DNA of 64,000 nucleotides from Oceanobacillus timonensis (GTDB taxonomy: Bacteria; Bacillota; Bacilli; Bacillales; Amphibacillaceae), in assembly GCF_900166635.1 (NCBI RefSeq), contig NZ_LT800497.1:4202344-4266343 (forward strand). Direction: 5' to 3'. This document shows, piece by piece, positions 1 to 64,000 of the stretch. The stretch's first letter is position 1; the number at the start of each line of letters is the position of its first letter. The position numbers were made by a program, and so were the translations under genes. Under the pieces are notes generated by a model. The model saw only the letters and a list, made by a program, of their open reading frames with translations, ran no database searches and had not been told where the DNA came from.

Positions 1-650
1 AATGTTGGCAAGTGAGCATTCTTTTCAAAAGGGATCTCCTTGCTGATGACATTAAATATCATGGCACCTGAACTAAAAGCAATAATGGAATCTACAAACA
101 GACCGGATGATGGCCCGAAAATTCCTGCAAACGCCCCAATCAAGGTTGCCCCCGCAAGCATGTAGCGTCCTGCCCTTTTATGCAGCCGCTCACTCTCTTT
201 TCCCAGATGATACGACAAACCGATAAAATGAAGACTAATGGCTAGACCGTAAAATAAGGATTCGACGCGCTGAACATCGGATGAAAAAACGATATAGGTA
301 ACAATGAAGGAATACACCATAAAAAAGCTGATCTGAACGAAATAAATGGTGTTTGCCTTCAGCCGTGCAGCTGTTTTTGTCTCAGCAAATGCATATACTG
401 CAAAGTAAATCAATAAACCGATGAGACCGAGAAAGTAAAGTTCCGTATCTAATGCGAACGATCCCCCGAGTTTATCCTGCTCCTCATGAAGCGTTGGTAA
501 AATATAGACAAACACATAAGCAATAGCTACACCGCCTGATAAGGAGAGCAGCTTTCTTTGTCCAATCGGCGAACGTTCAACAATCGGCAGGGCATAGAGT
601 TGAATAATAATAAATATAATACCAATTATAATGGATTCTATCGTAACCAT
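1..650 (-). CDS. Polytopic membrane protein, 3' end cut by window
   Basis: This gene runs leftward off the window, so only about the first 216 codons are present. The ATG at 650 follows an AGGAGGA ribosome binding site. The visible part is mostly hydrophobic, with about six probable membrane segments near residues 3-20, 33-52, 68-88, 103-125, 133-150 and 168-200. The motifs YILPTLHEE and SSGAMIFNVISKEIP recall the conserved helices of ZIP-like metal transporters, but I do not see enough to assign a substrate. It lies left of a decayed Tn7-like right end, so it may be cargo of an older insertion or ordinary chromosome. Calling it an integral membrane protein is secure; the ZIP resemblance is tentative. 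Confidence 0.7.
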   Translation of the reverse strand, partial: MVTIESIIIGIIFIIIQLYALPIVERSPIGQRKLLSLSGGVAIAYVFVYILPTLHEEQDKLGGSFALDTELYFLGLIGLLIYFAVYAFAETKTAARLKANTIYFVQISFFMVYSFIVTYIVFSSDVQRVESLFYGLAISLHFIGLSYHLGKESERLHKRAGRYMLAGATLIGAFAGIFGPSSGLFVDSIIAFSSGAMIFNVISKEIPFEKNAHLPT

Positions 651-864
651 AGCTGTTCCTCCTGATGTTAATATATGAGGTATACTTTCCACATAAACAG
701 AAAAACCAAACATATCATGGGAATTTTATGAAAGAATGCTCAGAAGATATTTTTCTCGCATACTTCGCGAATTATTCTATAGACGATTCATAAGAGACAT
801 TGATACATCATCAATTTGTTGGTTTGCCATTTCCCGGTATACATCATAGCTCCGAATATCAAAA

Positions 865-910
865 TAATCATTTTAATCCACTTATCAACTTTAGATATTC
901 TTTTCCCCAC
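865..910 (-). pseudogene. 5' remnant of an older tnsA copy
   Basis: A GTG at 910 opens a frame whose first dozen codons, including KVDKW, match the N-terminus of the tnsA fragment near glmS (start 5377). After about codon 13 the similarity fades. The DNA match continues upstream of the start into the transposon end at 951-997, so this is a degraded copy of the same tnsA-plus-right-end module. It cannot make a functional protein. Confidence 0.6.
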
Positions 911-950
911 AAAAACACCCCTTTAGACAATCCTATCCAAAGGGGGTAAA

Positions 951-997
951 ATTTCGCGACTTTGTTTTAAACATGGCAACTTTATTTTTAATCTACA
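951..997. repeat. Older Tn7-like right end (two TnsB-type sites)
   Basis: Two similar 20-22-bp words (about 951-971 and 972-992) share the core CGACTTTGTTTTAAA / CAACTTTATTTTTAA and end with ACA at 995-997. Read inward the terminus is TGTAGATTAAAAATAAAGT, matching the end of the newer element at 5463 in position and core. This looks like the right end of an earlier Tn7-like insertion, with its tnsA remnant just to the left. Five bases (998-1002) separate it from the left tip of the newer element. Confidence 0.65.
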
Positions 998-1002
998 ACC
1001 TA

Positions 1003-1150
1003 TGTGGCTTTAAAATAAAGTTCGATCAAAAATATTCCGCAGATCCTCATTTTAGGACAATTAGAAAGAATCCGCTTTGAAAAAAGATTGATCAAAATGG
1101 ATTCTTCCCTTGTGAATTAATATACATTTTTTATAAAAAAATTTGATCAT
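1003..1150. repeat. Left end with three TnsB-type sites
   Basis: Three related AT-rich sites lie in the same orientation at about 1006-1030, 1074-1098 and 1127-1149. Each is an A/T stretch followed by GATCA (GGCTTTAAAATAAAG..., GCTTTGAAAAAAGATTGATCA, TTATAAAAAAATTTGATCA). Spaced triple sites are the known architecture of Tn7 left ends. The site assignment is by eye. Confidence 0.6.
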
Positions 1151-1278
1151 TTTATAGCTGCAAACTTCAACAATCGCGCTCCGTTAACGGAAGATGATTG
1201 ATGTTTAATAAGAATATCCTTCAATTTCACCATTTTACGACCTATAAATGATTTCCGTCGACTCTATTCGCAGTGAGA

Positions 1279-2139
1279 TTACTTTAGATAATTTTCTGTA
1301 GGAACACTCTTCATTAATCGCTTTAATTTATTTTCTGTATCAGTTTCATCTACTGGTGTATAAATACTGCACCGTAAATCCATATCACCCTGAACTTGAA
1401 AAGAAGTTAAATTAAAGAGCATTTTGCCGACCCTAGCATGTCTGAATTCAACCGTCAATTCTGGGGCTTTACTTACTTGGCTTTCCTGCCATAAATCCTG
1501 AAATTCGGGATGAGAATCACTCATTTCTTTAATAAATTGATCATACCATTCATCTCCCAAATACTGACCATAGTATGTGCGGAAAATTGCAAGAAAACCT
1601 TTCGCAAAATCCTCCCAATTAACAGCTAATGCTTTTAATTCCTTTCTGGTAAATACTAGACGAATCAAGTTTCTTTGATCATTCGGTATTTGTTCAAAGT
1701 CCAAAAAAACATGAGCAGCTGCAGAGTTCCAGCCTACAATATGGCAATGTCGATCCGTAATGATAGTCGGACAATGTTTTAATTCAGTTAGAATTCGTTT
1801 TAAAGAAGGGGTAAGCTCAGGTTGGTTCTTTATTGGATTTACTATTCCCGATTTTGCCTCCAAAGCAAGATCATATAAATGGTCAGTTTCATCATTATTC
1901 AATTGCAATGCTGTAGAAATACAATCAAGAACAATTGAAGAAACTTTTATATCTCTTCCTTGCTCTAGCCATGTATACCAGGTGGTACTTATACCTGCTA
2001 ATTGTGCAACTTCTTCTCTTCGTAAGCCGGGTGTCCTTCTCCGGGTTCCAGTAGGGAAACCAATAGACTCCGGCTTAATTCGAGCACGCTTAGCCTTTAA
2101 GAATGCCGATAAAGCCTCTAGTCTGATTTTATCATTCAT
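1279..2139 (-). CDS. MmyB-type XRE-family transcriptional regulator
   Basis: This 286-residue protein has an N-terminal helix-turn-helix at about residues 25-75 with the MmyB-family signature TPGLRREEVAQLAGIS. A C-terminal PAS-like ligand-binding domain follows (about 110-275). Members of this family regulate neighbouring oxidoreductase or biosynthetic genes, and a structurally characterised homologue held a fatty acid in its ligand pocket. The gene is divergent from the ketoacyl synthase at 2262, with a 122-bp shared control region containing a perfect 9-bp dyad. The natural inference is that it controls that gene and itself. The ATG at 2139 has an upstream GAGGTG. It is cargo of the Tn7-like element. 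The family is clear; the ligand is inference. Confidence 0.88.
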   Translation of the reverse strand: MNDKIRLEALSAFLKAKRARIKPESIGFPTGTRRRTPGLRREEVAQLAGISTTWYTWLEQGRDIKVSSIVLDCISTALQLNNDETDHLYDLALEAKSGIVNPIKNQPELTPSLKRILTELKHCPTIITDRHCHIVGWNSAAAHVFLDFEQIPNDQRNLIRLVFTRKELKALAVNWEDFAKGFLAIFRTYYGQYLGDEWYDQFIKEMSDSHPEFQDLWQESQVSKAPELTVEFRHARVGKMLFNLTSFQVQGDMDLRCSIYTPVDETDTENKLKRLMKSVPTENYLK

Positions 2140-2174
2140 TTTTAAAACACCTCATTGTATCAATGTTACCTAGT

Positions 2175-2202
2175 AGTAATTATACCAGGATAAATAATTA
2201 CT
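2175..2202. promoter_or_regulatory. Candidate operator between divergent regulator and ketosynthase
   Basis: AGTAATTAT (2175-2183) and its exact inverse ATAATTACT (2194-2202) are ten bases apart in the divergent intergenic region. A -10-like TATAAT at 2229-2234 points to the ketosynthase, but no good -35 is seen at standard spacing, which would fit an activated or regulator-shaped promoter. Binding by the MmyB-type regulator is inferred from position. Confidence 0.45.
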
Positions 2203-2261
2203 TGTAATAGGATAAAAAGGATGTAGAGTATAATTATACTATTGATTTGGAGGGGTGAAAA

Positions 2262-3497
2262 GTGGAAAGAGTTGTGATATCAGGTATGGGTGTAGTTTCC
2301 CCTACAGGAAGCAACATCAATACATTTTGGAACAATTTGATTAACGGTGAATCAGGAATATCTACCATTGATACATTTGATGTTACGAATCATAAGACAA
2401 AAATTGCAGGTATTACCCGAGATTTTGATGCAGATAAAGTTTTAGGAAAGAAAGAAGCAAAACGTTTAGATCGTTTTTCTCAATTTGCTTTGGCTGCGGC
2501 TGAACAGGCTTGGGAGGATTCTAAATTAGACCTCGATCGTATAGATGTTGAAAGGCTAGGAGTATACGTAGGTTCGGGTATAGGAGGAATTGAAACCTTA
2601 ATTGGAAACGTTGATGCGCTTAGACAGAAGGGGCCAAGAAGAGTTAGCCCAACTCTAGTACCTGCCATGATTTCTAATGCTGCCGCTGCCCAAATTAGTA
2701 TCAAGTGGAATGCGATGGGGCCTTCTATGTCGCCAGTTTCTGCTTGTGCAATCGGAAATACAGCTATTGGAGAAGCCTTTCGACTAATTCGTTCTGGAGA
2801 AGTTGACGTTGTGTTTGCGGGTGGAACCGAAGCAGCTATAACAGAATTATCAATAGCAAGCTTTAGTAATGCTACAGCATTATCAACAAGAAACAATGAT
2901 CCCACTAAAGCTAGTCGTCCATTTGATGAAAATCGAGACGGATTTGTCATGTCAGAAGGTGCTGGAATTCTAATCTTAGAATCTTTATCTCATGCTTTAC
3001 GTAGAGAAGCAAAGATTTATGCAGAAGTCATTGGATATGGTGCAAGTTCAGACGCACACCATATCGTAGCTACCCACCCGGAAGGTAAAGGCGCCTATCT
3101 TGCAATGAGATCGGCATTAAAAAATGCTAATATATCACCTGAGGAAATTGATATTATTAGTGCTCATGCAACAAGTACAAAAGTGGGGGACATCTCTGAA
3201 ACTAGGGCTATTAAGCAACTGTTTGGAAAACAAGCTTATCAGATTCCAGTAACAGCTAATAAATCTATGCTTGGTCATATGTTAGGGGCAGCTGGTAGTG
3301 TTGAAGCAATTGCTTTAGCAATGAGCTTAAAGGAAGGAATAGTTCCTCCAACTATTAATTTAGAAAATCCTGATCCATTATGTGATTTAGATTATGTGCC
3401 ATCTATTGCTCGCCAAATGAAAATAAATACGGCTCTATCTAACTCATTTGGTTTCGGAGGCCATAATGCAACTATTGCCTTAAATAAATACGAGTAA
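2262..3497 (+). CDS. Beta-ketoacyl-ACP synthase II-type enzyme
   Basis: This 411-residue protein is a full-length thiolase-fold condensing enzyme of the FabF/KAS II family. It condenses an acyl thioester with malonyl-ACP in the cytosol. The catalytic triad is intact: Cys162 in VSACAIGN, His302 in SAHATSTKVGD and His339 in SMLGHMLGAAGS, with Lys334 nearby. The usual FabF nucleophile context is TACATG, so SACAIGN is a little unusual. The start is GTG at 2262 behind GGAGGGG. No fabH, acyl carrier protein or malonyl transferase lies beside it, so it is probably an accessory paralogue rather than housekeeping fabF. It is cargo of the Tn7-like element and ends in a strong hairpin. Confidence 0.88.
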   Translation: MERVVISGMGVVSPTGSNINTFWNNLINGESGISTIDTFDVTNHKTKIAGITRDFDADKVLGKKEAKRLDRFSQFALAAAEQAWEDSKLDLDRIDVERLGVYVGSGIGGIETLIGNVDALRQKGPRRVSPTLVPAMISNAAAAQISIKWNAMGPSMSPVSACAIGNTAIGEAFRLIRSGEVDVVFAGGTEAAITELSIASFSNATALSTRNNDPTKASRPFDENRDGFVMSEGAGILILESLSHALRREAKIYAEVIGYGASSDAHHIVATHPEGKGAYLAMRSALKNANISPEEIDIISAHATSTKVGDISETRAIKQLFGKQAYQIPVTANKSMLGHMLGAAGSVEAIALAMSLKEGIVPPTINLENPDPLCDLDYVPSIARQMKINTALSNSFGFGGHNATIALNKYE

Positions 3498-3509
3498 ATA
3501 AACATCATC

Positions 3510-3546
3510 AAACTCTAACCGTTTTTTCCAGAAACGGTTAGAGTTT
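3510..3546. terminator. Terminator after the ketosynthase
   Basis: AAACTCTAACCGTTT and its perfect inverse AAACGGTTAGAGTTT flank a seven-base loop, 12 bp after the ketosynthase stop. The A/T-rich sides could serve either strand. Confidence 0.85.
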
Positions 3547-3627
3547 ATTCAAGTAAATGACCCTTATGCGCGATTTCATTAGTGAATCGCATGCAATAAT
3601 TGAAAATGGACCCACGATATTCTTCTA

Positions 3628-3840
3628 TTAGCCTGCTCTACTTTCTTTACTTGCCGAAATGATGAAGACCATTGGCTCCCGATTTTCACCTTTCATTTGA
3701 GAATTATTTTTAACAATTCGTCTGAAGGGAGGCAATTCCTTGACTGCTCTTATAATAAAACCAGTATCAATTAAATCATTAATATATGTTGAAATAATCC
3801 ATATATTCGTAGCAATTGACATGGATAGAGTTTCTATCAC
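3628..3840 (-). pseudogene. Fragment resembling a methyltransferase C-terminus
   Basis: A 70-codon open frame with a GTG start has a C-terminal pattern, STYINDLIDTGFIIRAVKE followed by REPMVFIISA, that resembles the last strands of class I SAM-dependent methyltransferases. The nucleotide-binding N-terminal half is missing and no upstream frame supplies it. It most likely is a decayed remnant inside the Tn7-like cargo region. The resemblance is by eye from a short sequence, so the family call is tentative. Confidence 0.4.
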
Positions 3841-4012
3841 TTCTTTTATATACTCCAGCTTTCGAAATTCATGATTTCATCCTTTTTACATTAATAATAC
3901 TTATACTAATATAAATATTATTAATTTTACATTAGCAGTTTTTAAAATTAAAATAGAATATGTAATCAAATTTTGAGGCATATTTAGTGAATCAAAGTAG
4001 GGGGTTTTTATT

Positions 4013-4771
4013 TTGGGAAGGTTAGATAACAAAGTAGCGATTATTACTGGAGCTGCTGGTGGACAGGGTGCAGCAGCAACGAGGTTATTTGCTAAAGAAG
4101 GGGCATATGTTGTTGCAACAGATATGCAGGAAGAATTGCTATCAAAAACAGTTGAAGAAATTAATAAAGAATATGGTGATAAAGTAGTCGGTTTGAAACA
4201 TGACGTGTCCAATGAAGATGATTGGGTTTCTATTGTAGATGAAACAATAAAGCGCTTTGAGAAAATAGATGTCTTGATAAATAATGCAGGCATTGCAGGG
4301 TTGCAAAGTTTAAAGCCAGAAGATTTTGAAATGGACGAAGTAGATAAAGTTTTAAATATTAACCTAAAAGGAAACTTCTTAGGTATTAAAGCAGTCACTC
4401 CAAATATGAGAAAAAATAAGTCTGGCTCTATTGTGAATATTTCATCTATTGCAGCATTCGTTGGAGATCAAGGCGGATTGTCCTACCACGCTTCTAAAGG
4501 TGCAACACATTCATTAACAAAAGCAGTCTCTTTGGAGTTGGCAAAAGACGGAATCCGGGTAAACTCTGTACATCCCGGTATTGTTATGACACCAATGGTT
4601 GAAGCAGCGATAGACGAAGAAACAAAAAGATTAAAAGAATCTACTATACCATTAGGGTTTATCGGCGATCCGGATGATATTGCATATCCTGTTCTATTTG
4701 TAGCTTCAGATGAAGCTCGATTTATGACGGGCACAGAAGTTATTGTTGACGGAGGTACTATTGCGCGATAA
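4013..4771 (+). CDS. SDR-family NAD(P)-dependent oxidoreductase
   Basis: This is a 252-residue classical short-chain dehydrogenase/reductase. The cofactor motif TGAAGGQG is at residues 12-19, NNAG at 90-93, and the catalytic set is Ser144/145, Tyr158 and Lys162 (YHASK). Overall it resembles the 3-oxoacyl reductase, cyclopentanol and hydroxysteroid dehydrogenase branch; the exact substrate cannot be read from sequence. The start is TTG at 4013, preceded by GTAGGGGG. It is the last intact cargo gene of the Tn7-like element, following a ketoacyl synthase and a fatty-acid-sensor-type regulator. Keto reduction of a condensed acyl product is therefore a reasonable guess. Confidence 0.85.
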   Translation: MGRLDNKVAIITGAAGGQGAAATRLFAKEGAYVVATDMQEELLSKTVEEINKEYGDKVVGLKHDVSNEDDWVSIVDETIKRFEKIDVLINNAGIAGLQSLKPEDFEMDEVDKVLNINLKGNFLGIKAVTPNMRKNKSGSIVNISSIAAFVGDQGGLSYHASKGATHSLTKAVSLELAKDGIRVNSVHPGIVMTPMVEAAIDEETKRLKESTIPLGFIGDPDDIAYPVLFVASDEARFMTGTEVIVDGGTIAR

Positions 4772-4960
4772 ATATATATGGCGAATTGACTGTTGAGTGA
4801 TTTCAGAAAGGCATTCTGCGCTCCATCCGCACCAAGTAGGCCAATGGTGTTCCTTTAAAAATAGTATTCGTAAGCAGTCAGAATTAAAAAGCGACTGGCT
4901 TGCCATTCTAATTACCGATTGCGCTTTGAGTGATTAGGAAATCATTCGTATCTATGGCAT

Positions 4961-5002
4961 GCGCTGAGCGATAATCCGAAGGTTTGGATTATCGTTCAGC
5001 GC
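4961..5002. repeat. 17-bp inverted repeat
   Basis: GCGCTGAGCGATAATCC (4961-4977) and GGATTATCGTTCAGCGC (4986-5002) pair with one G-T mismatch around an eight-base loop. It lies between the SDR and the tnsA fragment. It may be a terminator-like hairpin or a trace of another insertion; no long T run follows. Confidence 0.6.
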
Positions 5003-5038
5003 TTTCCTTTCGGTAAAAATCACTGATTTCCTGTATAT

Positions 5039-5377
5039 TCACTTTGGCGTCATTACAATTGACTCACCAGTTTTAGGATCCGTAGGATGTTTAACACCTA
5101 ACTCATCTGCGATAAGAATTGTTTCCTCATGGGGTAATAATGGAAATTGCTCGTGAACGTCTAATGTTACATCAGAAAATTCAGCCACATAAAAGCAGTT
5201 TCGTTCCAAGTCCGACAAGAATTCATGTTGTCTTCCAGTTTTTATACCTTTTAGTCTTGTAGATCTGCCTAATGAGGAAACATCTTGAATCTTTAACCAT
5301 GGCTGATAGTTTACATCGTTTCCAGCTCCTCGGCCTTCTTTAACCCACTTATCAACTTTAGAAGTTCTTTTTAACAC
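5039..5377 (-). pseudogene. tnsA: Truncated tnsA (Tn7-type transposase endonuclease subunit)
   Basis: The 112-codon frame matches the N-terminal catalytic domain of TnsA, the restriction-enzyme-like subunit that cuts the 5' strands during Tn7 excision. Diagnostic pieces are RSTRLKGIKTGRQHEFLSDLE, a VHEQFPLLP segment and the GVKHPTDPKTG turn. The first acidic catalytic residue (the Glu of SDLE) is present. The frame stops right after SIVMTPK, just where the family continues into the segment carrying the remaining Asp and Lys of the active site. It is about 40% of normal length and should be inactive. The start is GTG at 5377. It reads away from glmS, beginning about 90 bp inside the element end, as tnsA does in Tn7. 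Confidence 0.8.
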
Positions 5378-5417
5378 AAAAACGCCCCTTTAGATAATCA
5401 TGTCCAAAGGGGCAAAA

Positions 5418-5463
5418 CGGTGCAACTTTTTTATAAACGGTACGACTTTATTTCAAAGCCACA
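5418..5463. repeat. Right end of Tn7-like element (two TnsB-type sites)
   Basis: Two adjacent 20-bp words, CGGTGCAACTTTTTTATAAA (5418-5437) and CGGTACGACTTTATTTCAAA (5438-5457), are followed by GCCACA ending at 5463. Closely packed sites ending in ACA match the Tn7 right-end plan. The tip lies 27 bp from the glmS stop codon. Confidence 0.65.
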
Positions 5464-5490
5464 AAACATCATTGAATCCTTTTCTTTTTA

Positions 5491-7293
5491 TTACTCAACC
5501 GTAACACTCTTCGCCAAATTCCGCGGTTTATCCACATCACAATCACGGTGCAGCGCTGCATAATAAGCCAGAAGCTGCATTGGAATAACACTTACCAACG
5601 GCGTTAACAACTCATGAACTGGCGGCAATACAAACGCATCCTCATCCTGCTCTAAACCTTTGGAGCTGACGATAAGTGCATTCGCCCCGCGTGCAACAAC
5701 TTCTTGTACGTTGCCGCGAATAGAGTAGTTTACGTTCTCTTGTGTCGTTAAAGCAATAACCGGTGTACCTTCTTCAATTAAGGCAATGGTTCCATGCTTT
5801 AGCTCTCCTCCAGCAAAACCTTCTGCTTGGATATAAGAGATTTCCTTCAGCTTCAATGCTGCTTCCTGTGCCACATGATAATCGGTACTGCGGCCAATAT
5901 AGAAAGCATTACGTGTGGTAGCAAAATAGTCTCTTGCTAACTGCTCCAACTCTTCTTTTTGGTTTGTAATTACTTCCATTGCATTCGCTGCAATCGCAAG
6001 CTCCTGTAATGGATCAAACTCTAATTTGATACCTTTTGCTTTCGCTGAATCCACTGCAAGCACTGCTAAAACAGCAATTTGTGCTGTATAAGCTTTTGTG
6101 GAAGCTACAGCAATTTCTGGTCCAGCGTGTAAAGGTAATGTATAATTTGCTTCACGAGAAAGGGTTGATCCAGGTACATTTGTTAATGTTAGTGCTGGAT
6201 GTCCTAATTCTTTAATTTTAACTAATACGGCACGGCTGTCTGCTGTTTCCCCACTTTGGGAAATAAAGATAAATAAAGGTTTTTCAGACAGCAGCGGCAT
6301 GTTATAGGAAAATTCACTTGCTACATGCACTTCTACAGGAATGTTCGAAAGCTTTTCTAAAAATTCTTTTCCAACTAAACCGGCATGGTAGCTGGTTCCT
6401 GCTGCAATGATATAAATGCGATCCGTTTTTTGCATAGCTTTTCGAATATCTTTGTCTAACTTTAATTCGCCTTTTTCATTTTGGTATTCACGAATAATAT
6501 TGCGCATCACGATTGGCTGCTCATCAATTTCCTTCAGCATAAAGTGCGGATATGTTCCTTTTTCTGTATCGTTCGCATCAATTTCCGTTATGAATGGCTT
6601 CCGTTCAAGAACTTCTCCATCTAATGTCTGTACTTCCACAAAGCTGCGGTTCACAAGTACAATTTCTTTATCATAGATTTCCAAGTATTCGTTTGTTTCT
6701 TTCAACGTAGCCATCGCATCGCTGGCAATTAGATTAAATCCTTCTCCTAACCCAACCAGCAGTGGACTTTTATTTTTGGATACATATAAAGTGTCCTGAT
6801 CTTCTGCGTCAATCAAACCGATAGCATAAGAACCTTTCAACAGGCTCATTGCTTCTCCAAATGCTTTTTTGGTGTTTTTATGTTTTTCATAAAGTTTTTC
6901 AATCAGCTGCACAATAACTTCTGTGTCTGTTTCACTCACAAAGTCAACATCTTGCAAGTACTCTTTCTTTAGAGCGATATAGTTTTCAATAACCCCATTA
7001 TGCACAATAGTAAAACGTCCTGTTACACTCTGATGTGGATGTGCGTTTTGCACACTTGGCACCCCATGAGTAGCCCAGCGAGTATGACCAATACCAATAG
7101 CAGCATCATTTTTGTTATCTACTTCTTTACGTAACGCTGCAATCCGTCCTTTTACTTTGGTTACGTGTACCCCATTATCGCCTAAAGTAGCAATACCTGC
7201 AGAGTCATATCCGCGATATTCTAATTTTTCCAAGCCTGTTAATAAAATTTCTTTCGTATCATTTTGTCCAATATAACCGACGATTCCGCACAT
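5491..7293 (-). CDS. glmS: Glutamine-fructose-6-phosphate aminotransferase
   Basis: GlmS makes glucosamine-6-phosphate from fructose-6-phosphate and glutamine, the first step to UDP-GlcNAc for the wall. The 600-residue protein begins MCGIVGYIG with the catalytic Cys2 of the glutaminase domain. Two SIS sugar-isomerase domains follow, for example GTSYHAG and SQSGETADS, and it ends in the conserved [12 protein letters not shown]. That last stretch is the TnsD recognition region in Tn7 hosts, and a Tn7-like end sits 27 bp downstream. The frame is open further upstream, but ATG at 7293 with AGGAGGA is the true start because Cys must be residue 2. Expression is governed by the glmS ribozyme at 7554-7711. 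glmM lies about 5 kb away on the same strand. Confidence 0.98.
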
Positions 7294-7397
7294 GTCGATG
7301 TCCTCCTTGTTTGAAGGGGCAGAGACAAAAGACCGATTCGAAGCGAAGGGGCCTTTGTACTGCCCCTTTCTCGTGTTTGTATTTACAATAAATATAT

Positions 7398-7541
7398 GTT
7401 CAAAAAGTTGCCAAATTAGAAGCAAGAAGATCAAGGCGACGTGTTTTTTTCGAACGAAGCGTATGTTTCTATATACGTGAGTATCGGAAAAAACACGTCA
7501 ACGCAGAGATTCGCCGCTTATTATTTGGTGACTTTTTGAAC
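7398..7541. repeat. Long imperfect inverted repeat in the glmS leader
   Basis: The 144-bp segment has matching outer arms (GTTCAAAAAGTTGCCAAAT at left, ATTTGGTGACTTTTTGAAC at right). Inner arms GGCGACGTGTTTTTTTCGA and TCGGAAAAAACACGTC surround a 26-base centre. It lies in the transcribed leader between the ribozyme and the glmS start, so the mRNA would carry a very long hairpin. The shape resembles the small dispersed palindromic elements known from Bacillus genomes. No other copy was noticed in this window. Confidence 0.65.
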
Positions 7542-7553
7542 TTCCTTTTAAAG

Positions 7554-7711
7554 ACATCGTTCTTTACCTCTTTGTACAATAAGTCACCCTATTGTTTTAA
7601 AGGTAAAGCGGCAACTGCGATGTACAGCTGGGAGGCACCCGCCGAATAATTCGATAACCTCCGACCTCGTCAACTATTCTTCCCATCCGTCCGCAGAATA
7701 GTCCTGGCGCT
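7554..7711 (-). ncRNA. glmS ribozyme: glmS ribozyme/riboswitch
   Basis: On the minus strand the conserved core is present in order: the cleavage site before GCGCCAGG (7703-7710), GACGAGGTCGGAGGTTATCGA, GGCGGGTGCCTCCCAGCT, then the P3 stem ACATCG...CGATGT enclosing a long P4 hairpin (CTTTACCT/AGGTAAAG). This self-cleaving RNA binds glucosamine-6-phosphate and lowers glmS mRNA when the product is plentiful. The distance from its 3' end to the glmS ATG is about 260 bases, enlarged by the inverted repeat at 7398-7541. Confidence 0.95.
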
Positions 7712-7808
7712 TTTGATTATAGTTCCTTTTTTGTCCCTTCTGCTCCTCTCTCTTTTTATTTGTTCTTGTCAAACGGACGTTTTCATTTGGAAAACAAGAA
7801 CTTTCTAT

Positions 7809-7838
7809 ATTTTATCGGAAAGTTCTATGCAAGGTCAA
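7809..7838 (-). promoter_or_regulatory. Candidate sigma-A promoter for glmS
   Basis: On the minus strand TTGACC (7833-7838) and TAAAAT (7809-7814) are 18 bases apart, about 100 bases upstream of the ribozyme cleavage site. A second -10-like TATAAT lies immediately before the ribozyme but lacks a -35. Confidence 0.5.
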
Positions 7839-8072
7839 CCTTTTTCTTGCACTCCGATAAGACAGCTTATGAAATCACCGTAAAAATGTTGCAAAATATA
7901 CACAAATGACGGCATGGAAGCAACAGATAGATACCCGAAAAATGGGAGGCGAATATAGCTGAATGGCAATGAAAGACAAGACAGGGAATAGATTACGTCC
8001 TAAACTAAAAATCACCAGCAAATCTCCAGAACGAGCATTTCACGCCCCCTCTAAAGATCTGCCGGTGCTTTC

Positions 8073-9866
8073 TTACTTATGCTCTTCCATAAAATCTAAC
8101 ATCCGCTTATATACTTTCATTTCATTTTCCTTTTTCGAGAATCCATGGCCCTCATCTTCCAGCACCAGATACTGAACATCCCGTCCTTTATCCTGCAGCT
8201 TTTGCACAATTTGATCCGATTCTTCCTTTACGACGCGGGGATCTTTTGCTCCTTGAATAACCAGCATCGGTTTGGTCATCGTTTCCAGATAGGTTACCGG
8301 AGAGTCTTCTACGAACCGCTCTTTATCCCGCTCCGGATCACCGAGCCATCTTTCCATAATCGGTTTCCAGTGTGGTGGTACCGAATTGACAAACGTAAAT
8401 AAATCAGACGGCCCAAAGATATCAATCACTGCTTTAAAATACGCCGGATGACGTCCGTGCAAGAGCAGTGCCATATAGCCGCCATAGCTTCCCCCTACTA
8501 AGAATAGATGGTCCGGGTCGGAGATATTTTGATCAAACAGCCATTTAACACCCTCCACATTATCGAGACGCGGTCCATGTCCCCAATCTTGTTCCACAAG
8601 TTTCACAAAAGAAGAACCATACCCCGTACTGCCGCGGAAGTTTGGTGCAAAAATATGATAACCGCGGTTAAGAATACTTTGAAACATAGCACGGAAAAAT
8701 TTCCGTTCTGCGGCCTGCGGACCACCATGTGGCCAAAACACGGTATATCCATTAGCATTTTCCGGTTTTGCCCTGAACAGCAGCGATTCGATTTCCATTC
8801 CGTCAAAAGAAGAATACGTTACCATTTCAGGATCGACAAGTTCTTCTTCAGAGACGCCTAAGACACGGTTATCTGTAAGCTGCTCCCACTTTTCATTATC
8901 TGTCAGTCGGTAAATATTATCTGGCTTCACCGCTGATCCTCCCAGGATATAAACTGCCCCTGACTCTGTTATGGTTATCTGATCAACCAAATCAAAAGGC
9001 TTTTTGATTTCTTTTAGCTCTCCAGATATCAGTTTATACTGATAAAGCTTATCTTCCACCCCTTTTGCCGTTACTACATATAAGGAATTGGACGATTTAT
9101 CGTATTTGACGATTTCAATGGACTCTTCTGCCAATTCAAGCACTTTTGAAAACGTCTCTTGCTCGATGTCATACTTAGCAAGATACATATATTCACTGTC
9201 AAAATCCGTCGGGAAATAAATGCTGTTATTATCCGTGAAAACTGGTTCATAGGATACATGCACTTTTTTCGGATCTGGAGTCAGATAAACTTTTTTATCT
9301 TCCTTTTGAATAAAAATATTATTGTATGTGTTCGCGAACATACTTTCATATACGAACGTTCCTTCATCTTCGGATACAGCTAGCAGCGTAGTCGGAGCGC
9401 CTTCTCCTTCTACTAAAAGCTCATCCTTATCCGTATCAAGGTGGCGTACACGCGTGTTTAGAAAGTTCGGATTGTTTTCAGACGTATTATAATATACGCG
9501 TTTCCCGTCCTTACTCAGGTGTGCAAATAAATATTTTTCGTTCTCTGCACCTGTAATCAGCGGCTGCGGTATTCCTCCCGCTGGAGGCAATGCGTAAATC
9601 TGATAATTTTCATCCCCATCTGAATCAAAACTTGTTAAGACATATGTTCCGTTCGGGTCAAACTGAATAAATAAGGAAGATTCATCCTTGTGAGCGAATG
9701 GATAGGGGTAAGGATGCCCTTTACTCAAATCCAATGCCCATAAATTACGTTTTCCGCTTAAATTGGTTGAAAAAATAAGTTTTTTCTCATCTTTGCGTAC
9801 TTGAAAATGATCGATACTATACGTATGAAAAAATTGCTCCACTTCCGGTTTCGGAAATTTAATCAT
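8073..9866 (-). CDS. S9-family prolyl oligopeptidase/acylaminoacyl peptidase
   Basis: The 597-residue protein has an N-terminal beta-propeller (about 1-340) and a C-terminal alpha/beta-hydrolase domain. The catalytic triad is visible: Ser460 in GGSYGGYM, Asp542 in GAKDPRV and His574 in EDEGHGF. S9 enzymes cleave short peptides, often after proline or removing acylated N-terminal residues. No signal peptide is seen, so a cytosolic role in peptide turnover is likely. The ATG at 9866 follows GGGGAGAG. It stands alone between the glmS region and the monooxygenase operon. The exact peptide specificity cannot be told from sequence. Confidence 0.92.
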   Translation of the reverse strand: MIKFPKPEVEQFFHTYSIDHFQVRKDEKKLIFSTNLSGKRNLWALDLSKGHPYPYPFAHKDESSLFIQFDPNGTYVLTSFDSDGDENYQIYALPPAGGIPQPLITGAENEKYLFAHLSKDGKRVYYNTSENNPNFLNTRVRHLDTDKDELLVEGEGAPTTLLAVSEDEGTFVYESMFANTYNNIFIQKEDKKVYLTPDPKKVHVSYEPVFTDNNSIYFPTDFDSEYMYLAKYDIEQETFSKVLELAEESIEIVKYDKSSNSLYVVTAKGVEDKLYQYKLISGELKEIKKPFDLVDQITITESGAVYILGGSAVKPDNIYRLTDNEKWEQLTDNRVLGVSEEELVDPEMVTYSSFDGMEIESLLFRAKPENANGYTVFWPHGGPQAAERKFFRAMFQSILNRGYHIFAPNFRGSTGYGSSFVKLVEQDWGHGPRLDNVEGVKWLFDQNISDPDHLFLVGGSYGGYMALLLHGRHPAYFKAVIDIFGPSDLFTFVNSVPPHWKPIMERWLGDPERDKERFVEDSPVTYLETMTKPMLVIQGAKDPRVVKEESDQIVQKLQDKGRDVQYLVLEDEGHGFSKKENEMKVYKRMLDFMEEHK

Positions 9867-10003
9867 CTATTCACTCTCCCCTTTTTCTGTATTTTCTACA
9901 TTATATCATTATTCCTAAAGTTAGGCAGAAATTTAGGTTCTTCTGATGCTATATTAACATGAATAGATAAAATATCTTTAATTCAATCTTTTTTATTGTC
10001 TTT

Positions 10004-10032
10004 TTGTCAATTGAATAGTAAAGTGATAAATA
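10004..10032 (+). promoter_or_regulatory. Candidate promoter for monooxygenase operon
   Basis: TTGTCA (10004-10009) and TAAATA (10027-10032) are 17 bases apart, about 95 bp upstream of the luciferase-like gene. The -10 match is moderate. Confidence 0.5.
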
Positions 10033-10127
10033 GAGAAGAACATGACAAACCTATGTACAGAAGAGCACATATTCCATTCAATATCTTTACAAAAGCAACT
10101 CAACTATTTAAATAAAGGAGCACAGAT

Positions 10128-11195
10128 ATGGAACAATATCGTATCGATCAAAACAAAGGCATGGAATTTGGTCTTTATACCTTAGGAGACCACCTGGCTA
10201 ACCCTTCTACAGGAAAACGGATTTCTGCACAACAGCGTCTTCAGGAAATCATTGAATTGGCAAAACTGGCTGATCAGGCAGGACTGGATTTTTTCAGTGT
10301 CGGGGAAAGCCACCAAGATTACTTTACGACGCAGGCACATAGCGTGGTGTTAGCTGCGATTGCGCAGGCAACAAAAACAATCAAAATTGGAAGCTCATCA
10401 ACCATTATCAGCACTTCTGATCCAGTTCGTGTTTATGAAGATTTTGCGACGATTGATTTAATTTCTAATGGTCGTGCAGAGATTATCGCAGGCAGAGCTT
10501 CCCGGATCGGTCTCTTTGAATTGTTAGGGTATAACGTGCAGGATTATGAAGCACTATATGAAGAAAAATTTGATTTACTGCTTCAGATTAATGAAAATGA
10601 AAAGCTTAACTGGCAAGGACAATATCGTGCAGCCTTAAAAGATGCACAGATTCTGCCCCGTCCGAAAGATAATAAGCTGCCCATCTGGCGTGCTGTCGGC
10701 GGGACTCCTGCCAGTGCGATGAAAGCAGGTTACGCAGGAGTGCCGATGATGCTGGCTACGCTCGGCGGTCCGGCCAGTGCTTTTAAAAATGTCATCGATG
10801 CCTATCGGGATACGGCGACAAGAAGCGGGCATAACATTGCAGAACTCCCTGTCGGTGTCACCGGCTTTTTCCATGCTGCCGAAACAACCCAGGAGGCATT
10901 ACAGCAAATGTACCCTTATATTAATGAAGGGATGAAACGGACAAATGGACAAGGCTTTCCCAAACAGGCATTTGCCCAAGCCAGAGACAAACGGAGTGTT
11001 ATCAATGTTGGAAGCCCACAGGAAATTATTGAAAAAATTCTCTATCAGCATGAACTTTTTGGACATCAGCGCTACTTAGCCCAAATGGACTTTGGCGGTG
11101 TCCCATTCGAACAACTGGTAAGAAATATAGAAATCATCGGTACAGAGATTTTGCCAGCGATCCGTAAGTATACAGGTAAGAAGAAGGAGGACTAG
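10128..11195 (+). CDS. Luciferase-like FMN-dependent monooxygenase
   Basis: This 355-residue protein is a bacterial-luciferase-like (LLM class) flavin monooxygenase with a TIM-barrel fold. Recognisable pieces are DFFSVGESHQDYF near residues 54-66, IGSSSTIIST around 89, and RAEIIAGRASRIG near 121. Such enzymes use reduced FMN and oxygen to oxidise small organic molecules. The next gene, three bases downstream, encodes an NAD(P)H-dependent FMN reductase, which would supply reduced flavin. The two therefore form a two-component system and an operon. The ATG at 10128 has AAAGGAG upstream. The substrate is not predictable. Confidence 0.9.
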   Translation: MEQYRIDQNKGMEFGLYTLGDHLANPSTGKRISAQQRLQEIIELAKLADQAGLDFFSVGESHQDYFTTQAHSVVLAAIAQATKTIKIGSSSTIISTSDPVRVYEDFATIDLISNGRAEIIAGRASRIGLFELLGYNVQDYEALYEEKFDLLLQINENEKLNWQGQYRAALKDAQILPRPKDNKLPIWRAVGGTPASAMKAGYAGVPMMLATLGGPASAFKNVIDAYRDTATRSGHNIAELPVGVTGFFHAAETTQEALQQMYPYINEGMKRTNGQGFPKQAFAQARDKRSVINVGSPQEIIEKILYQHELFGHQRYLAQMDFGGVPFEQLVRNIEIIGTEILPAIRKYTGKKKED

Positions 11196-11198
11196 CAT

Positions 11199-11765
11199 AT
11201 GAAAGTCATTGGTTTATCCGGATCTATTGTTGGTTCGAAAACACGGACAGCTATGGATGCTGTCGCCGAGGAAATCACAGCAAACTATCCAGAAGCAGAT
11301 TTTCAGCTGATTGATTTAAAGGACTATGATTTGCAGTTCAGCGATGGGCGAAACTATCTTGATTATGCAGGAGACACTGCCTGGGTAACCAAACAGATCA
11401 TGGAAGCAGATGTAATCATGATTGGCACGCCTGTATTCCAAGCTTCGATTCCGGCCAGCTTAAAGAATATTTTTGATTTGCTCCCGGAAAGTGCGTTTCG
11501 GAATAAAACGGTAAGCTTTTTGATAACGGCAGGCTCCTCCAAACATTATTTAGTTGCTGATTATCAGTTAAAACCAACCCTGGCCTATATGAAAGCAAAT
11601 ATCGTACAAACCTATGTCTATATTGAAGAAAAGAGCTTTCAGCAAAAGAAAATAATTGATGATGATGTTTTCCTTCGTTTAGAGCGTCTAGTAGAGGATA
11701 CAATAGATACGTACGAAGCAAGTGAAATCATCCGGAATAAGAAAGAAGATTCGTTTGGGTTCTAA
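11199..11765 (+). CDS. NAD(P)H-dependent FMN reductase
   Basis: This 188-residue flavodoxin-fold protein belongs to the NADPH-dependent FMN reductase family. The N-terminal LSGSIVGSKTRTAMD is the phosphate-binding loop for FMN, and GTPVFQASIPASLKNIFD (about 70-88) is the usual second flavin loop. It likely reduces FMN for the luciferase-like monooxygenase immediately upstream; the start ATG lies three bases after that gene's stop, with AGAAGGAGGA as ribosome site. The pairing is typical of two-component flavin monooxygenases such as those for sulfonate or thioether use. It is the last gene of the operon; decayed sequence follows. Confidence 0.9.
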   Translation: MKVIGLSGSIVGSKTRTAMDAVAEEITANYPEADFQLIDLKDYDLQFSDGRNYLDYAGDTAWVTKQIMEADVIMIGTPVFQASIPASLKNIFDLLPESAFRNKTVSFLITAGSSKHYLVADYQLKPTLAYMKANIVQTYVYIEEKSFQQKKIIDDDVFLRLERLVEDTIDTYEASEIIRNKKEDSFGF

Positions 11766-11849
11766 AGTGAAATGATTCAAAGTCAATTCTCTGCGATTAT
11801 CTTGCATCTATACAAATTACCAAAATCATTGGCGCGAGAATATTAAAAG

Positions 11850-12249
11850 AACGCCTATCTCAGCAGAAATAAAGCATGGGATGGTAAAACTAATACGAAG
11901 AAAAGTTTTAAATGATTCCCAAAAAGACATGGTTACTACTGTATCGGAGCATTCCAGGCTGAGGGAAAACCAGTTGTTGCTATATTAAATACGGAAGGCC
12001 CAATTGAGACTTCCAGTTGGAAAGGTCCGGTTGATTATAGCAGCATTCCGTATGCAGATCGTTATCCTGGAACGAATGATAACAGCGAGTGCGGAGATAA
12101 ACGAACTATCTCAAAATGATGGCGGAAACCTGCCTAATACAGCTACCAACCACCATTTCATGATTGTAAGTGGTCTTGGTTTAATGCTTCTCGCTGGAGC
12201 TGCCCTATATGTATCGATGTTTCGTCGTCGTTCAAAAGGAAAACGCTAA
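11850..12249 (+). pseudogene. Decayed sortase-anchored surface protein, C-terminal part
   Basis: The 3' end encodes GGNLPNTATNHHFMIVSGLG followed by a hydrophobic stretch and FRRRSKGKR. This is a complete cell-wall sorting signal with the class D-type LPxTA motif. Upstream, another frame reads YYCIGAFQAEGKPVVAILNT and then GPVDYSSIPYADRYPGTND, which looks like real protein but ends in a stop out of frame with the sorting signal. A further in-frame stop lies before it (about 11930). The locus is thus a frameshifted remnant of an exported wall protein. A short chimeric frame opening at 12004 is not a gene. The enzyme family of the lost N-terminus is not recognised. Confidence 0.65.
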
Positions 12250-12292
12250 AAACACACCACCGCTAGTCCGTTATGATGTACTTGGCACACAT

Positions 12293-12329
12293 AAAAATCG
12301 CATGAGTGGAATCCACTCATGCGATTTTT
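12293..12329. terminator. Bidirectional terminator after glmM
   Basis: AAAAATCGCATGAGTGGA and its exact inverse TCCACTCATGCGATTTTT surround a single base. A/T tails on both sides serve glmM (leftward) and the decayed surface gene (rightward). Confidence 0.92.
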
Positions 12330-12348
12330 CAACGTTACATGTTACTTA

Positions 12349-13692
12349 TTATGCTCCTAAATGCGTTTCAATAACTTTCACAATACGCTCTGCATATGCT
12401 TCACAATCTTCTTTTGTTTTTGCTTCCACCATAACACGAACAAGCGGTTCTGTTCCGGATGGGCGGACTAAAACGCGGCCATTCTCACCTAATTCTTCCT
12501 CAACAGCTTGTACCTCATCTAAAACAATAGGGCTGGTCAATGCCTCATTTTTATCAATGACACGAACATTTACCAATGTCTGTGGAAAAATGGTCATTTC
12601 ATCTGCCAACTCAGATAAAGGTTTCCCTGACTCTCGAATAACATTCACAAGTTGCAATGCAGAAAGGAGGCCATCCCCCGTTGTAATATAATTCAGGAAG
12701 ATAATATGACCGGATTGTTCTCCGCCTAAATTATAACCGTTTTTGCGCATTTCTTCCATGACATAGCGGTCACCAACTGCCGTCTTTTCGCTTTTTAAAC
12801 CTGCTTCTTCCAAAGCTTTATAAAAACCTAAATTACTCATCACTGTAGATACCACTGTGTCCTCACGCAGCATACCAATTTCTTTCAAGTATTTTGCGCA
12901 GATGAACATGATTTTATCACCATCTACAATTCTTCCTTTTTCATCCACAGCGATTAAACGATCCCCGTCTCCATCGAAAGCCAGACCGACATCTGCTTCT
13001 TTTTCCAGTACAAATTCCTGCAGACGTTCCGGATGCGTAGAGCCGACGCCATCATTAATATTCAGCCCATTTGGAGACGAGCCCATCGAGTGTATATCTG
13101 CTTCTAAATCTGCAAATAGATGGGTAGCAAGGCTGGAGGTTGAGCCGTGCGCACAGTCCACTGCAATACGTAAACCATCAAAATCATTATCAATGGTATC
13201 TTTTAAGAAGGACAGATATTTTTGTCCGCCTTCAAAATAATCACTCACGGAACCAATAGCAGCACCAGTCGGCCGAGGTAATTCATCCTCTTCTTTTTCT
13301 AGTAAAGCTTCGATTTCTGCTTCTTGGTCATCCGTCAGTTTAAAACCGTCCGATCCAAAGAATTTAATGCCGTTATCTTCTACAGGATTATGGGATGCAG
13401 ATATCATCACACCTGCCTGCGCGCTCATTGCCTTTGTTAAATAGGCAACACCCGGTGTGGAGATAACACCAAGCCGCATCGCTTCAACCCCTGTTGATAA
13501 TAAGCCTGCGATTAATGCGCCTTCCAGCATATATCCGGAAATACGGGTGTCCCTGCCAATCAGAACTCGTGGTTTGTCACTGTCTTTTGTTAAAACATAA
13601 CCGCCAAAACGGCCAAGCTTAAATGCCATTTCCGGAGTCAGCCCTTCATTCGCTACTCCTCTGACCCCATCTGTTCCAAAAAATTTACCCAT
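12349..13692 (-). CDS. glmM: Phosphoglucosamine mutase
   Basis: GlmM converts glucosamine-6-phosphate to glucosamine-1-phosphate on the way to UDP-GlcNAc. The 447-residue protein starts [15 protein letters not shown]. It carries the active-site phosphoserine loop [17 protein letters not shown] near residue 100, the metal loop DGDGDR near 240, and the phosphate-binding [14 protein letters not shown] near 410. Length is normal. It is the third gene of the cdaA-cdaR-glmM operon, 35 bp after cdaR. In Firmicutes GlmM also binds and restrains CdaA, so the operon joins wall precursor synthesis with c-di-AMP. ATG at 13692 follows AAAGGAGAG. Confidence 0.98.
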
Positions 13693-13727
13693 TTTTTATC
13701 TCTCTCCTTTGACCATCCAATATACAA

Positions 13728-14957
13728 CTATTCTTCGGTTTGAGCTGGTTCTGTGATATCAACCGTCACTTCTTCTACATCACTTGTCGCTGTTACATTA
13801 TCTGGAGCTTCAATGTCAATAGGCACCTCATGCTCTCCCGCTTCCAAATCCGATAAATCTACTATGGCATCAATATCATCTGCCGTTACATCATTTACCT
13901 CCGAAGCATCTCCTGTTATTTCCACATCCAATTCAGGGTCTGTATAGGAAGTTTCCAGTCCATTTCCTAAACCTTCTTCTTCTAAAGAAACATTTTCAAG
14001 TACATTCGTTCCTTCCACTTCAACCTCTACTTCCACTTCTTCCGTATCCGGCGCTTGTACATCTTCTGGTAAATCCAGCGGTACTTCTACCGTTCCGGAT
14101 TCTTCAATGTCCGATAAGTCTAATGGTTCGGTACTTACTTCCGAAATATCCTCTAACACGTCACTTTGAGAGAAAATCTCTACTTCTTCTTCGTTTGGCG
14201 TAATGGAGTCAATTTCCAGATCTTCTTCCAGTTCACCAGTGGTCTCTACGGAAAGCGGAACAGACTTACTTGGATTATTTACATCCACAGAAACTTGAAT
14301 ACTTTCCGGTTCCAGTCCAACATCTAATTCATTTCCCTGTACATCGTATACATTCACTGGAAGCTCACGGTTATCAATGGAAGAATCCACATCCTCCATA
14401 TTCACATAGACTTTTACTGCGCCAATGGCTTCAATCACTTCTCTGGAACTTGTAATGGTCACTGTTTCCGGATCAATACTGTAATCAGCTACCTCATAAC
14501 CATCTGCCATCCTATCCTGATTAATAAAATCAGGTGTTACCGAGAACTCTTGTGATGCACGCTCTTCAATTGTCACTTCTACCGTCTTCGGCTCAATAAA
14601 TGCTTCTACATCACCTGTGATATTATGCTGTAATTCTACAACATGTGTCCCTTCATCTAATCCTTCTAAATCAACAAATACATCAAAATTCCGTTGCAGT
14701 AATACCGGCGTCACATTGGCAGGTGTTCCTTGTAAACTTACCTGTACATTTTCCGGGACGCCGCTGACAACGTATTTTTCACGATCAATATCAATATCCA
14801 CCGGAACTTGATCCAAAACTTCTGTTGAGTTTGTGGAACTGGAGAAAGTTGCATCGGAATTTGGTGTTTCTGACACACTGACGAAAGCATAAAGGGTGAC
14901 GGCAAAGGCTAAAGAAAGAATACGGACAAACCATTTACTCTTAAACCAATTATCCAC
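13728..14957 (-). CDS. cdaR: CdaA regulator with YbbR domains
   Basis: CdaR (YbbR) is a membrane-anchored regulator of the diadenylate cyclase CdaA. The protein has a short N-terminal membrane helix (WFVRILSLAFAVTLYAF, about residues 9-26). The rest is extracellular, composed of four YbbR repeats, very acidic and ending PAQTEE; such acidity suits a salt-tolerant organism. I chose GTG at 14957, giving MDNWFKSKWF as in B. subtilis CdaR, because the ATG nine bases upstream sits too close to its GGGGGA. The start overlaps the end of cdaA, implying translational coupling. Length is about 409 residues, slightly short for the family. Confidence 0.93.
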   Translation of the reverse strand: MDNWFKSKWFVRILSLAFAVTLYAFVSVSETPNSDATFSSSTNSTEVLDQVPVDIDIDREKYVVSGVPENVQVSLQGTPANVTPVLLQRNFDVFVDLEGLDEGTHVVELQHNITGDVEAFIEPKTVEVTIEERASQEFSVTPDFINQDRMADGYEVADYSIDPETVTITSSREVIEAIGAVKVYVNMEDVDSSIDNRELPVNVYDVQGNELDVGLEPESIQVSVDVNNPSKSVPLSVETTGELEEDLEIDSITPNEEEVEIFSQSDVLEDISEVSTEPLDLSDIEESGTVEVPLDLPEDVQAPDTEEVEVEVEVEGTNVLENVSLEEEGLGNGLETSYTDPELDVEITGDASEVNDVTADDIDAIVDLSDLEAGEHEVPIDIEAPDNVTATSDVEEVTVDITEPAQTEE

Positions 14958-15771
14958 GTTTACCATTCCCCCATTTCCATAATTTTTTATCAGAGGTTTT
15001 TGGTACGATTGATAGGTGTGTTAACAGCATTTCTCTCAATTTTTCTTCACGAATATCACGATGTAATTCACCATTCTTTGTACAAGAGATAGAACCTGTT
15101 TCCTCCGAGACAACAATCGTCAATGCATCGGTTACTTCACTTATTCCCATCGCAGCACGGTGTCTCGTTCCCAGCTCCTTTGAAATAAATGGACTCTCAG
15201 ATAAAGGAAGGTAACAGGCTGCAGCAGTAATCTCTTCATTTTTTATAATAACTGCGCCATCATGCAGCGGTGTGTTCGGTGTGAATATGTTTGTTAAAAG
15301 CTGGTGTGTAAGCTTTCCGTTGATGGGAATCCCTGTTTCCGCATAATCACCTATCCCTGTTTCCCGTTCAATAGAGATGAGGGCACCAATTCTTCTTTTT
15401 CCCATATAATTACATGATGTAACAATTGCTTCTATTTCATTTTGTATAATTTCTTCTGCGGAGCTGCCAGACCTGGCAAATATGTTTCCTCTTCCTAACT
15501 GCTCCAGCGCTCTCCGCAATTCCGGCTGGAATAAAATAACTATTACAATAACTCCCCAAGAAATAACTTGGCCGGTGATAAATTGTACAGTTTGCAAGCT
15601 TAACAGCATACTTACGCCCCATACAACCAATACAACTGCTATTCCCTTTAACAGCTGAATAGCTTTTGTTCCTCTGATCAGCATGATTAATTTATATAAT
15701 ACATACCAGACGAGAGCGATATCAACGCCAATTCGCAGCAGATTTAAAATGTCAAATCCCCCATCAAGCAT
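14950..15771 (-). CDS. cdaA: Diadenylate cyclase (c-di-AMP synthase)
   Basis: CdaA makes cyclic di-AMP from two ATP and controls potassium, turgor and wall homeostasis. Three N-terminal membrane helices (about residues 10-75) precede the cytosolic DAC domain. That domain shows the hallmark DGAVII (TPLHDGAVIIKN) and the RHR motif (GTRHRAAMG). I place the start at ATG 15771 (MLDGGFDILNLLRIG), which has AAAGGATG upstream; a TTG seven codons earlier is open but lacks a ribosome site. It is the first gene of the cdaA-cdaR-glmM operon and overlaps cdaR. About 270 bp separate it from rsiW. The assignment is firm. Confidence 0.97.
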   Translation of the reverse strand: MLDGGFDILNLLRIGVDIALVWYVLYKLIMLIRGTKAIQLLKGIAVVLVVWGVSMLLSLQTVQFITGQVISWGVIVIVILFQPELRRALEQLGRGNIFARSGSSAEEIIQNEIEAIVTSCNYMGKRRIGALISIERETGIGDYAETGIPINGKLTHQLLTNIFTPNTPLHDGAVIIKNEEITAAACYLPLSESPFISKELGTRHRAAMGISEVTDALTIVVSEETGSISCTKNGELHRDIREEKLREMLLTHLSIVPKTSDKKLWKWGNGKRG

Positions 15772-16036
15772 GCGCACACATCCTTTACCCAATAGTATAA
15801 CCTGTTTATTTTTAAAACAATAGATTGTATTATCATTAACAAATTTACAGTCGGTATTTATTATATCATAAATTTGTAAAAACAGACCTGTCTGTTGTTT
15901 ATTCTTTTTCGTTTTTTCTGATGTTATCTATCGTAACTTTTGAAGCAATCCATTCTTCTCCTAACAGGAAAAAGAGAGCACTGTACAGCTCCCTTTTTCA
16001 ACTTCCTATCTATATCACATTCCAGAGGATATGCAC

Positions 16037-16678
16037 TTAAAATGAAATTAATCCTTTAAAAAAATGCTTCACATGATACCAAACCCATTCAAACGATTGG
16101 TCAACGGTTTCCAATTCACCGTTGACACCCCCTGCTGATGCCATGAGACCGCCGCCTTCAAGTTCGGAATCGCCGTCTACCAATTCACCATTAAACAGGG
16201 TAACATTTCCATCAACCGTTCCAAGCACTAATAAATCACCGTTTTTCACGTAAACGTCCCCTGAAACAGTAACACCTTCCGGAACAATCACTGTATCTCC
16301 ATCCACAACCAGTTCCTCTTGTGCAGAGACAACAAGTTGATCTGTTCCCTGATTAAAAGTAGAAGAAAGGCTGCCTACCATCAACAAGAAAAAAATCGCT
16401 GCTGCGACCAGGATTGGATGGTGTTTAAACCAGCGCTTGTACTTCACCGATTTCTTCTCTGTAGGCAAATGATTCATGACATTTTCGGTAAAACCGTTGG
16501 GTGCTTCAATCCGTTCTGCACTTTGAATGAAAGTAATCGTTCGATTCAGTTCATGAAAATGCTTTTGACATTCTTCACAATCCTCCAGATGTTTTTTTAG
16601 TAAGCTTTCGTCTTCTGCGGAGATATCTCCATCTAAATAATCATGCATTTTTCTTATATATTTTTCATTACAACTCAC
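16037..16678 (-). CDS. rsiW: Anti-sigma-W factor
   Basis: RsiW holds sigma-W at the membrane until regulated proteolysis frees it under envelope stress. The N-terminal zinc-binding anti-sigma domain shows [15 protein letters not shown] (about residues 30-44). One membrane helix follows ([19 protein letters not shown], about 88-106), and the extracellular C-terminal part is rich in Val, Gly and Asp. I set the start at GTG 16678 ([19 protein letters not shown]), matching the MSC start of B. subtilis RsiW and giving good spacing from AAAGGAG. The outer part, with its repeated short strands, is not like the usual RsiW tail and may respond to a different signal. It is co-transcribed after sigW. 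Confidence 0.93.
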
Positions 16679-16693
16679 ATCAAGCACGCTCCT

Positions 16694-17257
16694 TTACACA
16701 TGTCGAAGCCTCTTTCTTAAAGCCTCTCTCCCACGATGAATCCGTGTTTTTACAGTACCGAGAGGAACATCAAGAATTTCACTAATTTCTTTTAGTGAAA
16801 ACTCTTCTAAATATCGGAGCATGATTATACTTCGATATTTAGATGGAAGCTGCGAAATTTCATGGTGAATATACCGTTTCAGCTCTCTGCTTTCCACTTC
16901 TTCTCCGGGAAGCCGTTCCGTACTAGCAAGCTGCGAATACATATCTAAACCTTCCGTCCCCTTAACTTCCGCATCAAGGTGGAAATCCGGTTTACGCTTG
17001 CGCATACGGTCAATCGTTAAATTGGTTGCTATACGATATAACCATGTAGAGAATTTTCTATTCTCATCAAATGAATCAATATTCACATATGCACGTATAA
17101 ATGCTTCTTGCGCAATATCTTCCGCTTCGTGCTTATTACCAAGCATACGATAGCAATGCCGGTATATTTTATCCTGATAAAAGGTTACTACATCTGAAAA
17201 AGCAGACTGATCTCCTTTTTTAACTTGTATAATCTGTTTCTTTATAAATTGCTCCAT
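16694..17257 (-). CDS. sigW: ECF sigma factor SigW
   Basis: The 187-residue protein has the length and sequence of Bacillus sigma-W, which directs genes against envelope stress and membrane-active compounds. Region 2 is visible as DKIYRHCYRMLGNKHEAEDI followed by FSTWLYRIATNLTIDRMRKR. Region 4 is LPSKYRSIIMLRYLEEFSL and LGTVKTRIHRGREALRKRL. The start is MEQFIKKQII at 17257; the frame is open upstream but the autoregulatory promoter lies in that part. rsiW follows 15 bp downstream. Confidence 0.97.
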   Translation of the reverse strand: MEQFIKKQIIQVKKGDQSAFSDVVTFYQDKIYRHCYRMLGNKHEAEDIAQEAFIRAYVNIDSFDENRKFSTWLYRIATNLTIDRMRKRKPDFHLDAEVKGTEGLDMYSQLASTERLPGEEVESRELKRYIHHEISQLPSKYRSIIMLRYLEEFSLKEISEILDVPLGTVKTRIHRGREALRKRLRHV

Positions 17258-17287
17258 TTCATTACCTCCGCATGATGCGGTACTCTC

Positions 17288-17316
17288 TATACGAAACAAC
17301 CGCTTGTAAGGTTTCA
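17288..17316 (-). promoter_or_regulatory. SigW-type autoregulatory promoter
   Basis: On the minus strand TGAAAC (17311-17316) and CGTATA (17288-17293) are separated by 17 bases, directly upstream of the sigW ribosome site. This is the sigma-W consensus, so sigW activates itself as in B. subtilis. Confidence 0.9.
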
Positions 17317-17393
17317 CTTTTAAAAAAGAATGTTTATTTTTTCTTCGACCGGGTATATCTAATGATAAGTATACTAAAAAAGGAGTGAAAGTT

Positions 17394-17546
17394 GTGGACA
17401 AAAATACATTATTCCTTGAAATTGAAGCGTGCAGACAAGAAATGCTGACATTATCCGAGGAACATGGGTTAGACTCCGAACCCGTCTTAACGACAAGCGA
17501 AAAACTAGATGCATTAATCTATGCTTATTTAAAAAAATCCTCTTAG
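17394..17546 (+). CDS. Spo0E-like aspartyl-phosphate phosphatase
   Basis: This 50-residue protein is divergent from sigW. It starts at GTG 17394 behind AAAGGAG and reads MDKNTLFLEIEACRQEMLTL, then SEEHGLDSEPVLTTSEKLDA. Spo0E-family proteins are short helical hairpins that dephosphorylate Spo0A-P and delay sporulation. The signature S-x-x-L-D is present as SEKLD near residues 35-39. It ends in a hairpin terminator. The match in length, motif and start is good; which response regulator it acts on is inferred from the family. Confidence 0.88.
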   Translation: MDKNTLFLEIEACRQEMLTLSEEHGLDSEPVLTTSEKLDALIYAYLKKSS

Positions 17547-17567
17547 ATAAATCCATTTGCCTATTTT

Positions 17568-17594
17568 AAAGACATGTTTTGTATGTCTTTTTTT
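17568..17594 (+). terminator. Terminator of the Spo0E-like gene
   Basis: AAAGACAT and its inverse ATGTCTTT flank a seven-base loop and run into seven Ts. Confidence 0.85.
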
Positions 17595-17766
17595 ATGACA
17601 TAACCTCTCCACAATCATCGATAGGTACCTTTTCTCCAATCAAATATATATCTATGAATAATAATATCTTATTTTTCTCTTCACTTCATTAATCATTTTC
17701 ATTTTTTATAAGAAACTTAAAACAATTTGAAAGATAGCAGCAATTTTCCTCTCATGGAAATACACA

Positions 17767-17808
17767 AATAAAAAAACCGATTTACAATGCAGCGTATTGC
17801 AAAACGGT
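17767..17808 (-). terminator. Terminator of the mevalonate operon
   Basis: On the minus strand ACCGTTTTGCAAT and ATTGTAAATCGGT pair with two mismatches and are followed by a run of seven Ts, about 40 bp past the last mevalonate gene. The interval from the Spo0E-like gene to here holds nothing else that I recognise. Confidence 0.8.
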
Positions 17809-17844
17809 CTCATGTATATTGTGTGAAATTATCTTTTATTGTGC

Positions 17845-18951
17845 CTACTGCGTTTCAATGACTGTCTCTCCGCCTATAAATGGAGACAATGTCAAAGCTT
17901 TAATACCTTCTGTTTCCCAGGAACGTGCTAATTGTTCTGAGGTCTCCTCTGTGGGCATAAAAGCAATGCCGCAATCGCCACCTCCAGCTCCAGAAGGCTT
18001 CCCAGCTCCTCCCAAATCTTCTGCCAGATGACATAAAACGGTTAAATCCGCTGTTTCTATATTTGTATCAGCTGCTTGTCCTACTTGATTCAAAGCTTTT
18101 CGGTTTGCCTTTATCCCTTCAAACAATTGGTTTATATCATTATTTTTTGCTCCTGTTAAAAATTGAGTTACAGCATTTTTACTATCTTTTAGAAAGGTCT
18201 CATAAGCTGTAGCATTATGAATCTTTAATAAACGGACCTGATTCACTAAATCTTTTGTTGATGCGGCACTGCCCGTCCATCCTACACAAAAAGAAACATC
18301 CGCTGGTAAGGCAATGGGTTCAGCTTTATAATACTTCCAATCTTTCTTCACCACTTCAGAGATAGAATCTGCTTCGTGATATGCTTCCAGCAGCCAATCA
18401 GCCTGAAAAGAAGAAAATTGCAGCAGTCCGCCATAGGTAGAAGCAGCTATATCCGCACCTGAACCATTGCCTTGCGTGATCACATGAGATAATGCAGATA
18501 AGCGGAAAATCGTGTCTTTCTCAGCCAAACGAGGGGCTTGAAAACGCAAGACTCCCGCTACAATAGACGTAACAATTGCCGCACTTGAACCCAAACCATA
18601 CTTCACACCGGAAGCATCGTCTAATTCACTGCGTGTAGAAACATGCATCGGGCGAACAGGCAACCCTTGTTCTTCCAAATAACGATAAGTAACCCGGAGA
18701 GCATCCTTTACAAAAGACAACCGGGAATCATCTGATTCAATATGTATATCTGTTTCTTGCCATGACCAGGGAACATTATGAAGGGAAAAATCCGATAAAG
18801 TCAGCTGGTGGCTATCCGCTTCGGAGACGGTTGCATAGACAAAGCGGTTAACAGCCATGACTGCCAGATTCTGATAAGGCTCTAATACGGCAAATTCTCC
18901 CGCAATCATTAATTTTCCCGGTACTTTGACTGTAATTGATTTGGCCACCAT
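17845..18951 (-). CDS. mvaK2: Phosphomevalonate kinase
   Basis: This GHMP-family kinase phosphorylates mevalonate-5-phosphate to the diphosphate. The 368-residue protein starts KVPGKLMIAGEFAVLEPYQN, the N-terminal substrate loop of bacterial phosphomevalonate kinases. It has the GHMP ATP loop YGLGSSAAIVTS near residues 116-127 and the C-terminal GGAGKPSGAGGGDCGIAF glycine-rich motif near 320. It is the fourth and last gene of the operon mvaA-mvaK1-mvaD-mvaK2, 12 bp behind mvaD, in the order found in Listeria and Staphylococcus for the three kinase/decarboxylase genes. ATG at 18951 follows AGGGAGGGAG. Confidence 0.96.
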   Translation of the reverse strand: MVAKSITVKVPGKLMIAGEFAVLEPYQNLAVMAVNRFVYATVSEADSHQLTLSDFSLHNVPWSWQETDIHIESDDSRLSFVKDALRVTYRYLEEQGLPVRPMHVSTRSELDDASGVKYGLGSSAAIVTSIVAGVLRFQAPRLAEKDTIFRLSALSHVITQGNGSGADIAASTYGGLLQFSSFQADWLLEAYHEADSISEVVKKDWKYYKAEPIALPADVSFCVGWTGSAASTKDLVNQVRLLKIHNATAYETFLKDSKNAVTQFLTGAKNNDINQLFEGIKANRKALNQVGQAADTNIETADLTVLCHLAEDLGGAGKPSGAGGGDCGIAFMPTEETSEQLARSWETEGIKALTLSPFIGGETVIETQ

Positions 18952-18963
18952 TTTCTCCCTCCC

Positions 18964-19938
18964 TTATAGATAACGAATTCCACTTCCTGGTTTGCTAATA
19001 ATAATATCTTCAACGCCTTCCACTGTTTGCAGACGTTTTTTTATTTTATCTTCATCTTCCGGAAGATACAGTACTTTTACATTGGGTCCAGCATCAATCG
19101 TAAAGAAAGCAGGAATCCCATGTTCTCTTAAGTCCTGAACTGTTTGCATCACACGCATCGTATTATCTTGCCAATAAGTAAAAGGCGGGTTCGCACCTAA
19201 TGTCGTCGCATGCATTCGCAAACAATTGGCCTCCGCAACGCTTCCCATTTTCTCAAAATCTTTATCAGCAATGGCTTGTTTGATTTCTTGCAGATCCTTT
19301 GCCGTCTGTTCCAGCCAACCGGCATAAAAAGGAGAGGTATCTATGGTACGACGCATCCCCTCTCTGCTTGAAACTTTTTTCACCGTTTTTGACAAAACCA
19401 CAGCAGCAATGCGAATATCCCAATGAGATTCATCAGCAACTTGAACAGCATACGAATCCAAGCCGTCTTCCCGCTCTCCCATTTGCCATTCTACAAAACC
19501 GCCAAAAATGGAACGGGAAGCAGATCCGGAACCTTGGCGGGCCAGCCTTGATAACTCCCTATCTTCCAAGGAAAGCCCGATTGCTTTCGTACTCGCCGCA
19601 GCCAATGCTGCAAGGCCGGAAGCAGAGGAAGCAAATCCAGCAGCAGTAGGAACATGATTCACAGATTGAACCTGGGCGTAGATTTCCTTTCCAGAAAGAG
19701 CCCGTACCTTATCTAAAAATACCGCTACCTTTGTGCGTGCATCTCCTTCTACGTTCTGTTCATTTAAGAGAAAGGAGTCTTCCTTTAACCCTTCCTGAAA
19801 ATGCACGGTTGTTTCTGTGGAAAAACCATCTAACGTAACAGAAAGATTGCTATTCGCGGGTAGAATCAATGACTCATTCCGCTTTCCCCAGTACTTAATT
19901 AAAGCGATATTTGTATGTGCTCTTGCTGTTGCTTTCAT
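18964..19938 (-). CDS. mvaD: Diphosphomevalonate decarboxylase
   Basis: MvaD turns mevalonate diphosphate into isopentenyl diphosphate with ATP and loss of CO2. The 324-residue GHMP-fold protein begins MKATARAHTNIALIKYWGKR, the characteristic start of the family. The ATP loop is AAGFASSASGLAALA near residues 95-109 and the catalytic-Asp strand is FFTIDAGPNVKVLY near 280. The frame is open 32 codons further upstream, but ATG at 19938 with AAAGGGGA matches family length. It lies third in the mevalonate operon. All known catalytic regions appear intact. Confidence 0.97.
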   Translation of the reverse strand: MKATARAHTNIALIKYWGKRNESLILPANSNLSVTLDGFSTETTVHFQEGLKEDSFLLNEQNVEGDARTKVAVFLDKVRALSGKEIYAQVQSVNHVPTAAGFASSASGLAALAAASTKAIGLSLEDRELSRLARQGSGSASRSIFGGFVEWQMGEREDGLDSYAVQVADESHWDIRIAAVVLSKTVKKVSSREGMRRTIDTSPFYAGWLEQTAKDLQEIKQAIADKDFEKMGSVAEANCLRMHATTLGANPPFTYWQDNTMRVMQTVQDLREHGIPAFFTIDAGPNVKVLYLPEDEDKIKKRLQTVEGVEDIIISKPGSGIRYL

Positions 19939-20052
19939 AACTTGAATCCCCTTTTCTACAATCCTGTCCAAACATTCTTTTACCGTAGTGTAACCCGGCT
20001 GGAAGACTTCCACTGCAAGAAATGAAAAACGCACACCGGATGAAGTGCCCTT

Positions 20053-21009
20053 TTATTTCTTTAAAACAAATGGCCAGACTGCTGCCGCACCAAACCGGCG
20101 TAACTTTTCAGCCAGTTGTTTGGAATGGACTTCATTTTGCGCAAGCGCAATGATACAGCCGCCATTTCCGCCGCCTGTTAATTTTGCACCAAGGGCGCCT
20201 TCCTCCCGTGCAAAACGAATTAATTTATTTAATCCCGCATCACTTACACCTAATACTTCCAACTCTTTTTGCGCTTCATTCAACAATTGACCTAAAAACT
20301 GTTTGCTCGCTTTTTCCAATGCTTCTTTTGCATGATGTGTCAGCTCACCAATACGCTCTATTTTAGAATGAATACGATGTGGAGCTGTTTTTAACAAATT
20401 TGCTACAGATTCAACAGATGTACGCGTATCGCCAACTCTTCCAGAATCCGCAACAATAAAATGAAGGTCTTCCCCTAATTCGATACGGTCTACAGGAGTC
20501 CCTTTTTTATACCATACCGGTTTATCAGAAGTAATCGTTAATGTGTCTAATCCACTTGGAGCTCCATGGGCGTAAGTTTCTGCTACATTTGCTAATTTCA
20601 ATAATTCTTCTGGTGAACATTCCTTCTCACAATAATGGAATAAAGACCGAATAACAGAAATAGCTACGGATGCACTGGATCCGAGCCCTTTCCCCGGCGG
20701 CACAGAGGAATTAATCCGTATCAGCAAGTCTTTATAAGGAATGCCGAGATATTCACACGAACTGGAAACACATTGAATAATACCTTCCAGCTCTTTCGGG
20801 GCGTGCTGCAATGGACCATGATAAAAAGTACTGTCCATTTTCACCGTTCCCGGAACGTACTCAATCACCGTCTCTACACCGATCAAAGGAAATGGAATAG
20901 CAATTGCCGGCTGTCCGTGTACAACCGCATGCTCTCCAATTAAAATGACCTTACTATGAGCTACACCGATAGCTGTTTTCTCCGACGCTGTTACTTTTTC
21001 TGCACTCAT
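20053..21009 (-). CDS. mvaK1: Mevalonate kinase
   Basis: This 318-residue GHMP kinase phosphorylates mevalonate. It shows HSKVILIGEHAVVHGQPAIA near residues 18-37, the ATP loop PPGKGLGSSASVAIS near 107-121, the Asp-bearing APSGLDT near 150, and the C-terminal KLTGGGNGGCIIAL near 278. Its ATG at 21009 overlaps the stop of mvaA by four bases (ATGA), so the two are translationally coupled. The gene order from HMG-CoA reductase to phosphomevalonate kinase gives four of the steps of the lower mevalonate pathway; HMG-CoA synthase is not in this window. Confidence 0.97.
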   Translation of the reverse strand: MSAEKVTASEKTAIGVAHSKVILIGEHAVVHGQPAIAIPFPLIGVETVIEYVPGTVKMDSTFYHGPLQHAPKELEGIIQCVSSSCEYLGIPYKDLLIRINSSVPPGKGLGSSASVAISVIRSLFHYCEKECSPEELLKLANVAETYAHGAPSGLDTLTITSDKPVWYKKGTPVDRIELGEDLHFIVADSGRVGDTRTSVESVANLLKTAPHRIHSKIERIGELTHHAKEALEKASKQFLGQLLNEAQKELEVLGVSDAGLNKLIRFAREEGALGAKLTGGGNGGCIIALAQNEVHSKQLAEKLRRFGAAAVWPFVLKK

Positions 21010-22295
21010 TTTTTATACTGTTCCACCAATTCTTCAGCTTTTCCCACACGGATTTCTTGTTGTTCTACTAATTGTTTTGCTATCACATCAATCATCTCCC
21101 CAGTTGCTCCTCCAGCTATTGCAACAGAACGTGAGTGAAGGGCCATATGCCCTTTTTGAATACCGTCTGTTGCCAATGCCTTGAGCGCTCCAAGATTTTG
21201 GGCAAGACCAACTGCCACAATAACCTGCGCAAGTTCCTCTGCTGATTCAATATGCATAATGGATAAAGAGAAATCAGCTAACGGATGAACACGAGTTGCC
21301 CCTCCGACTGTTCCTACAGACATTGGAAGTTCGATTTCACCAACCAAGTTACCTTCTTCGTCTTTTGACCATGTCGTCATTGAACCATAATGTCCATTTC
21401 TAGCGGCGTAAGCATGCGCTCCGGCCTCTACCGCCCGCCAATCATTGCCTGTTGCTATCACCACAGGGTCAATACCGTTCATAATTCCTTTATTATGCGT
21501 TACCGCACGATACGGGTCCGAAGCAGCAAATTCATACGCATGAATCACACCGTCTCTTACCTCTTCTCCAGTAAATGAACCTGTTTTTAACATATGCGGA
21601 GGTATCACGCATTTCGCTGTGACAAGGCTGCGATCTGCATAATTCGATAAAATACGCAGGTATACTTTTCCTTTTGTTATTTCTTCTACAATTGGCGCGA
21701 TAGATTCTACCATTGTATTAATCATATTCGCTCCCATTGCGTCACGGGTATCTACATAGATATGCATAACCAGCATTTTGCTATAGGATGAAGCATCCTC
21801 TTCATTGAGTATACGGACATCTAAATCTCTCACACCGCCGCCACGTCTGACGATGCTCGGATAAGCTTCATCGGCAGCTTTCATTAGAAGTTCTTTATGT
21901 TGAAGGATTTGTTGCTTTGCTTCTTGAAAATCCGGACAGCCGACAACCTGAATCTGTCCAATCATCAGTCTCTCTTTCGACTCAGTTTGAAACCCGCCAG
22001 CCTCTCTGACTATCTTTGCAATATGGCTGGCAGAAGCAACAACAGATGCTTCTTCAATAGCCATCGGCACCACATATTCTTTCCCATTTACTAAAAAATT
22101 TAATCCTAATCCAAATGGTAATGGATAGGTACCAATGACATTTTCAATCATATTATCAGCTTTTCCTATTGTAAGTGCATCTGCGTTAGACAAATTTTGC
22201 GTTTCTGCTTCTGTTAAAGAAAAGGCTTCACGTAACAATGCTCGCCTTTCTTCTACTGTCATATTATAAAAACCGGGTATCCTTGAAGAGGTCAT
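21006..22295 (-). CDS. mvaA: Hydroxymethylglutaryl-CoA reductase, class II
   Basis: This soluble class II HMG-CoA reductase makes mevalonate from HMG-CoA, as in Staphylococcus and Listeria. The protein is about 429 residues. It has SSRIPGFYNMTVEERR at the N-terminus, the catalytic Glu region (VPMAIEEASVVASASHIAK near 75-93), the cofactor motif DAMGANMINT near 180-190, and a conserved GTVGGATRVHP near 335. The frame is open to 22322; I prefer ATG at 22295 because it has AAAGGATG upstream and fits homologue starts. It is the first gene of the operon and supplies the entry step. Isopentenyl diphosphate then feeds undecaprenol, menaquinone and carotenoid synthesis. Confidence 0.96.
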   Translation of the reverse strand: MTSSRIPGFYNMTVEERRALLREAFSLTEAETQNLSNADALTIGKADNMIENVIGTYPLPFGLGLNFLVNGKEYVVPMAIEEASVVASASHIAKIVREAGGFQTESKERLMIGQIQVVGCPDFQEAKQQILQHKELLMKAADEAYPSIVRRGGGVRDLDVRILNEEDASSYSKMLVMHIYVDTRDAMGANMINTMVESIAPIVEEITKGKVYLRILSNYADRSLVTAKCVIPPHMLKTGSFTGEEVRDGVIHAYEFAASDPYRAVTHNKGIMNGIDPVVIATGNDWRAVEAGAHAYAARNGHYGSMTTWSKDEEGNLVGEIELPMSVGTVGGATRVHPLADFSLSIMHIESAEELAQVIVAVGLAQNLGALKALATDGIQKGHMALHSRSVAIAGGATGEMIDVIAKQLVEQQEIRVGKAEELVEQYKK

Positions 22296-22370
22296 GCCTA
22301 GCTCATCCTTTTTATTTATCATATCTAAAAATATGCTTTTTATTACGAAGTACTAAAAGAAACTATTTTG

Positions 22371-22399
22371 ATTATAACATGAATTCTACCGTTTTTTCA
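22371..22399 (-). promoter_or_regulatory. Possible mevalonate operon promoter
   Basis: On the minus strand a perfect TATAAT (22371-22376) lies about 75 bp upstream of mvaA, with TGAAAA 17 bases further up as a weak -35. The rest of 22400-22560 shows nothing I can support. Confidence 0.4.
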
Positions 22400-22569
22400 T
22401 TTTGAAGATACTTATTTCGTTACTAGAACTAAGTACTTGATATTATGGTCAGGTACTGTATTTTTTTAGTTTTATACATTTTCTAACTTGGTGTTCACGA
22501 AACCTTATCTATACAAAGAAACGTTACTGCAACGGGAGCGTTTACGGGCAATTCTCCATGATAAAGAAA

Positions 22570-22595
22570 AAAACGAGATAAGCTTATCCCGTTTT
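22570..22595 (-). terminator. Terminator of the tRNA cluster
   Basis: AAAACGAGATAAG and CTTATCCCGTTTT form a 13-bp stem with one G-T pair, about 30 bp past tRNA-Lys, followed on the minus strand by T-rich sequence. Confidence 0.75.
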
Positions 22596-22625
22596 CTGTG
22601 TGTTCTGTACTTGTCATTCTTGTAA

Positions 22626-22698
22626 TGAGCCATGAAGGATTCGAACCTTCGACCCTCTGATTAAAAGTCAGATGCTCTGCCAACTGAGCTAATGGCTC
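22626..22698 (-). tRNA. tRNA-Lys (anticodon TTT)
   Basis: The minus strand reads GAGCCATTAGCTCAGTTGG at the 5' end, an anticodon stem-loop CTGACTTTTAATCAG with anticodon TTT, and the T-loop GGTTCGAATCC. The acceptor GAGCCAT/ATGGCTC pairs fully. It is the last of six tRNAs in this cluster, and CCA is not encoded. Confidence 0.96.
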
Positions 22699-22741
22699 CT
22701 GTAATATCTCTATCGAGTATAAAAAAGACATAAAAAAAAGG

Positions 22742-22813
22742 CTGGGCCACCAGGATTCGAACCTGGGGTGCACGGGATCAAAACCCGATGCCTTACCGCT
22801 TGGCTATGGCCCA
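22742..22813 (-). tRNA. tRNA-Gln (anticodon TTG)
   Basis: The minus strand begins TGGGCCATAGCCAAGCGG and has anticodon loop TTTTGAT giving TTG, with acceptor TGGGCCA/TGGCCCA and G as discriminator. CCA is not encoded. Confidence 0.95.
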
Positions 22814-22825
22814 ATAAAAACATGG

Positions 22826-22907
22826 TGGAGGGGGAGAGATTCGAACTCCCGAACCCTGAGGGAGCGGATTTACAGTCCGCCGCGTTTAGCCACTTCGCTA
22901 CCCCTCC
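22826..22907 (-). tRNA. tRNA-Tyr (anticodon GTA)
   Basis: The minus strand begins GGAGGGGTAGCGAAGTGG, has anticodon stem-loop CGGACTGTAAATCCG and a long variable arm, as expected for class II tRNA-Tyr. The length of 82 fits. Confidence 0.96.
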
Positions 22908-22949
22908 GTAGTATTGTTAACCATATGGTAAATAATATACATAAAAAAA

Positions 22950-23025
<76 letters not shown>

Positions 23026-23029
23026 ATGA

Positions 23030-23105
23030 TGGTGGAGGATGCAGGGCTCGAACCTGCGACCCCCTGCTTGTAAGGCAGGTGCTCTCCCAGCTGAGCTAAT
23101 CCTCC
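23030..23105 (-). tRNA. tRNA-Val (anticodon TAC)
   Basis: The minus strand begins GGAGGATTAGCTCAGCTGG, with anticodon stem-loop CTGCCTTACAAGCAG (anticodon TAC) and 3' ATCCTCCACCA. CCA is encoded. Confidence 0.96.
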
Positions 23106-23181
23106 AGAGCATATTATGTATGCCTGAAAATGTTATAAAATAACATTGCGTGTTTCCTATATGTTTTTCATTGAAATAAGT

Positions 23182-23256
23182 TGGTGACCCGTACGGGATT
23201 CGAACCCGTGTTACCGCCGTGAAAGGGCGGTGTCTTAACCACTTGACCAACGGGCC
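23182..23256 (-). tRNA. tRNA-Glu (anticodon TTC)
   Basis: The minus strand begins GGCCCGTTGGTCAAGTGG, with anticodon stem-loop CGCCCTTTCACGGCG (anticodon TTC) and an encoded CCA. It is the first tRNA of the cluster, downstream of a strong promoter. Confidence 0.96.
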
Positions 23257-23310
23257 ATGATTGCTGTCTGAGAAGTTTTTGAAAGTATCTCCCGCAAACT
23301 GACGAATTTT

Positions 23311-23339
23311 ATTATATCGAGGAACCAACCGTTTGTAAA
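23311..23339 (-). promoter_or_regulatory. Promoter of the six-tRNA cluster
   Basis: On the minus strand TTTACA (23334-23339) and a perfect TATAAT (23311-23316) are 17 bases apart, about 55 bp before tRNA-Glu. Confidence 0.8.
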
Positions 23340-23494
23340 GAGAAAAATGAAAAAAACTTTATTTTATTTTTCCAAAGATGTTCAAACACGGTCAATGCCT
23401 ATTTTAATACGATGTTACAGAATCATATTTTGTATAAGATTTCGTTATTTTAACCCGTTTCTTCTATAGAAATAAAGAAAAACAGGTTTTACCT

Positions 23495-23522
23495 TTATCA
23501 CCTGGTACTAATCAGTTATAAT
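23495..23522 (+). promoter_or_regulatory. fabI promoter with FapR-like operator
   Basis: The 17-bp dyad TTATCACCTGGTACTAA (23495-23511) resembles the FapR operator of fatty-acid genes in Bacillus, in its right half especially. It overlaps the -35 region (TTTATC) of a promoter whose -10 is a perfect TATAAT at 23517-23522. Repression by FapR, relieved by malonyl-CoA, is inferred from known fabI control. Confidence 0.6.
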
Positions 23523-23556
23523 AGATGCTAAGTAAAATGTGGAATGGAGGAAAAGT

Positions 23557-24333
23557 ATGACAAAGCTTTTAGAAGGTAAAAATATTGTAGTAATGGGCGT
23601 CGCAAACGAAAGAAGTATTGCATGGGGCATTACCAAATCACTACATAATGCCGGAGCTAATCTTATTTTTACGAACCGGCAGGAAAGATCCTATAATAAG
23701 TTAGTAAAACTTTTAGAGAAACATGAAATCGAACCAAAAGCAATTATCTCTTGCGATGTTGCATCCGATGAAAGTGTTCAGGAAGCGTTTCAGGAGATAA
23801 AAGAAAAAATCGGTGTGATTCACGGCTTGGTTCACTCTGTTGCCTTTGCAAAACGTGAGGACCTGCAAGGTGAATTTGTCACTACTTCTCGTGACGGCTT
23901 CCTGCTCGCCCAAGAAATCAGTGCTTATTCCTTAGTAACCGTGACAAATGCTGCGAAAGAACTGATGACAGAAGGAGGTTCGGTTGTCACACAAACGTAT
24001 ATCGGAGCAGAACAAGTCGTTCCTGGCTATAACGTTATGGGTGTGGCTAAAGCATCTCTGGAAGCAAGTGTCCGTTATTTGGCTGAAGATGTGGGTAAAG
24101 ATGGCATTCGCGTGAACGCTGTGTCAGCCGGTCCTATCCGTACACTCTCTGCAAAAGGAGTAGCTAACTTCAATGAAAAAGCACAAGTTGTTGAGGAAAG
24201 AGCTCCATTACGCCGTAACATTGATCAAGATGATGTCGGAGATGCAACATTATTCTTCCTGAGTGATTTAGCACGCGGAATTACTGGTGAAGTATTGCAT
24301 GTGGATGCCGGATTCAATATTATTGGCGGTTAA
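23557..24333 (+). CDS. fabI: Enoyl-ACP reductase I
   Basis: FabI performs the last reduction of each fatty-acid elongation cycle using NADH or NADPH. The 258-residue protein begins MTKLLEGKNIVVMGVANERS, with the typical GVANERSIAWGI cofactor segment. It carries the Tyr-x6-Lys active site in YNVMGVAKASLE near residue 157. The ATG at 23557 follows GGAGGAAAAGT; an earlier in-frame ATG lies upstream of this ribosome site and is rejected. It is a single-gene unit with a FapR-like operator in front and a terminator behind. Length equals that of B. subtilis FabI. Confidence 0.97.
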   Translation: MTKLLEGKNIVVMGVANERSIAWGITKSLHNAGANLIFTNRQERSYNKLVKLLEKHEIEPKAIISCDVASDESVQEAFQEIKEKIGVIHGLVHSVAFAKREDLQGEFVTTSRDGFLLAQEISAYSLVTVTNAAKELMTEGGSVVTQTYIGAEQVVPGYNVMGVAKASLEASVRYLAEDVGKDGIRVNAVSAGPIRTLSAKGVANFNEKAQVVEERAPLRRNIDQDDVGDATLFFLSDLARGITGEVLHVDAGFNIIGG

Positions 24334-24341
24334 CCATTTAA

Positions 24342-24378
24342 AAACTGTCTCTTCCTATAAAGAAGGGACAGTTTTTTT
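24342..24378 (+). terminator. Terminator after fabI
   Basis: AACTGTCTCTTC and GAAGGGACAGTT form a stem with one mismatch and run into seven Ts. Confidence 0.9.
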
Positions 24379-24513
24379 ATTGGCTAAATCCACGTTCTCT
24401 TCTATGTTTAATCATTTTTTATTGTGGGAATAGGTATTAATGGATATTCAAAAAGGGCAATAATGTGTTGTTGAATGTCCTTTTTTGAAAAACATGCAAA
24501 GGGGTGGAATAAA

Positions 24514-25941
24514 ATGTATAACTATATACAGCATTATATTAATGGTCAGTGGGTTGACTCCACTGGAGACGAAACAATTGATGTGATTAACCCTGCAACA
24601 GAAGAAAAAATTGGTGAGATCAGCTCTGGTACCAAAGCAGATCTTGATAAAGCAGTTCAAGCTGCACGAGATGCTTTTCCGGCGTTTTCACAAACAACCC
24701 AAGAAGAGCGCGCTGCATTGTTAGACCGCATTGCAGATGAATATGAAAAACGAAAAGATCAATTTATTGAAGTCATTATGAAAGAACTCGGTTCTCCAAT
24801 CACTTTTACAACCAATGTGCAGTACCAAATGGGATTAAATCATTTCCGCACAGCTGCAAAACTGGTACGTGATTTTGCGTTTACTGAACAACGGGAAAAT
24901 TCCTTTGTCCAAAAAGATGCCATTGGTGTTGCTGGTTTGATTACACCATGGAACTTCCCGACTAACCAAGCATCCACAAAATTAGCTAGTGCATTCGCAG
25001 CAGGCAGCACAGTGGTATTAAAACCATCTACGGAAACACCTTTTGCGGCTGTTTTACTAGCTGAAGTATTTGAGGCTGCCGGTGTTCCTAAAGGCGTATT
25101 CAACCTGGTAAACGGAACAGGCTCTACCATCGGTAATGGCATCAGCTCTCACCCGGATATCGATTTTGTTTCCTTTACTGGTTCCGGCGGTGTTGGTACG
25201 AAAATTATGGAAAATGCCGCTCAAGATATTAAAAAGGTTTCCTTAGAACTCGGAGGTAAATCGCCAATTGTCGTATTAGATGATGCAGATGTCGATTATG
25301 CCGCCAAAACAGCCATTTCCAATATCGCTGGCAATACAGGGCAAGTATGTACTGCCGGAACACGGGCACTCGTTCCAGAATCTATGCACGATGATTTTAT
25401 CCAAGCGATTAAAAAACACATTCCCGAATACCCTGTCGGCGATCCAAAAGACGAGTCTACTTTTACAGGGCCACAAGTATCTAAGGATCAGTGGAAAACC
25501 GTTCAAGATTATATCCAAAAAGGCATCGACAGTGAAGCCACTCTTGTTACCGGGGGCACCGGTAAACCAGAAGGCTTAGAAACGGGATATTATTCTCAAC
25601 TGACTGTATTCACAAATGTAAAACCAGAAGATACCATTGCTCAGGAAGAAATTTTCGGACCTGTTCTTTCCGTTATCACGTATAAAGATTTAGATGAAGC
25701 AATCGATATTGCCAATGGCACCATTTATGGATTAGCCGGCTATGTTGTCGGCAGTAACCCAGAAGCGCTGACCAAAGCAGCAAGAAGCCTCCGTTCAGGC
25801 AGAATTGTAGTCAATAATGAAAAAGCCGACTTCACCGCTCCATTCGGCGGCTTTAACCAATCTGGTATTGGACGTGAATGGGGAGATTACGGAATTGAAG
25901 AATTCTTAGAACCAAAAACGATTGTCGGATTGCCTTCTTAA
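24514..25941 (+). CDS. Aldehyde dehydrogenase family protein
   Basis: The 475-residue protein is a full-length NAD(P)-dependent aldehyde dehydrogenase. It shows the cofactor segment TPWNFPTNQASTKLASAF near residues 145-162, the general-base Glu in LELGGKSP near 250, and the nucleophile Cys in GNTGQVCTAGTRA near 286. The C-terminal EEIFGPVLSV and PFGGFNQSGIGREWG are typical. I start at ATG 24514 (MYNYIQHYINGQW) behind AAGGGGTGG rather than 13 codons earlier. It stands alone with a terminator at 25986. Substrate is uncertain; betaine-aldehyde or broad fatty aldehydes are possible in a halotolerant host, but nothing here decides it. Confidence 0.92.
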   Translation: MYNYIQHYINGQWVDSTGDETIDVINPATEEKIGEISSGTKADLDKAVQAARDAFPAFSQTTQEERAALLDRIADEYEKRKDQFIEVIMKELGSPITFTTNVQYQMGLNHFRTAAKLVRDFAFTEQRENSFVQKDAIGVAGLITPWNFPTNQASTKLASAFAAGSTVVLKPSTETPFAAVLLAEVFEAAGVPKGVFNLVNGTGSTIGNGISSHPDIDFVSFTGSGGVGTKIMENAAQDIKKVSLELGGKSPIVVLDDADVDYAAKTAISNIAGNTGQVCTAGTRALVPESMHDDFIQAIKKHIPEYPVGDPKDESTFTGPQVSKDQWKTVQDYIQKGIDSEATLVTGGTGKPEGLETGYYSQLTVFTNVKPEDTIAQEEIFGPVLSVITYKDLDEAIDIANGTIYGLAGYVVGSNPEALTKAARSLRSGRIVVNNEKADFTAPFGGFNQSGIGREWGDYGIEEFLEPKTIVGLPS

Positions 25942-25985
25942 AGAATCAAAATAGAAGAATATAAAAACATGTAAATAAGGCTTTT

Positions 25986-26018
25986 AAAAACAGCAGCTAT
26001 CCCAGCTGCTGTTTTTTT
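25986..26018 (+). terminator. Terminator after aldehyde dehydrogenase
   Basis: AAACAGCAGCT and AGCTGCTGTTT form a perfect stem around a short loop, followed by a T run. Confidence 0.9.
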
Positions 26019-26029
26019 GAAAAAATAGC

Positions 26030-26058
26030 TTGACATCCATTCTAAAAACCTGTACATT
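26030..26058 (+). promoter_or_regulatory. Promoter of the zinc-binding lipoprotein gene
   Basis: A perfect TTGACA (26030-26035) and TACATT (26053-26058) are 17 bases apart, just upstream of the Zur-type operator. Confidence 0.8.
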
Positions 26059-26063
26059 TTAAA

Positions 26064-26078
26064 TCGTAACGATTACGA
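26064..26078 (+). promoter_or_regulatory. Zur operator
   Basis: TCGTAACGATTACGA matches the Bacillus Zur box TCGTAAT-N-ATTACGA with one difference, and lies over the expected transcription start of the zinc-binding protein gene. Zinc-loaded Zur would block initiation here. Confidence 0.85.
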
Positions 26079-26185
26079 AATCTATCAATTACTACTACTT
26101 TGGTTTAATTTTCATGAAGATAACCACAATAAAGGGAAACTTGTTAGAAAGAATTTAAACGCATTATTTAATAACGGAGGTACAT

Positions 26186-27424
26186 ATGATGATAAAACGA
26201 ATGATTATTTTTTCCGGCCTTCTCCTGCTTTTTCTCGCTGGTTGTCAATCTGCGGATGACAGTCAGGATGGAGATCAGGAACAGCTTGAAATTTCAACAA
26301 CTATTTTTGCTTTAGAAGATTTTATTTCTAAAATTGGCGGTGATTATGTTGATGTGGAAAGTATTTACCCGCCAAATGCAGACGCACATACCTATGAACC
26401 AAGCTCCCGTGAGATGGTCGATTTAGCTAAGAAAGATTTATTTATTTATTCAGGGGTCGGTATGGAACCTTTCGCCTCCAAAGCAGAAGATATCCTGGAA
26501 AGTGAAGATGTCGAAGTCTCCGCAATCGGTGAGGATATTCCGCTTCGGGGAGAAGCAAATAGCGGCGAAGAAGAGGAAGAACACTATCAGGAAGAAGATG
26601 CAGAAGATAATGGAGATATTATCATTGATGGCATTAACGACCATTATCACAGTGGCGATACAGCGAACTTAGAAGCAGAAGCAAACATCGATGAAGACAT
26701 CGCAGAATGGAATTGGTATTCCCGGACAAAAGGTTCCGAGGAATGGGAACAAAATGAAGATGCAGACAGTTCTTCTTTTGAAACACAAATCAATGATACG
26801 TTAGAAGTCAAACTGGAACTAGAAGACGCTGACGGAGAAGTCATTGCCGAATCAGGTATTGTGGAATTACTTATTGATAATCACGATGGCGAAAGCGGTA
26901 TTGGCGACCCGCATGTGTTTCTGGATCCTGTCAGAAGCGTGCAATTAGCTGAGAATATTACAAACCTTCTGATTGAAGAAATGCCGGAACACGAAGATTA
27001 CTTCATGGAGAATTTCGAGGAATTACAAGGACAACTAGAAGAAGTAGATCAAGAATTAGCACAAACGATTGAGAATGCAGACCACCCGCAAATGATCGTT
27101 TCCCACGCTGCCTATGGTTATTGGGAAGATCGATACGGGTTAGAGCAAATAAGTATTCAGGGTTTATCCTCCACTCAGGAACCTTCCCAATCTGCCTTAG
27201 TAGACATTGTTGAAACGGCCGACGAATATGATTTGAATTATGTTGTCTTTGAAAGAAATATCAGCAGCAGAATCAGTGAAATTATTCAAGAAGACATTGG
27301 TGCAGACAGTGCCTATCTCAGCAATATGGAAACCATTACCGATGAAGACATCGAAAATGACGAAGATTACTTCAGCCTAATGGAAAAAAATATCGATACG
27401 CTGAAAACCGTACTAAACGATTAA
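26186..27424 (+). CDS. Zinc ABC-transporter substrate-binding lipoprotein with inserted domain
   Basis: This 412-residue cluster A-I solute-binding protein captures zinc outside the membrane. A signal peptide ends in the lipobox LAGC with Cys20. Metal-ligand regions are visible: NADAHTYEPS near residue 70, GDPHVFLDP near 245, and VSHAAYGYW near 310. Between the first and second ligand regions, where relatives carry a His-rich loop, there is an acidic stretch with a folded-looking segment of about 80 residues beginning DGINDHYHSGDTANLEAEAN and containing EWNWYSR. This is unusual. The Zur box in front supports a zinc role. No ATPase or permease gene follows, so the transporter core must be elsewhere. 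ATG at 26186 follows GGAGG; a second ATG is adjacent. Confidence 0.92.
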   Translation: MMIKRMIIFSGLLLLFLAGCQSADDSQDGDQEQLEISTTIFALEDFISKIGGDYVDVESIYPPNADAHTYEPSSREMVDLAKKDLFIYSGVGMEPFASKAEDILESEDVEVSAIGEDIPLRGEANSGEEEEEHYQEEDAEDNGDIIIDGINDHYHSGDTANLEAEANIDEDIAEWNWYSRTKGSEEWEQNEDADSSSFETQINDTLEVKLELEDADGEVIAESGIVELLIDNHDGESGIGDPHVFLDPVRSVQLAENITNLLIEEMPEHEDYFMENFEELQGQLEEVDQELAQTIENADHPQMIVSHAAYGYWEDRYGLEQISIQGLSSTQEPSQSALVDIVETADEYDLNYVVFERNISSRISEIIQEDIGADSAYLSNMETITDEDIENDEDYFSLMEKNIDTLKTVLND

Positions 27425-27471
27425 AAAACAGCTTTCTTCCATAGACGTATTATGGAAGAAAGCTGTTTTTT
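27424..27471. terminator. Terminator between zinc lipoprotein and sortase genes
   Basis: AAAACAGCTTTCTTCCATA and its inverse TATGGAAGAAAGCTGTTTT form a long perfect stem with A/T tails on both sides; it can end both converging genes. Confidence 0.92.
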
Positions 27472-27501
27472 ATTGTTACACAGATGGACGAAAGTAATCA
27501 T

Positions 27502-28110
27502 TTACTCAGAAACTGGATAAGCATAGGCAACAAATCGATCCGGCGCACTACCTACAAAGTGAAATGGATAACAGGTTGTTACGACCAAGACCTCTTCCCC
27601 CATTTCCCGGATAACAGAAGTATCATCCTCCGGCACAATTTCCGTTTCTCTAATTTCATACGTATACTCTCCGTACGGCATCTGTACAACAAACGTATCT
27701 CCTATCTCCAGTTCACCGAAATCACGGAAAACGGTATCACGGTGTCCTGATAAAAGAATTTGTTCCCCTTGTCCGGGAAATACCGAATTGGATAAATGGC
27801 CGACCCCTTTATCTAATGAATCTGGATCCGTTCCTTCTACGATAGGCAATGTTTTTTCCAGCTTGGGGATTTCCAGTGTAGCGAATGCTTCATCCTGCTC
27901 GGTGTCGAATGATTCTACGGCCTGTTCTGTATCCTGGCTGGATGCATTATCTAATTCGGATTCATCTTGTTCATCCATTCCTTGCTTTATTCTTTCTTCG
28001 GCCTGGATTAAAGACTGCTGTTGCGATTGTTCTTGCCCTATAATTTGATATCCGAAAACACCTAAACAAACAACTCCTATAATTATAAGAAGGATACCTA
28101 TACGTTTCAT
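27502..28110 (-). CDS. Class D sortase
   Basis: This 202-residue transpeptidase anchors surface proteins to peptidoglycan. It has one N-terminal membrane helix (residues 4-24), an acidic linker rich in Gln and Glu, then the sortase barrel from about 78. The catalytic residues are His123 in LSGHRDTV, Cys180 in TTCYPF and Arg192 in APDRFV. The short length and TTCYPFHFVGSAPDRF pattern fit class D, whose preferred signal in Bacillus is LPDTA. Two such signals occur in this window: LPDTAT in the SD-repeat adhesin at 31.6-34.0 kb and LPNTAT in the decayed gene near 12.1 kb. Those are the natural substrates. The ATG is at 28110. Confidence 0.93.
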   Translation of the reverse strand: MKRIGILLIIIGVVCLGVFGYQIIGQEQSQQQSLIQAEERIKQGMDEQDESELDNASSQDTEQAVESFDTEQDEAFATLEIPKLEKTLPIVEGTDPDSLDKGVGHLSNSVFPGQGEQILLSGHRDTVFRDFGELEIGDTFVVQMPYGEYTYEIRETEIVPEDDTSVIREMGEEVLVVTTCYPFHFVGSAPDRFVAYAYPVSE

Positions 28111-28242
28111 GGAAGTCGCCCCCTTCTGCCACTCATTTTTTCTATCACAATAAAATATGTAAAAGTTTTCTAATATAAAGCATTATCCTATCTTTATATT
28201 AACTATACCACAATATATGACTGATTTAAGCATTTTAACAAA

Positions 28243-29733
28243 CTAGCTCAGATTATTAATCAATTGTTTCCATTTATCTGCTACTTTATCCTCTGCATAC
28301 TTTGCAGCAGTGTTCACTGCTTCCTGCCGGTACTGAAGCTTTTCTTCATCTGTTTTATTTAAGTAACCAATAATGTTCTCCGCAAATTTTTCTTTGTCAT
28401 CAAATGCAACAAGAAAGCCATTTGCCTCTTCCTAAATCATCTCATCAACACCGTAACGAACATGATAGCTTCCAACCGGGCAGCCACATGATAAGCTTTC
28501 TAAAACACTCATCGTAAAGCCCTCTCCTTGACCCGCAAATAAAAATAATTCACTGGAAGCATAGATACTATCCACGTTATCTACATACCCTTTGAACTTC
28601 ACATTATCCTTTAAATTTAACTTATGAACTAATTTTGTTAAATTCTTCTTTTCCTTCCCGGTGCCATAAATCTCTAATAACACATCTGGAATGCGTTTTT
28701 TTACCAAAGACACGATTTCCAATAAATGATCTACATTTTTTTCAGAAGATAAGCGGCCGACTGAAACTAATTTATTTGTCCGAGGTGCCATTTCATCCAG
28801 ATTTTTAACTGTCTGACAAGGATGTGGAATCGTAACTAAATTATTAATACCAAATTGTGCTTCGATATCTCTTTTTTGGTTATGTGTTAACACAACAATA
28901 TTATCAAAGCTGTACGGACTATTTAGAACATCTTTATAATTCTTATTTAACTTCGAACGAAATTTCGTATTTGCAAAATACGTAGAATGGAATACCGAGA
29001 TTGCTTTTGCATTTAATTGCTTTCTCTCTGTAAAAAGCGGGCTATACCTTTTATTGCGGTCAATAATGATAACAGGCTCCTCTTCTCCGATGATTTTTTT
29101 CAAAAAATAAAGAATAAGTGCTTGTTCATCCGGCAGCACTGTATCAAATACAGCATTTTTCTCACTTATAAGATAAGGACCATCCTCATATTTTATTATA
29201 ACGCGCTTACCGCAGACGTCAAAATATTCTGTCATGAATACGGAGTTATCCTCACGTAAATATTCTGTATGAGATAATTGGCCGAACCGGTTAAACCGAT
29301 CACGAACAATTTTCTTCCCGTCATGAAAATAGTTAATATAGCTTAAAAGGTTATTCGGACTCCGTATCATATATTTCACAAGATTATCATTCGAATCATA
29401 CATACGGCAATACGTTGCACCTTCTGACTCTTCTTCCTCATAGCTATATGTTTTTTCCTTTTTTACTTGATAAGAGGAGAGATTTTTCCCTTCTTCACTG
29501 CGTTGAAAATACTCGAATAAATTAATCATTGATATATTTTCATCTACAACGCCGTTTTCAACATAACGTTCCCAATTTGTATGTACATTCACGTTTTTAC
29601 TGAATGTCACAAACACTGGTTCAATATTCAAGTATTTCACAAATATATTTCCGCGTTTCATTGCTGATTTCTCAATACCCGTAAGATGTTGTCCAATATT
29701 TGAATGTAAAAAATAAACTTTTTTCTTCTCCAA
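28243..29733 (-). pseudogene. GT4-type glycosyltransferase interrupted by an amber codon
   Basis: This is a GT-B fold glycosyltransferase of the family that includes TarM/TagE and the SD-repeat transferases SdgA/SdgB. The C-terminal nucleotide-sugar domain is clear: APRTNKLVSVGRLSSEKNVD near residue 320, KGYVDNVDSIYASSELF near 375, and GEGFTMSVLESLSCGCPVGS with the E-x7-E pair near 410. The frame stops at TAG 28432-28434, directly before EEANGFLVAFDDKEKF, and stays open for 62 more codons to a second stop at 28243. The amber sits where relatives usually have Glu, so a single base change is the likely cause. The product would be 433 rather than 496 residues, losing the last helices. The start is TTG at 29733. 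Loss of function, readthrough or a sequence error are all possible. Confidence 0.8.
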
Positions 29734-29821
29734 TGTTAAGTACCTTTCCTTATCTAAAATAATAACTGCAAAACGCTGTTGACTTATTCATGGAGCAAAA
29801 CTTTACTTAAATTGTTAAATT

Positions 29822-31516
29822 TCACTGTTCGTTTCCCTTCAAAAATAAATCATAATACGCACAGTATCCAGACAAATAATGTTCCACATCATCAATGCGT
29901 GTCCGGAAGGAATGATGCCTGATAAAAAAGCTGCCGGCTATCCTTTTCGGATTTTCAAAATACATAGCAAGCTCTGGATAGAAAAAACCATTACGCTGGT
30001 ACTCTGCTCGTTTATGAATCGTTGCTTCTAATTTCGATTCATCGAAATCCAATTCCGTTAATAAGTCTTCCTGGCCATCTTTTTTCATACGATTAATCAT
30101 GTGATATGCAGCCATCGTTAGTTCCAAGAAAGTAGGATAAGTCGTGATTCTTTTATAAATATAGTCCAATTTATTTTGCACATTTTGCAAGCCAAATTGG
30201 TAGTATTTACGAAGTGGCTTGTATAACGTCAGCTCATTCGTACAATAGCTCAACCAGTGATCATGGTGCTGCCAATGGTTATTTTCAATAAAGTATTCAA
30301 ATGCATGTTCTACAGCTTGCAACCATTGGTTATCTTGGTCTATTTTATATAAACGCATGAGCGCAAAAGCTGCTTCTCCATCATAATAAACAATTCGAAA
30401 ATCCTGTTGAACTTCTAACGAAGGATAGTGTAAGACATGCACAAAGCTGCCATTCTTTTTTTGAAGTTTTAAAATGCCTCTCGCTAATTTTTGAGCAACA
30501 GGAATATATTGATCATCATGAAAGACTTCTGCATATTTTGTTAATGCCAGAATAGCTGCAGCATTGGCGCCTAATTTTATTTCCTGTTTATCTTCTTCAA
30601 CGCCATCAATCACATAAGCAGTATTATTGGCCTCATCAAAATATATTTTGCGTTTTATTAAATGAACTATCCCTTGTGTAATAGATTGAGAGACTTTCTC
30701 ATTCGGAATAAATTCATATGACTCTACCATGGCATAAAGCGTACTACAATGACGTAACATATTATAAAATTTTATTTCTTTATCAAAATAAGAAAAATAA
30801 CCATAAACAAATTCTCCGTTGGGTTTACTTAAACTGGCTAAATATTGCTGTGCCCCGTCCACCATCATCTGAACTTCATCAGCATTCAACGGCGTATCTC
30901 TTCTTCCATTATCATAATCCCCTTGCTTCAAAGAAAAACATTGTTCATTTTCATAGAAATACCCTTTTGTCTCGAAAAGATACACTTTTTCTACTTGCTT
31001 AAAATTTACCGGGCTTAATTTAGGACGATGTTTTTTTATATAATTTTGTAGATTTCTTTCTTTGATAAAACCTCTTTTTGTTTCTGAATCAATTTGAATG
31101 GCTGCATTTCCGTTTAATTCCTGTTCCAAAAAAGCGTGTTCAAAATTCTTATCAAAACTGACTCCTTGACGAAAATAATTTTTCCTTGTTTTTGTAATCC
31201 GCTGTATGAATTCATATATAGATACAGGTATGATATCTGTTACAATATCTATTTTTAATGATGTGAACTGCTCTTTTATTGCTCGTAAATAAGATTGACC
31301 TTGATTGTGTAGGTTTGCCCAAGCTTGAGAGAAATTTTTACTTTTTGAACTAAAAACGGTTGCGCGTTTATCTTCAAATCCTATAGACAGAAATATAGTT
31401 ACAGAGGATTGATTATTTATTTGTTGGACCATATCTTTATCTTCTATTATATAACGCTTTAACTGTTCTAAACTTTCTTCAAAATCTTGGTAAGATATTT
31501 TTTCCACTGCTAACAT
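29822..31516 (-). CDS. Predicted alpha-helical barrel protein of the SD-adhesin locus
   Basis: I do not recognise this 564-residue protein with confidence. No signal peptide or membrane helix is seen, so it is probably cytosolic. The N-terminal third (about 1-180) is mixed alpha/beta with IFLSIGFEDKRATVFSS. The rest (about 210-555) shows periodic helical hairpins such as KLGANAAAILALTKYAE, LARGILKLQKKNGSFVH and VYYDGEAAFALMRLYKID, the pattern of (alpha/alpha)6 barrels found in glycoside hydrolases and epimerases. It lies between the glycosyltransferase and the SD-repeat adhesin on the same strand, suggesting a part in glycan handling for that adhesin. The start is ATG 31516 behind GGGAGGATC; 12 further codons upstream are open but lack a ribosome site. 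Confidence 0.7.
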   Translation of the reverse strand: MLAVEKISYQDFEESLEQLKRYIIEDKDMVQQINNQSSVTIFLSIGFEDKRATVFSSKSKNFSQAWANLHNQGQSYLRAIKEQFTSLKIDIVTDIIPVSIYEFIQRITKTRKNYFRQGVSFDKNFEHAFLEQELNGNAAIQIDSETKRGFIKERNLQNYIKKHRPKLSPVNFKQVEKVYLFETKGYFYENEQCFSLKQGDYDNGRRDTPLNADEVQMMVDGAQQYLASLSKPNGEFVYGYFSYFDKEIKFYNMLRHCSTLYAMVESYEFIPNEKVSQSITQGIVHLIKRKIYFDEANNTAYVIDGVEEDKQEIKLGANAAAILALTKYAEVFHDDQYIPVAQKLARGILKLQKKNGSFVHVLHYPSLEVQQDFRIVYYDGEAAFALMRLYKIDQDNQWLQAVEHAFEYFIENNHWQHHDHWLSYCTNELTLYKPLRKYYQFGLQNVQNKLDYIYKRITTYPTFLELTMAAYHMINRMKKDGQEDLLTELDFDESKLEATIHKRAEYQRNGFFYPELAMYFENPKRIAGSFFIRHHSFRTRIDDVEHYLSGYCAYYDLFLKGNEQ

Positions 31517-31594
31517 AGGATCCTCCCAATATAAAATAGTACATATGTACACAAAAGCAAATGTCCTTCAACATTTGCTTTTGCGTTTTTATTT

Positions 31595-34039
31595 TTATTG
31601 ACCAGCATTTTTTCTTCTGGAAAATAACGTTACTCCTGCCCCAATAGCTACTGCGGCTAGACCAACAAGACCAATTGTCCAAACGGAAGTTGCGGTATCC
31701 GGGAGTGTTTCATCACTCTGGCTACTTTCTGTACTTGTTACTTGCCCTTCGTCTGAACCAGTACCTGTATTTTCACCAGGTATGATAGCACCATTATCTT
31801 CATCTGTTGCATCATCTGGCACAGTTACCTGATTTTCATCATTCGCATTTCCTGCTTCGTCTATTGCTTCAATCGTCAGGATATCTCCTGGTTCAACAGA
31901 GTCTCCATCAATTGTAATGAGATACTCATCAGTGAATGGATTAGATACAGTTTCTTGAATATCGACTAGTTCACCAGTTCTATTGTTGATTAGATTAACC
32001 GCATCAAGGCTTTCATTTGATGCAAAGGAAACGATATAGCCGTATGAACTATCCCCGGAAATATTTACATCACTTAAATTAGGGGCTTCCGTATCAGCGT
32101 CACTATCCGCATCGGAATCACTATCTGCGTCAGAGTCACTATCTGCGTCAGAATCGCTGTCCGCATCGGAATCACTGTCTGCGTCAGAATCGCTATCCGC
32201 ATCGGAATCACTATCTGCGTCAGAATCGCTGTCTGCATCGGAATCACTATCTGCATCAGAGTCACTATCTGCGTCAGAATCGCTGTCCGCATCGGAATCA
32301 CTGTCTGCGTCAGAATCGCTATCCGCATCGGAATCACTATCTGCATCAGAGTCATCTTCTTCATCAGAGTCACTATCTGCGTCAGAATCGCTGTCTGCAT
32401 CGGAATCACTATCTGCGTCAGAATCGCTGTCTGCATCGGAATCACTATCTGCATCAGAGTCACTATCTGCGTCAGAATCGCTGTCCGCATCGGAATCACT
32501 GTCTGCATCAGAGTCACTATCTGCGTCAGAGTCACTATCTGCGTCAGAGTCGCTGTCCGCATCGGAATCACTGTCTGCGTCAGAGTCACTATCTGCGTCA
32601 GAATCGCTGTCCGCATCGGAATCACTGTCTGCGTCAGAGTCGCTGTCCGCATCGGAATCACTATCTGCGTCAGAGTCGCTGTCCGCATCGGAATCACTGT
32701 CTGCGTCAGAGTCGCTGTCCGCATCGGAATCACTATCTGCGTCAGAATCGCTGTCCGCATCGGAATCACTGTCTGCGTCAGAGTCGCTGTCCGCATCGGA
32801 ATCACTATCTGCATCAGAATCGCTGTCCGCATCAGAGTCACTATCTGCGTCAGAGTCGCTGTCCGCATCGGAATCACTGTCTGCGTCAGAGTCATCTTCT
32901 TCATCAAAGACGATCGTATCTTCACCTTCTGAGTCATTCAACAAGTCTACATCAATAGCAGTAGTCGCAACACCGGCGCCATTTACGGGAACTTCACCGG
33001 ATACACCAGCAGGATTTTCCACACCTACATCTAAGTTCACTGTCATAGAACCAATTGCTTGTACACTTGCAAGATCACTGGATAAATCAATTGTTCCATC
33101 AGTAATTTGATCGATAAGTCCATTGGCTTCATCTGCTGCATCTGTAACTGCTCCTAGGGCTCCATTAATAGAATTATTCAAACCATCGATTATCAGACCA
33201 ACGCCTGGAACATCTTCAGCTCCAGATAAAATTTCAATTTCTAAACCATTAGCAGCATCAACAACGTTTTGAAGCGTTTCAACAATTACATCTTGTACAG
33301 CTGTTTCAAGATGCTGGCCAACGCCATCTGTAAATTCGACAACGATCGTACCATCTGGATTAATTGTATAGTCAACTTGATCATTGTATTGTAGTAAATC
33401 CGCTAAAGCATCATCCAAATTATTTAGCGCATCTACTGCACTACTTAATTCATCTACCCCATTAATAGTAAGTAAATCTTCCGGAATAATACTAGTTTGC
33501 AAGTCATCGACAACATCCAACACATCTGATACAGCACCTGTTAATGTTCCTGATAATGTATCTACAGCTCCGCCGACTGCAGGAAGATCATCCATTGTGA
33601 TTGCTGTAAGATCAACACTTACATCAGCTGAACCTTGTTGATACATTTGACCAGCTAGTTCCGGAATGCTAAATGCAACAACTCTGTCCGGATTAAGCGC
33701 TTCCGCATTAGCGACACCTGTACCATCTAAATTAAGATTTAGATTATAATCTTCACCAGATGTTGGTTCTGATAAATCCGCTGTAACATCTACATTCTCC
33801 AGCAAGCGCACTTCCGCCAAACTAGCAAGCGGAGCAACATTTGAACTAGCTGCTGTACTAGCAATTTTGGGATTCGTTAATGCTTCACCAGGTGTTGATG
33901 CACTTGCAGCTGCAGGCAATGTATTAAATACTAATAATGAAGCAGCTGCTGAAGAAGCGAAGACTTTCCGCATTTTTTTCGATCGACTCACATTTTTAGC
34001 CTGCATTTTACGTTTATAATCAAAATTCTTTTTACTCAA
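31595..34039 (-). CDS. SD-repeat LPDTA surface adhesin
   Basis: This 814-residue exported wall protein has a long signal peptide ([18 protein letters not shown], cleavage near residue 48). A folded N-terminal domain (about 70-375) resembles adhesive choice-of-anchor-type domains. A stalk of D-S-D-A-D-S repeats (about 380-648) follows, then an Ig-like domain (about 650-745, [19 protein letters not shown]). The sorting signal is LPDTAT at 779, a hydrophobic segment and RRK. The layout copies staphylococcal Sdr adhesins. LPDTA suits the class D sortase at 27.5 kb. SD stalks in staphylococci are glycosylated by dedicated transferases, and a transferase of that type lies downstream here, though interrupted. 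The start is TTG at 34039 behind GGAAGGGTG. Confidence 0.93.
32094..32902 (-). repeat. SD-stalk coding repeats (18-bp unit)
   Basis: About 45 tandem 18-bp units encode D-S-D-A-D-S. Units differ only in third positions (GCATCGGAATCACTATCC, GCGTCAGAGTCGCTGTCC and similar). The boundary sequence encoding [11 protein letters not shown] occurs both at the N-terminal edge (about 32890-32905) and again inside the array (about 32345-32370), which points to duplication of a whole block. Such arrays expand and contract by slippage or recombination. Confidence 0.9.
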
Positions 34040-35020
34040 ATACTCACCCTTCCATTGATTTATCTACAAAATATTAATGCGACGACAAAAATTTACAATA
34101 GCAAAAGTATGATATGTATTACTTCTTCATAAACGCCTCCTTATTATTTAGCTAAATTCTAAGGTGACTGAATTAAACTCTAAATATTAAGTATATTAGC
34201 TAAAAAAGAAAATTTCAGATAAATTCCATTGATAGTAGATATAAAACAATTAACACAGAAACAATCATCTACAAATACATTAAATTTTTAATGGATAGAC
34301 AGAAAATAGAATCTTTTAACTCTCAATATAAAAATAATAATAAATGAAATAAATTTCGGAACTATCAAATGGAAATCTGTTACCAGTAAAAGTATACTGA
34401 ACTTTTCACCAGTTAAGGCAATTCTAACTAAGTCATTTACCCCTGTAAACCCGAGGACTTTTCCACCTCTTAATTTCCATTATATCCCAATATAATGGCG
34501 GATTTTTTCTGATATTTTTTTACTTGCTCCAAATTGAGCACTTCACATCCATTTCTAAAGCTTATTAGTAGACTTTATTCCTAGAAAAAATAAAGCTATC
34601 GACTTCCCTTCCAGCAAAAACACATAATTAGACCCTATAATGAATGAGATATCGGTTTTTAATAATCCAAATGTCCCCTTAATAAAAATTGGTTTTAATA
34701 AATATTGATATATTTTATTATTTTTCTATAATTCATCTATTTCAAAAAAACAATTATAATGCTTTATTTTTAATAAATACTTAATTTTATTTCATAATCC
34801 ATGTTCACAACATACGCTTGTTTGATAAAAGTCATATACTATGAACGAAACCTCCTTGTTTCTAAGCAGATTGAGGTATTTACCCATATAATCTTTAGCT
34901 TGGCAAATTGTTCTCTTGCCAAATAACATACAAATAGAACTTTCTATTATTACCATTAATTATTTTCACTAAACGACTATGTTATAATGAATTTCTAAAA
35001 TAGAAATGACGAGGTGCGCA
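34040..35020. other. AT-rich intergenic region without a gene
   Basis: Nearly 1 kb upstream of the adhesin has no convincing coding frame on either strand. It holds a hairpin CCATTATAT-CCCA-ATATAATGG (34477-34498) followed by CGGATTTTTT, and promoter-like AT tracts. Long upstream control regions are common for surface adhesins, but no specific site could be assigned. Confidence 0.5.
34983..35006 (+). promoter_or_regulatory. -10 element and possible self-operator of XRE regulator
   Basis: A perfect TATAAT (34983-34988) is followed by the dyad TTTCTA (34992-34997) and TAGAAA (35001-35006) with a three-base spacer, just before the regulator's ribosome site. Autorepression is inferred from position. 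Confidence 0.45.
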
Positions 35021-35404
35021 ATGGATACCGGTCAACGAATCATACAATTACGATCGCAAAGGAATTGGACACAGAAAGAGCTGGCGCAACATGTCAATAT
35101 AAATGTTAGTGTGATGAATCGGATTGAGTCTGGCGAACGTCCAATCAAAGGGGATGAATTAACTGCTATTGCAGATACATTAGAGGTTACAACGGACTAC
35201 TTGTTAGGCAGAGAATCCTCTACTTCCAAAAATTCGATGCAAGAACAGGAAAATGAATTTATCAAACGTATTCAGGAAAAAGTTCCGGAAGCAGATGCCA
35301 TGTTTCGGGATTTGGCAAACCTTCCTCCAGAACATATTCAAGATGTTTATGATTACTTGCTTTTTAAAAAAAGCAGAAGGAACAACGCGGGACAAACACG
35401 CTAA
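35021..35404 (+). CDS. XRE-family regulator
   Basis: This 127-residue protein has a lambda-repressor-like helix-turn-helix at residues 6-60 (QRIIQLRSQRNWTQKELAQH, then SVMNRIESGERP) and DYLLGRES ending the domain. A short helical C-terminal part (about 75-120) probably mediates dimer formation. Length and layout resemble ImmR- and SinR-like repressors. The start is ATG 35021 behind GAGGTG; five upstream codons in frame lack a ribosome site. It stands alone between the adhesin region and the DeoR regulator, so a role in controlling the adhesin is possible but unsupported beyond proximity. Confidence 0.85.
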   Translation: MDTGQRIIQLRSQRNWTQKELAQHVNINVSVMNRIESGERPIKGDELTAIADTLEVTTDYLLGRESSTSKNSMQEQENEFIKRIQEKVPEADAMFRDLANLPPEHIQDVYDYLLFKKSRRNNAGQTR

Positions 35405-35483
35405 AATAAGTGAAGACGTCTCCCAAAACCCCTTTCTACCAAAAGTTACAACTGCTGAAAATACTACTATAATCGCGAATAAA

Positions 35484-35518
35484 AGCACTGTACAATAAAA
35501 AACGCTTTGTACAGTGCT
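35484..35518 (-). terminator. Terminator of the sugar operon/DeoR gene
   Basis: AGCACTGTACA and TGTACAGTGCT form a perfect 11-bp stem 30 bp past the DeoR stop; on the minus strand it runs into TTTTATT. Confidence 0.8.
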
Positions 35519-35548
35519 CACTTTAAAACATGTATGAAATGAATAACT

Positions 35549-36328
35549 TTAGAGAGCCGAAATCACTTGAATATTATGGTCAATAAGCATCTGCTCTGTA
35601 TCCGAACCAATCAAATTATTCGTGATAAGCACATCTATTTGATCAGTACAAGCAAATGGCGCGCTGGATGTAGCTCCAATCTTTGAATGATCAATAACAG
35701 CTACAATTTTCTGAGCTTTGTGAACCATATGCTTTTTTAACTCCACTTCATACAAATTAAAATCAGTCAGGCCGTTCTCCACTGAAAAACCATTGGCAGA
35801 GGTGAATAAAATATCAATATTCAATTTATCCAATATCTCCACACTAAGTGTACCTTCCATTGTCGTAGATCCCTTTGTTACCACACCGCCAATTAAAATA
35901 ACAGTAACATTCGGGTTATCTTTTAATTCTATTGCTGTTTGTATTCCGCTCGTTACGACTGTCAGCCGGATCATTTTTTCATTGAGGTAACGTGCTAATT
36001 CGAGAGCCGTTGAGCTGGCATCCAGCAAAATGCATTGTTTTTCTTCAATGAGCTGGAAAGCTTCCTTAGCGATTAGAGACTTTTCTTCACGATTTTGCCT
36101 TTCACGCACGTAAAAACTGGTATCATAATCGGCATCGCTCTGTTGATTTAACATCGCCCCGCCATGAGTACGAGTTAAAAGACCTTCCCTCTCCATTTTA
36201 TTTAAATCCGCGCGCAAGGTTGCTTCAGACACACCGACTTGTTCCGATAATTCTCTTACAGTCAGCCGGTATTTATCATGTAAGAGCTTCATTATCTCGT
36301 TTCTTCTTTCCATAACAAACATTTTCAT
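35549..36328 (-). CDS. DeoR-family sugar regulator (copy 1)
   Basis: This 259-residue protein has the DeoR N-terminal helix-turn-helix (RLTVRELSEQVGVSEATLRA, about 20-40, then GLLTRTHGGAM) and a C-terminal sugar-phosphate-sensing domain. That domain has ILLDASSTALELARYL near 100, VVTSGIQTAIEL near 125, and SANGFSVENGLTDFN near 180. Such regulators usually repress sugar genes until a phosphorylated intermediate binds. It follows transketolase by 42 bp and is probably the last gene of the leftward operon. A same-length paralogue, about 80% identical by eye, lies at 52399-53178 on the other strand. The effector is likely a sugar phosphate of this region. Confidence 0.92.
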   Translation of the reverse strand: MKMFVMERRNEIMKLLHDKYRLTVRELSEQVGVSEATLRADLNKMEREGLLTRTHGGAMLNQQSDADYDTSFYVRERQNREEKSLIAKEAFQLIEEKQCILLDASSTALELARYLNEKMIRLTVVTSGIQTAIELKDNPNVTVILIGGVVTKGSTTMEGTLSVEILDKLNIDILFTSANGFSVENGLTDFNLYEVELKKHMVHKAQKIVAVIDHSKIGATSSAPFACTDQIDVLITNNLIGSDTEQMLIDHNIQVISAL

Positions 36329-36370
36329 CCTCTGTCATCCTCGCAAAAAATATCTATTTCTGATTCGTTC

Positions 36371-38383
36371 CTAAGCAAATAAGTTCTCTACCTTTGCCAC
36401 AATATTTTCAATACTGAATCCATATGCTTCTATTAATTTATCACCATTACCAGAAGCTCCAAATGTATCTATACCAACAATGACTCCATTATCACCCACA
36501 TAACGGTCCCAACCGAATGAAGATGCCATTTCAATAGCAACTCGTTTTTTTACATTAGGCAATAAAATACTTTCCTTATAAGATGATGTTTGAGCTTCAA
36601 AACGATCCCAAGATGGCATACTTACCACCGAAACATCTATATTTTTCTCACGCAAAACGTTTTGTGCCTCTACGGCTAACTGAACTTCAGAACCAGTAGC
36701 AATCATGATGGCATCAGGAGTCTCCTTAGAAGAATCACTAACGACATAAGCACCCTTTTTTACACCTTCATAAGCTTTTTCTTGTGTTCCTGGTAAAGTC
36801 GGCAGGTTTTGTCTCGATAATACTAGAGCTGTCGGCTGTTCCGTTGACTCCAGCGCAAGTCTCCATGCTGCTTGCGTTTCATTGCCATCTGCAGGTCTGA
36901 TAAGAGATAACCCTGGCATTGCCCGGAAAGAAGCTAAATGCTCCACCGGTTCATGAGTCGGCCCATCTTCTCCAACCGCAATGGAATCATGTGTCCAAAC
37001 ATATGTCACTGGCAGTTTCATTAAAGACGACAGTCTTACTGCTGGACGCAAATAATCACTAAATACAAAGAAGGTGCCGCCAAAGACTTTTAATCCACCG
37101 TGAAGCGCTATTCCATTCAGTGCTGCTGCCATTGCAAATTCACGCACTCCAAACCAAATATTTTTCCCCGCATAATCAACCTTTGAAAAATCAGATACAT
37201 CCTTTATCGTTGTTTTATTCGATCCGGCTAAATCCGCACTGCCTCCAATAAGATTAGGAACATGCTTTGCAATCGCATTTAAAACTTCACCGGATGATGC
37301 TCGTGTCGCAAGAGAAGAGCCTGTTTCATAGACAGGAAGATAATCAGTCCAATTATCTGGTAACGCTCCATCCATCGCTGCTTGAAATTGCTTCCCTTCT
37401 TCCGGATACTTCTCTATATAAGTTTGAAATAATGCTTTCCAATCACTCTCTGCTTTAGCGCCTTGTTCAGCTACTTTATTTTTAAAATCTTCATATACTT
37501 GTTGCGGAACGTTAAAAGCATCATATTCCCATTTATAATTCTCTTTTGTACGTTTTGTTTCCTCTTCACCCAGAGGTGCCCCATGCGCAGAAGAAGACCC
37601 TGATTTATTTGGCGATCCATATCCAATCACTGTTTTCACTTCAATTAGTGTCGGCTGTTCCCTATTTTGTTTGGCAGCTTCCATTGCTTTTCTCAATGTA
37701 TGTATATCATTGCCATCTTCCACACGAATAACTTCCCAGCCGTAGCTTTGAAAACGTTCCTGCACATTCTCCGAAAAAGATCTGTCCAAATCCCCATCCA
37801 GGGAAATATCATTCGAATCATACAAGACTACCAGTTTCCCCAGCCCAAGATGCCCGGCCAAAGAAGCGGTTTCATGAGAAATCCCTTCCATTAAGTCTCC
37901 ATCACCTACAAGAGCAAATGTATGATGGTCAACCACATTAAAATCATCCTTATTATACGTAGCAGCCAAGTGCGTTTCAGCGATTGCCATTCCAACAGCA
38001 GTCGCAACTCCTTGTCCAAGCGGACCTGTTGTTGTTTCTACACCATCGGTATGGTGCACTTCCGGATGTCCTGGCGTTTTAGATCCCCATTGACGAAAAT
38101 TTTTCAACTCATCTATCGAAAGATCATACCCGGATAAATGAAGTAAACTGTAAAGCAACATGGAGCCATGGCCTGCAGAAAGTACAAACCGGTCCCGGTT
38201 AAACCATTGGGAATTATTCGGGTTGTGTGTCATAAATTCCGTCCATAGTGTGTATGCCATCGGAGCTGCTCCCATAGGCAAACCAGGATGTCCGGAATTC
38301 GCTTTTTCAATCGCGTCAATGGATAATGTACGGATAGCATCAATAGATAATTGTTCTGTTGATACGGCTGTTGTACTTGTCAT
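36371..38383 (-). CDS. tkt: Transketolase
   Basis: Transketolase moves two-carbon units between sugar phosphates using thiamine diphosphate. The 670-residue protein is full length. It shows [19 protein letters not shown] near residue 30, the thiamine site [12 protein letters not shown] near 155, and the acceptor region [20 protein letters not shown] near 470. Its presence in a DhaK/DhaL operon, with DeoR genes, suggests an accessory isoform that drains tetrose or pentose phosphates made by the cluster; the housekeeping copy would be elsewhere. ATG at 38383 follows AAAGGTG. Listeria polyol clusters carry a transketolase in a similar setting. Confidence 0.95.
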
Positions 38384-38480
38384 TTAAAATCACCTTTTCC
38401 ATTTTTTATATAAGTTGATGTTTGTCACTTCATTAATAATAAGAGGCACTTACTAAAAATGCCTCTATGTGAAAACGATC

Positions 38481-39140
38481 CTATTTATTTAATTGCTCTA
38501 CCCATTCTCTCATGGATTTAAAGATAATCCATACACTTGTAGCACCAGCATCCCGATTCCCCAGCGCTCTATCTCCTAAAGATTTCGCTCTTCCGAATTT
38601 TGCGATATAGTTCTTAGAATTTTCCACCCCTTCAGCAGCCTTTTCTTCTGCTTTTTTCAAAGCTTCTAAAAGTGTAGCAGAATCAGATACACTTTCTTTT
38701 AGACCATCAACAGCCGGCTCCAAAGCATCAATCATCGTTTTATCTCCTAAACTCGCTTTGCCCCGTTGTTTAATCGCTTCTAAAGATGCACTGAAAATAT
38801 CCGAAATTGTAGGTACATCCAACTCACTCTTAGGTTCCAGCCCTTTTACTCCTCCAAGAAACATGGAACCGAAAATGACACCAGAGGCTCCTCCCATTGA
38901 TTGCACCATAGACATGCCTGTTGTTTTAAAAATATCATTAATAGTTGTAAACTCTTGATCTTTTAAATTCTCTTCTACTTTTTCAAATCCCACTGACATG
39001 CCAATGCCATGGTCTCCATCACCAATCGCACTATCCACCTTTGTTAACAGTGGCTTGTTTTCTCTGATTTTTTCTCCTGCATAAAGAATCATCTCTTTTG
39101 TTTGCGAAATGTCTAATTTATTGATGCCTGTTGTTGTCAT
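38481..39140 (-). CDS. dhaL: Dihydroxyacetone kinase subunit L (copy 1)
   Basis: This 219-residue helical protein is the nucleotide-binding subunit of dihydroxyacetone-type kinases. Signature residues for the two metal ions and ADP are DSAIGDGDHGIGMSVGFEK near 40-55 and SMGGASGVIFGSMFLGG near 80-97, with LGDKTMIDAL near 133 and GRAKSLGDRALGNRDAGATS near 180-199. It partners with the DhaK encoded 21 bp upstream. Substrate may be dihydroxyacetone or a C4 ketose such as erythrulose; sequence alone does not decide. ATG at 39140 follows AGGAGGAAG. Confidence 0.93.
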   Translation of the reverse strand: MTTTGINKLDISQTKEMILYAGEKIRENKPLLTKVDSAIGDGDHGIGMSVGFEKVEENLKDQEFTTINDIFKTTGMSMVQSMGGASGVIFGSMFLGGVKGLEPKSELDVPTISDIFSASLEAIKQRGKASLGDKTMIDALEPAVDGLKESVSDSATLLEALKKAEEKAAEGVENSKNYIAKFGRAKSLGDRALGNRDAGATSVWIIFKSMREWVEQLNK

Positions 39141-39161
39141 TTTAACTTCCTCCTGCCTTCA

Positions 39162-40151
39162 TTATTTTTTATAATAAGGTGCATTTGCCGGAGCATCATA
39201 ATATGTTTTTAATTCATCATCCAATTTTAATAAGGAAATTGAAAAACCTCCCATTTCTTGCGTTGTACAATAATTATTAACATCCATATCATGCATGCGG
39301 ATTCCTTTTTCATCCAAAATTTGTGCTACTTTACGATTAACAATAAATAATTCCATCAATGTTGTTGAACCAAGTCCATTGATTAAAACACTCACTTCAT
39401 CACCTGTTGTCAATTTGCTTTCATCTAGTAACTTTTCCATTAATTGATTTGTAAGCTCATCCGCTGGCATAAGTTTTGTCCGTTCCATTCCCGGCTCGCC
39501 ATGGATTCCCATACCCAGCTCTATTTCGTCATCTGCTAATGTAAACGTAGGCTCTCCAGAATCAGGAATAGTCCCTGGCGATAAGGCAACCCCAATAGAG
39601 TAAGTATGTTCATTTGCTTTTTGTGCTGCAGCGGTTACTTCTTCCAAAGAAAGACCTTTATCAGCTGCTGCCCCAGCTACTTTAATAACAAAAATATCTC
39701 CTGCAATCCCGCGGCGATCTTGTTGTCTTTCAATCGGAGCGGAGACAACATCGTCTGTTACTCGAACAGTCGTCGTCTGCACATCTTCAAATTCGAGCAA
39801 CTCTGCTGCCATATCAAAGTTTAGAACATCTCCCTCATAGTTCCCGTATATAAATAAAGCTCCTTTTCCAGCATCTGCTGCTTTCACCACTTCTTGAATA
39901 GTATTTGGAGTTGGTGCAGCAAAAACATTACCTATCGCTACTGCATCTGCGAGACCATCGCCAACGACGCCGAAGAAAAGAGGCTCATGGCCACTACCAC
40001 CGCCAGTAACCACAGCTACTTTATCTTTTAATTCTTTCTTAACAAGTCCGTTTACTCCGTCCAGTTTTTGGAAATCATCTTGATGTGCACGCATGATTCC
40101 TTCTAACATTTCTTCTACAACATCGCTTGGATTGTTGATAACTTTTTTCAA
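39162..40151 (-). CDS. dhaK: Dihydroxyacetone kinase subunit K (copy 1)
   Basis: This 329-residue subunit binds the ketose covalently through a histidine and receives phosphate from DhaL. The GGGSGHEPLF glycine loop is near residues 51-60, the YGNYEGDVLNFDMA substrate segment near 101-114, and the conserved GMGIHGEPG with the reactive-site His near 215. The start is TTG at 40151 behind AAAGGAGG. It belongs to a leftward operon with dhaL, transketolase and a DapA-type lyase. A second DhaK at 56946-57938 is clearly paralogous but diverged, so the two probably have different ketose substrates. L- or D-erythrulose kinases are known in this family. Confidence 0.93.
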   Translation of the reverse strand: MKKVINNPSDVVEEMLEGIMRAHQDDFQKLDGVNGLVKKELKDKVAVVTGGGSGHEPLFFGVVGDGLADAVAIGNVFAAPTPNTIQEVVKAADAGKGALFIYGNYEGDVLNFDMAAELLEFEDVQTTTVRVTDDVVSAPIERQQDRRGIAGDIFVIKVAGAAADKGLSLEEVTAAAQKANEHTYSIGVALSPGTIPDSGEPTFTLADDEIELGMGIHGEPGMERTKLMPADELTNQLMEKLLDESKLTTGDEVSVLINGLGSTTLMELFIVNRKVAQILDEKGIRMHDMDVNNYCTTQEMGGFSISLLKLDDELKTYYDAPANAPYYKK

Positions 40152-40234
40152 GTGAAAAACCTCCTTTGTAATCTTTTATGTACTGTGTTGTAAATCTCTT
40201 TTCTTTAGCTTTTTAAAAGAAAGAGATCCACAAA

Positions 40235-41137
40235 TTATAATAACTTTACAGATTTCAATATTGACACTAATTCTATCACCTTTTCTTCACTCAATTTTCT
40301 AGTTGGTGGAAGCACATGTGTCGAAATATCTAATCCTCTTAATTTCATTGCTTCTTTAACTACATTTATAAATGGCGAGTCCAACTTATATATAGTCGGA
40401 AGTAATGCTAAGGTTCGGTGTAGTTCGATAGCTCTCTCAAAATCTTTTGCAATATATGCATTATATGTTCCTACTGACACCTCTGGAGCAAAATTCGCAC
40501 TTGCACATATCGCTCCATCACCGCCTAAAGTAAGGGTATTTAATAAATGGTCATCAAAACCTGAAAATACACAGAAATCTTTATGCTTTGCTTTTACCGT
40601 AAAGATAATGTCGCGGATATGTGAAACGGATTCGACCGTTTCTTTAATCCCTATGATATTGTCATATTGATTAGCCAATTCCAGAACAAGTTCTGGACTC
40701 AGGTCTTGCCCAGTTAAATTCGGAAAATTATATAAAAGAATTGGTAACTCAACAGCTTCAGCAATATCTCCAAAATGTTTTATTAAATTTTCTTCCGTTA
40801 ACTGCCAATAATATGGGTTAATAACAACGATACCATCTGCTCCAATTTCTTCTGCATGTTCACTCAATAAAATGGCTTCTCTTGTATTCGAGCTTCCAGT
40901 TCCTATAAGAACTGGCACTCTTTTATTCACATAGTTTGTGGTAAATTCCGCAACTTCTTTTCTTTCTTCTACAGACATTTGTGTGAATTCTCCACCACTA
41001 CCTAAAAAGAATAGACCGTTAACACCAGAATCTATTAAATAATCTATTACCAACGCCATTCCTTTTGTGTCTAGCTCGCCTTGATTATTTAGGATTATTG
41101 AAACTGGGGGGATGATTCCTTTGAATTTAGTTGTCAT
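40235..41137 (-). CDS. DapA/NanA-family lyase
   Basis: This 300-residue class I aldolase-fold protein belongs to the dihydrodipicolinate synthase/N-acetylneuraminate lyase superfamily. The Schiff-base Lys is in GIKETVES near residue 163 and the proton-relay Tyr in LLYNFPNLTG near 135; GTGSSNTREAI near 76 is the carboxylate loop. In catabolic clusters such proteins usually are 2-keto-3-deoxy sugar acid aldolases or dehydratases rather than lysine-pathway enzymes. Its place next to dhaK, hydroxyacid dehydrogenases and a GntP permease supports a sugar-acid role. ATG at 41137 follows ATGGAGG. The exact reaction is not known. Confidence 0.88.
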   Translation of the reverse strand: MTTKFKGIIPPVSIILNNQGELDTKGMALVIDYLIDSGVNGLFFLGSGGEFTQMSVEERKEVAEFTTNYVNKRVPVLIGTGSSNTREAILLSEHAEEIGADGIVVINPYYWQLTEENLIKHFGDIAEAVELPILLYNFPNLTGQDLSPELVLELANQYDNIIGIKETVESVSHIRDIIFTVKAKHKDFCVFSGFDDHLLNTLTLGGDGAICASANFAPEVSVGTYNAYIAKDFERAIELHRTLALLPTIYKLDSPFINVVKEAMKLRGLDISTHVLPPTRKLSEEKVIELVSILKSVKLL

Positions 41138-41569
41138 AGTAAACCTCCATTATCTTTCTTGAAAAATCAGCTCTGTTTTCAAATCTTTATTGGCTACCTA
41201 TTTTGGGAAAAACTCTTCTAATGCATCTGCAATATTTAGGGCTGTCTTTCTCTTCACATCCAACTTAGATGATTCTGAATAAAATAAAACATGTAGATTT
41301 AACATAGCTGTTAAATTAGTGAAGTTGATACTTTTTATTTCGACTTATTTTCCAATTTTGTATACCAGACTTCTATCTGGAAGATATTCAAAAACGTGCA
41401 ATCAACCCTATTAGAATAAATTCAAAAAACCTCTTAAATTTTTATTTTTTCAAAACAGCAATAATTCGTTTATACTATCTCTATTTGCATATTTATTTGT
41501 AGTTAGAGGTATAAATAAGATACGAAATAATTTGTAATAACTAATCCTTGCCTATAGCAGCCTACTTTA
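41138..41569. other. Gap in the sugar operon with a gene remnant
   Basis: This 432-bp interval contains one small leftward frame of 35 codons (41198-41305) reading LHVLFYSESSKLDVKRKTAL and ending ALEEFFPK. It has no good ribosome site, and looks like the C-terminal scrap of a lost gene whose family I cannot name. The rest is AT-rich and shows nothing else I can support. Confidence 0.35.
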
Positions 41570-42463
41570 TTATTTACTACCTTTTGATGTTTGATAGTTT
41601 GCCATTCTTTCAAAGAAGTTAATAACATAAGAATGGTCCTTTTCACTATTTCCATGTACAATTTCAGAACTGAATATTTCTTTTACTAAGTTTGTAACAG
41701 GAAGTGGTGCACCAATTGCCGTTGCAGATGATTGTATATTTTTTAAATCCTTATAGTTGGTTTCTAATCGACCCCCTGGCTCAAAATTTCTCTCAATAAT
41801 AAATGGCATTTTAGCATCCATCACAGCACTACCTGCCAACCCTCCACGAATTGCTTCAAAAAGTTTATTTAAATCAATTCCAGCTTTACTTGCATATACA
41901 CAGGCCTCTGACAATGCAACAAGGTTGGTACTTACAATAATTTGGTTAGCCAGTTTTGCAGCAGATCCAGTTCCATTCTCCCCAAATAGTACAATATTTT
42001 CTCCCATTGTTTTTAGTACAGGTAATGCTTTATTAAATTGTTTTTCATCTCCACCAGCCATTATTGATAGATTGCCTTCTATCGCCATTGGTTCTCCACC
42101 ACTAACAGGAGCATCAATGAAGTGAATATCATAAGATTTTAGTTTACTAGCTAATTCTTTTGATTCCTCAGATGTTACTGAACTCATATCAATAATAATC
42201 GTTTTAGGTTTACTGTTTTCGGCAAGCCCGTTCTTCGAGAATATTACTTGAAATACATGCTCACCTGTAGGCAACATAGTAAAAATAATCTCACTATTTT
42301 CCGCAACTTCTTTCGTCGAGTTGCAGGCATGTCCGCCTATTTCTGCTAATTCATTAATAGCATCAGAGCTTAAATCAAAAAGATAGGTTTCAAATCCGTC
42401 CTTAATTATATTTTTTGCCATCGGTTTTCCCATGATACCTAATCCGATAAATCCAACTCTCAT
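41570..42463 (-). CDS. Beta-hydroxyacid dehydrogenase (GarR/LtnD-like)
   Basis: This 297-residue protein belongs to the 3-hydroxyisobutyrate dehydrogenase family, which includes tartronate-semialdehyde reductase and L-threonate dehydrogenase. The NAD loop GFIGLGIMGKPMAKN is at residues 4-18, the substrate motif DAPVSGGEP near 117-125, and the catalytic Lys in GSAAKLANQ near 170. The ATG at 42463 follows AAGGGGGGA. It sits in a leftward cluster of sugar-acid genes. Oxidation of a C4 acid such as threonate, or reduction of tartronate semialdehyde, would both fit; choosing between them needs biochemistry. Confidence 0.9.
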   Translation of the reverse strand: MRVGFIGLGIMGKPMAKNIIKDGFETYLFDLSSDAINELAEIGGHACNSTKEVAENSEIIFTMLPTGEHVFQVIFSKNGLAENSKPKTIIIDMSSVTSEESKELASKLKSYDIHFIDAPVSGGEPMAIEGNLSIMAGGDEKQFNKALPVLKTMGENIVLFGENGTGSAAKLANQIIVSTNLVALSEACVYASKAGIDLNKLFEAIRGGLAGSAVMDAKMPFIIERNFEPGGRLETNYKDLKNIQSSATAIGAPLPVTNLVKEIFSSEIVHGNSEKDHSYVINFFERMANYQTSKGSK

Positions 42464-42691
42464 GTGTGTCCCCCCTTTATATAAATGCTTACAATACTAT
42501 TGATTATATAGAATTTAAAAAATCTTTTTTTCGAAAAAAATTAACGAAATTCTTTAAAACTAAAATAAATTTCTCCTTATTATATCTAATTTGTAAAATT
42601 TTTCGTCTTTCCTAATCTATTCATGTGTATTAGTAGCAAAACATAATTTAAATCGATCATAAAACTGTCCTATACATAATAAATAAGTTAT

Positions 42692-43702
42692 TTAAAATTG
42701 GTAACGTTCATCCATAATGAACGGTTTTAGTTCTACCTTTTCTTTAACACCTTTATTTACAAGGTACTTTGGGTATTGTCCATACAATAAAACATCGGTT
42801 ATTCCTAAAGCGGTTTTTGAACGCATTTCTTCAGCAGATTCTTCTGAATAACCTGCCATATGAGGAGTAAGTATTACATTATCCATTGTTAAGAATGGAT
42901 GGTTAGACTCAATTGGTTCTGATTCCAAAACATCAAGACCAACACCAGCCACGATTCCATTTTTTAAAGCTTCAATAAGTGAATTTTCATCAATAACAGG
43001 TCCTCTCGCTGTATTTACAAGATAGACACCCTTTTTCATCAATTTAAATTCTTTTGTTCCAATCATTCCTCTTGTACCTGCATTGAGTGGCGCATGTACT
43101 GAAATTACATCAGACTTCTCACATAATTCTTCTAATGATACAAGAGTTACATTACTCTCTTCAGCAATTTCTACTGATACAAAAGGATCTGATACAACAA
43201 CATTCACTCCTAATGCTTGTAATTTCATCGCTAGTCTCCTAGGAATATTACCAAATCCAACTAATCCAATAGTTAACGTTTTTAACCTATAAACTGGTTT
43301 GGAAAGATTTACGTCCCAAGTACCGTTCTTTACAATTTGGTTGGAAGAATTTATTTTTCGTAAAAGACTCATAATTAAAGCGAGGGAATGATCAGATACT
43401 TCATCAATTCCATAGTCTGGCACATTACCTATACAAATCCCTTTTTCTGTTGCTGCTCCTAAATCGATTGTATCTACGCCAACGCCATACCGTGTAATTA
43501 CTTTACAATTTGTTAATTCTCCAATAACCCTGCTAGAAATTGGTGCATAAAGGTTAATAATCCCATCTGCATCGTGACAGGCTTCAATCACCTCATCTTC
43601 TGTTGTACATTGCGTTTTCACAAGTTCGATATTTTTATTATTGAGTATTTTTTCTTCATATCGTAAATCTCTATATTCATGATCTGTTATTACCACTTTC
43701 AC
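42692..43702 (-). CDS. D-2-hydroxyacid dehydrogenase
   Basis: This 336-residue protein is in the D-isomer-specific 2-hydroxyacid dehydrogenase family, of the C-terminal-binding-protein-like branch. It has the NAD loop GLVGFGNIPRRLAMKL near residues 145-160 and the catalytic Arg, Glu and His in NTARGPVIDE, VLESEPIESN and LTPHMAGYS. GNIPRR departs from the standard G-x-G-x-x-G. The start is GTG at 43702 behind AAAGGGTGG. It interconverts a 2-hydroxy and a 2-oxo acid with NAD(P)H; glycerate, glyoxylate or a sugar acid are possible. It is part of the leftward sugar-acid operon. Confidence 0.9.
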   Translation of the reverse strand: MKVVITDHEYRDLRYEEKILNNKNIELVKTQCTTEDEVIEACHDADGIINLYAPISSRVIGELTNCKVITRYGVGVDTIDLGAATEKGICIGNVPDYGIDEVSDHSLALIMSLLRKINSSNQIVKNGTWDVNLSKPVYRLKTLTIGLVGFGNIPRRLAMKLQALGVNVVVSDPFVSVEIAEESNVTLVSLEELCEKSDVISVHAPLNAGTRGMIGTKEFKLMKKGVYLVNTARGPVIDENSLIEALKNGIVAGVGLDVLESEPIESNHPFLTMDNVILTPHMAGYSEESAEEMRSKTALGITDVLLYGQYPKYLVNKGVKEKVELKPFIMDERYQF

Positions 43703-43724
43703 TGTATTACCACCCTTTATAATT

Positions 43725-44621
43725 TTAAATCATCGCTGTATCTAACGCCTCTTTTAGTACTGTTCTTAATTGTTTTTCGTTTAGATAGCAAGCTTCTTTA
43801 CCACCTTTCCCCCTTACTTCAACAGCTACACGCAAACCATTTTCTTGTATCCTTAATTCTTCCACTTTACGCAAAATCGAACTGATTTTTTCAATTGTTA
43901 AAAAACCAGGAGTACCTATTTCCATATGAAAATCACCATATAAGTTACTATTTGAATCAAGAATAGCATTGGAAAAATGAATCTGATGGATAAGCGATCT
44001 CCCTTTTTCCAAAGACTCTAAAATATCCTCACCATTAAGTGCTGCATGAGCGGTGTCAAACGCAATACCAACATTATCATGTTTTTCCCGCACCCTATTT
44101 AGTAGTGTAATTGTTTCATCTGTTGTGCCAATAATTCGCTTTTTATGTGCAAAACGGTCAAGCGGTTCAATTAAGAGATTTATTTCATACTCTTTTGCTG
44201 TTTCAGCAATTTCACATAAGCTTTCATAAAGTCCTTCAATACCATCAGCCCAATGTTCAACACCGGGGTCTTCTCCTGTTACAATCGCTATATTTTTTGT
44301 ACCGATTTCTGCAGATGTATATAAACTATCTTTAATTTTATTTACTGTTTTTAATCTTAAATTTGAATCTAGTGATGAAATATCAAGTTTATTTTCTTCA
44401 ATCAAAAACGTAAGCCATTGAGTTACTATTAGATTATTTTTTTCTGTTAACTCTAAAATACGTTTTCGCTCCGTTTTATCAAATCCATCTCCTAACTCAA
44501 TAGATTTATAAAAGTTATCCATTACCATATTTTCAATTACATCAGCAGTAAAACCTTTCTCCCTTTTAAACGGATGAAAGACTTCTGGTATTAATAAAGA
44601 AGGGATAAATTTTACACTCAT
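43725..44621 (-). CDS. Sugar phosphate isomerase/epimerase-type TIM barrel
   Basis: This 298-residue protein has the xylose-isomerase-like TIM-barrel pattern. Metal-binding acidic residues occur at INLLIEPLDRFAHKKRIIG near 150, VGIAFDTAHAALNGED near 190, and the C-terminal VAVEVRGKGG near 275. It is more distant from the other two barrels in this operon (44624 and 48054). Two bases separate it from the gene upstream, so translation is probably coupled. Family members include epimerases, isomerases, dehydratases and decarboxylases, so its step is not predictable. ATG at 44621 follows GGAGAAAAA. Confidence 0.85.
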   Translation of the reverse strand: MSVKFIPSLLIPEVFHPFKREKGFTADVIENMVMDNFYKSIELGDGFDKTERKRILELTEKNNLIVTQWLTFLIEENKLDISSLDSNLRLKTVNKIKDSLYTSAEIGTKNIAIVTGEDPGVEHWADGIEGLYESLCEIAETAKEYEINLLIEPLDRFAHKKRIIGTTDETITLLNRVREKHDNVGIAFDTAHAALNGEDILESLEKGRSLIHQIHFSNAILDSNSNLYGDFHMEIGTPGFLTIEKISSILRKVEELRIQENGLRVAVEVRGKGGKEACYLNEKQLRTVLKEALDTAMI

Positions 44622-44623
44622 GG

Positions 44624-45451
44624 TTATTTTTCTCCTTTAACAATCGGATAAATATTTCTTTTTACATAATCACCAAGCTCTACAATAACCTTACTTGTAT
44701 CTACTTGTTCCGAACCTGTTTCTTCCTCCAGAATGACCCATCCATTATAGCCACCTTTTTTAAGTACATTTATACATTTTACAAAATCTATATCTCCTTC
44801 ACCCATTTTTTTCCATTTATTATCTTTAGAAGCATCTTTAAAATGAACATGCTTAATTAAAGGTAATGCTTGTTTTATAATATCAGCAGCTTCCATTCCA
44901 CCAAATTCAATATGGCCAGCATCTGGCGTGTAACCCATGTATCTAGGATCTAATCCATCAAAAAGAACATCGTAATCTTCTTTAAATCTCCAATAAGAAG
45001 TTACATATGAAATCGGGTGAAGAGAAGTAATAATGCCATGATCTTCAATTGCACGTTTTCCTAACTCATTTGCCCCCTTAATAATTTCTTTTTGTCTTTG
45101 TAGTAAATTATCACGGTTTTTTCCAACTCTAGATGGAACATTCATAATTGCACCAGGAAAATGTTTTAAGTATTCGAAATAATAGTCTTCCAATTCTCTT
45201 TCTTCTGGAGAGGCTTTCCCTCCTTCAAAAGCATGTGGAATAGTTAAAGCAGCCAACTTTAGTCCTCTTTTATCAAGTTCTTCCTTAAACTTTTCAGGAG
45301 CATTTTTATATTTGCCTAATAATGAAATCTGCATGTCTAACCCTGTAAGTCCGCTATTTTTAATATCATCCATAATCTGATCCATGATGTCAGCCTCTTT
45401 ATCATAATCCAATACCCAAGTTGATCCTTGGCACCCAAATTCCATTACCAT
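44624..45451 (-). CDS. Sugar phosphate isomerase/epimerase-type TIM barrel, paralogue A
   Basis: This 275-residue protein is a xylose-isomerase-like barrel with ligand motifs GLDMQISLLGKYKN near residue 36, SLHPISYVTSY near 145, YTPDAGHIEFGGMEAADI near 173 and HVHFKDAS near 203. It is closely similar, over its whole length, to the barrel at 48054-48878; the shared GSTWVLDYDKEAD / TSTWELDYDKETD start makes the duplication obvious. The two paralogues flank the GntP permease and a hydroxyacyl-type dehydrogenase. In D-apionate catabolism a barrel of this superfamily decarboxylates a 3-oxo sugar acid to L-erythrulose; that is one possible job here. ATG at 45451 follows AAGGGGG. Confidence 0.86.
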   Translation of the reverse strand: MVMEFGCQGSTWVLDYDKEADIMDQIMDDIKNSGLTGLDMQISLLGKYKNAPEKFKEELDKRGLKLAALTIPHAFEGGKASPEERELEDYYFEYLKHFPGAIMNVPSRVGKNRDNLLQRQKEIIKGANELGKRAIEDHGIITSLHPISYVTSYWRFKEDYDVLFDGLDPRYMGYTPDAGHIEFGGMEAADIIKQALPLIKHVHFKDASKDNKWKKMGEGDIDFVKCINVLKKGGYNGWVILEEETGSEQVDTSKVIVELGDYVKRNIYPIVKGEK

Positions 45452-45535
45452 TTAAAATCCCCCTTGTTATATAATATTTTATTGAAAGAACCCTATAAAA
45501 AATATAGAGTTCTTATTTTCAATTTTTCGTAATTG

Positions 45536-46918
45536 TCACATTAGAAATAGACTAAGAATCAAAGTTAATCCAAAACCTACTAACGAAATAATAGTGGCTA
45601 AAACCGTCCAAGATTTCAGTGTGTCTCCTACACTCATACCAAAATAACGATTTACCATCCAGAACCCCGAATCACTAACATGCGGTGCAATAACAGCACC
45701 TGAAGCAATAGTAATAACAAGTACCGCCATCATCGGGTCACTAATACTCATTGTACTTATTACTGGAGCAACTATACTAGAAGAGGTAACCATAGCAACA
45801 GTAACTGATCCGACTGCTATTCTTAACAAGGCTGCCGTTAGGAATGCAAATACAACTAATGGCAGCTGTACTTGTTCCATCGCACTTGCTAACACATCTC
45901 CCACTCCGGAAGCAACGAGCATTTCTCCGAATATTCCGCCAGCCCCTGTAATTAGAATGATAATCCCTGCAGGTTCAAGTGATTTTGTAGTAATTTGTTG
46001 AATTTCGTCTTTTGAGTATCCCCGTTTTGTACCAAAAATATAAAATGTTAATAAAGTAGTTATTGTAAGTGCAGCATAAGGATGACCGATAAATACTAAA
46101 ATACCTCTTAAAACGGATCCCTCTTCTAAAATAAACGGTGCCAATGTATTTAATAACATTAAAATTAAAGGTAATAGTATAATAGAAAGAACACTGATAA
46201 AACTAGGTAGCTCCTTTTGGTTTTCTTTCGCATCAGCCTTTTCTTCTAAATCTGCAAGTGCCGCTGCCTGTTCATTCATTGCTTCTGGTACAGGTACATG
46301 AATTTTTTTCGAGATAAAGCTACCGAACATCGGACCAGCTAAAATCATTGCTGGAACACCAACCAGAACACCAAACAAGATAACCCAACCTAAGTCAGCT
46401 CCTATAATAGATGATGCAGCAATTGGCCCTGGTGTTGGCGGAATCATACCATGTGCAACAAGAAGCCCAGCCAACAAGGGAACTCCAAAGTATAACAACG
46501 ATTTTTTAGTTTTGTTCGCTAATGTATACAATATTGGCATAAGAATAACTAATGCGACATCTAGAAATATTGGGATGGAAATAATCAAACCAGCTATACC
46601 AAGTGCCCATGATGATCTTTTTTCACCGAACTTATTTATCATTGTTAATGCTAAGCGTTCAGCACCACCTGACACTCTTAAGATTTCACCAAACATAGCG
46701 CCTAGTCCAATCACAATAGCAATAAAGGCCACCGTTTCACCCATACCTGTCTCAAAAGTTTCTATAATTTCATTTGGTGTCATCCCTACAGCTAAACCAA
46801 CAATAAAACTTATCAATATAAGCGCCAAAAATGCTTGAAGCTTTGTCCTCATTACGAGAAATAATAATGCGATAACCCCTAGAACGGCAACTACAATTAG
46901 CCATGTTGCCTCCCCCAT
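45536..46918 (-). CDS. GntP-family sugar-acid permease
   Basis: This 460-residue polytopic protein belongs to the gluconate:proton symporter (GntP) family. It has about twelve membrane segments, including IAIVIGLGAMFGEILRVSGG near 70 and the conserved VAHGMIPPTPGPIAASSIIG near 158. The C-terminal half repeats the pattern with ITGAGGIFGEMLVASG near 330 and APHVSDSGFWMVNRYF near 415. GntP relatives import gluconate, glycerate and other sugar acids. It is the only recognisable transporter of the leftward operon, so it should define the substrate class. I start at ATG 46918 behind AAGGAG; GTG three codons earlier overlaps that site. A cre-like word lies at 46954-46967. Confidence 0.92.
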   Translation of the reverse strand: MGEATWLIVVAVLGVIALLFLVMRTKLQAFLALILISFIVGLAVGMTPNEIIETFETGMGETVAFIAIVIGLGAMFGEILRVSGGAERLALTMINKFGEKRSSWALGIAGLIISIPIFLDVALVILMPILYTLANKTKKSLLYFGVPLLAGLLVAHGMIPPTPGPIAASSIIGADLGWVILFGVLVGVPAMILAGPMFGSFISKKIHVPVPEAMNEQAAALADLEEKADAKENQKELPSFISVLSIILLPLILMLLNTLAPFILEEGSVLRGILVFIGHPYAALTITTLLTFYIFGTKRGYSKDEIQQITTKSLEPAGIIILITGAGGIFGEMLVASGVGDVLASAMEQVQLPLVVFAFLTAALLRIAVGSVTVAMVTSSSIVAPVISTMSISDPMMAVLVITIASGAVIAPHVSDSGFWMVNRYFGMSVGDTLKSWTVLATIISLVGFGLTLILSLFLM

Positions 46919-47048
46919 ATAATTCACTCCTTAATTTTTAACTATCTCCTTTAAAACAACGCTTACATTTCAAAAGAGTGAGAAGTGATAAAGAGGGACT
47001 ATACTTAACTCTTTATCTGTCACTTCTTCACTCACTCTAATCATTTGA

Positions 47049-48008
47049 CTATTTTTTCACCGCATTTGCTTCATTCATATCTTTCTTTAGCCATTTAATT
47101 AATTCTTCTTCACGTTCATATTCCTTTTGATTTATATATTCAGTAGTCCATTCATAGTAGCCTTTACCAGTTTTCGGTCCATAATGACCGTTATCCACTA
47201 ATTCTTTCATAGCAGGGAAAATTTCTTTTCTATCACTTAAATCTTCAAAAAGATAGGATGTAATAGAAGCATTAGTATTTAACCCTCCCATATCCATTGT
47301 CATAAATGGCCCAGTTACTCCAAATCGTCTACCAAGGCTATATTGGATTGCAGCATCGATATCCTCCATTGAAGCAATGTCATTCTCTAAAAGATATTGG
47401 GCTTCTCTAAAAATAGCATATTGTAGTCGGTTGCCAACTTGACCTAACACATCTTTTTTAACGAAAACTGGTTTTTTGTTCATTGATTCAAGTAACGTCA
47501 AAGCCCGGTCAATTGTTTCGTCAGATGTATAGTTACCGCGTACAACTTCAACTAATGGCATTAAATGAGCTGGGAGCCAAAAATGAGTTATAACAGTACG
47601 CTCAGGTTTACTCGTCAACGTAGCAATTTCAGTTGCACTTAGACCTGAAGTATTACTAGCTAATATTGTATCTTCAGGGCACATTTCATCTAATTGTTTA
47701 AAGAAGTTTTGTTTGAGCTCTAAATCTTCTGGTACTGCTTCAATTACAAATGTAGCATTATAAACACATTCTTCTAATGAATCAGTATATGTAATAGCAT
47801 TTGTAATTCTCTCTTTTTCTTTCTCATCAAAAACATCATAACTTACTAAACCATTCAATTTAGTTTCCACTCCAGATTTAGCTCGCTTGATATCTTCTTC
47901 ATCTGTTCCCCATACTTTTACATCAATTCCTGCCCAAGCAGCAGTTAAAGCGATAGAGTGTCCCATGATTCCTGATCCAGCTATTGATAGTTTTTCTTTA
48001 TTAGACAT
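47049..48008 (-). CDS. 3-hydroxyacyl-CoA dehydrogenase-family NAD oxidoreductase
   Basis: This 319-residue protein has the Rossmann loop IAGSGIMGHSIALTAAWAGI near residues 9-28 and the 3-hydroxyacyl-CoA dehydrogenase domains. It also shows FVIEAVPEDLELKQNFFKQL near 85-104, SNTSGLSATEIA near 115, and THFWLPAHLMPLVEVVRG near 140. The usual catalytic His is in THFWLPAH. Family members outside fat oxidation include L-gulonate 3-dehydrogenase and carnitine dehydrogenase, which oxidise a 3-hydroxy acid. Between two sugar-isomerase-like genes and beside GntP, oxidation of a free sugar acid to a 3-oxo acid is more likely than a CoA substrate. ATG at 48008 follows AAGGAG. Confidence 0.88.
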   Translation of the reverse strand: MSNKEKLSIAGSGIMGHSIALTAAWAGIDVKVWGTDEEDIKRAKSGVETKLNGLVSYDVFDEKEKERITNAITYTDSLEECVYNATFVIEAVPEDLELKQNFFKQLDEMCPEDTILASNTSGLSATEIATLTSKPERTVITHFWLPAHLMPLVEVVRGNYTSDETIDRALTLLESMNKKPVFVKKDVLGQVGNRLQYAIFREAQYLLENDIASMEDIDAAIQYSLGRRFGVTGPFMTMDMGGLNTNASITSYLFEDLSDRKEIFPAMKELVDNGHYGPKTGKGYYEWTTEYINQKEYEREEELIKWLKKDMNEANAVKK

Positions 48009-48053
48009 AACTTTTAACTCCTTACATTTTTATTTTTAAATAAAGCGTTTACT

Positions 48054-48878
48054 TTAATGTTTTAATTTTGCAATCGGTTTCAATTTTTCCTCAACATATT
48101 TTCCAACATTTAAAATAACCTTATTCGGATCTTCCGCAGCTTCTTCGGTTTCCTCTTCAATCATTATCCACCCTTGATAACCACTATCTTTCAGTGTTTG
48201 TACGATATAAGGAAAATCAATATCTCCTGTCCCCATTTCCTTCCACTCTTTATTGTTGGAACGATCTTTAAAATGAACATGTTTGATAATAGAAAGATTA
48301 TCTTTCACAATATCTTCTGGACGCATTCCGCCAGCCTTGATATGTCCGGCATCCGGTGTATAACTCATATAAGATGTATCCAGCAGTTCAAACAACACAT
48401 CGTAATCGGCTTTTGTTCTAAAATAGGATGTTTTTGGAGAAGCCGGATGGAAAGATGCTTGTACGCCTTTTTCATATGCTCTTTTTCCGACAGCATTTGC
48501 ACAAGCGATAATTTGCTTTTGACGTTCCAATAAATGATCTCTATTCGGTCCGACACGCGATGGCAGATTCATCACTGCCCCAGGAAAGTTTGTCAGATAA
48601 TCAATATAATAATCGGCTCGTTCTCTTTCCTCTTGCGTTTCTTCATCATTAGCCCAAGTAAAAGGAACTGTTAATGCTGCTAAAGAAATACCTCTTTCAT
48701 CTAATGCTTGTTTTAATTTTTCTGGATTGTTTTGATACCTTCCCAGCATGGCAACTTGAACATCTAATCCTTTAAACCCCGCATTGCTTACTGTATCCAT
48801 CACATTATCTAAATAATCTGTCTCTTTATCGTAATCTAATTCCCAAGTCGATGTATGACAACCAAATTTAATACGCAT
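48054..48878 (-). CDS. Sugar phosphate isomerase/epimerase-type TIM barrel, paralogue B
   Basis: This 274-residue protein starts at ATG 48878 (MRIKFGCHTSTWELDYDKET) behind AAAGGAGG; the longer open frame upstream runs through the operator and is rejected. Metal-site motifs match paralogue A: GLDVQVAMLGRYQN, SFHPASPKTSYFRT, YTPDAGHIKAGGMRPEDI and HVHFKDRS. It is the first gene of the leftward sugar operon, directly behind a cre-type operator at 48912-48925. The same 14-base word recurs inside its 3' end (48069-48082). Function could be isomerase, dehydratase or decarboxylase on a sugar acid; the paired paralogues may act on different stereoisomers. Confidence 0.86.
   Translation of the reverse strand: MRIKFGCHTSTWELDYDKETDYLDNVMDTVSNAGFKGLDVQVAMLGRYQNNPEKLKQALDERGISLAALTVPFTWANDEETQEERERADYYIDYLTNFPGAVMNLPSRVGPNRDHLLERQKQIIACANAVGKRAYEKGVQASFHPASPKTSYFRTKADYDVLFELLDTSYMSYTPDAGHIKAGGMRPEDIVKDNLSIIKHVHFKDRSNNKEWKEMGTGDIDFPYIVQTLKDSGYQGWIMIEEETEEAAEDPNKVILNVGKYVEEKLKPIAKLKH
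48069..48082 (-). promoter_or_regulatory. cre-like word inside the end of paralogue B
   Basis: TGCAATCGGTTTCA is identical to the operator in front of the gene at 48912 and fits the cre pattern TGNAANCGNNNNCA. Here it codes for part of KPIAKLKH. It may act on the downstream genes or be coincidence of a conserved codon run. A weaker cre-like word, AGTAAACGCTTTAT, lies nearby at about 48040-48053. Confidence 0.45.
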
Positions 48879-48911
48879 TTGCAACCTCCTTTTCTTATGA
48901 AGAATAAAATT

Positions 48912-48925
48912 TGCAATCGGTTTCA
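48912..48925 (-). promoter_or_regulatory. cre-type operator of the leftward sugar operon
   Basis: TGCAATCGGTTTCA, flanked by AAATT and AAATT, matches the catabolite-responsive or LacI-family operator pattern. It lies 34 bp before the first gene of the operon. Repression by CcpA or a LacI-type regulator is inferred. Confidence 0.6.
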
Positions 48926-49468
48926 AATTTTATAAATCAATATTATCATTTATTTTCGATTTGTCAATAATATTTTTGTTTTTTCGTGAAAAATAACGTC
49001 AATTACATCCTATTAATGTTTTTTATTGTCGATTATTATTGTAAATATCATTTTTTATCATTAATATACCAATTTCGAATATCATATAAACAATACAACT
49101 TTTTTAAAGCAGTCTTTTTTAAAACTTCAAGTAAGCAAAATAAAAGAATCGAAAAAGGAAAAGCATACGAAAAACAAGCGCTGGTTATTCTACTGTTTAG
49201 AGGACCTTTATTAATCATATATACCAAGCAGCCATTACTTTCTGAAACAAATCACGCATTAAAAAACCATCTTGATGGATCCTAATAGGCAATCCTTGCA
49301 GGAAACATAGACAAATTTTGGATGAAATATTATAATTAACTCACCATATTGTAAGCGTTACCATAATTGTCCCCATCATGTACCTGAAAGAAAGTTACTG
49401 GTACTTATCTCATCCAATATAAAACCAGTACCAGTCTATTTTTATCAAGAAAGATAAAATTTGAATTT
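48926..49468. other. Divergent control region between the two sugar gene sets
   Basis: About 540 bp without a convincing gene separates the leftward operon from the rightward permease. A 99-codon frame here has AT-rich, low-complexity composition and no ribosome site. The region contains the operator at 48912 and a strong cre at 49350-49363. Confidence 0.5.
49350..49363 (+). promoter_or_regulatory. cre site upstream of the permease
   Basis: TGTAAGCGTTACCA fits the catabolite-responsive element consensus well, about 106 bp before the permease start. CcpA control is therefore expected. Confidence 0.7.
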
Positions 49469-50425
49469 TTGGGAGGAATTAGAATGTCTTTCGTTATGAT
49501 TTTAGCTGCTTTTGGCGGCGGTGTATTCGGAGCTCTCATCGGAGGAACAACTGCCTTTGTATTTACCGGATTTTTAGGGTTAGCTGGAGCAGCTACAGCA
49601 GTTGCCTCAGGAAGCACATTAATTCTGGACTCCGTCGCTTTCGGTCCTTTCTTCGGTCCGCATGTAGCCTTTGTCGGAGGAGTAGCAGCGGCAGCATATG
49701 CAGGGAGAATCAGCAAAAAACGTTTAGAAAACGCAGACTTTCTAACCAACCCTGTCAATGCGAAAACGGTTCTTGGAGACCATTCGGATAAAGATAAAAT
49801 ATTTGCGGAAGATGACAGACACATTGACGGCGCCGATGCCACTGTTCCCCTTTTCAAAACAACAGACCCAATGGTACTTATCGTTGGCGGAGTGTTTGGT
49901 ATTCTCGGTGTACTCGTTGAATATTTATTCAGTTCCATTTGGGAGATACCAATTGACACGGTTGCTTTAACAGTTGTCGTTTTCGCTATCATTACACGTT
50001 ATGTATTTGGTACTTCTGGTTTGACCGGCATATTCCCTAAAAACGAAAAACGTTTCCCGTTTACTGGTAAAATGCTGCTTTTCAATGCTATTTGGGGATT
50101 TGCATTATCGGGACTGGTTGGTTATACGGCAATTACATTAGGCGTAGACAACATCGGATTCTCTATTAGCGCAACATCTCTTATCTTCTTATATTTTGGT
50201 TTGAAATTTCCTGTATCTCACCACGTATCCATGGTGGCAGGTCATGCAGCAATTGCGCTTGCCAGTCCGTGGTTAGCAGCATTATTTGGCCTGTTCGCTG
50301 TTATTACAGGAGAATATGTACAACGTCTATTCAATACCCATGTTGATACACACGTTGATATGCCAGCGATTACAATCGCGTTCTGGAGCTTTATTATACT
50401 TGGGGTTATTGCTCCATTTATCTAA
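49469..50425 (+). CDS. Polytopic membrane protein, candidate polyol permease
   Basis: I do not recognise a named family for this protein, whose first reliable start I take as ATG 49484 (MSFVMILAAFGGG) behind GGGAGGAATTAGA; the frame is open from 49469. It is strongly hydrophobic, with about eight to nine membrane segments. A polar cytosolic or external loop rich in Asp (about residues 90-130, LGDHSDKDKIFAEDDRHIDG) divides two halves. The glycine-rich N-terminus (GGGVFGALIGGTTAFVF) and C-terminal HVDTHVDMPAITIAFW are distinctive. It is the first gene of the rightward set, followed by a polyol-type SDR, and has a cre site in front. No other transporter is seen for this gene set, so it is a good candidate for the uptake system. 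Confidence 0.75.
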   Translation: MGGIRMSFVMILAAFGGGVFGALIGGTTAFVFTGFLGLAGAATAVASGSTLILDSVAFGPFFGPHVAFVGGVAAAAYAGRISKKRLENADFLTNPVNAKTVLGDHSDKDKIFAEDDRHIDGADATVPLFKTTDPMVLIVGGVFGILGVLVEYLFSSIWEIPIDTVALTVVVFAIITRYVFGTSGLTGIFPKNEKRFPFTGKMLLFNAIWGFALSGLVGYTAITLGVDNIGFSISATSLIFLYFGLKFPVSHHVSMVAGHAAIALASPWLAALFGLFAVITGEYVQRLFNTHVDTHVDMPAITIAFWSFIILGVIAPFI

Positions 50426-50560
50426 AATCTAAAAATCATCAGACATAAAGTTATACATTTTGGGAATGGTAATAATGCAATTTAATTGGACAGTATCATG
50501 GAAAGTAGTAAAATAGTATATGTCAAATAATTTCAACACATTAAAAAGGAGATGGCATTC

Positions 50561-51337
50561 ATGGGAATTCTTGATAAATTCCGGTTAGATGGTAAGAAAG
50601 CCTTTGTTACAGGCGGAGCCGGCGGAATTGGGAAAGCAATTACGACAGGGTTATTGGAAGCTGGTGCGGATGTAGCCATTGTTGATATTAATTTAGAAAC
50701 AGCACAGGCAGCAGCGGAAGAACTTTCATCTATCGGACCAAAAGTTACAGCTGTACAAGCAGATGTAACAAGCGAAGAAGATGTGAATAAGATGGTAAAC
50801 TCTATCGTGGACGAACTTGGCCGTATCGACATCGCTTTCGCCAATGCAGGGATTACAATGAATATTCCAGCAGAAGAAATGACCTTTGACGAATGGAACA
50901 AAGTCATTAATCTCAATTTAAACGGTGTCTTCCTCACAGACCAGGCAGCCGGAAAACAAATGATTAAACAAGGTGACGGCGGAGTCATTGTGAACACTGG
51001 GTCGATGTCAGGAAGCATTGTAAATACACCACAGCCGCAAAGCTCTTATAACGCTTCTAAAGCAGGCGTGATTCATTTAACAAAATCATTGGCAATGGAA
51101 TGGGCAGATCATAACATTCGCGTCAATACAATCAGCCCGGGATACATCGGTACGGACTTACTATACAAAAACGATAAACTGAAACCATTAATCGCAGAGT
51201 GGGAAGCTGCAACACCGCAAAAACGCTTAGGAAAAGCAGAAGAATTGCAAGGTCTTGCATTGTACCTGGCTAGCGAAGCCAGCACGTATGTTACTGGTTC
51301 TGACTTTATCATTGACGGTGGATATACCATTGTTTAA
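50561..51337 (+). CDS. SDR-family polyol-type dehydrogenase
   Basis: This 258-residue short-chain dehydrogenase has TGGAGGIG at about residues 17-24, NAG near 94, and the catalytic Ser-Tyr-Lys in SMSGSIVNTPQPQSSYNASK near 147-166. It resembles the gluconate 5-dehydrogenase and polyol dehydrogenase branch. I start at ATG 50561 (MGILDKFRLDGKK), nine bases after AAGGAG; the ATG three codons earlier abuts that site. It lies about 135 bp behind the candidate permease and likely oxidises the imported polyol to a ketose, feeding the kinases of this region. Substrate is inferred only from neighbours. Confidence 0.88.
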   Translation: MGILDKFRLDGKKAFVTGGAGGIGKAITTGLLEAGADVAIVDINLETAQAAAEELSSIGPKVTAVQADVTSEEDVNKMVNSIVDELGRIDIAFANAGITMNIPAEEMTFDEWNKVINLNLNGVFLTDQAAGKQMIKQGDGGVIVNTGSMSGSIVNTPQPQSSYNASKAGVIHLTKSLAMEWADHNIRVNTISPGYIGTDLLYKNDKLKPLIAEWEAATPQKRLGKAEELQGLALYLASEASTYVTGSDFIIDGGYTIV

Positions 51338-51348
51338 TAAGACAGAAA

Positions 51349-51435
51349 AGGAACAACCTCCAAACTAAGAGGATTGTTCTTTTTTTATATAAAATAAGCC
51401 CGGCCTCTCTGCTAAAAGGAAGGTCAGGCTTATTT
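51349..51435. terminator. Two terminators between converging SDR genes
   Basis: GAACAACCTCC/GAGGATTGTTC followed by seven Ts (51350-51386) ends the rightward SDR. AATAAGCCCGGCCT/AGGTCAGGCTTATT (about 51392-51435) ends the leftward one. Each stem has one or two mismatches. Confidence 0.8.
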
Positions 51436-51441
51436 TCATTA

Positions 51442-52209
51442 TTATTTCACGGTATTTCCGCCGTCCATCACAATATTCTCACCGGTAATCAAGTTTGCAG
51501 CATCACTTGCCAAGAATAAGGCGATTCCTGCAACTTCTTCCGGATACCCGAAGCGGCCAAGCGGAATTTCGCGTTTTGCTTTTTCTCCCACTTCACCAGC
51601 CCAAGCTTTCTTACCGAGTTCTGTTAAAACAACAGTTGGTGAAATGGCATTGACCGTGATATCAAATTGTGCCCACTCTACAGCCATCACTTTCGTCATA
51701 TTCACAACAGCTGCTTTACTTGCACCATACGCCACGTGATTATCCAGTGCAATAATCGCTCCTTGAGAAGCCATATTAATAATTTTTCCACCGTGACCTT
51801 GTTCAATCAACTTTCTGCCGACAAGCTGTGACATCTTAAATGTACCTGTTAAGTTTAAATCAATTGTTTTTTGCCAGTAGTCATCGGAAAGATTCTCTGC
51901 ATCATCCAATAAAGCCACGCCTGCACAGTTTACCAGGATATCTACTTTTCCAAAATGCGCCACCGTTTCATCAATGGCTCCCTGAATACTGTCGCCATCT
52001 GTGATATCTACTCTGACACCAATAGCATTCTCTGCGCTCATTTCTTTTGCTGCATCCGTAACATCATCCTTCACATCAAAAAGCGCCACTTTTGCTTCTT
52101 TTTCAATGTAGAACTCTGCAATTGCCCGTCCAATTCCGCTTGCTCCACCTGTGATAATGGCTACTTTGTCTGTAATTTTGAAATTCTTATCATAGCCTTG
52201 GAAATCCAT
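51442..52209 (-). CDS. SDR-family dehydrogenase (GolD-like)
   Basis: This 255-residue short-chain dehydrogenase starts MDFQGYDKNFKITDKVAIIT, with cofactor loop TGGASGIG near residues 20-27, NCAG near 97, and Ser/Tyr/Lys in NMASQGAIIALDNHVAYGAS plus Lys near 145-168. The start resembles the GolD-type polyol dehydrogenase found beside RpiB, TIM-like and DhaKL genes in Listeria, which matches this neighbourhood. NAD-dependent oxidation of a sugar alcohol to a ketose is the likely reaction. It is divergent from the second DeoR gene at 52399, sharing a control region that contains CCATAAAG and CTTTATGG as a spaced dyad. Confidence 0.88.
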   Translation of the reverse strand: MDFQGYDKNFKITDKVAIITGGASGIGRAIAEFYIEKEAKVALFDVKDDVTDAAKEMSAENAIGVRVDITDGDSIQGAIDETVAHFGKVDILVNCAGVALLDDAENLSDDYWQKTIDLNLTGTFKMSQLVGRKLIEQGHGGKIINMASQGAIIALDNHVAYGASKAAVVNMTKVMAVEWAQFDITVNAISPTVVLTELGKKAWAGEVGEKAKREIPLGRFGYPEEVAGIALFLASDAANLITGENIVMDGGNTVK

Positions 52210-52280
52210 TTACACCGACTCCTTTATCATTTATATTTAGAAAATATATTTAAAATGCTTCTATTCTAAGTATACCCTCT

Positions 52281-52331
52281 CCATAAAGCGGCAAACATTT
52301 TCATTTATTATTTTATTTATTCACTTTATGG
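52281..52331. promoter_or_regulatory. Possible DeoR operator in divergent region
   Basis: CCATAAAG (52281-52288) and its exact inverse CTTTATGG (52324-52331) are 35 bases apart, between the SDR and DeoR starts, next to TACAAT as a -10 for the regulator. The assignment is by symmetry and position only. Confidence 0.35.
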
Positions 52332-52398
52332 TACAATACAATATATAACTATGGTAAATTAGGGATAGAAGAAGCTTATTTTACGAGGATGACGGATA

Positions 52399-53178
52399 AT
52401 GAAAATGTTTGTAACGGAAAGAAGAAACAAAATAATGGAACTGCTGCATGAGAAACAACGTTTGACTGTAAAAGAATTGTCAACACAAATCGGTGTCTCT
52501 GAAGCAACTTTGCGTACGGATTTAAATAAGATGGAGCAAAATGGTCTTTTGACGCGTACCCATGGGGGAGCGATGTTAAATCAGCAAAGTCCTACTGACC
52601 ATGATACGAGTTTCTCTGTACGTGAAAAACAAAACCGCGCAGAAAAATCGCTGATTGCCAAAGAAGCATTTCATTTTATTGAGGAAAAACAGTGCATTTT
52701 ACTCGATGCCAGCTCCACTGCTTTAGAATTAGCGCGTTACCTCAATGAAAAAATGATTCGGTTAACAGTCGTAACAAGCGGCATCCAAACAGCTTTGGAA
52801 TTAAAAGACAATCCGAATATCACCGTTATCTTGATTGGCGGTGTGGTGACAAAAGGTTCATCGACGATTGAAGGGACGCTTGGAATTGAGTTATTAGAAA
52901 AGCTTCATATTGATATTCTTTTCACATCGGCAAGTGGATTCTCTGTAGAAAACGGCCTGACGGATTTTAATTTGTATGAAGTAGAATTAAAAAAACGGAT
53001 GGTTCATAAAGCACAGAAAATCATTGCTGTTATTGACCACTCTAAGCTTGCAGTGACATCCAGCGCTCCATTTGCAACAACCGATCAAGTCGATGTGCTT
53101 ATTACGAATAGTACGATTGATTCTGATACAGAGCAAATACTCAACGGACACCATGTCCAAGTAGTTTCCACTTCCTGA
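52399..53178 (+). CDS. DeoR-family sugar regulator (copy 2)
   Basis: This 259-residue regulator is co-linear, without gaps, with the copy at 35549-36328. The helix-turn-helix is RLTVKELSTQIGVSEATLRT and the sensor domain retains LLDASSTALELARYLNEKMI and SVENGLTDFNLYEVELKK. Most differences lie in the helix-turn-helix flanks and C-terminus; the recognition helix differs only slightly (SEATLRA against SEATLRT), so the two could recognise overlapping operators. It is divergent from the GolD-like SDR and faces the rpiB operon, with a bidirectional terminator behind. It probably senses a phosphorylated intermediate of polyol or ketose breakdown. Confidence 0.92.
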   Translation: MKMFVTERRNKIMELLHEKQRLTVKELSTQIGVSEATLRTDLNKMEQNGLLTRTHGGAMLNQQSPTDHDTSFSVREKQNRAEKSLIAKEAFHFIEEKQCILLDASSTALELARYLNEKMIRLTVVTSGIQTALELKDNPNITVILIGGVVTKGSSTIEGTLGIELLEKLHIDILFTSASGFSVENGLTDFNLYEVELKKRMVHKAQKIIAVIDHSKLAVTSSAPFATTDQVDVLITNSTIDSDTEQILNGHHVQVVSTS

Positions 53179-53197
53179 CCCTCTCTTTAGGGTCAGG
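53174..53197 (+). terminator. Hairpin at the end of DeoR copy 2
   Basis: CCTGACCCT and AGGGTCAGG form a stem that starts at the DeoR stop codon; no strong T run follows, so it may stabilise the message end. Confidence 0.5.
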
Positions 53198-53215
53198 ATA
53201 CTTTTCCAGACTTAT

Positions 53216-53253
53216 AAAAAAGCACTGCATGAATAACCATGCAGTGCTTTTTT
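53216..53253. terminator. Bidirectional terminator between DeoR copy 2 and rpiB
   Basis: AAAAAAGCACTGCATG and its perfect inverse CATGCAGTGCTTTTTT flank six bases and can end both converging units. Confidence 0.95.
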
Positions 53254-53269
53254 AAGTCACGTAAAGGCC

Positions 53270-53752
53270 TTAACAGGAGCTTTTCGCTGCGTCTTTAAAG
53301 TTTTGGTCAAGGAATTGGCTTTCTTTCTCTACAATTTGGTCTACTTTACGCTGAGAACCGCCGGACCATTCTACATTCAAGTATGCTTCCACTACTTTTT
53401 TAGCTGCTTCCGGTCCAATAATCTGTGCGCCAAGTGTAATAATTTGTGCATTATTACTTAATTGAGCACGCTCTGCAGAGTACGTGTCATGTGTGGTTGC
53501 TGCCCGGATTCCCGGATATTTATTAGCTGCAATAGCTACACCGAGTCCTGTACCGCAAATAAGAACACCACGGTCTACCTTATTCTCACTGACTGCTTCC
53601 GCTACTTCAAAAGCTACACCAGGATAATCAACAGCATCGCTGGAATGAGCCCCAAAATCTACTGTCTCATGATCTGTGGATTCATCAATAAATTTCTTTA
53701 ACGTTTCTTTCAGTCCATATCCATGATGGTCTCCGCCAATACCTATTTTCAT
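53270..53752 (-). CDS. RpiB/LacAB-family sugar phosphate isomerase
   Basis: This 160-residue protein is a type B ribose-5-phosphate isomerase-family enzyme. GGDHHGYGLKETLK is at the N-terminus, the catalytic Cys is in LICGTGLGVAIAANK near residue 67, and TTHDTYSAERAQLSNNAQ near 88-105 has the phosphate-binding residues. In tetritol catabolism a member called EryI converts D-erythrulose-4-phosphate to erythrose-4-phosphate; in Listeria a copy accompanies the DhaKL set. The ATG at 53752 follows AAGGAGAGGAG. It is the last gene of the operon running from the HPr-like gene. Ribose, allose or erythrose phosphates are all possible substrates. Confidence 0.9.
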   Translation of the reverse strand: MKIGIGGDHHGYGLKETLKKFIDESTDHETVDFGAHSSDAVDYPGVAFEVAEAVSENKVDRGVLICGTGLGVAIAANKYPGIRAATTHDTYSAERAQLSNNAQIITLGAQIIGPEAAKKVVEAYLNVEWSGGSQRKVDQIVEKESQFLDQNFKDAAKSSC

Positions 53753-53907
53753 AATGCAAACTCCTCTCCTTTATTTTATCTATTTCTATTATAACGCTTA
53801 TTTTTTCTTTTATCAACTTTTATTTTCATTTTCAATCGAAACAATAATAAACGAAAAACCTTTCCCTTTTTATTTACAGGAGGAAAGGTTCTTTCGTTAT
53901 GTCGGCA

Positions 53908-56235
<2,328 letters not shown>

Positions 56236-56239
<4 letters not shown>

Positions 56240-56889
56240 GCAGATGCCACCTTTTTCAATTGTTTTAAAAACACTTCCATCATCATCCATGCTGATTCTG
56301 CACCAGGATCCTTGTGGCCTATCGCACGTTCACCTAAACGCATAGCACGTCCTTTGTTGGCGACAAGCGGTACAGTTGATTCAGCACCTTCTTGCATTGC
56401 TTCCACAAAAGCAGTGAATTTCACAACAGGATCTTCTGGTGTATCCTGTTTTAGAACCTCAACCCCTGGCAGAAAAGCATCAATCATTGTTTTATCACCA
56501 ATTTCCGCTTTTCCTCTATGCTGAATAGCTTCGACACCATGAATAATCATGCCGCAGAATTCATCAAAAGTAACTTCCTCTTTTCCAGTTACATCCTTCC
56601 CAGCCTTCATAAAAAAGCTGCCGTAAAGTGGACCGGACGAACCTCCAACTTTTCCTAAAAGAATCATTCCAACTTTTTTAAAGAGGCTTGAAATATCTGC
56701 TGCCTCTTCATTAATCGTATCCAACTGCTTGGTGACTTCACGAAATCCAATCGTTAAATTAATCCCATGATCGCCATCCCCAATTTCGGAATCTAGCTTT
56801 TGCAGATGCTCCGATTGTTCATCTACAAACGGGAGCATCTCCTGAAATACATTTACAAAATATTCTCTGTCCAGTACAAGTGTTGCCAT
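56236..56889 (-). CDS. dhaL: Dihydroxyacetone kinase subunit L (copy 2)
   Basis: This 217-residue DhaL subunit shows LDSEIGDGDHGINLTIGFRE near residues 32-51, LGKVGGSSGPLYGSFFMKAG near 77-96, GDKTMIDAFLPGVE near 125 and MRLGERAIGHKDPGAESAW near 185. These provide the magnesium-ADP site of the kinase. I choose ATG 56889 (MATLVLDREYF) behind GGAGGGG; 15 codons upstream are open but lie over that ribosome site. It pairs with the DhaK upstream and overlaps the TIM-like gene. Unlike copy 1, a DhaM phosphocarrier is encoded in the same operon, so phosphate here comes from the PTS. Confidence 0.93.
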
Positions 56890-56945
56890 TGATTTCCCCT
56901 CCATTATATTCCTGCATATACAAACGTATACCAATTGATATTTTG

Positions 56946-57938
56946 TTAGAATTTAATATTTGGAATATCAGTTGGATAATCCAAGAATTCTTTTAATTCA
57001 TCATCCAATTTCACCAGTGTGATAGACATCCCAATCATGTCCATGGATGTTGCATAGTTTCCGACTAAGTTTTTATAAATGGTAATTCCTTTTTCACTTA
57101 ACACCTGCTCCACTCGACGATATACAATATACTGATCCATCAATGGCAAACCGCCAAGACCATTGACAAGGACGTACGCTTCATCGCCGCTTTCTAAATT
57201 GTGGTCATCTAGTATATAACCTAAAATTTCATCTACCACTTCATCTGCGGATCGAATCTTATCTCTTCTTATCCCTGGTTCCCCATGGATCCCCATACCG
57301 ATTTCCATATCACCATCATCCATCGCAAAGATGTTTTTCCCCGTTGCAGGTAAAGTACTGGAAGATAATGCGACCCCCATGGATCTGGTAGCAAGATTCG
57401 CTTTTTCAGCAGCCGCTTTTACCTCTGGAAGTTCGAATCCTTTTGCAGCCGCTGCAGCAGCCGCTTTAAACACAAAGATATCTCCAGCTACACCACGACG
57501 ATTTTCTATATTTTTTGCAGAGTACACATCATCTGTTACGATGACCGTTTCTACTTGAATACCATCATCCGCAGCCATTTCTGCACCCATATCAAAGTTC
57601 ATCACATCACCCTCATAGTTTCCATACATATAAAGGCAGCCTTTCCCGGTATCTACTGCTTTTACAGCATTATAACAAGGCTCCGGAGAAGGGGATGTAT
57701 TAACATTTCCGACAACGGATGCATCTGCAAAGTTTTCACCTACATAGTTAATGAAAAGCGGCTCATGACCTGATCCACCGCCAATGATAATCCCTACTTT
57801 GCTCTTATCCCCACGTTTCTTGCTGACAATAACACGGGGATCATGTTCTAATAACTCTACATAATCACTGTTTGCTTCAGCAAAACCTTCCAAGAGTTCT
57901 TCAACAACATCATAACCATCATTGACTAAACGTTTCAT
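56946..57938 (-). CDS. dhaK: Dihydroxyacetone kinase subunit K (copy 2)
   Basis: This 330-residue ketose-binding subunit has GGGSGHEPLFINYVGENFAD near residues 53-72, YMYGNYEGDVMNFDMGAEMA near 103-122, RRGVAGDIFVFKAAAAAAAK near 150, and GMGIHGEPG near 215 with the reactive His. It differs from copy 1 in substrate-loop residues (INYVGENFADASVV against FGVVGDGLADAVAI). It lies between dhaM and dhaL in one operon. A cre-like palindrome is 52 bp upstream. Dihydroxyacetone is the default substrate; L-erythrulose is an alternative because of the neighbouring isomerases. Confidence 0.93.
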   Translation of the reverse strand: MKRLVNDGYDVVEELLEGFAEANSDYVELLEHDPRVIVSKKRGDKSKVGIIIGGGSGHEPLFINYVGENFADASVVGNVNTSPSPEPCYNAVKAVDTGKGCLYMYGNYEGDVMNFDMGAEMAADDGIQVETVIVTDDVYSAKNIENRRGVAGDIFVFKAAAAAAAKGFELPEVKAAAEKANLATRSMGVALSSSTLPATGKNIFAMDDGDMEIGMGIHGEPGIRRDKIRSADEVVDEILGYILDDHNLESGDEAYVLVNGLGGLPLMDQYIVYRRVEQVLSEKGITIYKNLVGNYATSMDMIGMSITLVKLDDELKEFLDYPTDIPNIKF

Positions 57939-57989
57939 TTTACTTCCTCCTATTCCAATTATCGGTTTATTTTATATGCTCCCCCATTT

Positions 57990-58003
57990 TGAAAGCCCTT
58001 TCA
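57990..58003 (-). promoter_or_regulatory. cre-like palindrome between dhaM and dhaK
   Basis: TGAAAGCCCTTTCA is a near-palindrome one base away from the ideal cre TGAAAGCGCTTTCA. It could be a CcpA road-block or local promoter operator inside the operon. Confidence 0.5.
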
Positions 58004-58027
58004 AATAGAGGTTGAAAAGTCCAGCTA

Positions 58028-58426
58028 TTACAGCTTGGACACTTCTTTAAGAATCACATCCACGTCATTTGTAATGGTCGACTGCACAGAAGCAACAAAA
58101 GCACCTTCTACAAGAGGGCCTTCTACAATTTTACATTTTGTCTGTACATCCTCATCCAGCAAATCAATTGCCGTCTCAGCACTCATTAATGCACTTCCCA
58201 TATCATAAAAAATCAATATATTTTCACAATTTCCGAGCTCTTCTATTTCATTCATGATGATGGTAGCACTTGTTCCCAGGCGTCCGTCATCTGTTCCTCC
58301 GGCAGCGTGAACGTTTACCTGATCACCATTCATTTCAAGGATAAGATCCTTCAAACCCTCTGTAATTTTTTGACTGTGTGATACCAAAATAATACCAACG
58401 GATGATTGAACGTTGTTTGCCATCAT
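58028..58426 (-). CDS. dhaM: PTS-dependent dihydroxyacetone kinase phosphotransferase subunit
   Basis: This 132-residue EIIA-Man-like protein passes phosphate from HPr to ADP on DhaL. The active His is in ILVSHSQKITEGL near residue 17, and GGTDDGRLGTSATIIM near 43 and FYDMGSALMSAETAIDLL near 73 are family hallmarks. It lacks the fused HPr and EI domains of enterobacterial DhaM, as is usual in Firmicutes. Only one dhaM is seen for two dhaKL sets. It lies about 90 bp before dhaK copy 2. ATG at 58426 follows AAAGGAG. Confidence 0.93.
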   Translation of the reverse strand: MMANNVQSSVGIILVSHSQKITEGLKDLILEMNGDQVNVHAAGGTDDGRLGTSATIIMNEIEELGNCENILIFYDMGSALMSAETAIDLLDEDVQTKCKIVEGPLVEGAFVASVQSTITNDVDVILKEVSKL

Positions 58427-58661
58427 AATTCTCCTTTATCAAAGTGCTGTTTATCTTTTTACTTTTTCTGTTCAACACATCTTAAACATAACTTAACATG
58501 CACTTGTTTGAACAGTTATTTGATAATTATATCATATCATTTTATTTCGAAATCTGCACATATATTGTTATTTGTTTTTATTTCAATTCGTTTTTTCAAG
58601 AATATACGTGTGTTTTCTCATTTCCATTATTCTGATAAATAGTTGATTACCATTCATGCTG

Positions 58662-58904
58662 CTATTTTACTTTTTCATCACGAAGATACGTGGCAATATC
58701 TGCTAATAAATCATCACAATTGTCTGCATGAACACGCAGCTTCAGCGGTTCTGTCAAATCCAGGCTATATATCCCCATAATGGATTTCGCACTCAAAATA
58801 TACGTGTCTGATACAATCTCCGCCTTATAATCAAAGCGAGATACGATTTCCACAAAATCCTTTACATCATTAATCTTTTCTAAACTCACATAACGCTCAA
58901 CCAT
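58662..58904 (-). CDS. HPr-like protein apparently lacking the phosphohistidine
   Basis: This 80-residue protein has the HPr fold pattern from about residue 12 onward, and AKSIMGIYSLDLTEPLKLRV contains the Ser46 region that HPr kinase modifies. The N-terminal loop that in HPr carries the active His (HARPA) is replaced by VSLEKINDVKDFVE with no histidine, so it should not relay PEP-derived phosphate. In this respect it recalls Crh, which keeps Ser46 but lacks His15 and works with CcpA. It is the first gene of the DHA operon, 235 bp before dhaM. ATG 58904 follows AAAGGAGG. A regulatory or scaffold role is inferred. Confidence 0.8.
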   Translation of the reverse strand: MVERYVSLEKINDVKDFVEIVSRFDYKAEIVSDTYILSAKSIMGIYSLDLTEPLKLRVHADNCDDLLADIATYLRDEKVK

Positions 58905-59211
58905 CAAACTCCTCCTTTATATATCTGGTTGCATTTCCTTCTATAATCATTCTGAAGACAACTGCTATAGTGTATGTTTATCCTTTTGTCAGGATGTTTC
59001 TACCATTCTATCATAGCTTGGTGCTAATTATCTTTATTTTCTCATTCATCTGGTACTTTGTAAACTTTTCAAAGCTTTGGGTGTTTATGCCATGATTTTT
59101 TAAATACATATTTCTTACTATCTTTTTTGACTTTACATAATGGATTATATAACCTTGGGATACTTATTCAAAAAGAACAATGAAATAATACATCATACGA
59201 GGAGGAATTTT
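58905..59211. other. Divergent intergenic region
   Basis: This 307-bp interval lies between the HPr-like gene and the VOC gene. It carries AT-rich promoter-like words but no element I can assign with confidence, and no gene. Confidence 0.4.
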
Positions 59212-59607
59212 ATGACACAAGGTTTAATTCATCATATTGAAATCTATGTTTCTGATTTAAATAAAACCACCCATTTCTGGGGCTGGTTCTTAAATGAGCT
59301 CGGATATACCTCTTATCAAAATTGGGAAAATGGACAAAGCTGGAGATTAGAAGAAACTTATCTCGTATTTGTGCAAGCGGAAGATCGTTTTTTAGATATC
59401 CCTTATCATCGATGCAGAGTTGGTCTAAACCACTTAGCCTTTCATGCAGAATCTAGGGAGTTTGTAGATGAAATGACTCAAAAGTTACAGCAGAGAGGGA
59501 CTACCATGCTTTACCCCGATTTATATCCATATGCCGGCGGCGAGACTCATTATGCCGTTTATTTTGAAGATCCAGATAGAATAAAAGTAGAATTGGTTGC
59601 ACCTTAA
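59212..59607 (+). CDS. VOC-family (glyoxalase-fold) protein
   Basis: This 131-residue protein has the vicinal-oxygen-chelate fold. It starts MTQGLIHHIEIYVSDLNKTT with the first metal-ligand His, has HLAFHAES near residue 77 for the second, and ends YAVYFEDPDRIKVELVAP with the Glu ligand. The family includes glyoxalase I, dioxygenases and antibiotic-resistance proteins, so the reaction is open. The start is ATG 59212 behind ACGAGGAGG; 24 upstream codons are open but carry no ribosome site. It stands alone, with a weak hairpin behind (about 59664-59702). Confidence 0.88.
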   Translation: MTQGLIHHIEIYVSDLNKTTHFWGWFLNELGYTSYQNWENGQSWRLEETYLVFVQAEDRFLDIPYHRCRVGLNHLAFHAESREFVDEMTQKLQQRGTTMLYPDLYPYAGGETHYAVYFEDPDRIKVELVAP

Positions 59608-59762
59608 TTTTTCTATTTAATAACTCTACTATGATTTTTCCTTTTTAACATGAATAATCCATAAAAAAAAGCAAATCTTGATATTAAGGTCTGCTTTTTT
59701 ATAGATAAGAAATAATTGACTGACCGGTTAACACCTTTCTTCTACAAGGACTCCAACTTTGT

Positions 59763-60662
59763 CTAAACAGTTAAAAAAATAACAACAGGAACAGTAATCA
59801 AACTCAGCATAGTTGATAGGAAAGTAGCTGCGGAGACATTGTTTTCTTGCACCCGAAATTGAATCGCATACATGGTTGTATTGGCAGCGGTTGGTGTGGC
59901 CGCAATGATAATCATTATCTGTTTCGTTAAATCATCCAGCGGCAATTGCCATACAAGAAGAAATGCTAATAAAGGAGACAGTGCTAATCGCATAATAATG
60001 CTGAAAGAGAGAGCTGTCCAATTCACTTTTTTAATAGCCATATTCGCTAATTGCATCCCCAAAGCAATCATAATCACCGGAATAGCAGCATCTGCTATAA
60101 AATCGATTCCATGCCTCAAACTTCCCAAGGGAATATGTAACCAGTTGAAGGAAATGCCAAGTACCGCTCCATAAATCATTGGCATCCGCAGCACTTGTCC
60201 TGCAGCGTCTATACTTCCTACATTAAATGGACTTCCTTTGGCAGCATAATAGACCCCGACCGTACTCATTAGCAATTGTTGTAAAACCATTAATACAATG
60301 GCTACTTTCATCCCCTCTTCACCAAATAAAAAAAGAACCAGTGGCGTACCATAATTACCATTATTCATAAAAGCACTGGATAATATTAATCCGCAACGCT
60401 CTGATTCTGAATACCTCAATATTTTTGTAAATAACGTTATGATACAGATACTCAAAAAACAAAGACCCAGTATAAACATAATAAAATACACAAAAGAACA
60501 ATCTATTGTCTGAGAATAAAATGTTCGGAAAACCAAAAAAGGAACAAGGATGTAAATCGTCAGCTTGGATATCATTGCTGTGTTTAATTTTAAAACAGAT
60601 TGGCCAATATAGCCGACTGCAAATACAAAGAAAATGGGCAGCATAATGGACAGAATAAACAC
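59763..60662 (-). CDS. AEC-family transporter
   Basis: This 299-residue polytopic protein belongs to the auxin-efflux-carrier family of secondary transporters. About ten membrane segments are arranged as two five-helix halves. Typical elements are NNGNYGTPLVLFLFGEEGMK near residue 100, AIPVIMIALGMQLANM near 195 and ATPTAANTTMYAIQF near 255. Bacterial members move malate, lactate or other organic anions. The start is GTG at 60662 behind AAGGTG. It ends the leftward unit after the aldehyde dehydrogenase, so it may export or import an acid produced there. Confidence 0.9.
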   Translation of the reverse strand: MFILSIMLPIFFVFAVGYIGQSVLKLNTAMISKLTIYILVPFLVFRTFYSQTIDCSFVYFIMFILGLCFLSICIITLFTKILRYSESERCGLILSSAFMNNGNYGTPLVLFLFGEEGMKVAIVLMVLQQLLMSTVGVYYAAKGSPFNVGSIDAAGQVLRMPMIYGAVLGISFNWLHIPLGSLRHGIDFIADAAIPVIMIALGMQLANMAIKKVNWTALSFSIIMRLALSPLLAFLLVWQLPLDDLTKQIMIIIAATPTAANTTMYAIQFRVQENNVSAATFLSTMLSLITVPVVIFLTV

Positions 60663-60752
60663 GTCATCACCTTATTTACTTCATTTTTTATGGACTGATA
60701 ACAGGGTTATCCTGCTGCGGATAACCCTGTTACACAACCATCAATCGAATAG

Positions 60753-62189
60753 TTATGACTGAAAGACAATTAATTTTTCTTCGGTCATTTCTTCCATCGC
60801 GTACTTCGGACCTTCTTTGCCAGTTCCGCTCTTCTTCACACCACCGTAAGGCATATGATCCACTCGATAACCGGAAGTATCATTAATAATCAATCCGCCC
60901 ACTTCAATCTTCTCCGCTGCTTTCATCGCAAACCGCAAATCGTTGGTAAAAAGGCCCGCCTGCAGCCCATACTCTGAATCATTAACTTTGGCAATCACTT
61001 CATCTTCTTCTTGATACGTATCTACAGCAACTACCGGTCCAAAGACTTCATTTCTGCATACTTTCATATCCCGGTCGACATTCGTCAAGATGGTTGGCTG
61101 ATAGAAAACACCTTCTCGTTTGCCGCCTGCTTGTAATTTCGCACCTTGGCGTACCGCTTCATTCACCCAATCTTCCACACGAATCGCTTCTTTTTCAGCA
61201 ATCATCGGTCCGATATTGGTCGAAGCATCTGCCGGATCACCAACTTTAAGCGCGTTGGTTGCTTCAATCATGTTCTCCAAAAATACTTCGTAAATGTCTT
61301 CATGGACAAAGACACGCTGCACAGAAATACAGACCTGCCCGGCATTATTAAAGCTTTTTTGTGCTGCGGCCACGGCGCTTCCTTCAATATCCGCATCTCG
61401 ATGAATAATGGTCGCAGAATTATTTCCAAGCTCTAAAGCTACTTTTCGAATTCCTGTATTCTCACGGATAATTTGACCCACTCTCGGACTACCTGTAAAA
61501 GTGTACATGTTTATTTCCTGGTTTGCCATCAGATAGCCGCCAATTTCGGCTCCTTCTCCGGTTAATACATTTAAACGCCCAGAAGGAAGACCTGCCGCTG
61601 CAAAGATTTCTACCAGTAATATTGCGGATAGAGATGTTTCTTCAGCCGGCTTCAATATCACACTATTTCCTGCGGCAAGGCCAGGACCAATTTTATGACA
61701 AACCAAATTTAAAGGAACATTAAATGGTGTAATAGCAGCTACCACTCCCACAGGTGTTTTCATTGTCACTGCTTTTCTGTTTTCCGATCCTGGCGCGGAC
61801 TCAATTGGTACACCATCTCCCTGAATTCGTTTGGCTTCTTCAGCCGAAACCTCTAATGTCAAAGCGGCCCTTTCTACTTCTCCAATGGACTCTGCAATAG
61901 GTTTCCCTACTTCTTGAACAAGAACATCAGCAATCGTTTCTTTTTGTTCCAGCAACATTTCGGAAGCTTTCTTTAAAACTGTAAAACGATCATATGGTGA
62001 AAACGGTGTATTTAAAGCCTTCTTAGCCGCTGCTACACTGTTATTCACGTCATTCTCATCTGCGACAGAAATGTCCGCAATAACTTCTTGTGAATATTTA
62101 TTTAATACCGGCAGTTTTTCCTTCTTTTCCGTCCATTTCCCACCAATAAAAAGGCCATACGTATTCTTTATTAAAACATTATTCATCAT
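60753..62189 (-). CDS. Aldehyde dehydrogenase family protein (lactaldehyde-type)
   Basis: This 478-residue enzyme is in the lactaldehyde/glyceraldehyde-3-phosphate-like branch of NAD(P)-aldehyde dehydrogenases. It shows TPFNVPLNLVCHKIGPGLAA near residues 153-172, the base Glu in ALELGNNSATI near 250, and the nucleophile in NAGQVCISVQRV near 285. The C-terminal DHMPYGGVKKSGTGKEGPKY is typical. LGNNSA replaces the common LGGKSP. The ATG at 62189 follows AAGGAGATG. It follows a class II aldolase and a GntR regulator on the same strand, so it may oxidise the aldehyde released by the aldolase, for example glycolaldehyde or lactaldehyde. Confidence 0.9.
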   Translation of the reverse strand: MMNNVLIKNTYGLFIGGKWTEKKEKLPVLNKYSQEVIADISVADENDVNNSVAAAKKALNTPFSPYDRFTVLKKASEMLLEQKETIADVLVQEVGKPIAESIGEVERAALTLEVSAEEAKRIQGDGVPIESAPGSENRKAVTMKTPVGVVAAITPFNVPLNLVCHKIGPGLAAGNSVILKPAEETSLSAILLVEIFAAAGLPSGRLNVLTGEGAEIGGYLMANQEINMYTFTGSPRVGQIIRENTGIRKVALELGNNSATIIHRDADIEGSAVAAAQKSFNNAGQVCISVQRVFVHEDIYEVFLENMIEATNALKVGDPADASTNIGPMIAEKEAIRVEDWVNEAVRQGAKLQAGGKREGVFYQPTILTNVDRDMKVCRNEVFGPVVAVDTYQEEDEVIAKVNDSEYGLQAGLFTNDLRFAMKAAEKIEVGGLIINDTSGYRVDHMPYGGVKKSGTGKEGPKYAMEEMTEEKLIVFQS

Positions 62190-62217
62190 AACGTCATCTC
62201 CTTATTATATGATGTTA

Positions 62218-63096
62218 CTACCTTTTGTCTTTTAATAATTCCTGTGCTTTTCCATTGCTGCCAAACACCCGAATCTTTTCCTGTACCTTTTTCTTTAAAT
62301 ATTCCTTTCCGTTCCCTAAAGAATTTGCTAAAACAATTTCATCCGGATCCTGTTTGAATGTGTCTTTCACCCCATTCGTAAACGCCTGACGTAATTCGGT
62401 ATCTACATTAATTTTGGCAACACCTAATTGAATCGCCTTTTGAACTTGTTCATCCGGTACATCTGACCCGCCGTGCAGAACTACTGGACGTTGAACTGCT
62501 TTAGAGATAGCATTTAATCTTTCAAATCGTAAGTTAGGCGTTTGTTTATACAAACCATGCGCCGTGCCAATCGAAACAGCTAAATAATCCACATCGGTTG
62601 CTTCGGTAAAGGCAACTGCCTCTTCTGTTGTTGTAATAAGGGCATCTTTTTCATCTACCGAAATATCATCTTCTGTTCCACCGATTTTACCAATTTCTCC
62701 TTCAGATCCAATATTCAGCGCTCTGGCTACCTGAACCACATCACGCGTTATTTGACTGTTTTCTTCAAAGGATCTTGCAGAACCATCAAACATAACGGAC
62801 TGAAATCCCAACTGTACCGCCTGCATCGTCTGGTCAAAACTTCTGCTGTGGTCCAAATGGATCGCTACCGGAATCGTAAACTGTTTGGCATAGATATCGA
62901 TTAATGCTTTCATCGATTCCATCCCCAACGTTTGAATCACCTTTTGCCCAACTTGAATCATGATTGGTGCCTGTTCTTCTTCTGCCGCTTCTAAAATCCC
63001 TACAATCGTTTCTGCATTATGTGCACTGAAAGCTCCTACACCATATCCGTTCTCATAAGCATGCTGAAGCATTTCTTTTCCGTTTATAAATGGCAT
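62218..63096 (-). CDS. Class II ketose-bisphosphate aldolase
   Basis: This 292-residue zinc-dependent aldolase belongs to the FbaA/GatY/KbaY group. Zinc-ligand regions are present: AIHLDHSRSFD near residue 80, GTAHGLYKQ near 178 and VLHGGSDVPDEQ near 207; SEGEIGKIGGTEDD near 132 is the family Glu region. Such enzymes cleave fructose, tagatose or other ketose phosphates to dihydroxyacetone phosphate and an aldehyde. Its neighbours, a GntR regulator upstream and an aldehyde dehydrogenase downstream, suggest an inducible sugar pathway rather than glycolysis. ATG at 63096 follows AGGGAGTGG. Confidence 0.92.
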   Translation of the reverse strand: MPFINGKEMLQHAYENGYGVGAFSAHNAETIVGILEAAEEEQAPIMIQVGQKVIQTLGMESMKALIDIYAKQFTIPVAIHLDHSRSFDQTMQAVQLGFQSVMFDGSARSFEENSQITRDVVQVARALNIGSEGEIGKIGGTEDDISVDEKDALITTTEEAVAFTEATDVDYLAVSIGTAHGLYKQTPNLRFERLNAISKAVQRPVVLHGGSDVPDEQVQKAIQLGVAKINVDTELRQAFTNGVKDTFKQDPDEIVLANSLGNGKEYLKKKVQEKIRVFGSNGKAQELLKDKR

Positions 63097-63110
63097 TAAC
63101 TGTCCACTCC

Positions 63111-63845
63111 CTATCTTTTTAATTCAATACTATATTGATATTTATCACTGCGATATCTTGTTTTCGTATACTCAATAGGACGATCGTCCATTCCGTAACT
63201 TACTTTTGTCATTTCCAATAGTGCTTCCCCCGGGCGAATTCCTAAATAATCCGCTTCATCCATCGTTGCGTTAATTGCTCGGATAGTTTCTTTTGCACGT
63301 TTCAAATAAACATGATGCTGCTCTAAAATTTCATAATAATGCGCTTCATTCAAATTATGTGTCTGTAGCAATTCCCCGATATCTTTAGGCCAGCAAGACC
63401 TTTCTATCGCTATTGGAACATCATCTGCCAACCTGATTCTTTCGACCAATAGAATAGGTTCTTCTTCCGGAATATCCAACATATCCTTTTCGAAAAAAAA
63501 CGTTGATTTAAATTCACTTCGCAATACTTTTGCTTTCGGAATCTGTCCTCTTTCTCTTGCTTCTTCTGTAAACCCTTTTAATTTGCCTAAATGTCCTACC
63601 AAGTTTTGCGGACGGACTACTGTTCCCTTCCCTTGTTTTTTTTCAAGCAAATTATCCTGAACAAGCAGATTTATCGCTTGCCTGATGGTCGTACGGCTGA
63701 CATCAAATTCAGAAATTAAATCCTGCTCGGTTGGAATAAGCGTATCCGCTTTCCATAGCCCACTTTGAATGCGTTTATACAATTCATTTTTTACTTGTAA
63801 ATATAATGCCTCACCTTTATTAGGTTCAATACGGCTCCTTGACAT
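63111..63845 (-). CDS. GntR-family regulator (HutC/UTRA type)
   Basis: This 244-residue regulator has an N-terminal winged helix (YLQVKNELYKRIQSGLWKAD, then EFDVSRTTIRQAINLLVQDN and KKQGKGTVV) over residues 15-80 and a C-terminal UTRA ligand domain (about 95-235) ending YTKTRYRSDKYQYSIELKR. UTRA regulators usually bind a sugar phosphate and repress adjacent genes. It precedes the class II aldolase by 14 bp in the same direction and starts (ATG 63845, AGGAGAG) overlapping the gene entering from the right edge. The operon therefore starts outside the window. Confidence 0.92.
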   Translation of the reverse strand: MSRSRIEPNKGEALYLQVKNELYKRIQSGLWKADTLIPTEQDLISEFDVSRTTIRQAINLLVQDNLLEKKQGKGTVVRPQNLVGHLGKLKGFTEEARERGQIPKAKVLRSEFKSTFFFEKDMLDIPEEEPILLVERIRLADDVPIAIERSCWPKDIGELLQTHNLNEAHYYEILEQHHVYLKRAKETIRAINATMDEADYLGIRPGEALLEMTKVSYGMDDRPIEYTKTRYRSDKYQYSIELKR

Positions 63846-64000
63846 GACTATCTCTCCTAGGAATCGGTGAAGGATAAGTTAGAAGGCCTTCCCCAACTAA
63901 TGGAGCCAACCACCGGTAATAGGCCTTATGATCATGGATGAAATTATCCGGCAGTTTTCGTTCCCCTTCCTGAACTACATCCTTCAAATCGACTGGTATT
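63826..64000 (-). CDS. Unidentified gene entering from the right edge
   Basis: The last 57 codons of a leftward gene are visible, with stop TGA at 63826-63828. They read in part VVQEGERKLPDNFIHDHKAY, then YRWLAPLVGEGLLTYPSPIP, and end SHVKEPY. Its 3' end overlaps the start of the GntR regulator by 20 bp, which argues for co-transcription and coupling. I do not recognise the family from this tail. It is probably the first visible member of the GntR-aldolase-dehydrogenase operon. Confidence 0.6.
   Translation of the reverse strand, partial: IPVDLKDVVQEGERKLPDNFIHDHKAYYRWLAPLVGEGLLTYPSPIPRRDSHVKEPY

Follow-up and report, generated by a model that had tools for sequence, protein, structure and literature searches.

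A 4.5-kb unit beside glmS in Oceanobacillus timonensis is very probably a natural mini-Tn7 with relatives across its family

What is the unit that lies beside glmS in Oceanobacillus timonensis, and how did it get there? The unit, element A, occupies positions 1003 to 5463 (4.46 kb) of the window, the 64,000-nucleotide stretch of genome analyzed here, and has Tn7-type ends without a working transposase. It is very probably a natural mini-Tn7, a non-autonomous element derived from a Bacillota transposon of the tnsABCDE type. It has a regulator/FabF/SDR cargo and most likely owes its insertion to a TnsD-type pathway working in trans.

The ends of element A have the inverted, Tn7-type arrangement proposed in a preliminary description of this DNA. 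The terminal 18-mers are identical at 17 of 18 positions, and positions 1003 to 1021 are 95% complementary to 5445 to 5463 over 19 nucleotides. Across the whole genome, TGTGGCTTTRAAATAAAG occurs with no mismatch only at these two ends. With one or two mismatches it is found in five further places, all assigned to other Tn7-like ends (elements B and the C cluster), and with three mismatches in 14 places, which is not above chance, the backwards control giving 12 in all with mismatches not broken down; one of the 14 is the end, at position 997, of an older neighboring element, E1. The left end (1003 to 1190, forward strand) is a conserved module of ~180 bp that recurs as a unit, and positions 1 to 183 of the module have two other copies in the same genome (87% and 76%). 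By sequence motif it contains three spaced TnsB-like sites, all on the forward strand, at 1009 to 1028, 1075 to 1094 (within an AGAATCC...GGATTCT inverted repeat), and 1130 to 1149. The right end (5418 to 5463, reverse strand) has a TGTGG terminus and two abutting 20-bp sites, at 5438 to 5457 and 5418 to 5437. These three spaced and two close sites, also described earlier, stood out in a motif scan against 20 single-base shuffles (mean 0.45, maximum 3 matches per window); outside them, the 64-kb window holds one further weak match with 3 mismatches.

This sequence pattern, with TGT/ACA termini and with spaced left and abutting right TnsB-type sites, is also that of Tn7, which likewise has its right end by the 3' end of glmS and tnsA reading inward from it. 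The ends also match those of Bacillota elements of this type, with two of four right-end sites kept: all six elements examined whose tnsA and tnsB are complete have right-end sites at offsets 10, 30, 50, and 70. Four is likewise the number given for the Tn7 right end in PMC11406308, and relatives keeping tnsA and tnsB resemble Tn7 in this respect. The Bacillota tnsABCDE elements by glmS (L052 and L050, for example) share with element A the target, the 20-bp right-end steps, and the tnsA promoter-like sequence, but they carry tnsA to tnsE where element A has its cargo. Element A differs from Tn7 in that its TnsA is reduced to a stub, its right end has two sites, no 5-bp duplication is visible, and TnsB, TnsC, and TnsD were not found in its genome.

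The stub (5039 to 5377, reverse strand, 112 amino acids) reads inward from the right end and aligns to the N-terminal part of Tn7 TnsA (E=1e-21), as the preliminary description had supposed, and the TnsA of L052 is 81% identical across it. Pfam and NCBIfam profiles gave no match on the stub, and nothing placed it outside TnsA. Similarity stops at about 5048, and the loss in tnsA starts right before the Asp aligned to Tn7 TnsA position 114. The stub retains a start codon, 112 open codons, and a promoter-like TTGCAC-17-CATGAT (5397 to 5425, reverse strand), the -35 of which starts inside the inner right-end site. It has three private changes at invariant columns, of which T111P lies past the break, leaving I74V and R75H; over the same 57 columns, the number to which the ill-fitting row L083 reduced the shared alignment, two of 21 relatives likewise have two private changes, and the comparison therefore says next to nothing about selection on the stub.

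No tnsA, tnsB, and tnsC set of the kind that defines an autonomous Tn7-like transposon is present in element A, and the description of it as non-autonomous, with only a tnsA stub, holds. Elsewhere in the genome, where the preliminary description had suggested looking for tnsABCD, TnsB was not found by a search that detects it at E=0 in two control genomes (G064 and G065), and neither TnsC (best match, 11.7 bits) nor TnsD was found by searches run without a positive control in the same tool. The PF08722 profile was silent everywhere in the genome, controls included, and protein queries were therefore used instead. PF05621 (TniB) gave four weak matches of at most 24 bits, two of them just above the cut-off, in frames of 285 to 817 amino acids. 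PF00665 (rve) gave five matches, none in a frame longer than 429 amino acids; since this profile misses even the TnsB of L052 at E≤0.01, the search says little about TnsB.

Between the ends lie an Xre-type regulator with an MmyB-like ligand-binding domain (1279 to 2139, reverse strand; PF17765, E=3.7e-41; PF13560, E=3.1e-8), a FabF-type beta-ketoacyl-ACP synthase II (2262 to 3497, forward strand; TIGR03150, 594 bits against a cut-off of 493.75), and a short-chain dehydrogenase/reductase, or SDR (4013 to 4771, forward strand; PF13561, E=3.1e-62). Alignment of the FabF-type protein to 4ls5 shows conserved Cys, His, and His positions, to which we presume the usual roles. PADLOC gave no match on the three cargo proteins.

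The right end of element A is separated from the stop codon of glmS (5491 to 7293, reverse strand), the 3' end of which is an attTn7-type target, by the 27 bp (5464 to 5490) originally counted. The corresponding spacer is 24 bp in G073, a genome of the same genus, and 26 bp in G080, and the relatives bearing tns operons (L050, L052, and L056) begin 24 to 25 bp from the glmS stop, a placement that favors the mini-Tn7 reading; the difference between 27 bp and the 24 to 26 bp seen elsewhere counts against it. A comparison of sister strains had been suggested, and in G073 the 4.46-kb unit is absent and E1 directly adjoins glmS; similarity is not continuous across the borders of the unit. This is the natural pre-insertion junction, as represented by one genome with a contamination estimate of 6% and a diverged spacer. 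A 5-bp target duplication is not visible at element A, in agreement with the earlier reading, the flanks being ACCTA and AAACA, and a single clean insertion is therefore not proven.

Element A was initially described by itself, and while the unit stands it is not solitary: it forms a tandem pair with the older, decayed E1, whose right end finishes at 997, and of the two element A lies nearer to glmS. Only 5 bp, ACCTA (998 to 1002), lie between this end and the left end of element A. Positions 872 to 997 (reverse strand) hold both the E1 right end, with two sites left, and the first ~12 codons of tnsA; these codons are joined by an internal deletion to a match to codons 181 to 219 (756 to 872, reverse strand; 44%, E=3e-5). 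The interior and cargo of E1 (1 to 871) are 92% identical to G073, an identity that holds over 1 kb and extends ~149 bp outside the window. Positions 872 to 950 repeat 5339 to 5417 at 85%. The right-end repeats are of different types, CGATG-like in E1 and CCGTTT in element A, so E1 did not simply give rise to element A by duplication. The idea that the two coexist as subtypes escaping mutual target immunity was dropped, as the neighbors in L050 share the same subtype.

Several such elements exist in the genome of element A, and many in the family. Of 159 family genomes, 92 have a match to its left end, and in 58 of these 92 a TnsA match is absent; TnsB presence was checked in seven genomes. 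Of 58 distinct left ends, at least 14 pair with a right end and an identical 5-bp repeat, against a permuted mean of 0.30, and 31 have no recognizable right end within the fetched stretch; all these counts are lower bounds, drawn from listed candidates with at most five scored per genome and a subset fetched. In 12 of the 14 duplication-bounded elements tnsB and tnsC were not seen, and 10 of these 12 lack a tnsA match as well. Three of the 12, L164, L167, and L176 (= L256), have a two-site right-end array as in element A, the motif count having also taken a stray inner match in A and L164. One duplication-bounded element, 2,395 bp long and flanked by CTGAA at each end, lies in the genome of element A itself. 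The left ends are located at glmS, at nrdJ, and at scattered sites. Among plasmids, 34 of 72,556 records matched the left end, and no right end with a matching duplication was present in the four matching records inspected; phages yielded one partial match, covering 53% of the query.

Away from glmS and nrdJ, 43 of 55 left ends point the same way with respect to replication as deduced from skew, and the other 12 run against it. By gene direction 16 of the 55 are not co-oriented, and among 48 clear cases 10 go against the bias. This set includes several left ends from one genome and, glmS positions being known for part of the contigs, may include some glmS-proximal cases. The bias could also come from unseen att sites or from selection for co-directional genes.

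How might element A have arisen? An internal deletion would have taken out tnsB to tnsE together with the 3' portion of tnsA and two of the four right-end sites, the cargo being gained or kept, and TnsABC with TnsD, supplied in trans by a since-lost element or plasmid, would have inserted the product. Element A would now be stranded; it may still be mobile in trans, presumably only if a matching TnsABCD arrives. An account that overlaps partly with this one, and that we consider unlikely, is that element A is a composite in which the ends of two tandem glmS elements were joined by deletion, so that this exact unit never transposed. The missing target duplication and the deletion within E1 would fit such an event, as would the stacked Tn7-like elements of L050/L051 (three right ends) and L057 (two tns operons), but TnsB-like sites are intact at both ends, and the spacing of 27+5 bp versus 24 bp in G073 is about that expected for a diverged 5-bp duplication.

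It is very improbable that selection maintains the tnsA stub, one conceivable role being to damp incoming Tn7-like elements as a dominant-negative partner of TnsB/TnsC. Its promoter-like sequence and open frame are what a selected stub might show, and tnsA 5' pieces recur by the right ends of L053, L054, L060, and L061; however, tnsA pieces differ widely in length, and most of the defective elements with perfect duplications have no tnsA match. That the unit is an ordinary segment of a genomic island with end-like sequences by chance is hardly credible: sequence downstream of glmS does vary among the 27 genus genomes examined, but the exact ends are unique genome-wide, the TnsB-like sites form an array, G073 has the junction without the unit, and the duplications in relatives far exceed the permuted expectation.

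The natural mini-Tn7 thus proposed has two familiar counterparts. MITEs and other non-autonomous transposon derivatives keep their ends, lose the transposase, and occur in several dispersed copies, as do element A and its relatives; these, unlike MITEs, have whole cargo genes, asymmetric Tn7-type ends, and in some cases homing sites, and element A, with 4.46 kb and three cargo genes, is neither short nor devoid of coding capacity. Laboratory mini-Tn7 vectors likewise consist of Tn7 ends around a cargo that is mobile only in trans, whereas element A is natural and resides in wild genomes. We found no report of a non-autonomous Tn7-like family in Bacillota among the matches listed from the open-licence literature (titles and abstract starts, with most subscription papers outside it).

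It is plausible, if somewhat short of probable, that the Bacillaceae-type family carries a large and largely undescribed population of natural mini-Tn7 elements, often without a matching transposase, spread in trans by both Tn7 pathways, with homing to the 3' ends of glmS and nrdJ and replication-fork-oriented insertion elsewhere. Its cassettes would serve as natural experiments on the end configuration that is sufficient (two right-end sites), on stacked insertion next to an older element in spite of target immunity, and on homing to nrdJ besides glmS. If the proposal is true, small operons such as the FabF unit of element A are circulated by a transposase held by a minority of hosts. Surveys based on tns genes, such as the TnsC-based one of PMC10293859, would miss elements that have lost them, and should a wider population be defined by its ends alone, Tn7-driven gene traffic in Bacillota would be undercounted.

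Element A, the Tn7-like unit at 1003-5463 of the window, lies in a 4.49-Mb genome of three contigs (99.99% complete; the window is C3:4202344-4266343), where it is a real non-autonomous unit at glmS and, of two elements in tandem, the one nearer to that gene. The preliminary description gave it inverted ends, an array of sites at each end, a position close to glmS, and no target duplication, and all four were borne out. Positions 1003-1021 and 5445-5463 are complementary at 95%; the left sites begin at 1009, 1075, and 1130, and the right sites abut at 5438-5457 and 5418-5437 (shuffled windows gave 0.45 matches each in 20 shuffles); 27 bp separate the right end from the glmS stop; and the flanks, ACCTA on the left and AAACA on the right, share no 5 bp. 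The terminal 18-mer has exact matches in the whole genome only at these two ends. Left site 2 sits within the inverted repeat AGAATCC/GGATTCT (1064-1107), and the left-end module ends (1166-1185) at a CAATCGCGC(C)CGTT-like motif common to element A and to elements B and C1, other Tn7-like ends in the same genome.

The 112-amino-acid ORF read earlier as a tnsA stub has no Pfam or NCBIfam match; it aligns with residues 8 to 99 of Tn7 TnsA (1f1z) at E=1e-21, which upholds that reading. Its resemblance to intact TnsA ends at about 5048, where L052, a related element in genome G128, goes on with an Asp aligned to position 114 of 1f1z, the catalytic Asp. Checked for decay, the homologous part has two private changes at invariant columns, compared to 0 to 2 in 21 relatives, a result that says almost nothing either way. 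By sequence pattern, a promoter-like TTGCAC-17-CATGAT occupies the same place as in complete relatives, with its -35 beginning inside the innermost right-end site. Inside the element, a regulator whose ligand domain is MmyB-like and a FabF-type synthase are divergently oriented, and a short-chain reductase comes next after the synthase. Passages of one report (PMC3406030) describe an MmyB-like regulator bound to a fatty acid, with short-chain reductase genes as frequent neighbors in actinomycetes. The cargo is likely a fatty-acid-responsive accessory FabF unit. Terminator-like hairpins follow fabF (perfect, 15 bp; 3510-3546) and separate the reductase from the stub (imperfect, 25 bp; 4956-5007).

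A second right end, not noticed before, includes 872-950, an 85% repeat of 5339-5417. It belongs to E1, an older Tn7-like element adjoining element A on the left, and terminates in CTACA at 997. Inward are about a dozen tnsA codons, an internal deletion, and then a match to tnsA codons 181-219 (756-872). The right-end repeats are CGATG-like in E1 and CCGTTT in element A, so element A cannot simply be a duplicate of E1. In G073, a genome of the same genus, element A is missing at the glmS locus, and a counterpart of E1 (92% identity over 1,021 bp) begins 24 bp from the glmS stop. This supplies the empty site that the preliminary description had sought in sister strains: the joined flanks of element A align with G073 in a continuous junction, with a spacer of 27+5 bp compared to 24 bp in G073. 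Either element A inserted between E1 and glmS, or it was present earlier and then cleanly lost in G073; we rank insertion above the less likely loss. Elsewhere, the glmS site of G084 and G070 looks empty, with a hairpin instead. In L104-L129, several genomes of the genus have, by eye, sequences ~23-26 bp beyond the glmS stop that start with TGT and resemble ends but have repeats of other types; the site may thus be common to several Tn7-like families.

The suggested check for tns genes elsewhere in the genome, made with TnsB, TnsC, and TnsD queries from L052, found nothing except one 11.7-bit TnsC match; the positive control covers TnsB only, the TnsC and TnsD queries being shown to match by tblastn only. 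The TnsB query gave E=0 in G064 and G065, a remote match with stops in G031, and no match in G000 (this genome), G073, G080, or G149; by tblastn, the three queries match L048, L049, L050, and others. Full-length TnsA-E matches adjoin glmS in L050, L052, and L059, and L056, also beside glmS, has TnsA-E matches with tnsC and tnsD interrupted. Pfam domains were found for the L052 tns proteins (TnsE, PF18623), and tblastn matched TnsE in L050 and L056-L059. The L050 element spans 13,358 bp between duplicated CTCAA flanks; six bases past it comes a further right end. In all six elements examined with complete tnsA and tnsB, the right end has four sites in 20-bp steps; a simple motif count gave one to four in the remainder. 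For Tn7, passages of PMC11406308 give four partially overlapping right-end sites, of which the last two must overlap.

Among 159 family genomes, the stub query matched 42, many partially, and the 188-bp left end (1003-1190) matched 92, some partially, including 25 of 28 within the genus. Comparison of the two lists leaves 58 of the 92 with no TnsA match. Of the 58 distinct left ends in the fetched loci, 27 could be paired with a candidate right end, and 14 have identical 5-bp flanks, compared to a mean of 0.30 and a maximum of 4 when flanks were permuted (5,000 trials). Two of these 14 duplication-bounded elements carry tns operons (L049, tnsABCD; L050, tnsABCDE). The other 12, from 904 bp to 17.3 kb, have no tnsB or tnsC match, although remnants of tnsA and tnsD persist in L196 and one of tnsD in L220, and L008 has a 19-amino-acid tnsA piece detected in a single comparison. 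Three duplication-bounded elements (L164, L167, and L176, the last identical to L256) share the two-site right end of element A, and this form is therefore probably competent.

Cargo was profile-scanned in part for four of the 12: a CadD-type cadmium transporter and ArsR-type regulator in L179, an alpha/beta hydrolase and LysR regulator in L176, glyoxalase and RibD_C proteins in L190, and a nucleotidyltransferase and kinase in L008, the kinase scoring above the Pfam cutoff of APH_6_hur and below the NCBIfam cutoff of APH_6. L008 holds a mini-element of the same genome as element A (C3:3361891-3364285; L008 4892-7286) of 2,395 bp with CTGAA at both sides; the tnsA piece is at its right end, PADLOC weakly matches its nucleotidyltransferase to PDC-S09, a candidate system, and its kinase is APH(6)-like. 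A cluster at C3:3483376-3491159 (L017 5377-13160) holds a 446-bp mini-element with apparently one small membrane protein (by eye), then more ends of both kinds; next to these are recombinase-like ORFs that may resemble those of Tn554, and within the cluster is a 462-amino-acid reverse-transcriptase-like ORF (YADD motif by eye); no matching duplications were found in this cluster. On plasmid pB218 of Metabacillus sp. (L216 9001 and 13368-17058), a Tn7-like left end is followed 4-8 kb inward by a spoVAC-AD-AE group accompanied by DUF1657 and DUF421 genes; no right end was found within the stretch examined.

A second homing site lies 20-21 bp from the stop at the 3' end of nrdJ, the gene for B12-dependent ribonucleotide reductase (PRK08115 profile at L049, L167, and L196). 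It is occupied by the tnsABCD element of G064 (L049) and by defective elements in G149 (L167), G067 (L196), and G079 (L220). The G067 and G079 elements (L196 4891-6561 and L220 7431-9101) apparently carry the same two cargo genes, by eye, yet differ in right-end type and in their 5-bp flanks, which would fit a transfer of cargo from one end type to another.

Outside glmS and nrdJ, sites are scattered. Left ends there are oriented as at glmS in 43 of 55 cases when replication direction is taken from local GC skew (p=3e-5), in 39 of 55 by gene direction, and in 38 of 48 where the two agree and skew exceeds 0.03 (p=6e-5), although left ends that come from the same genome are not independent observations; the comparison sets gave 19/20 near glmS and 4/4 at nrdJ. 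According to passages of PMC5371812, TnsE directs Tn7 with a replication-following orientation bias. The bias is suggestive of a second, replication-oriented pathway beside homing, consistent with the TnsE encoded by relatives, although the same pattern could come from selection for gene direction or from unseen att sites that lie downstream of genes with a shared direction.

The wider cassette population is not described among the matches listed from the open-licence literature. As a single case, element A extends Tn7 biology modestly; of more interest is the wider set of cassettes that are bounded by duplications and lack a transposase.
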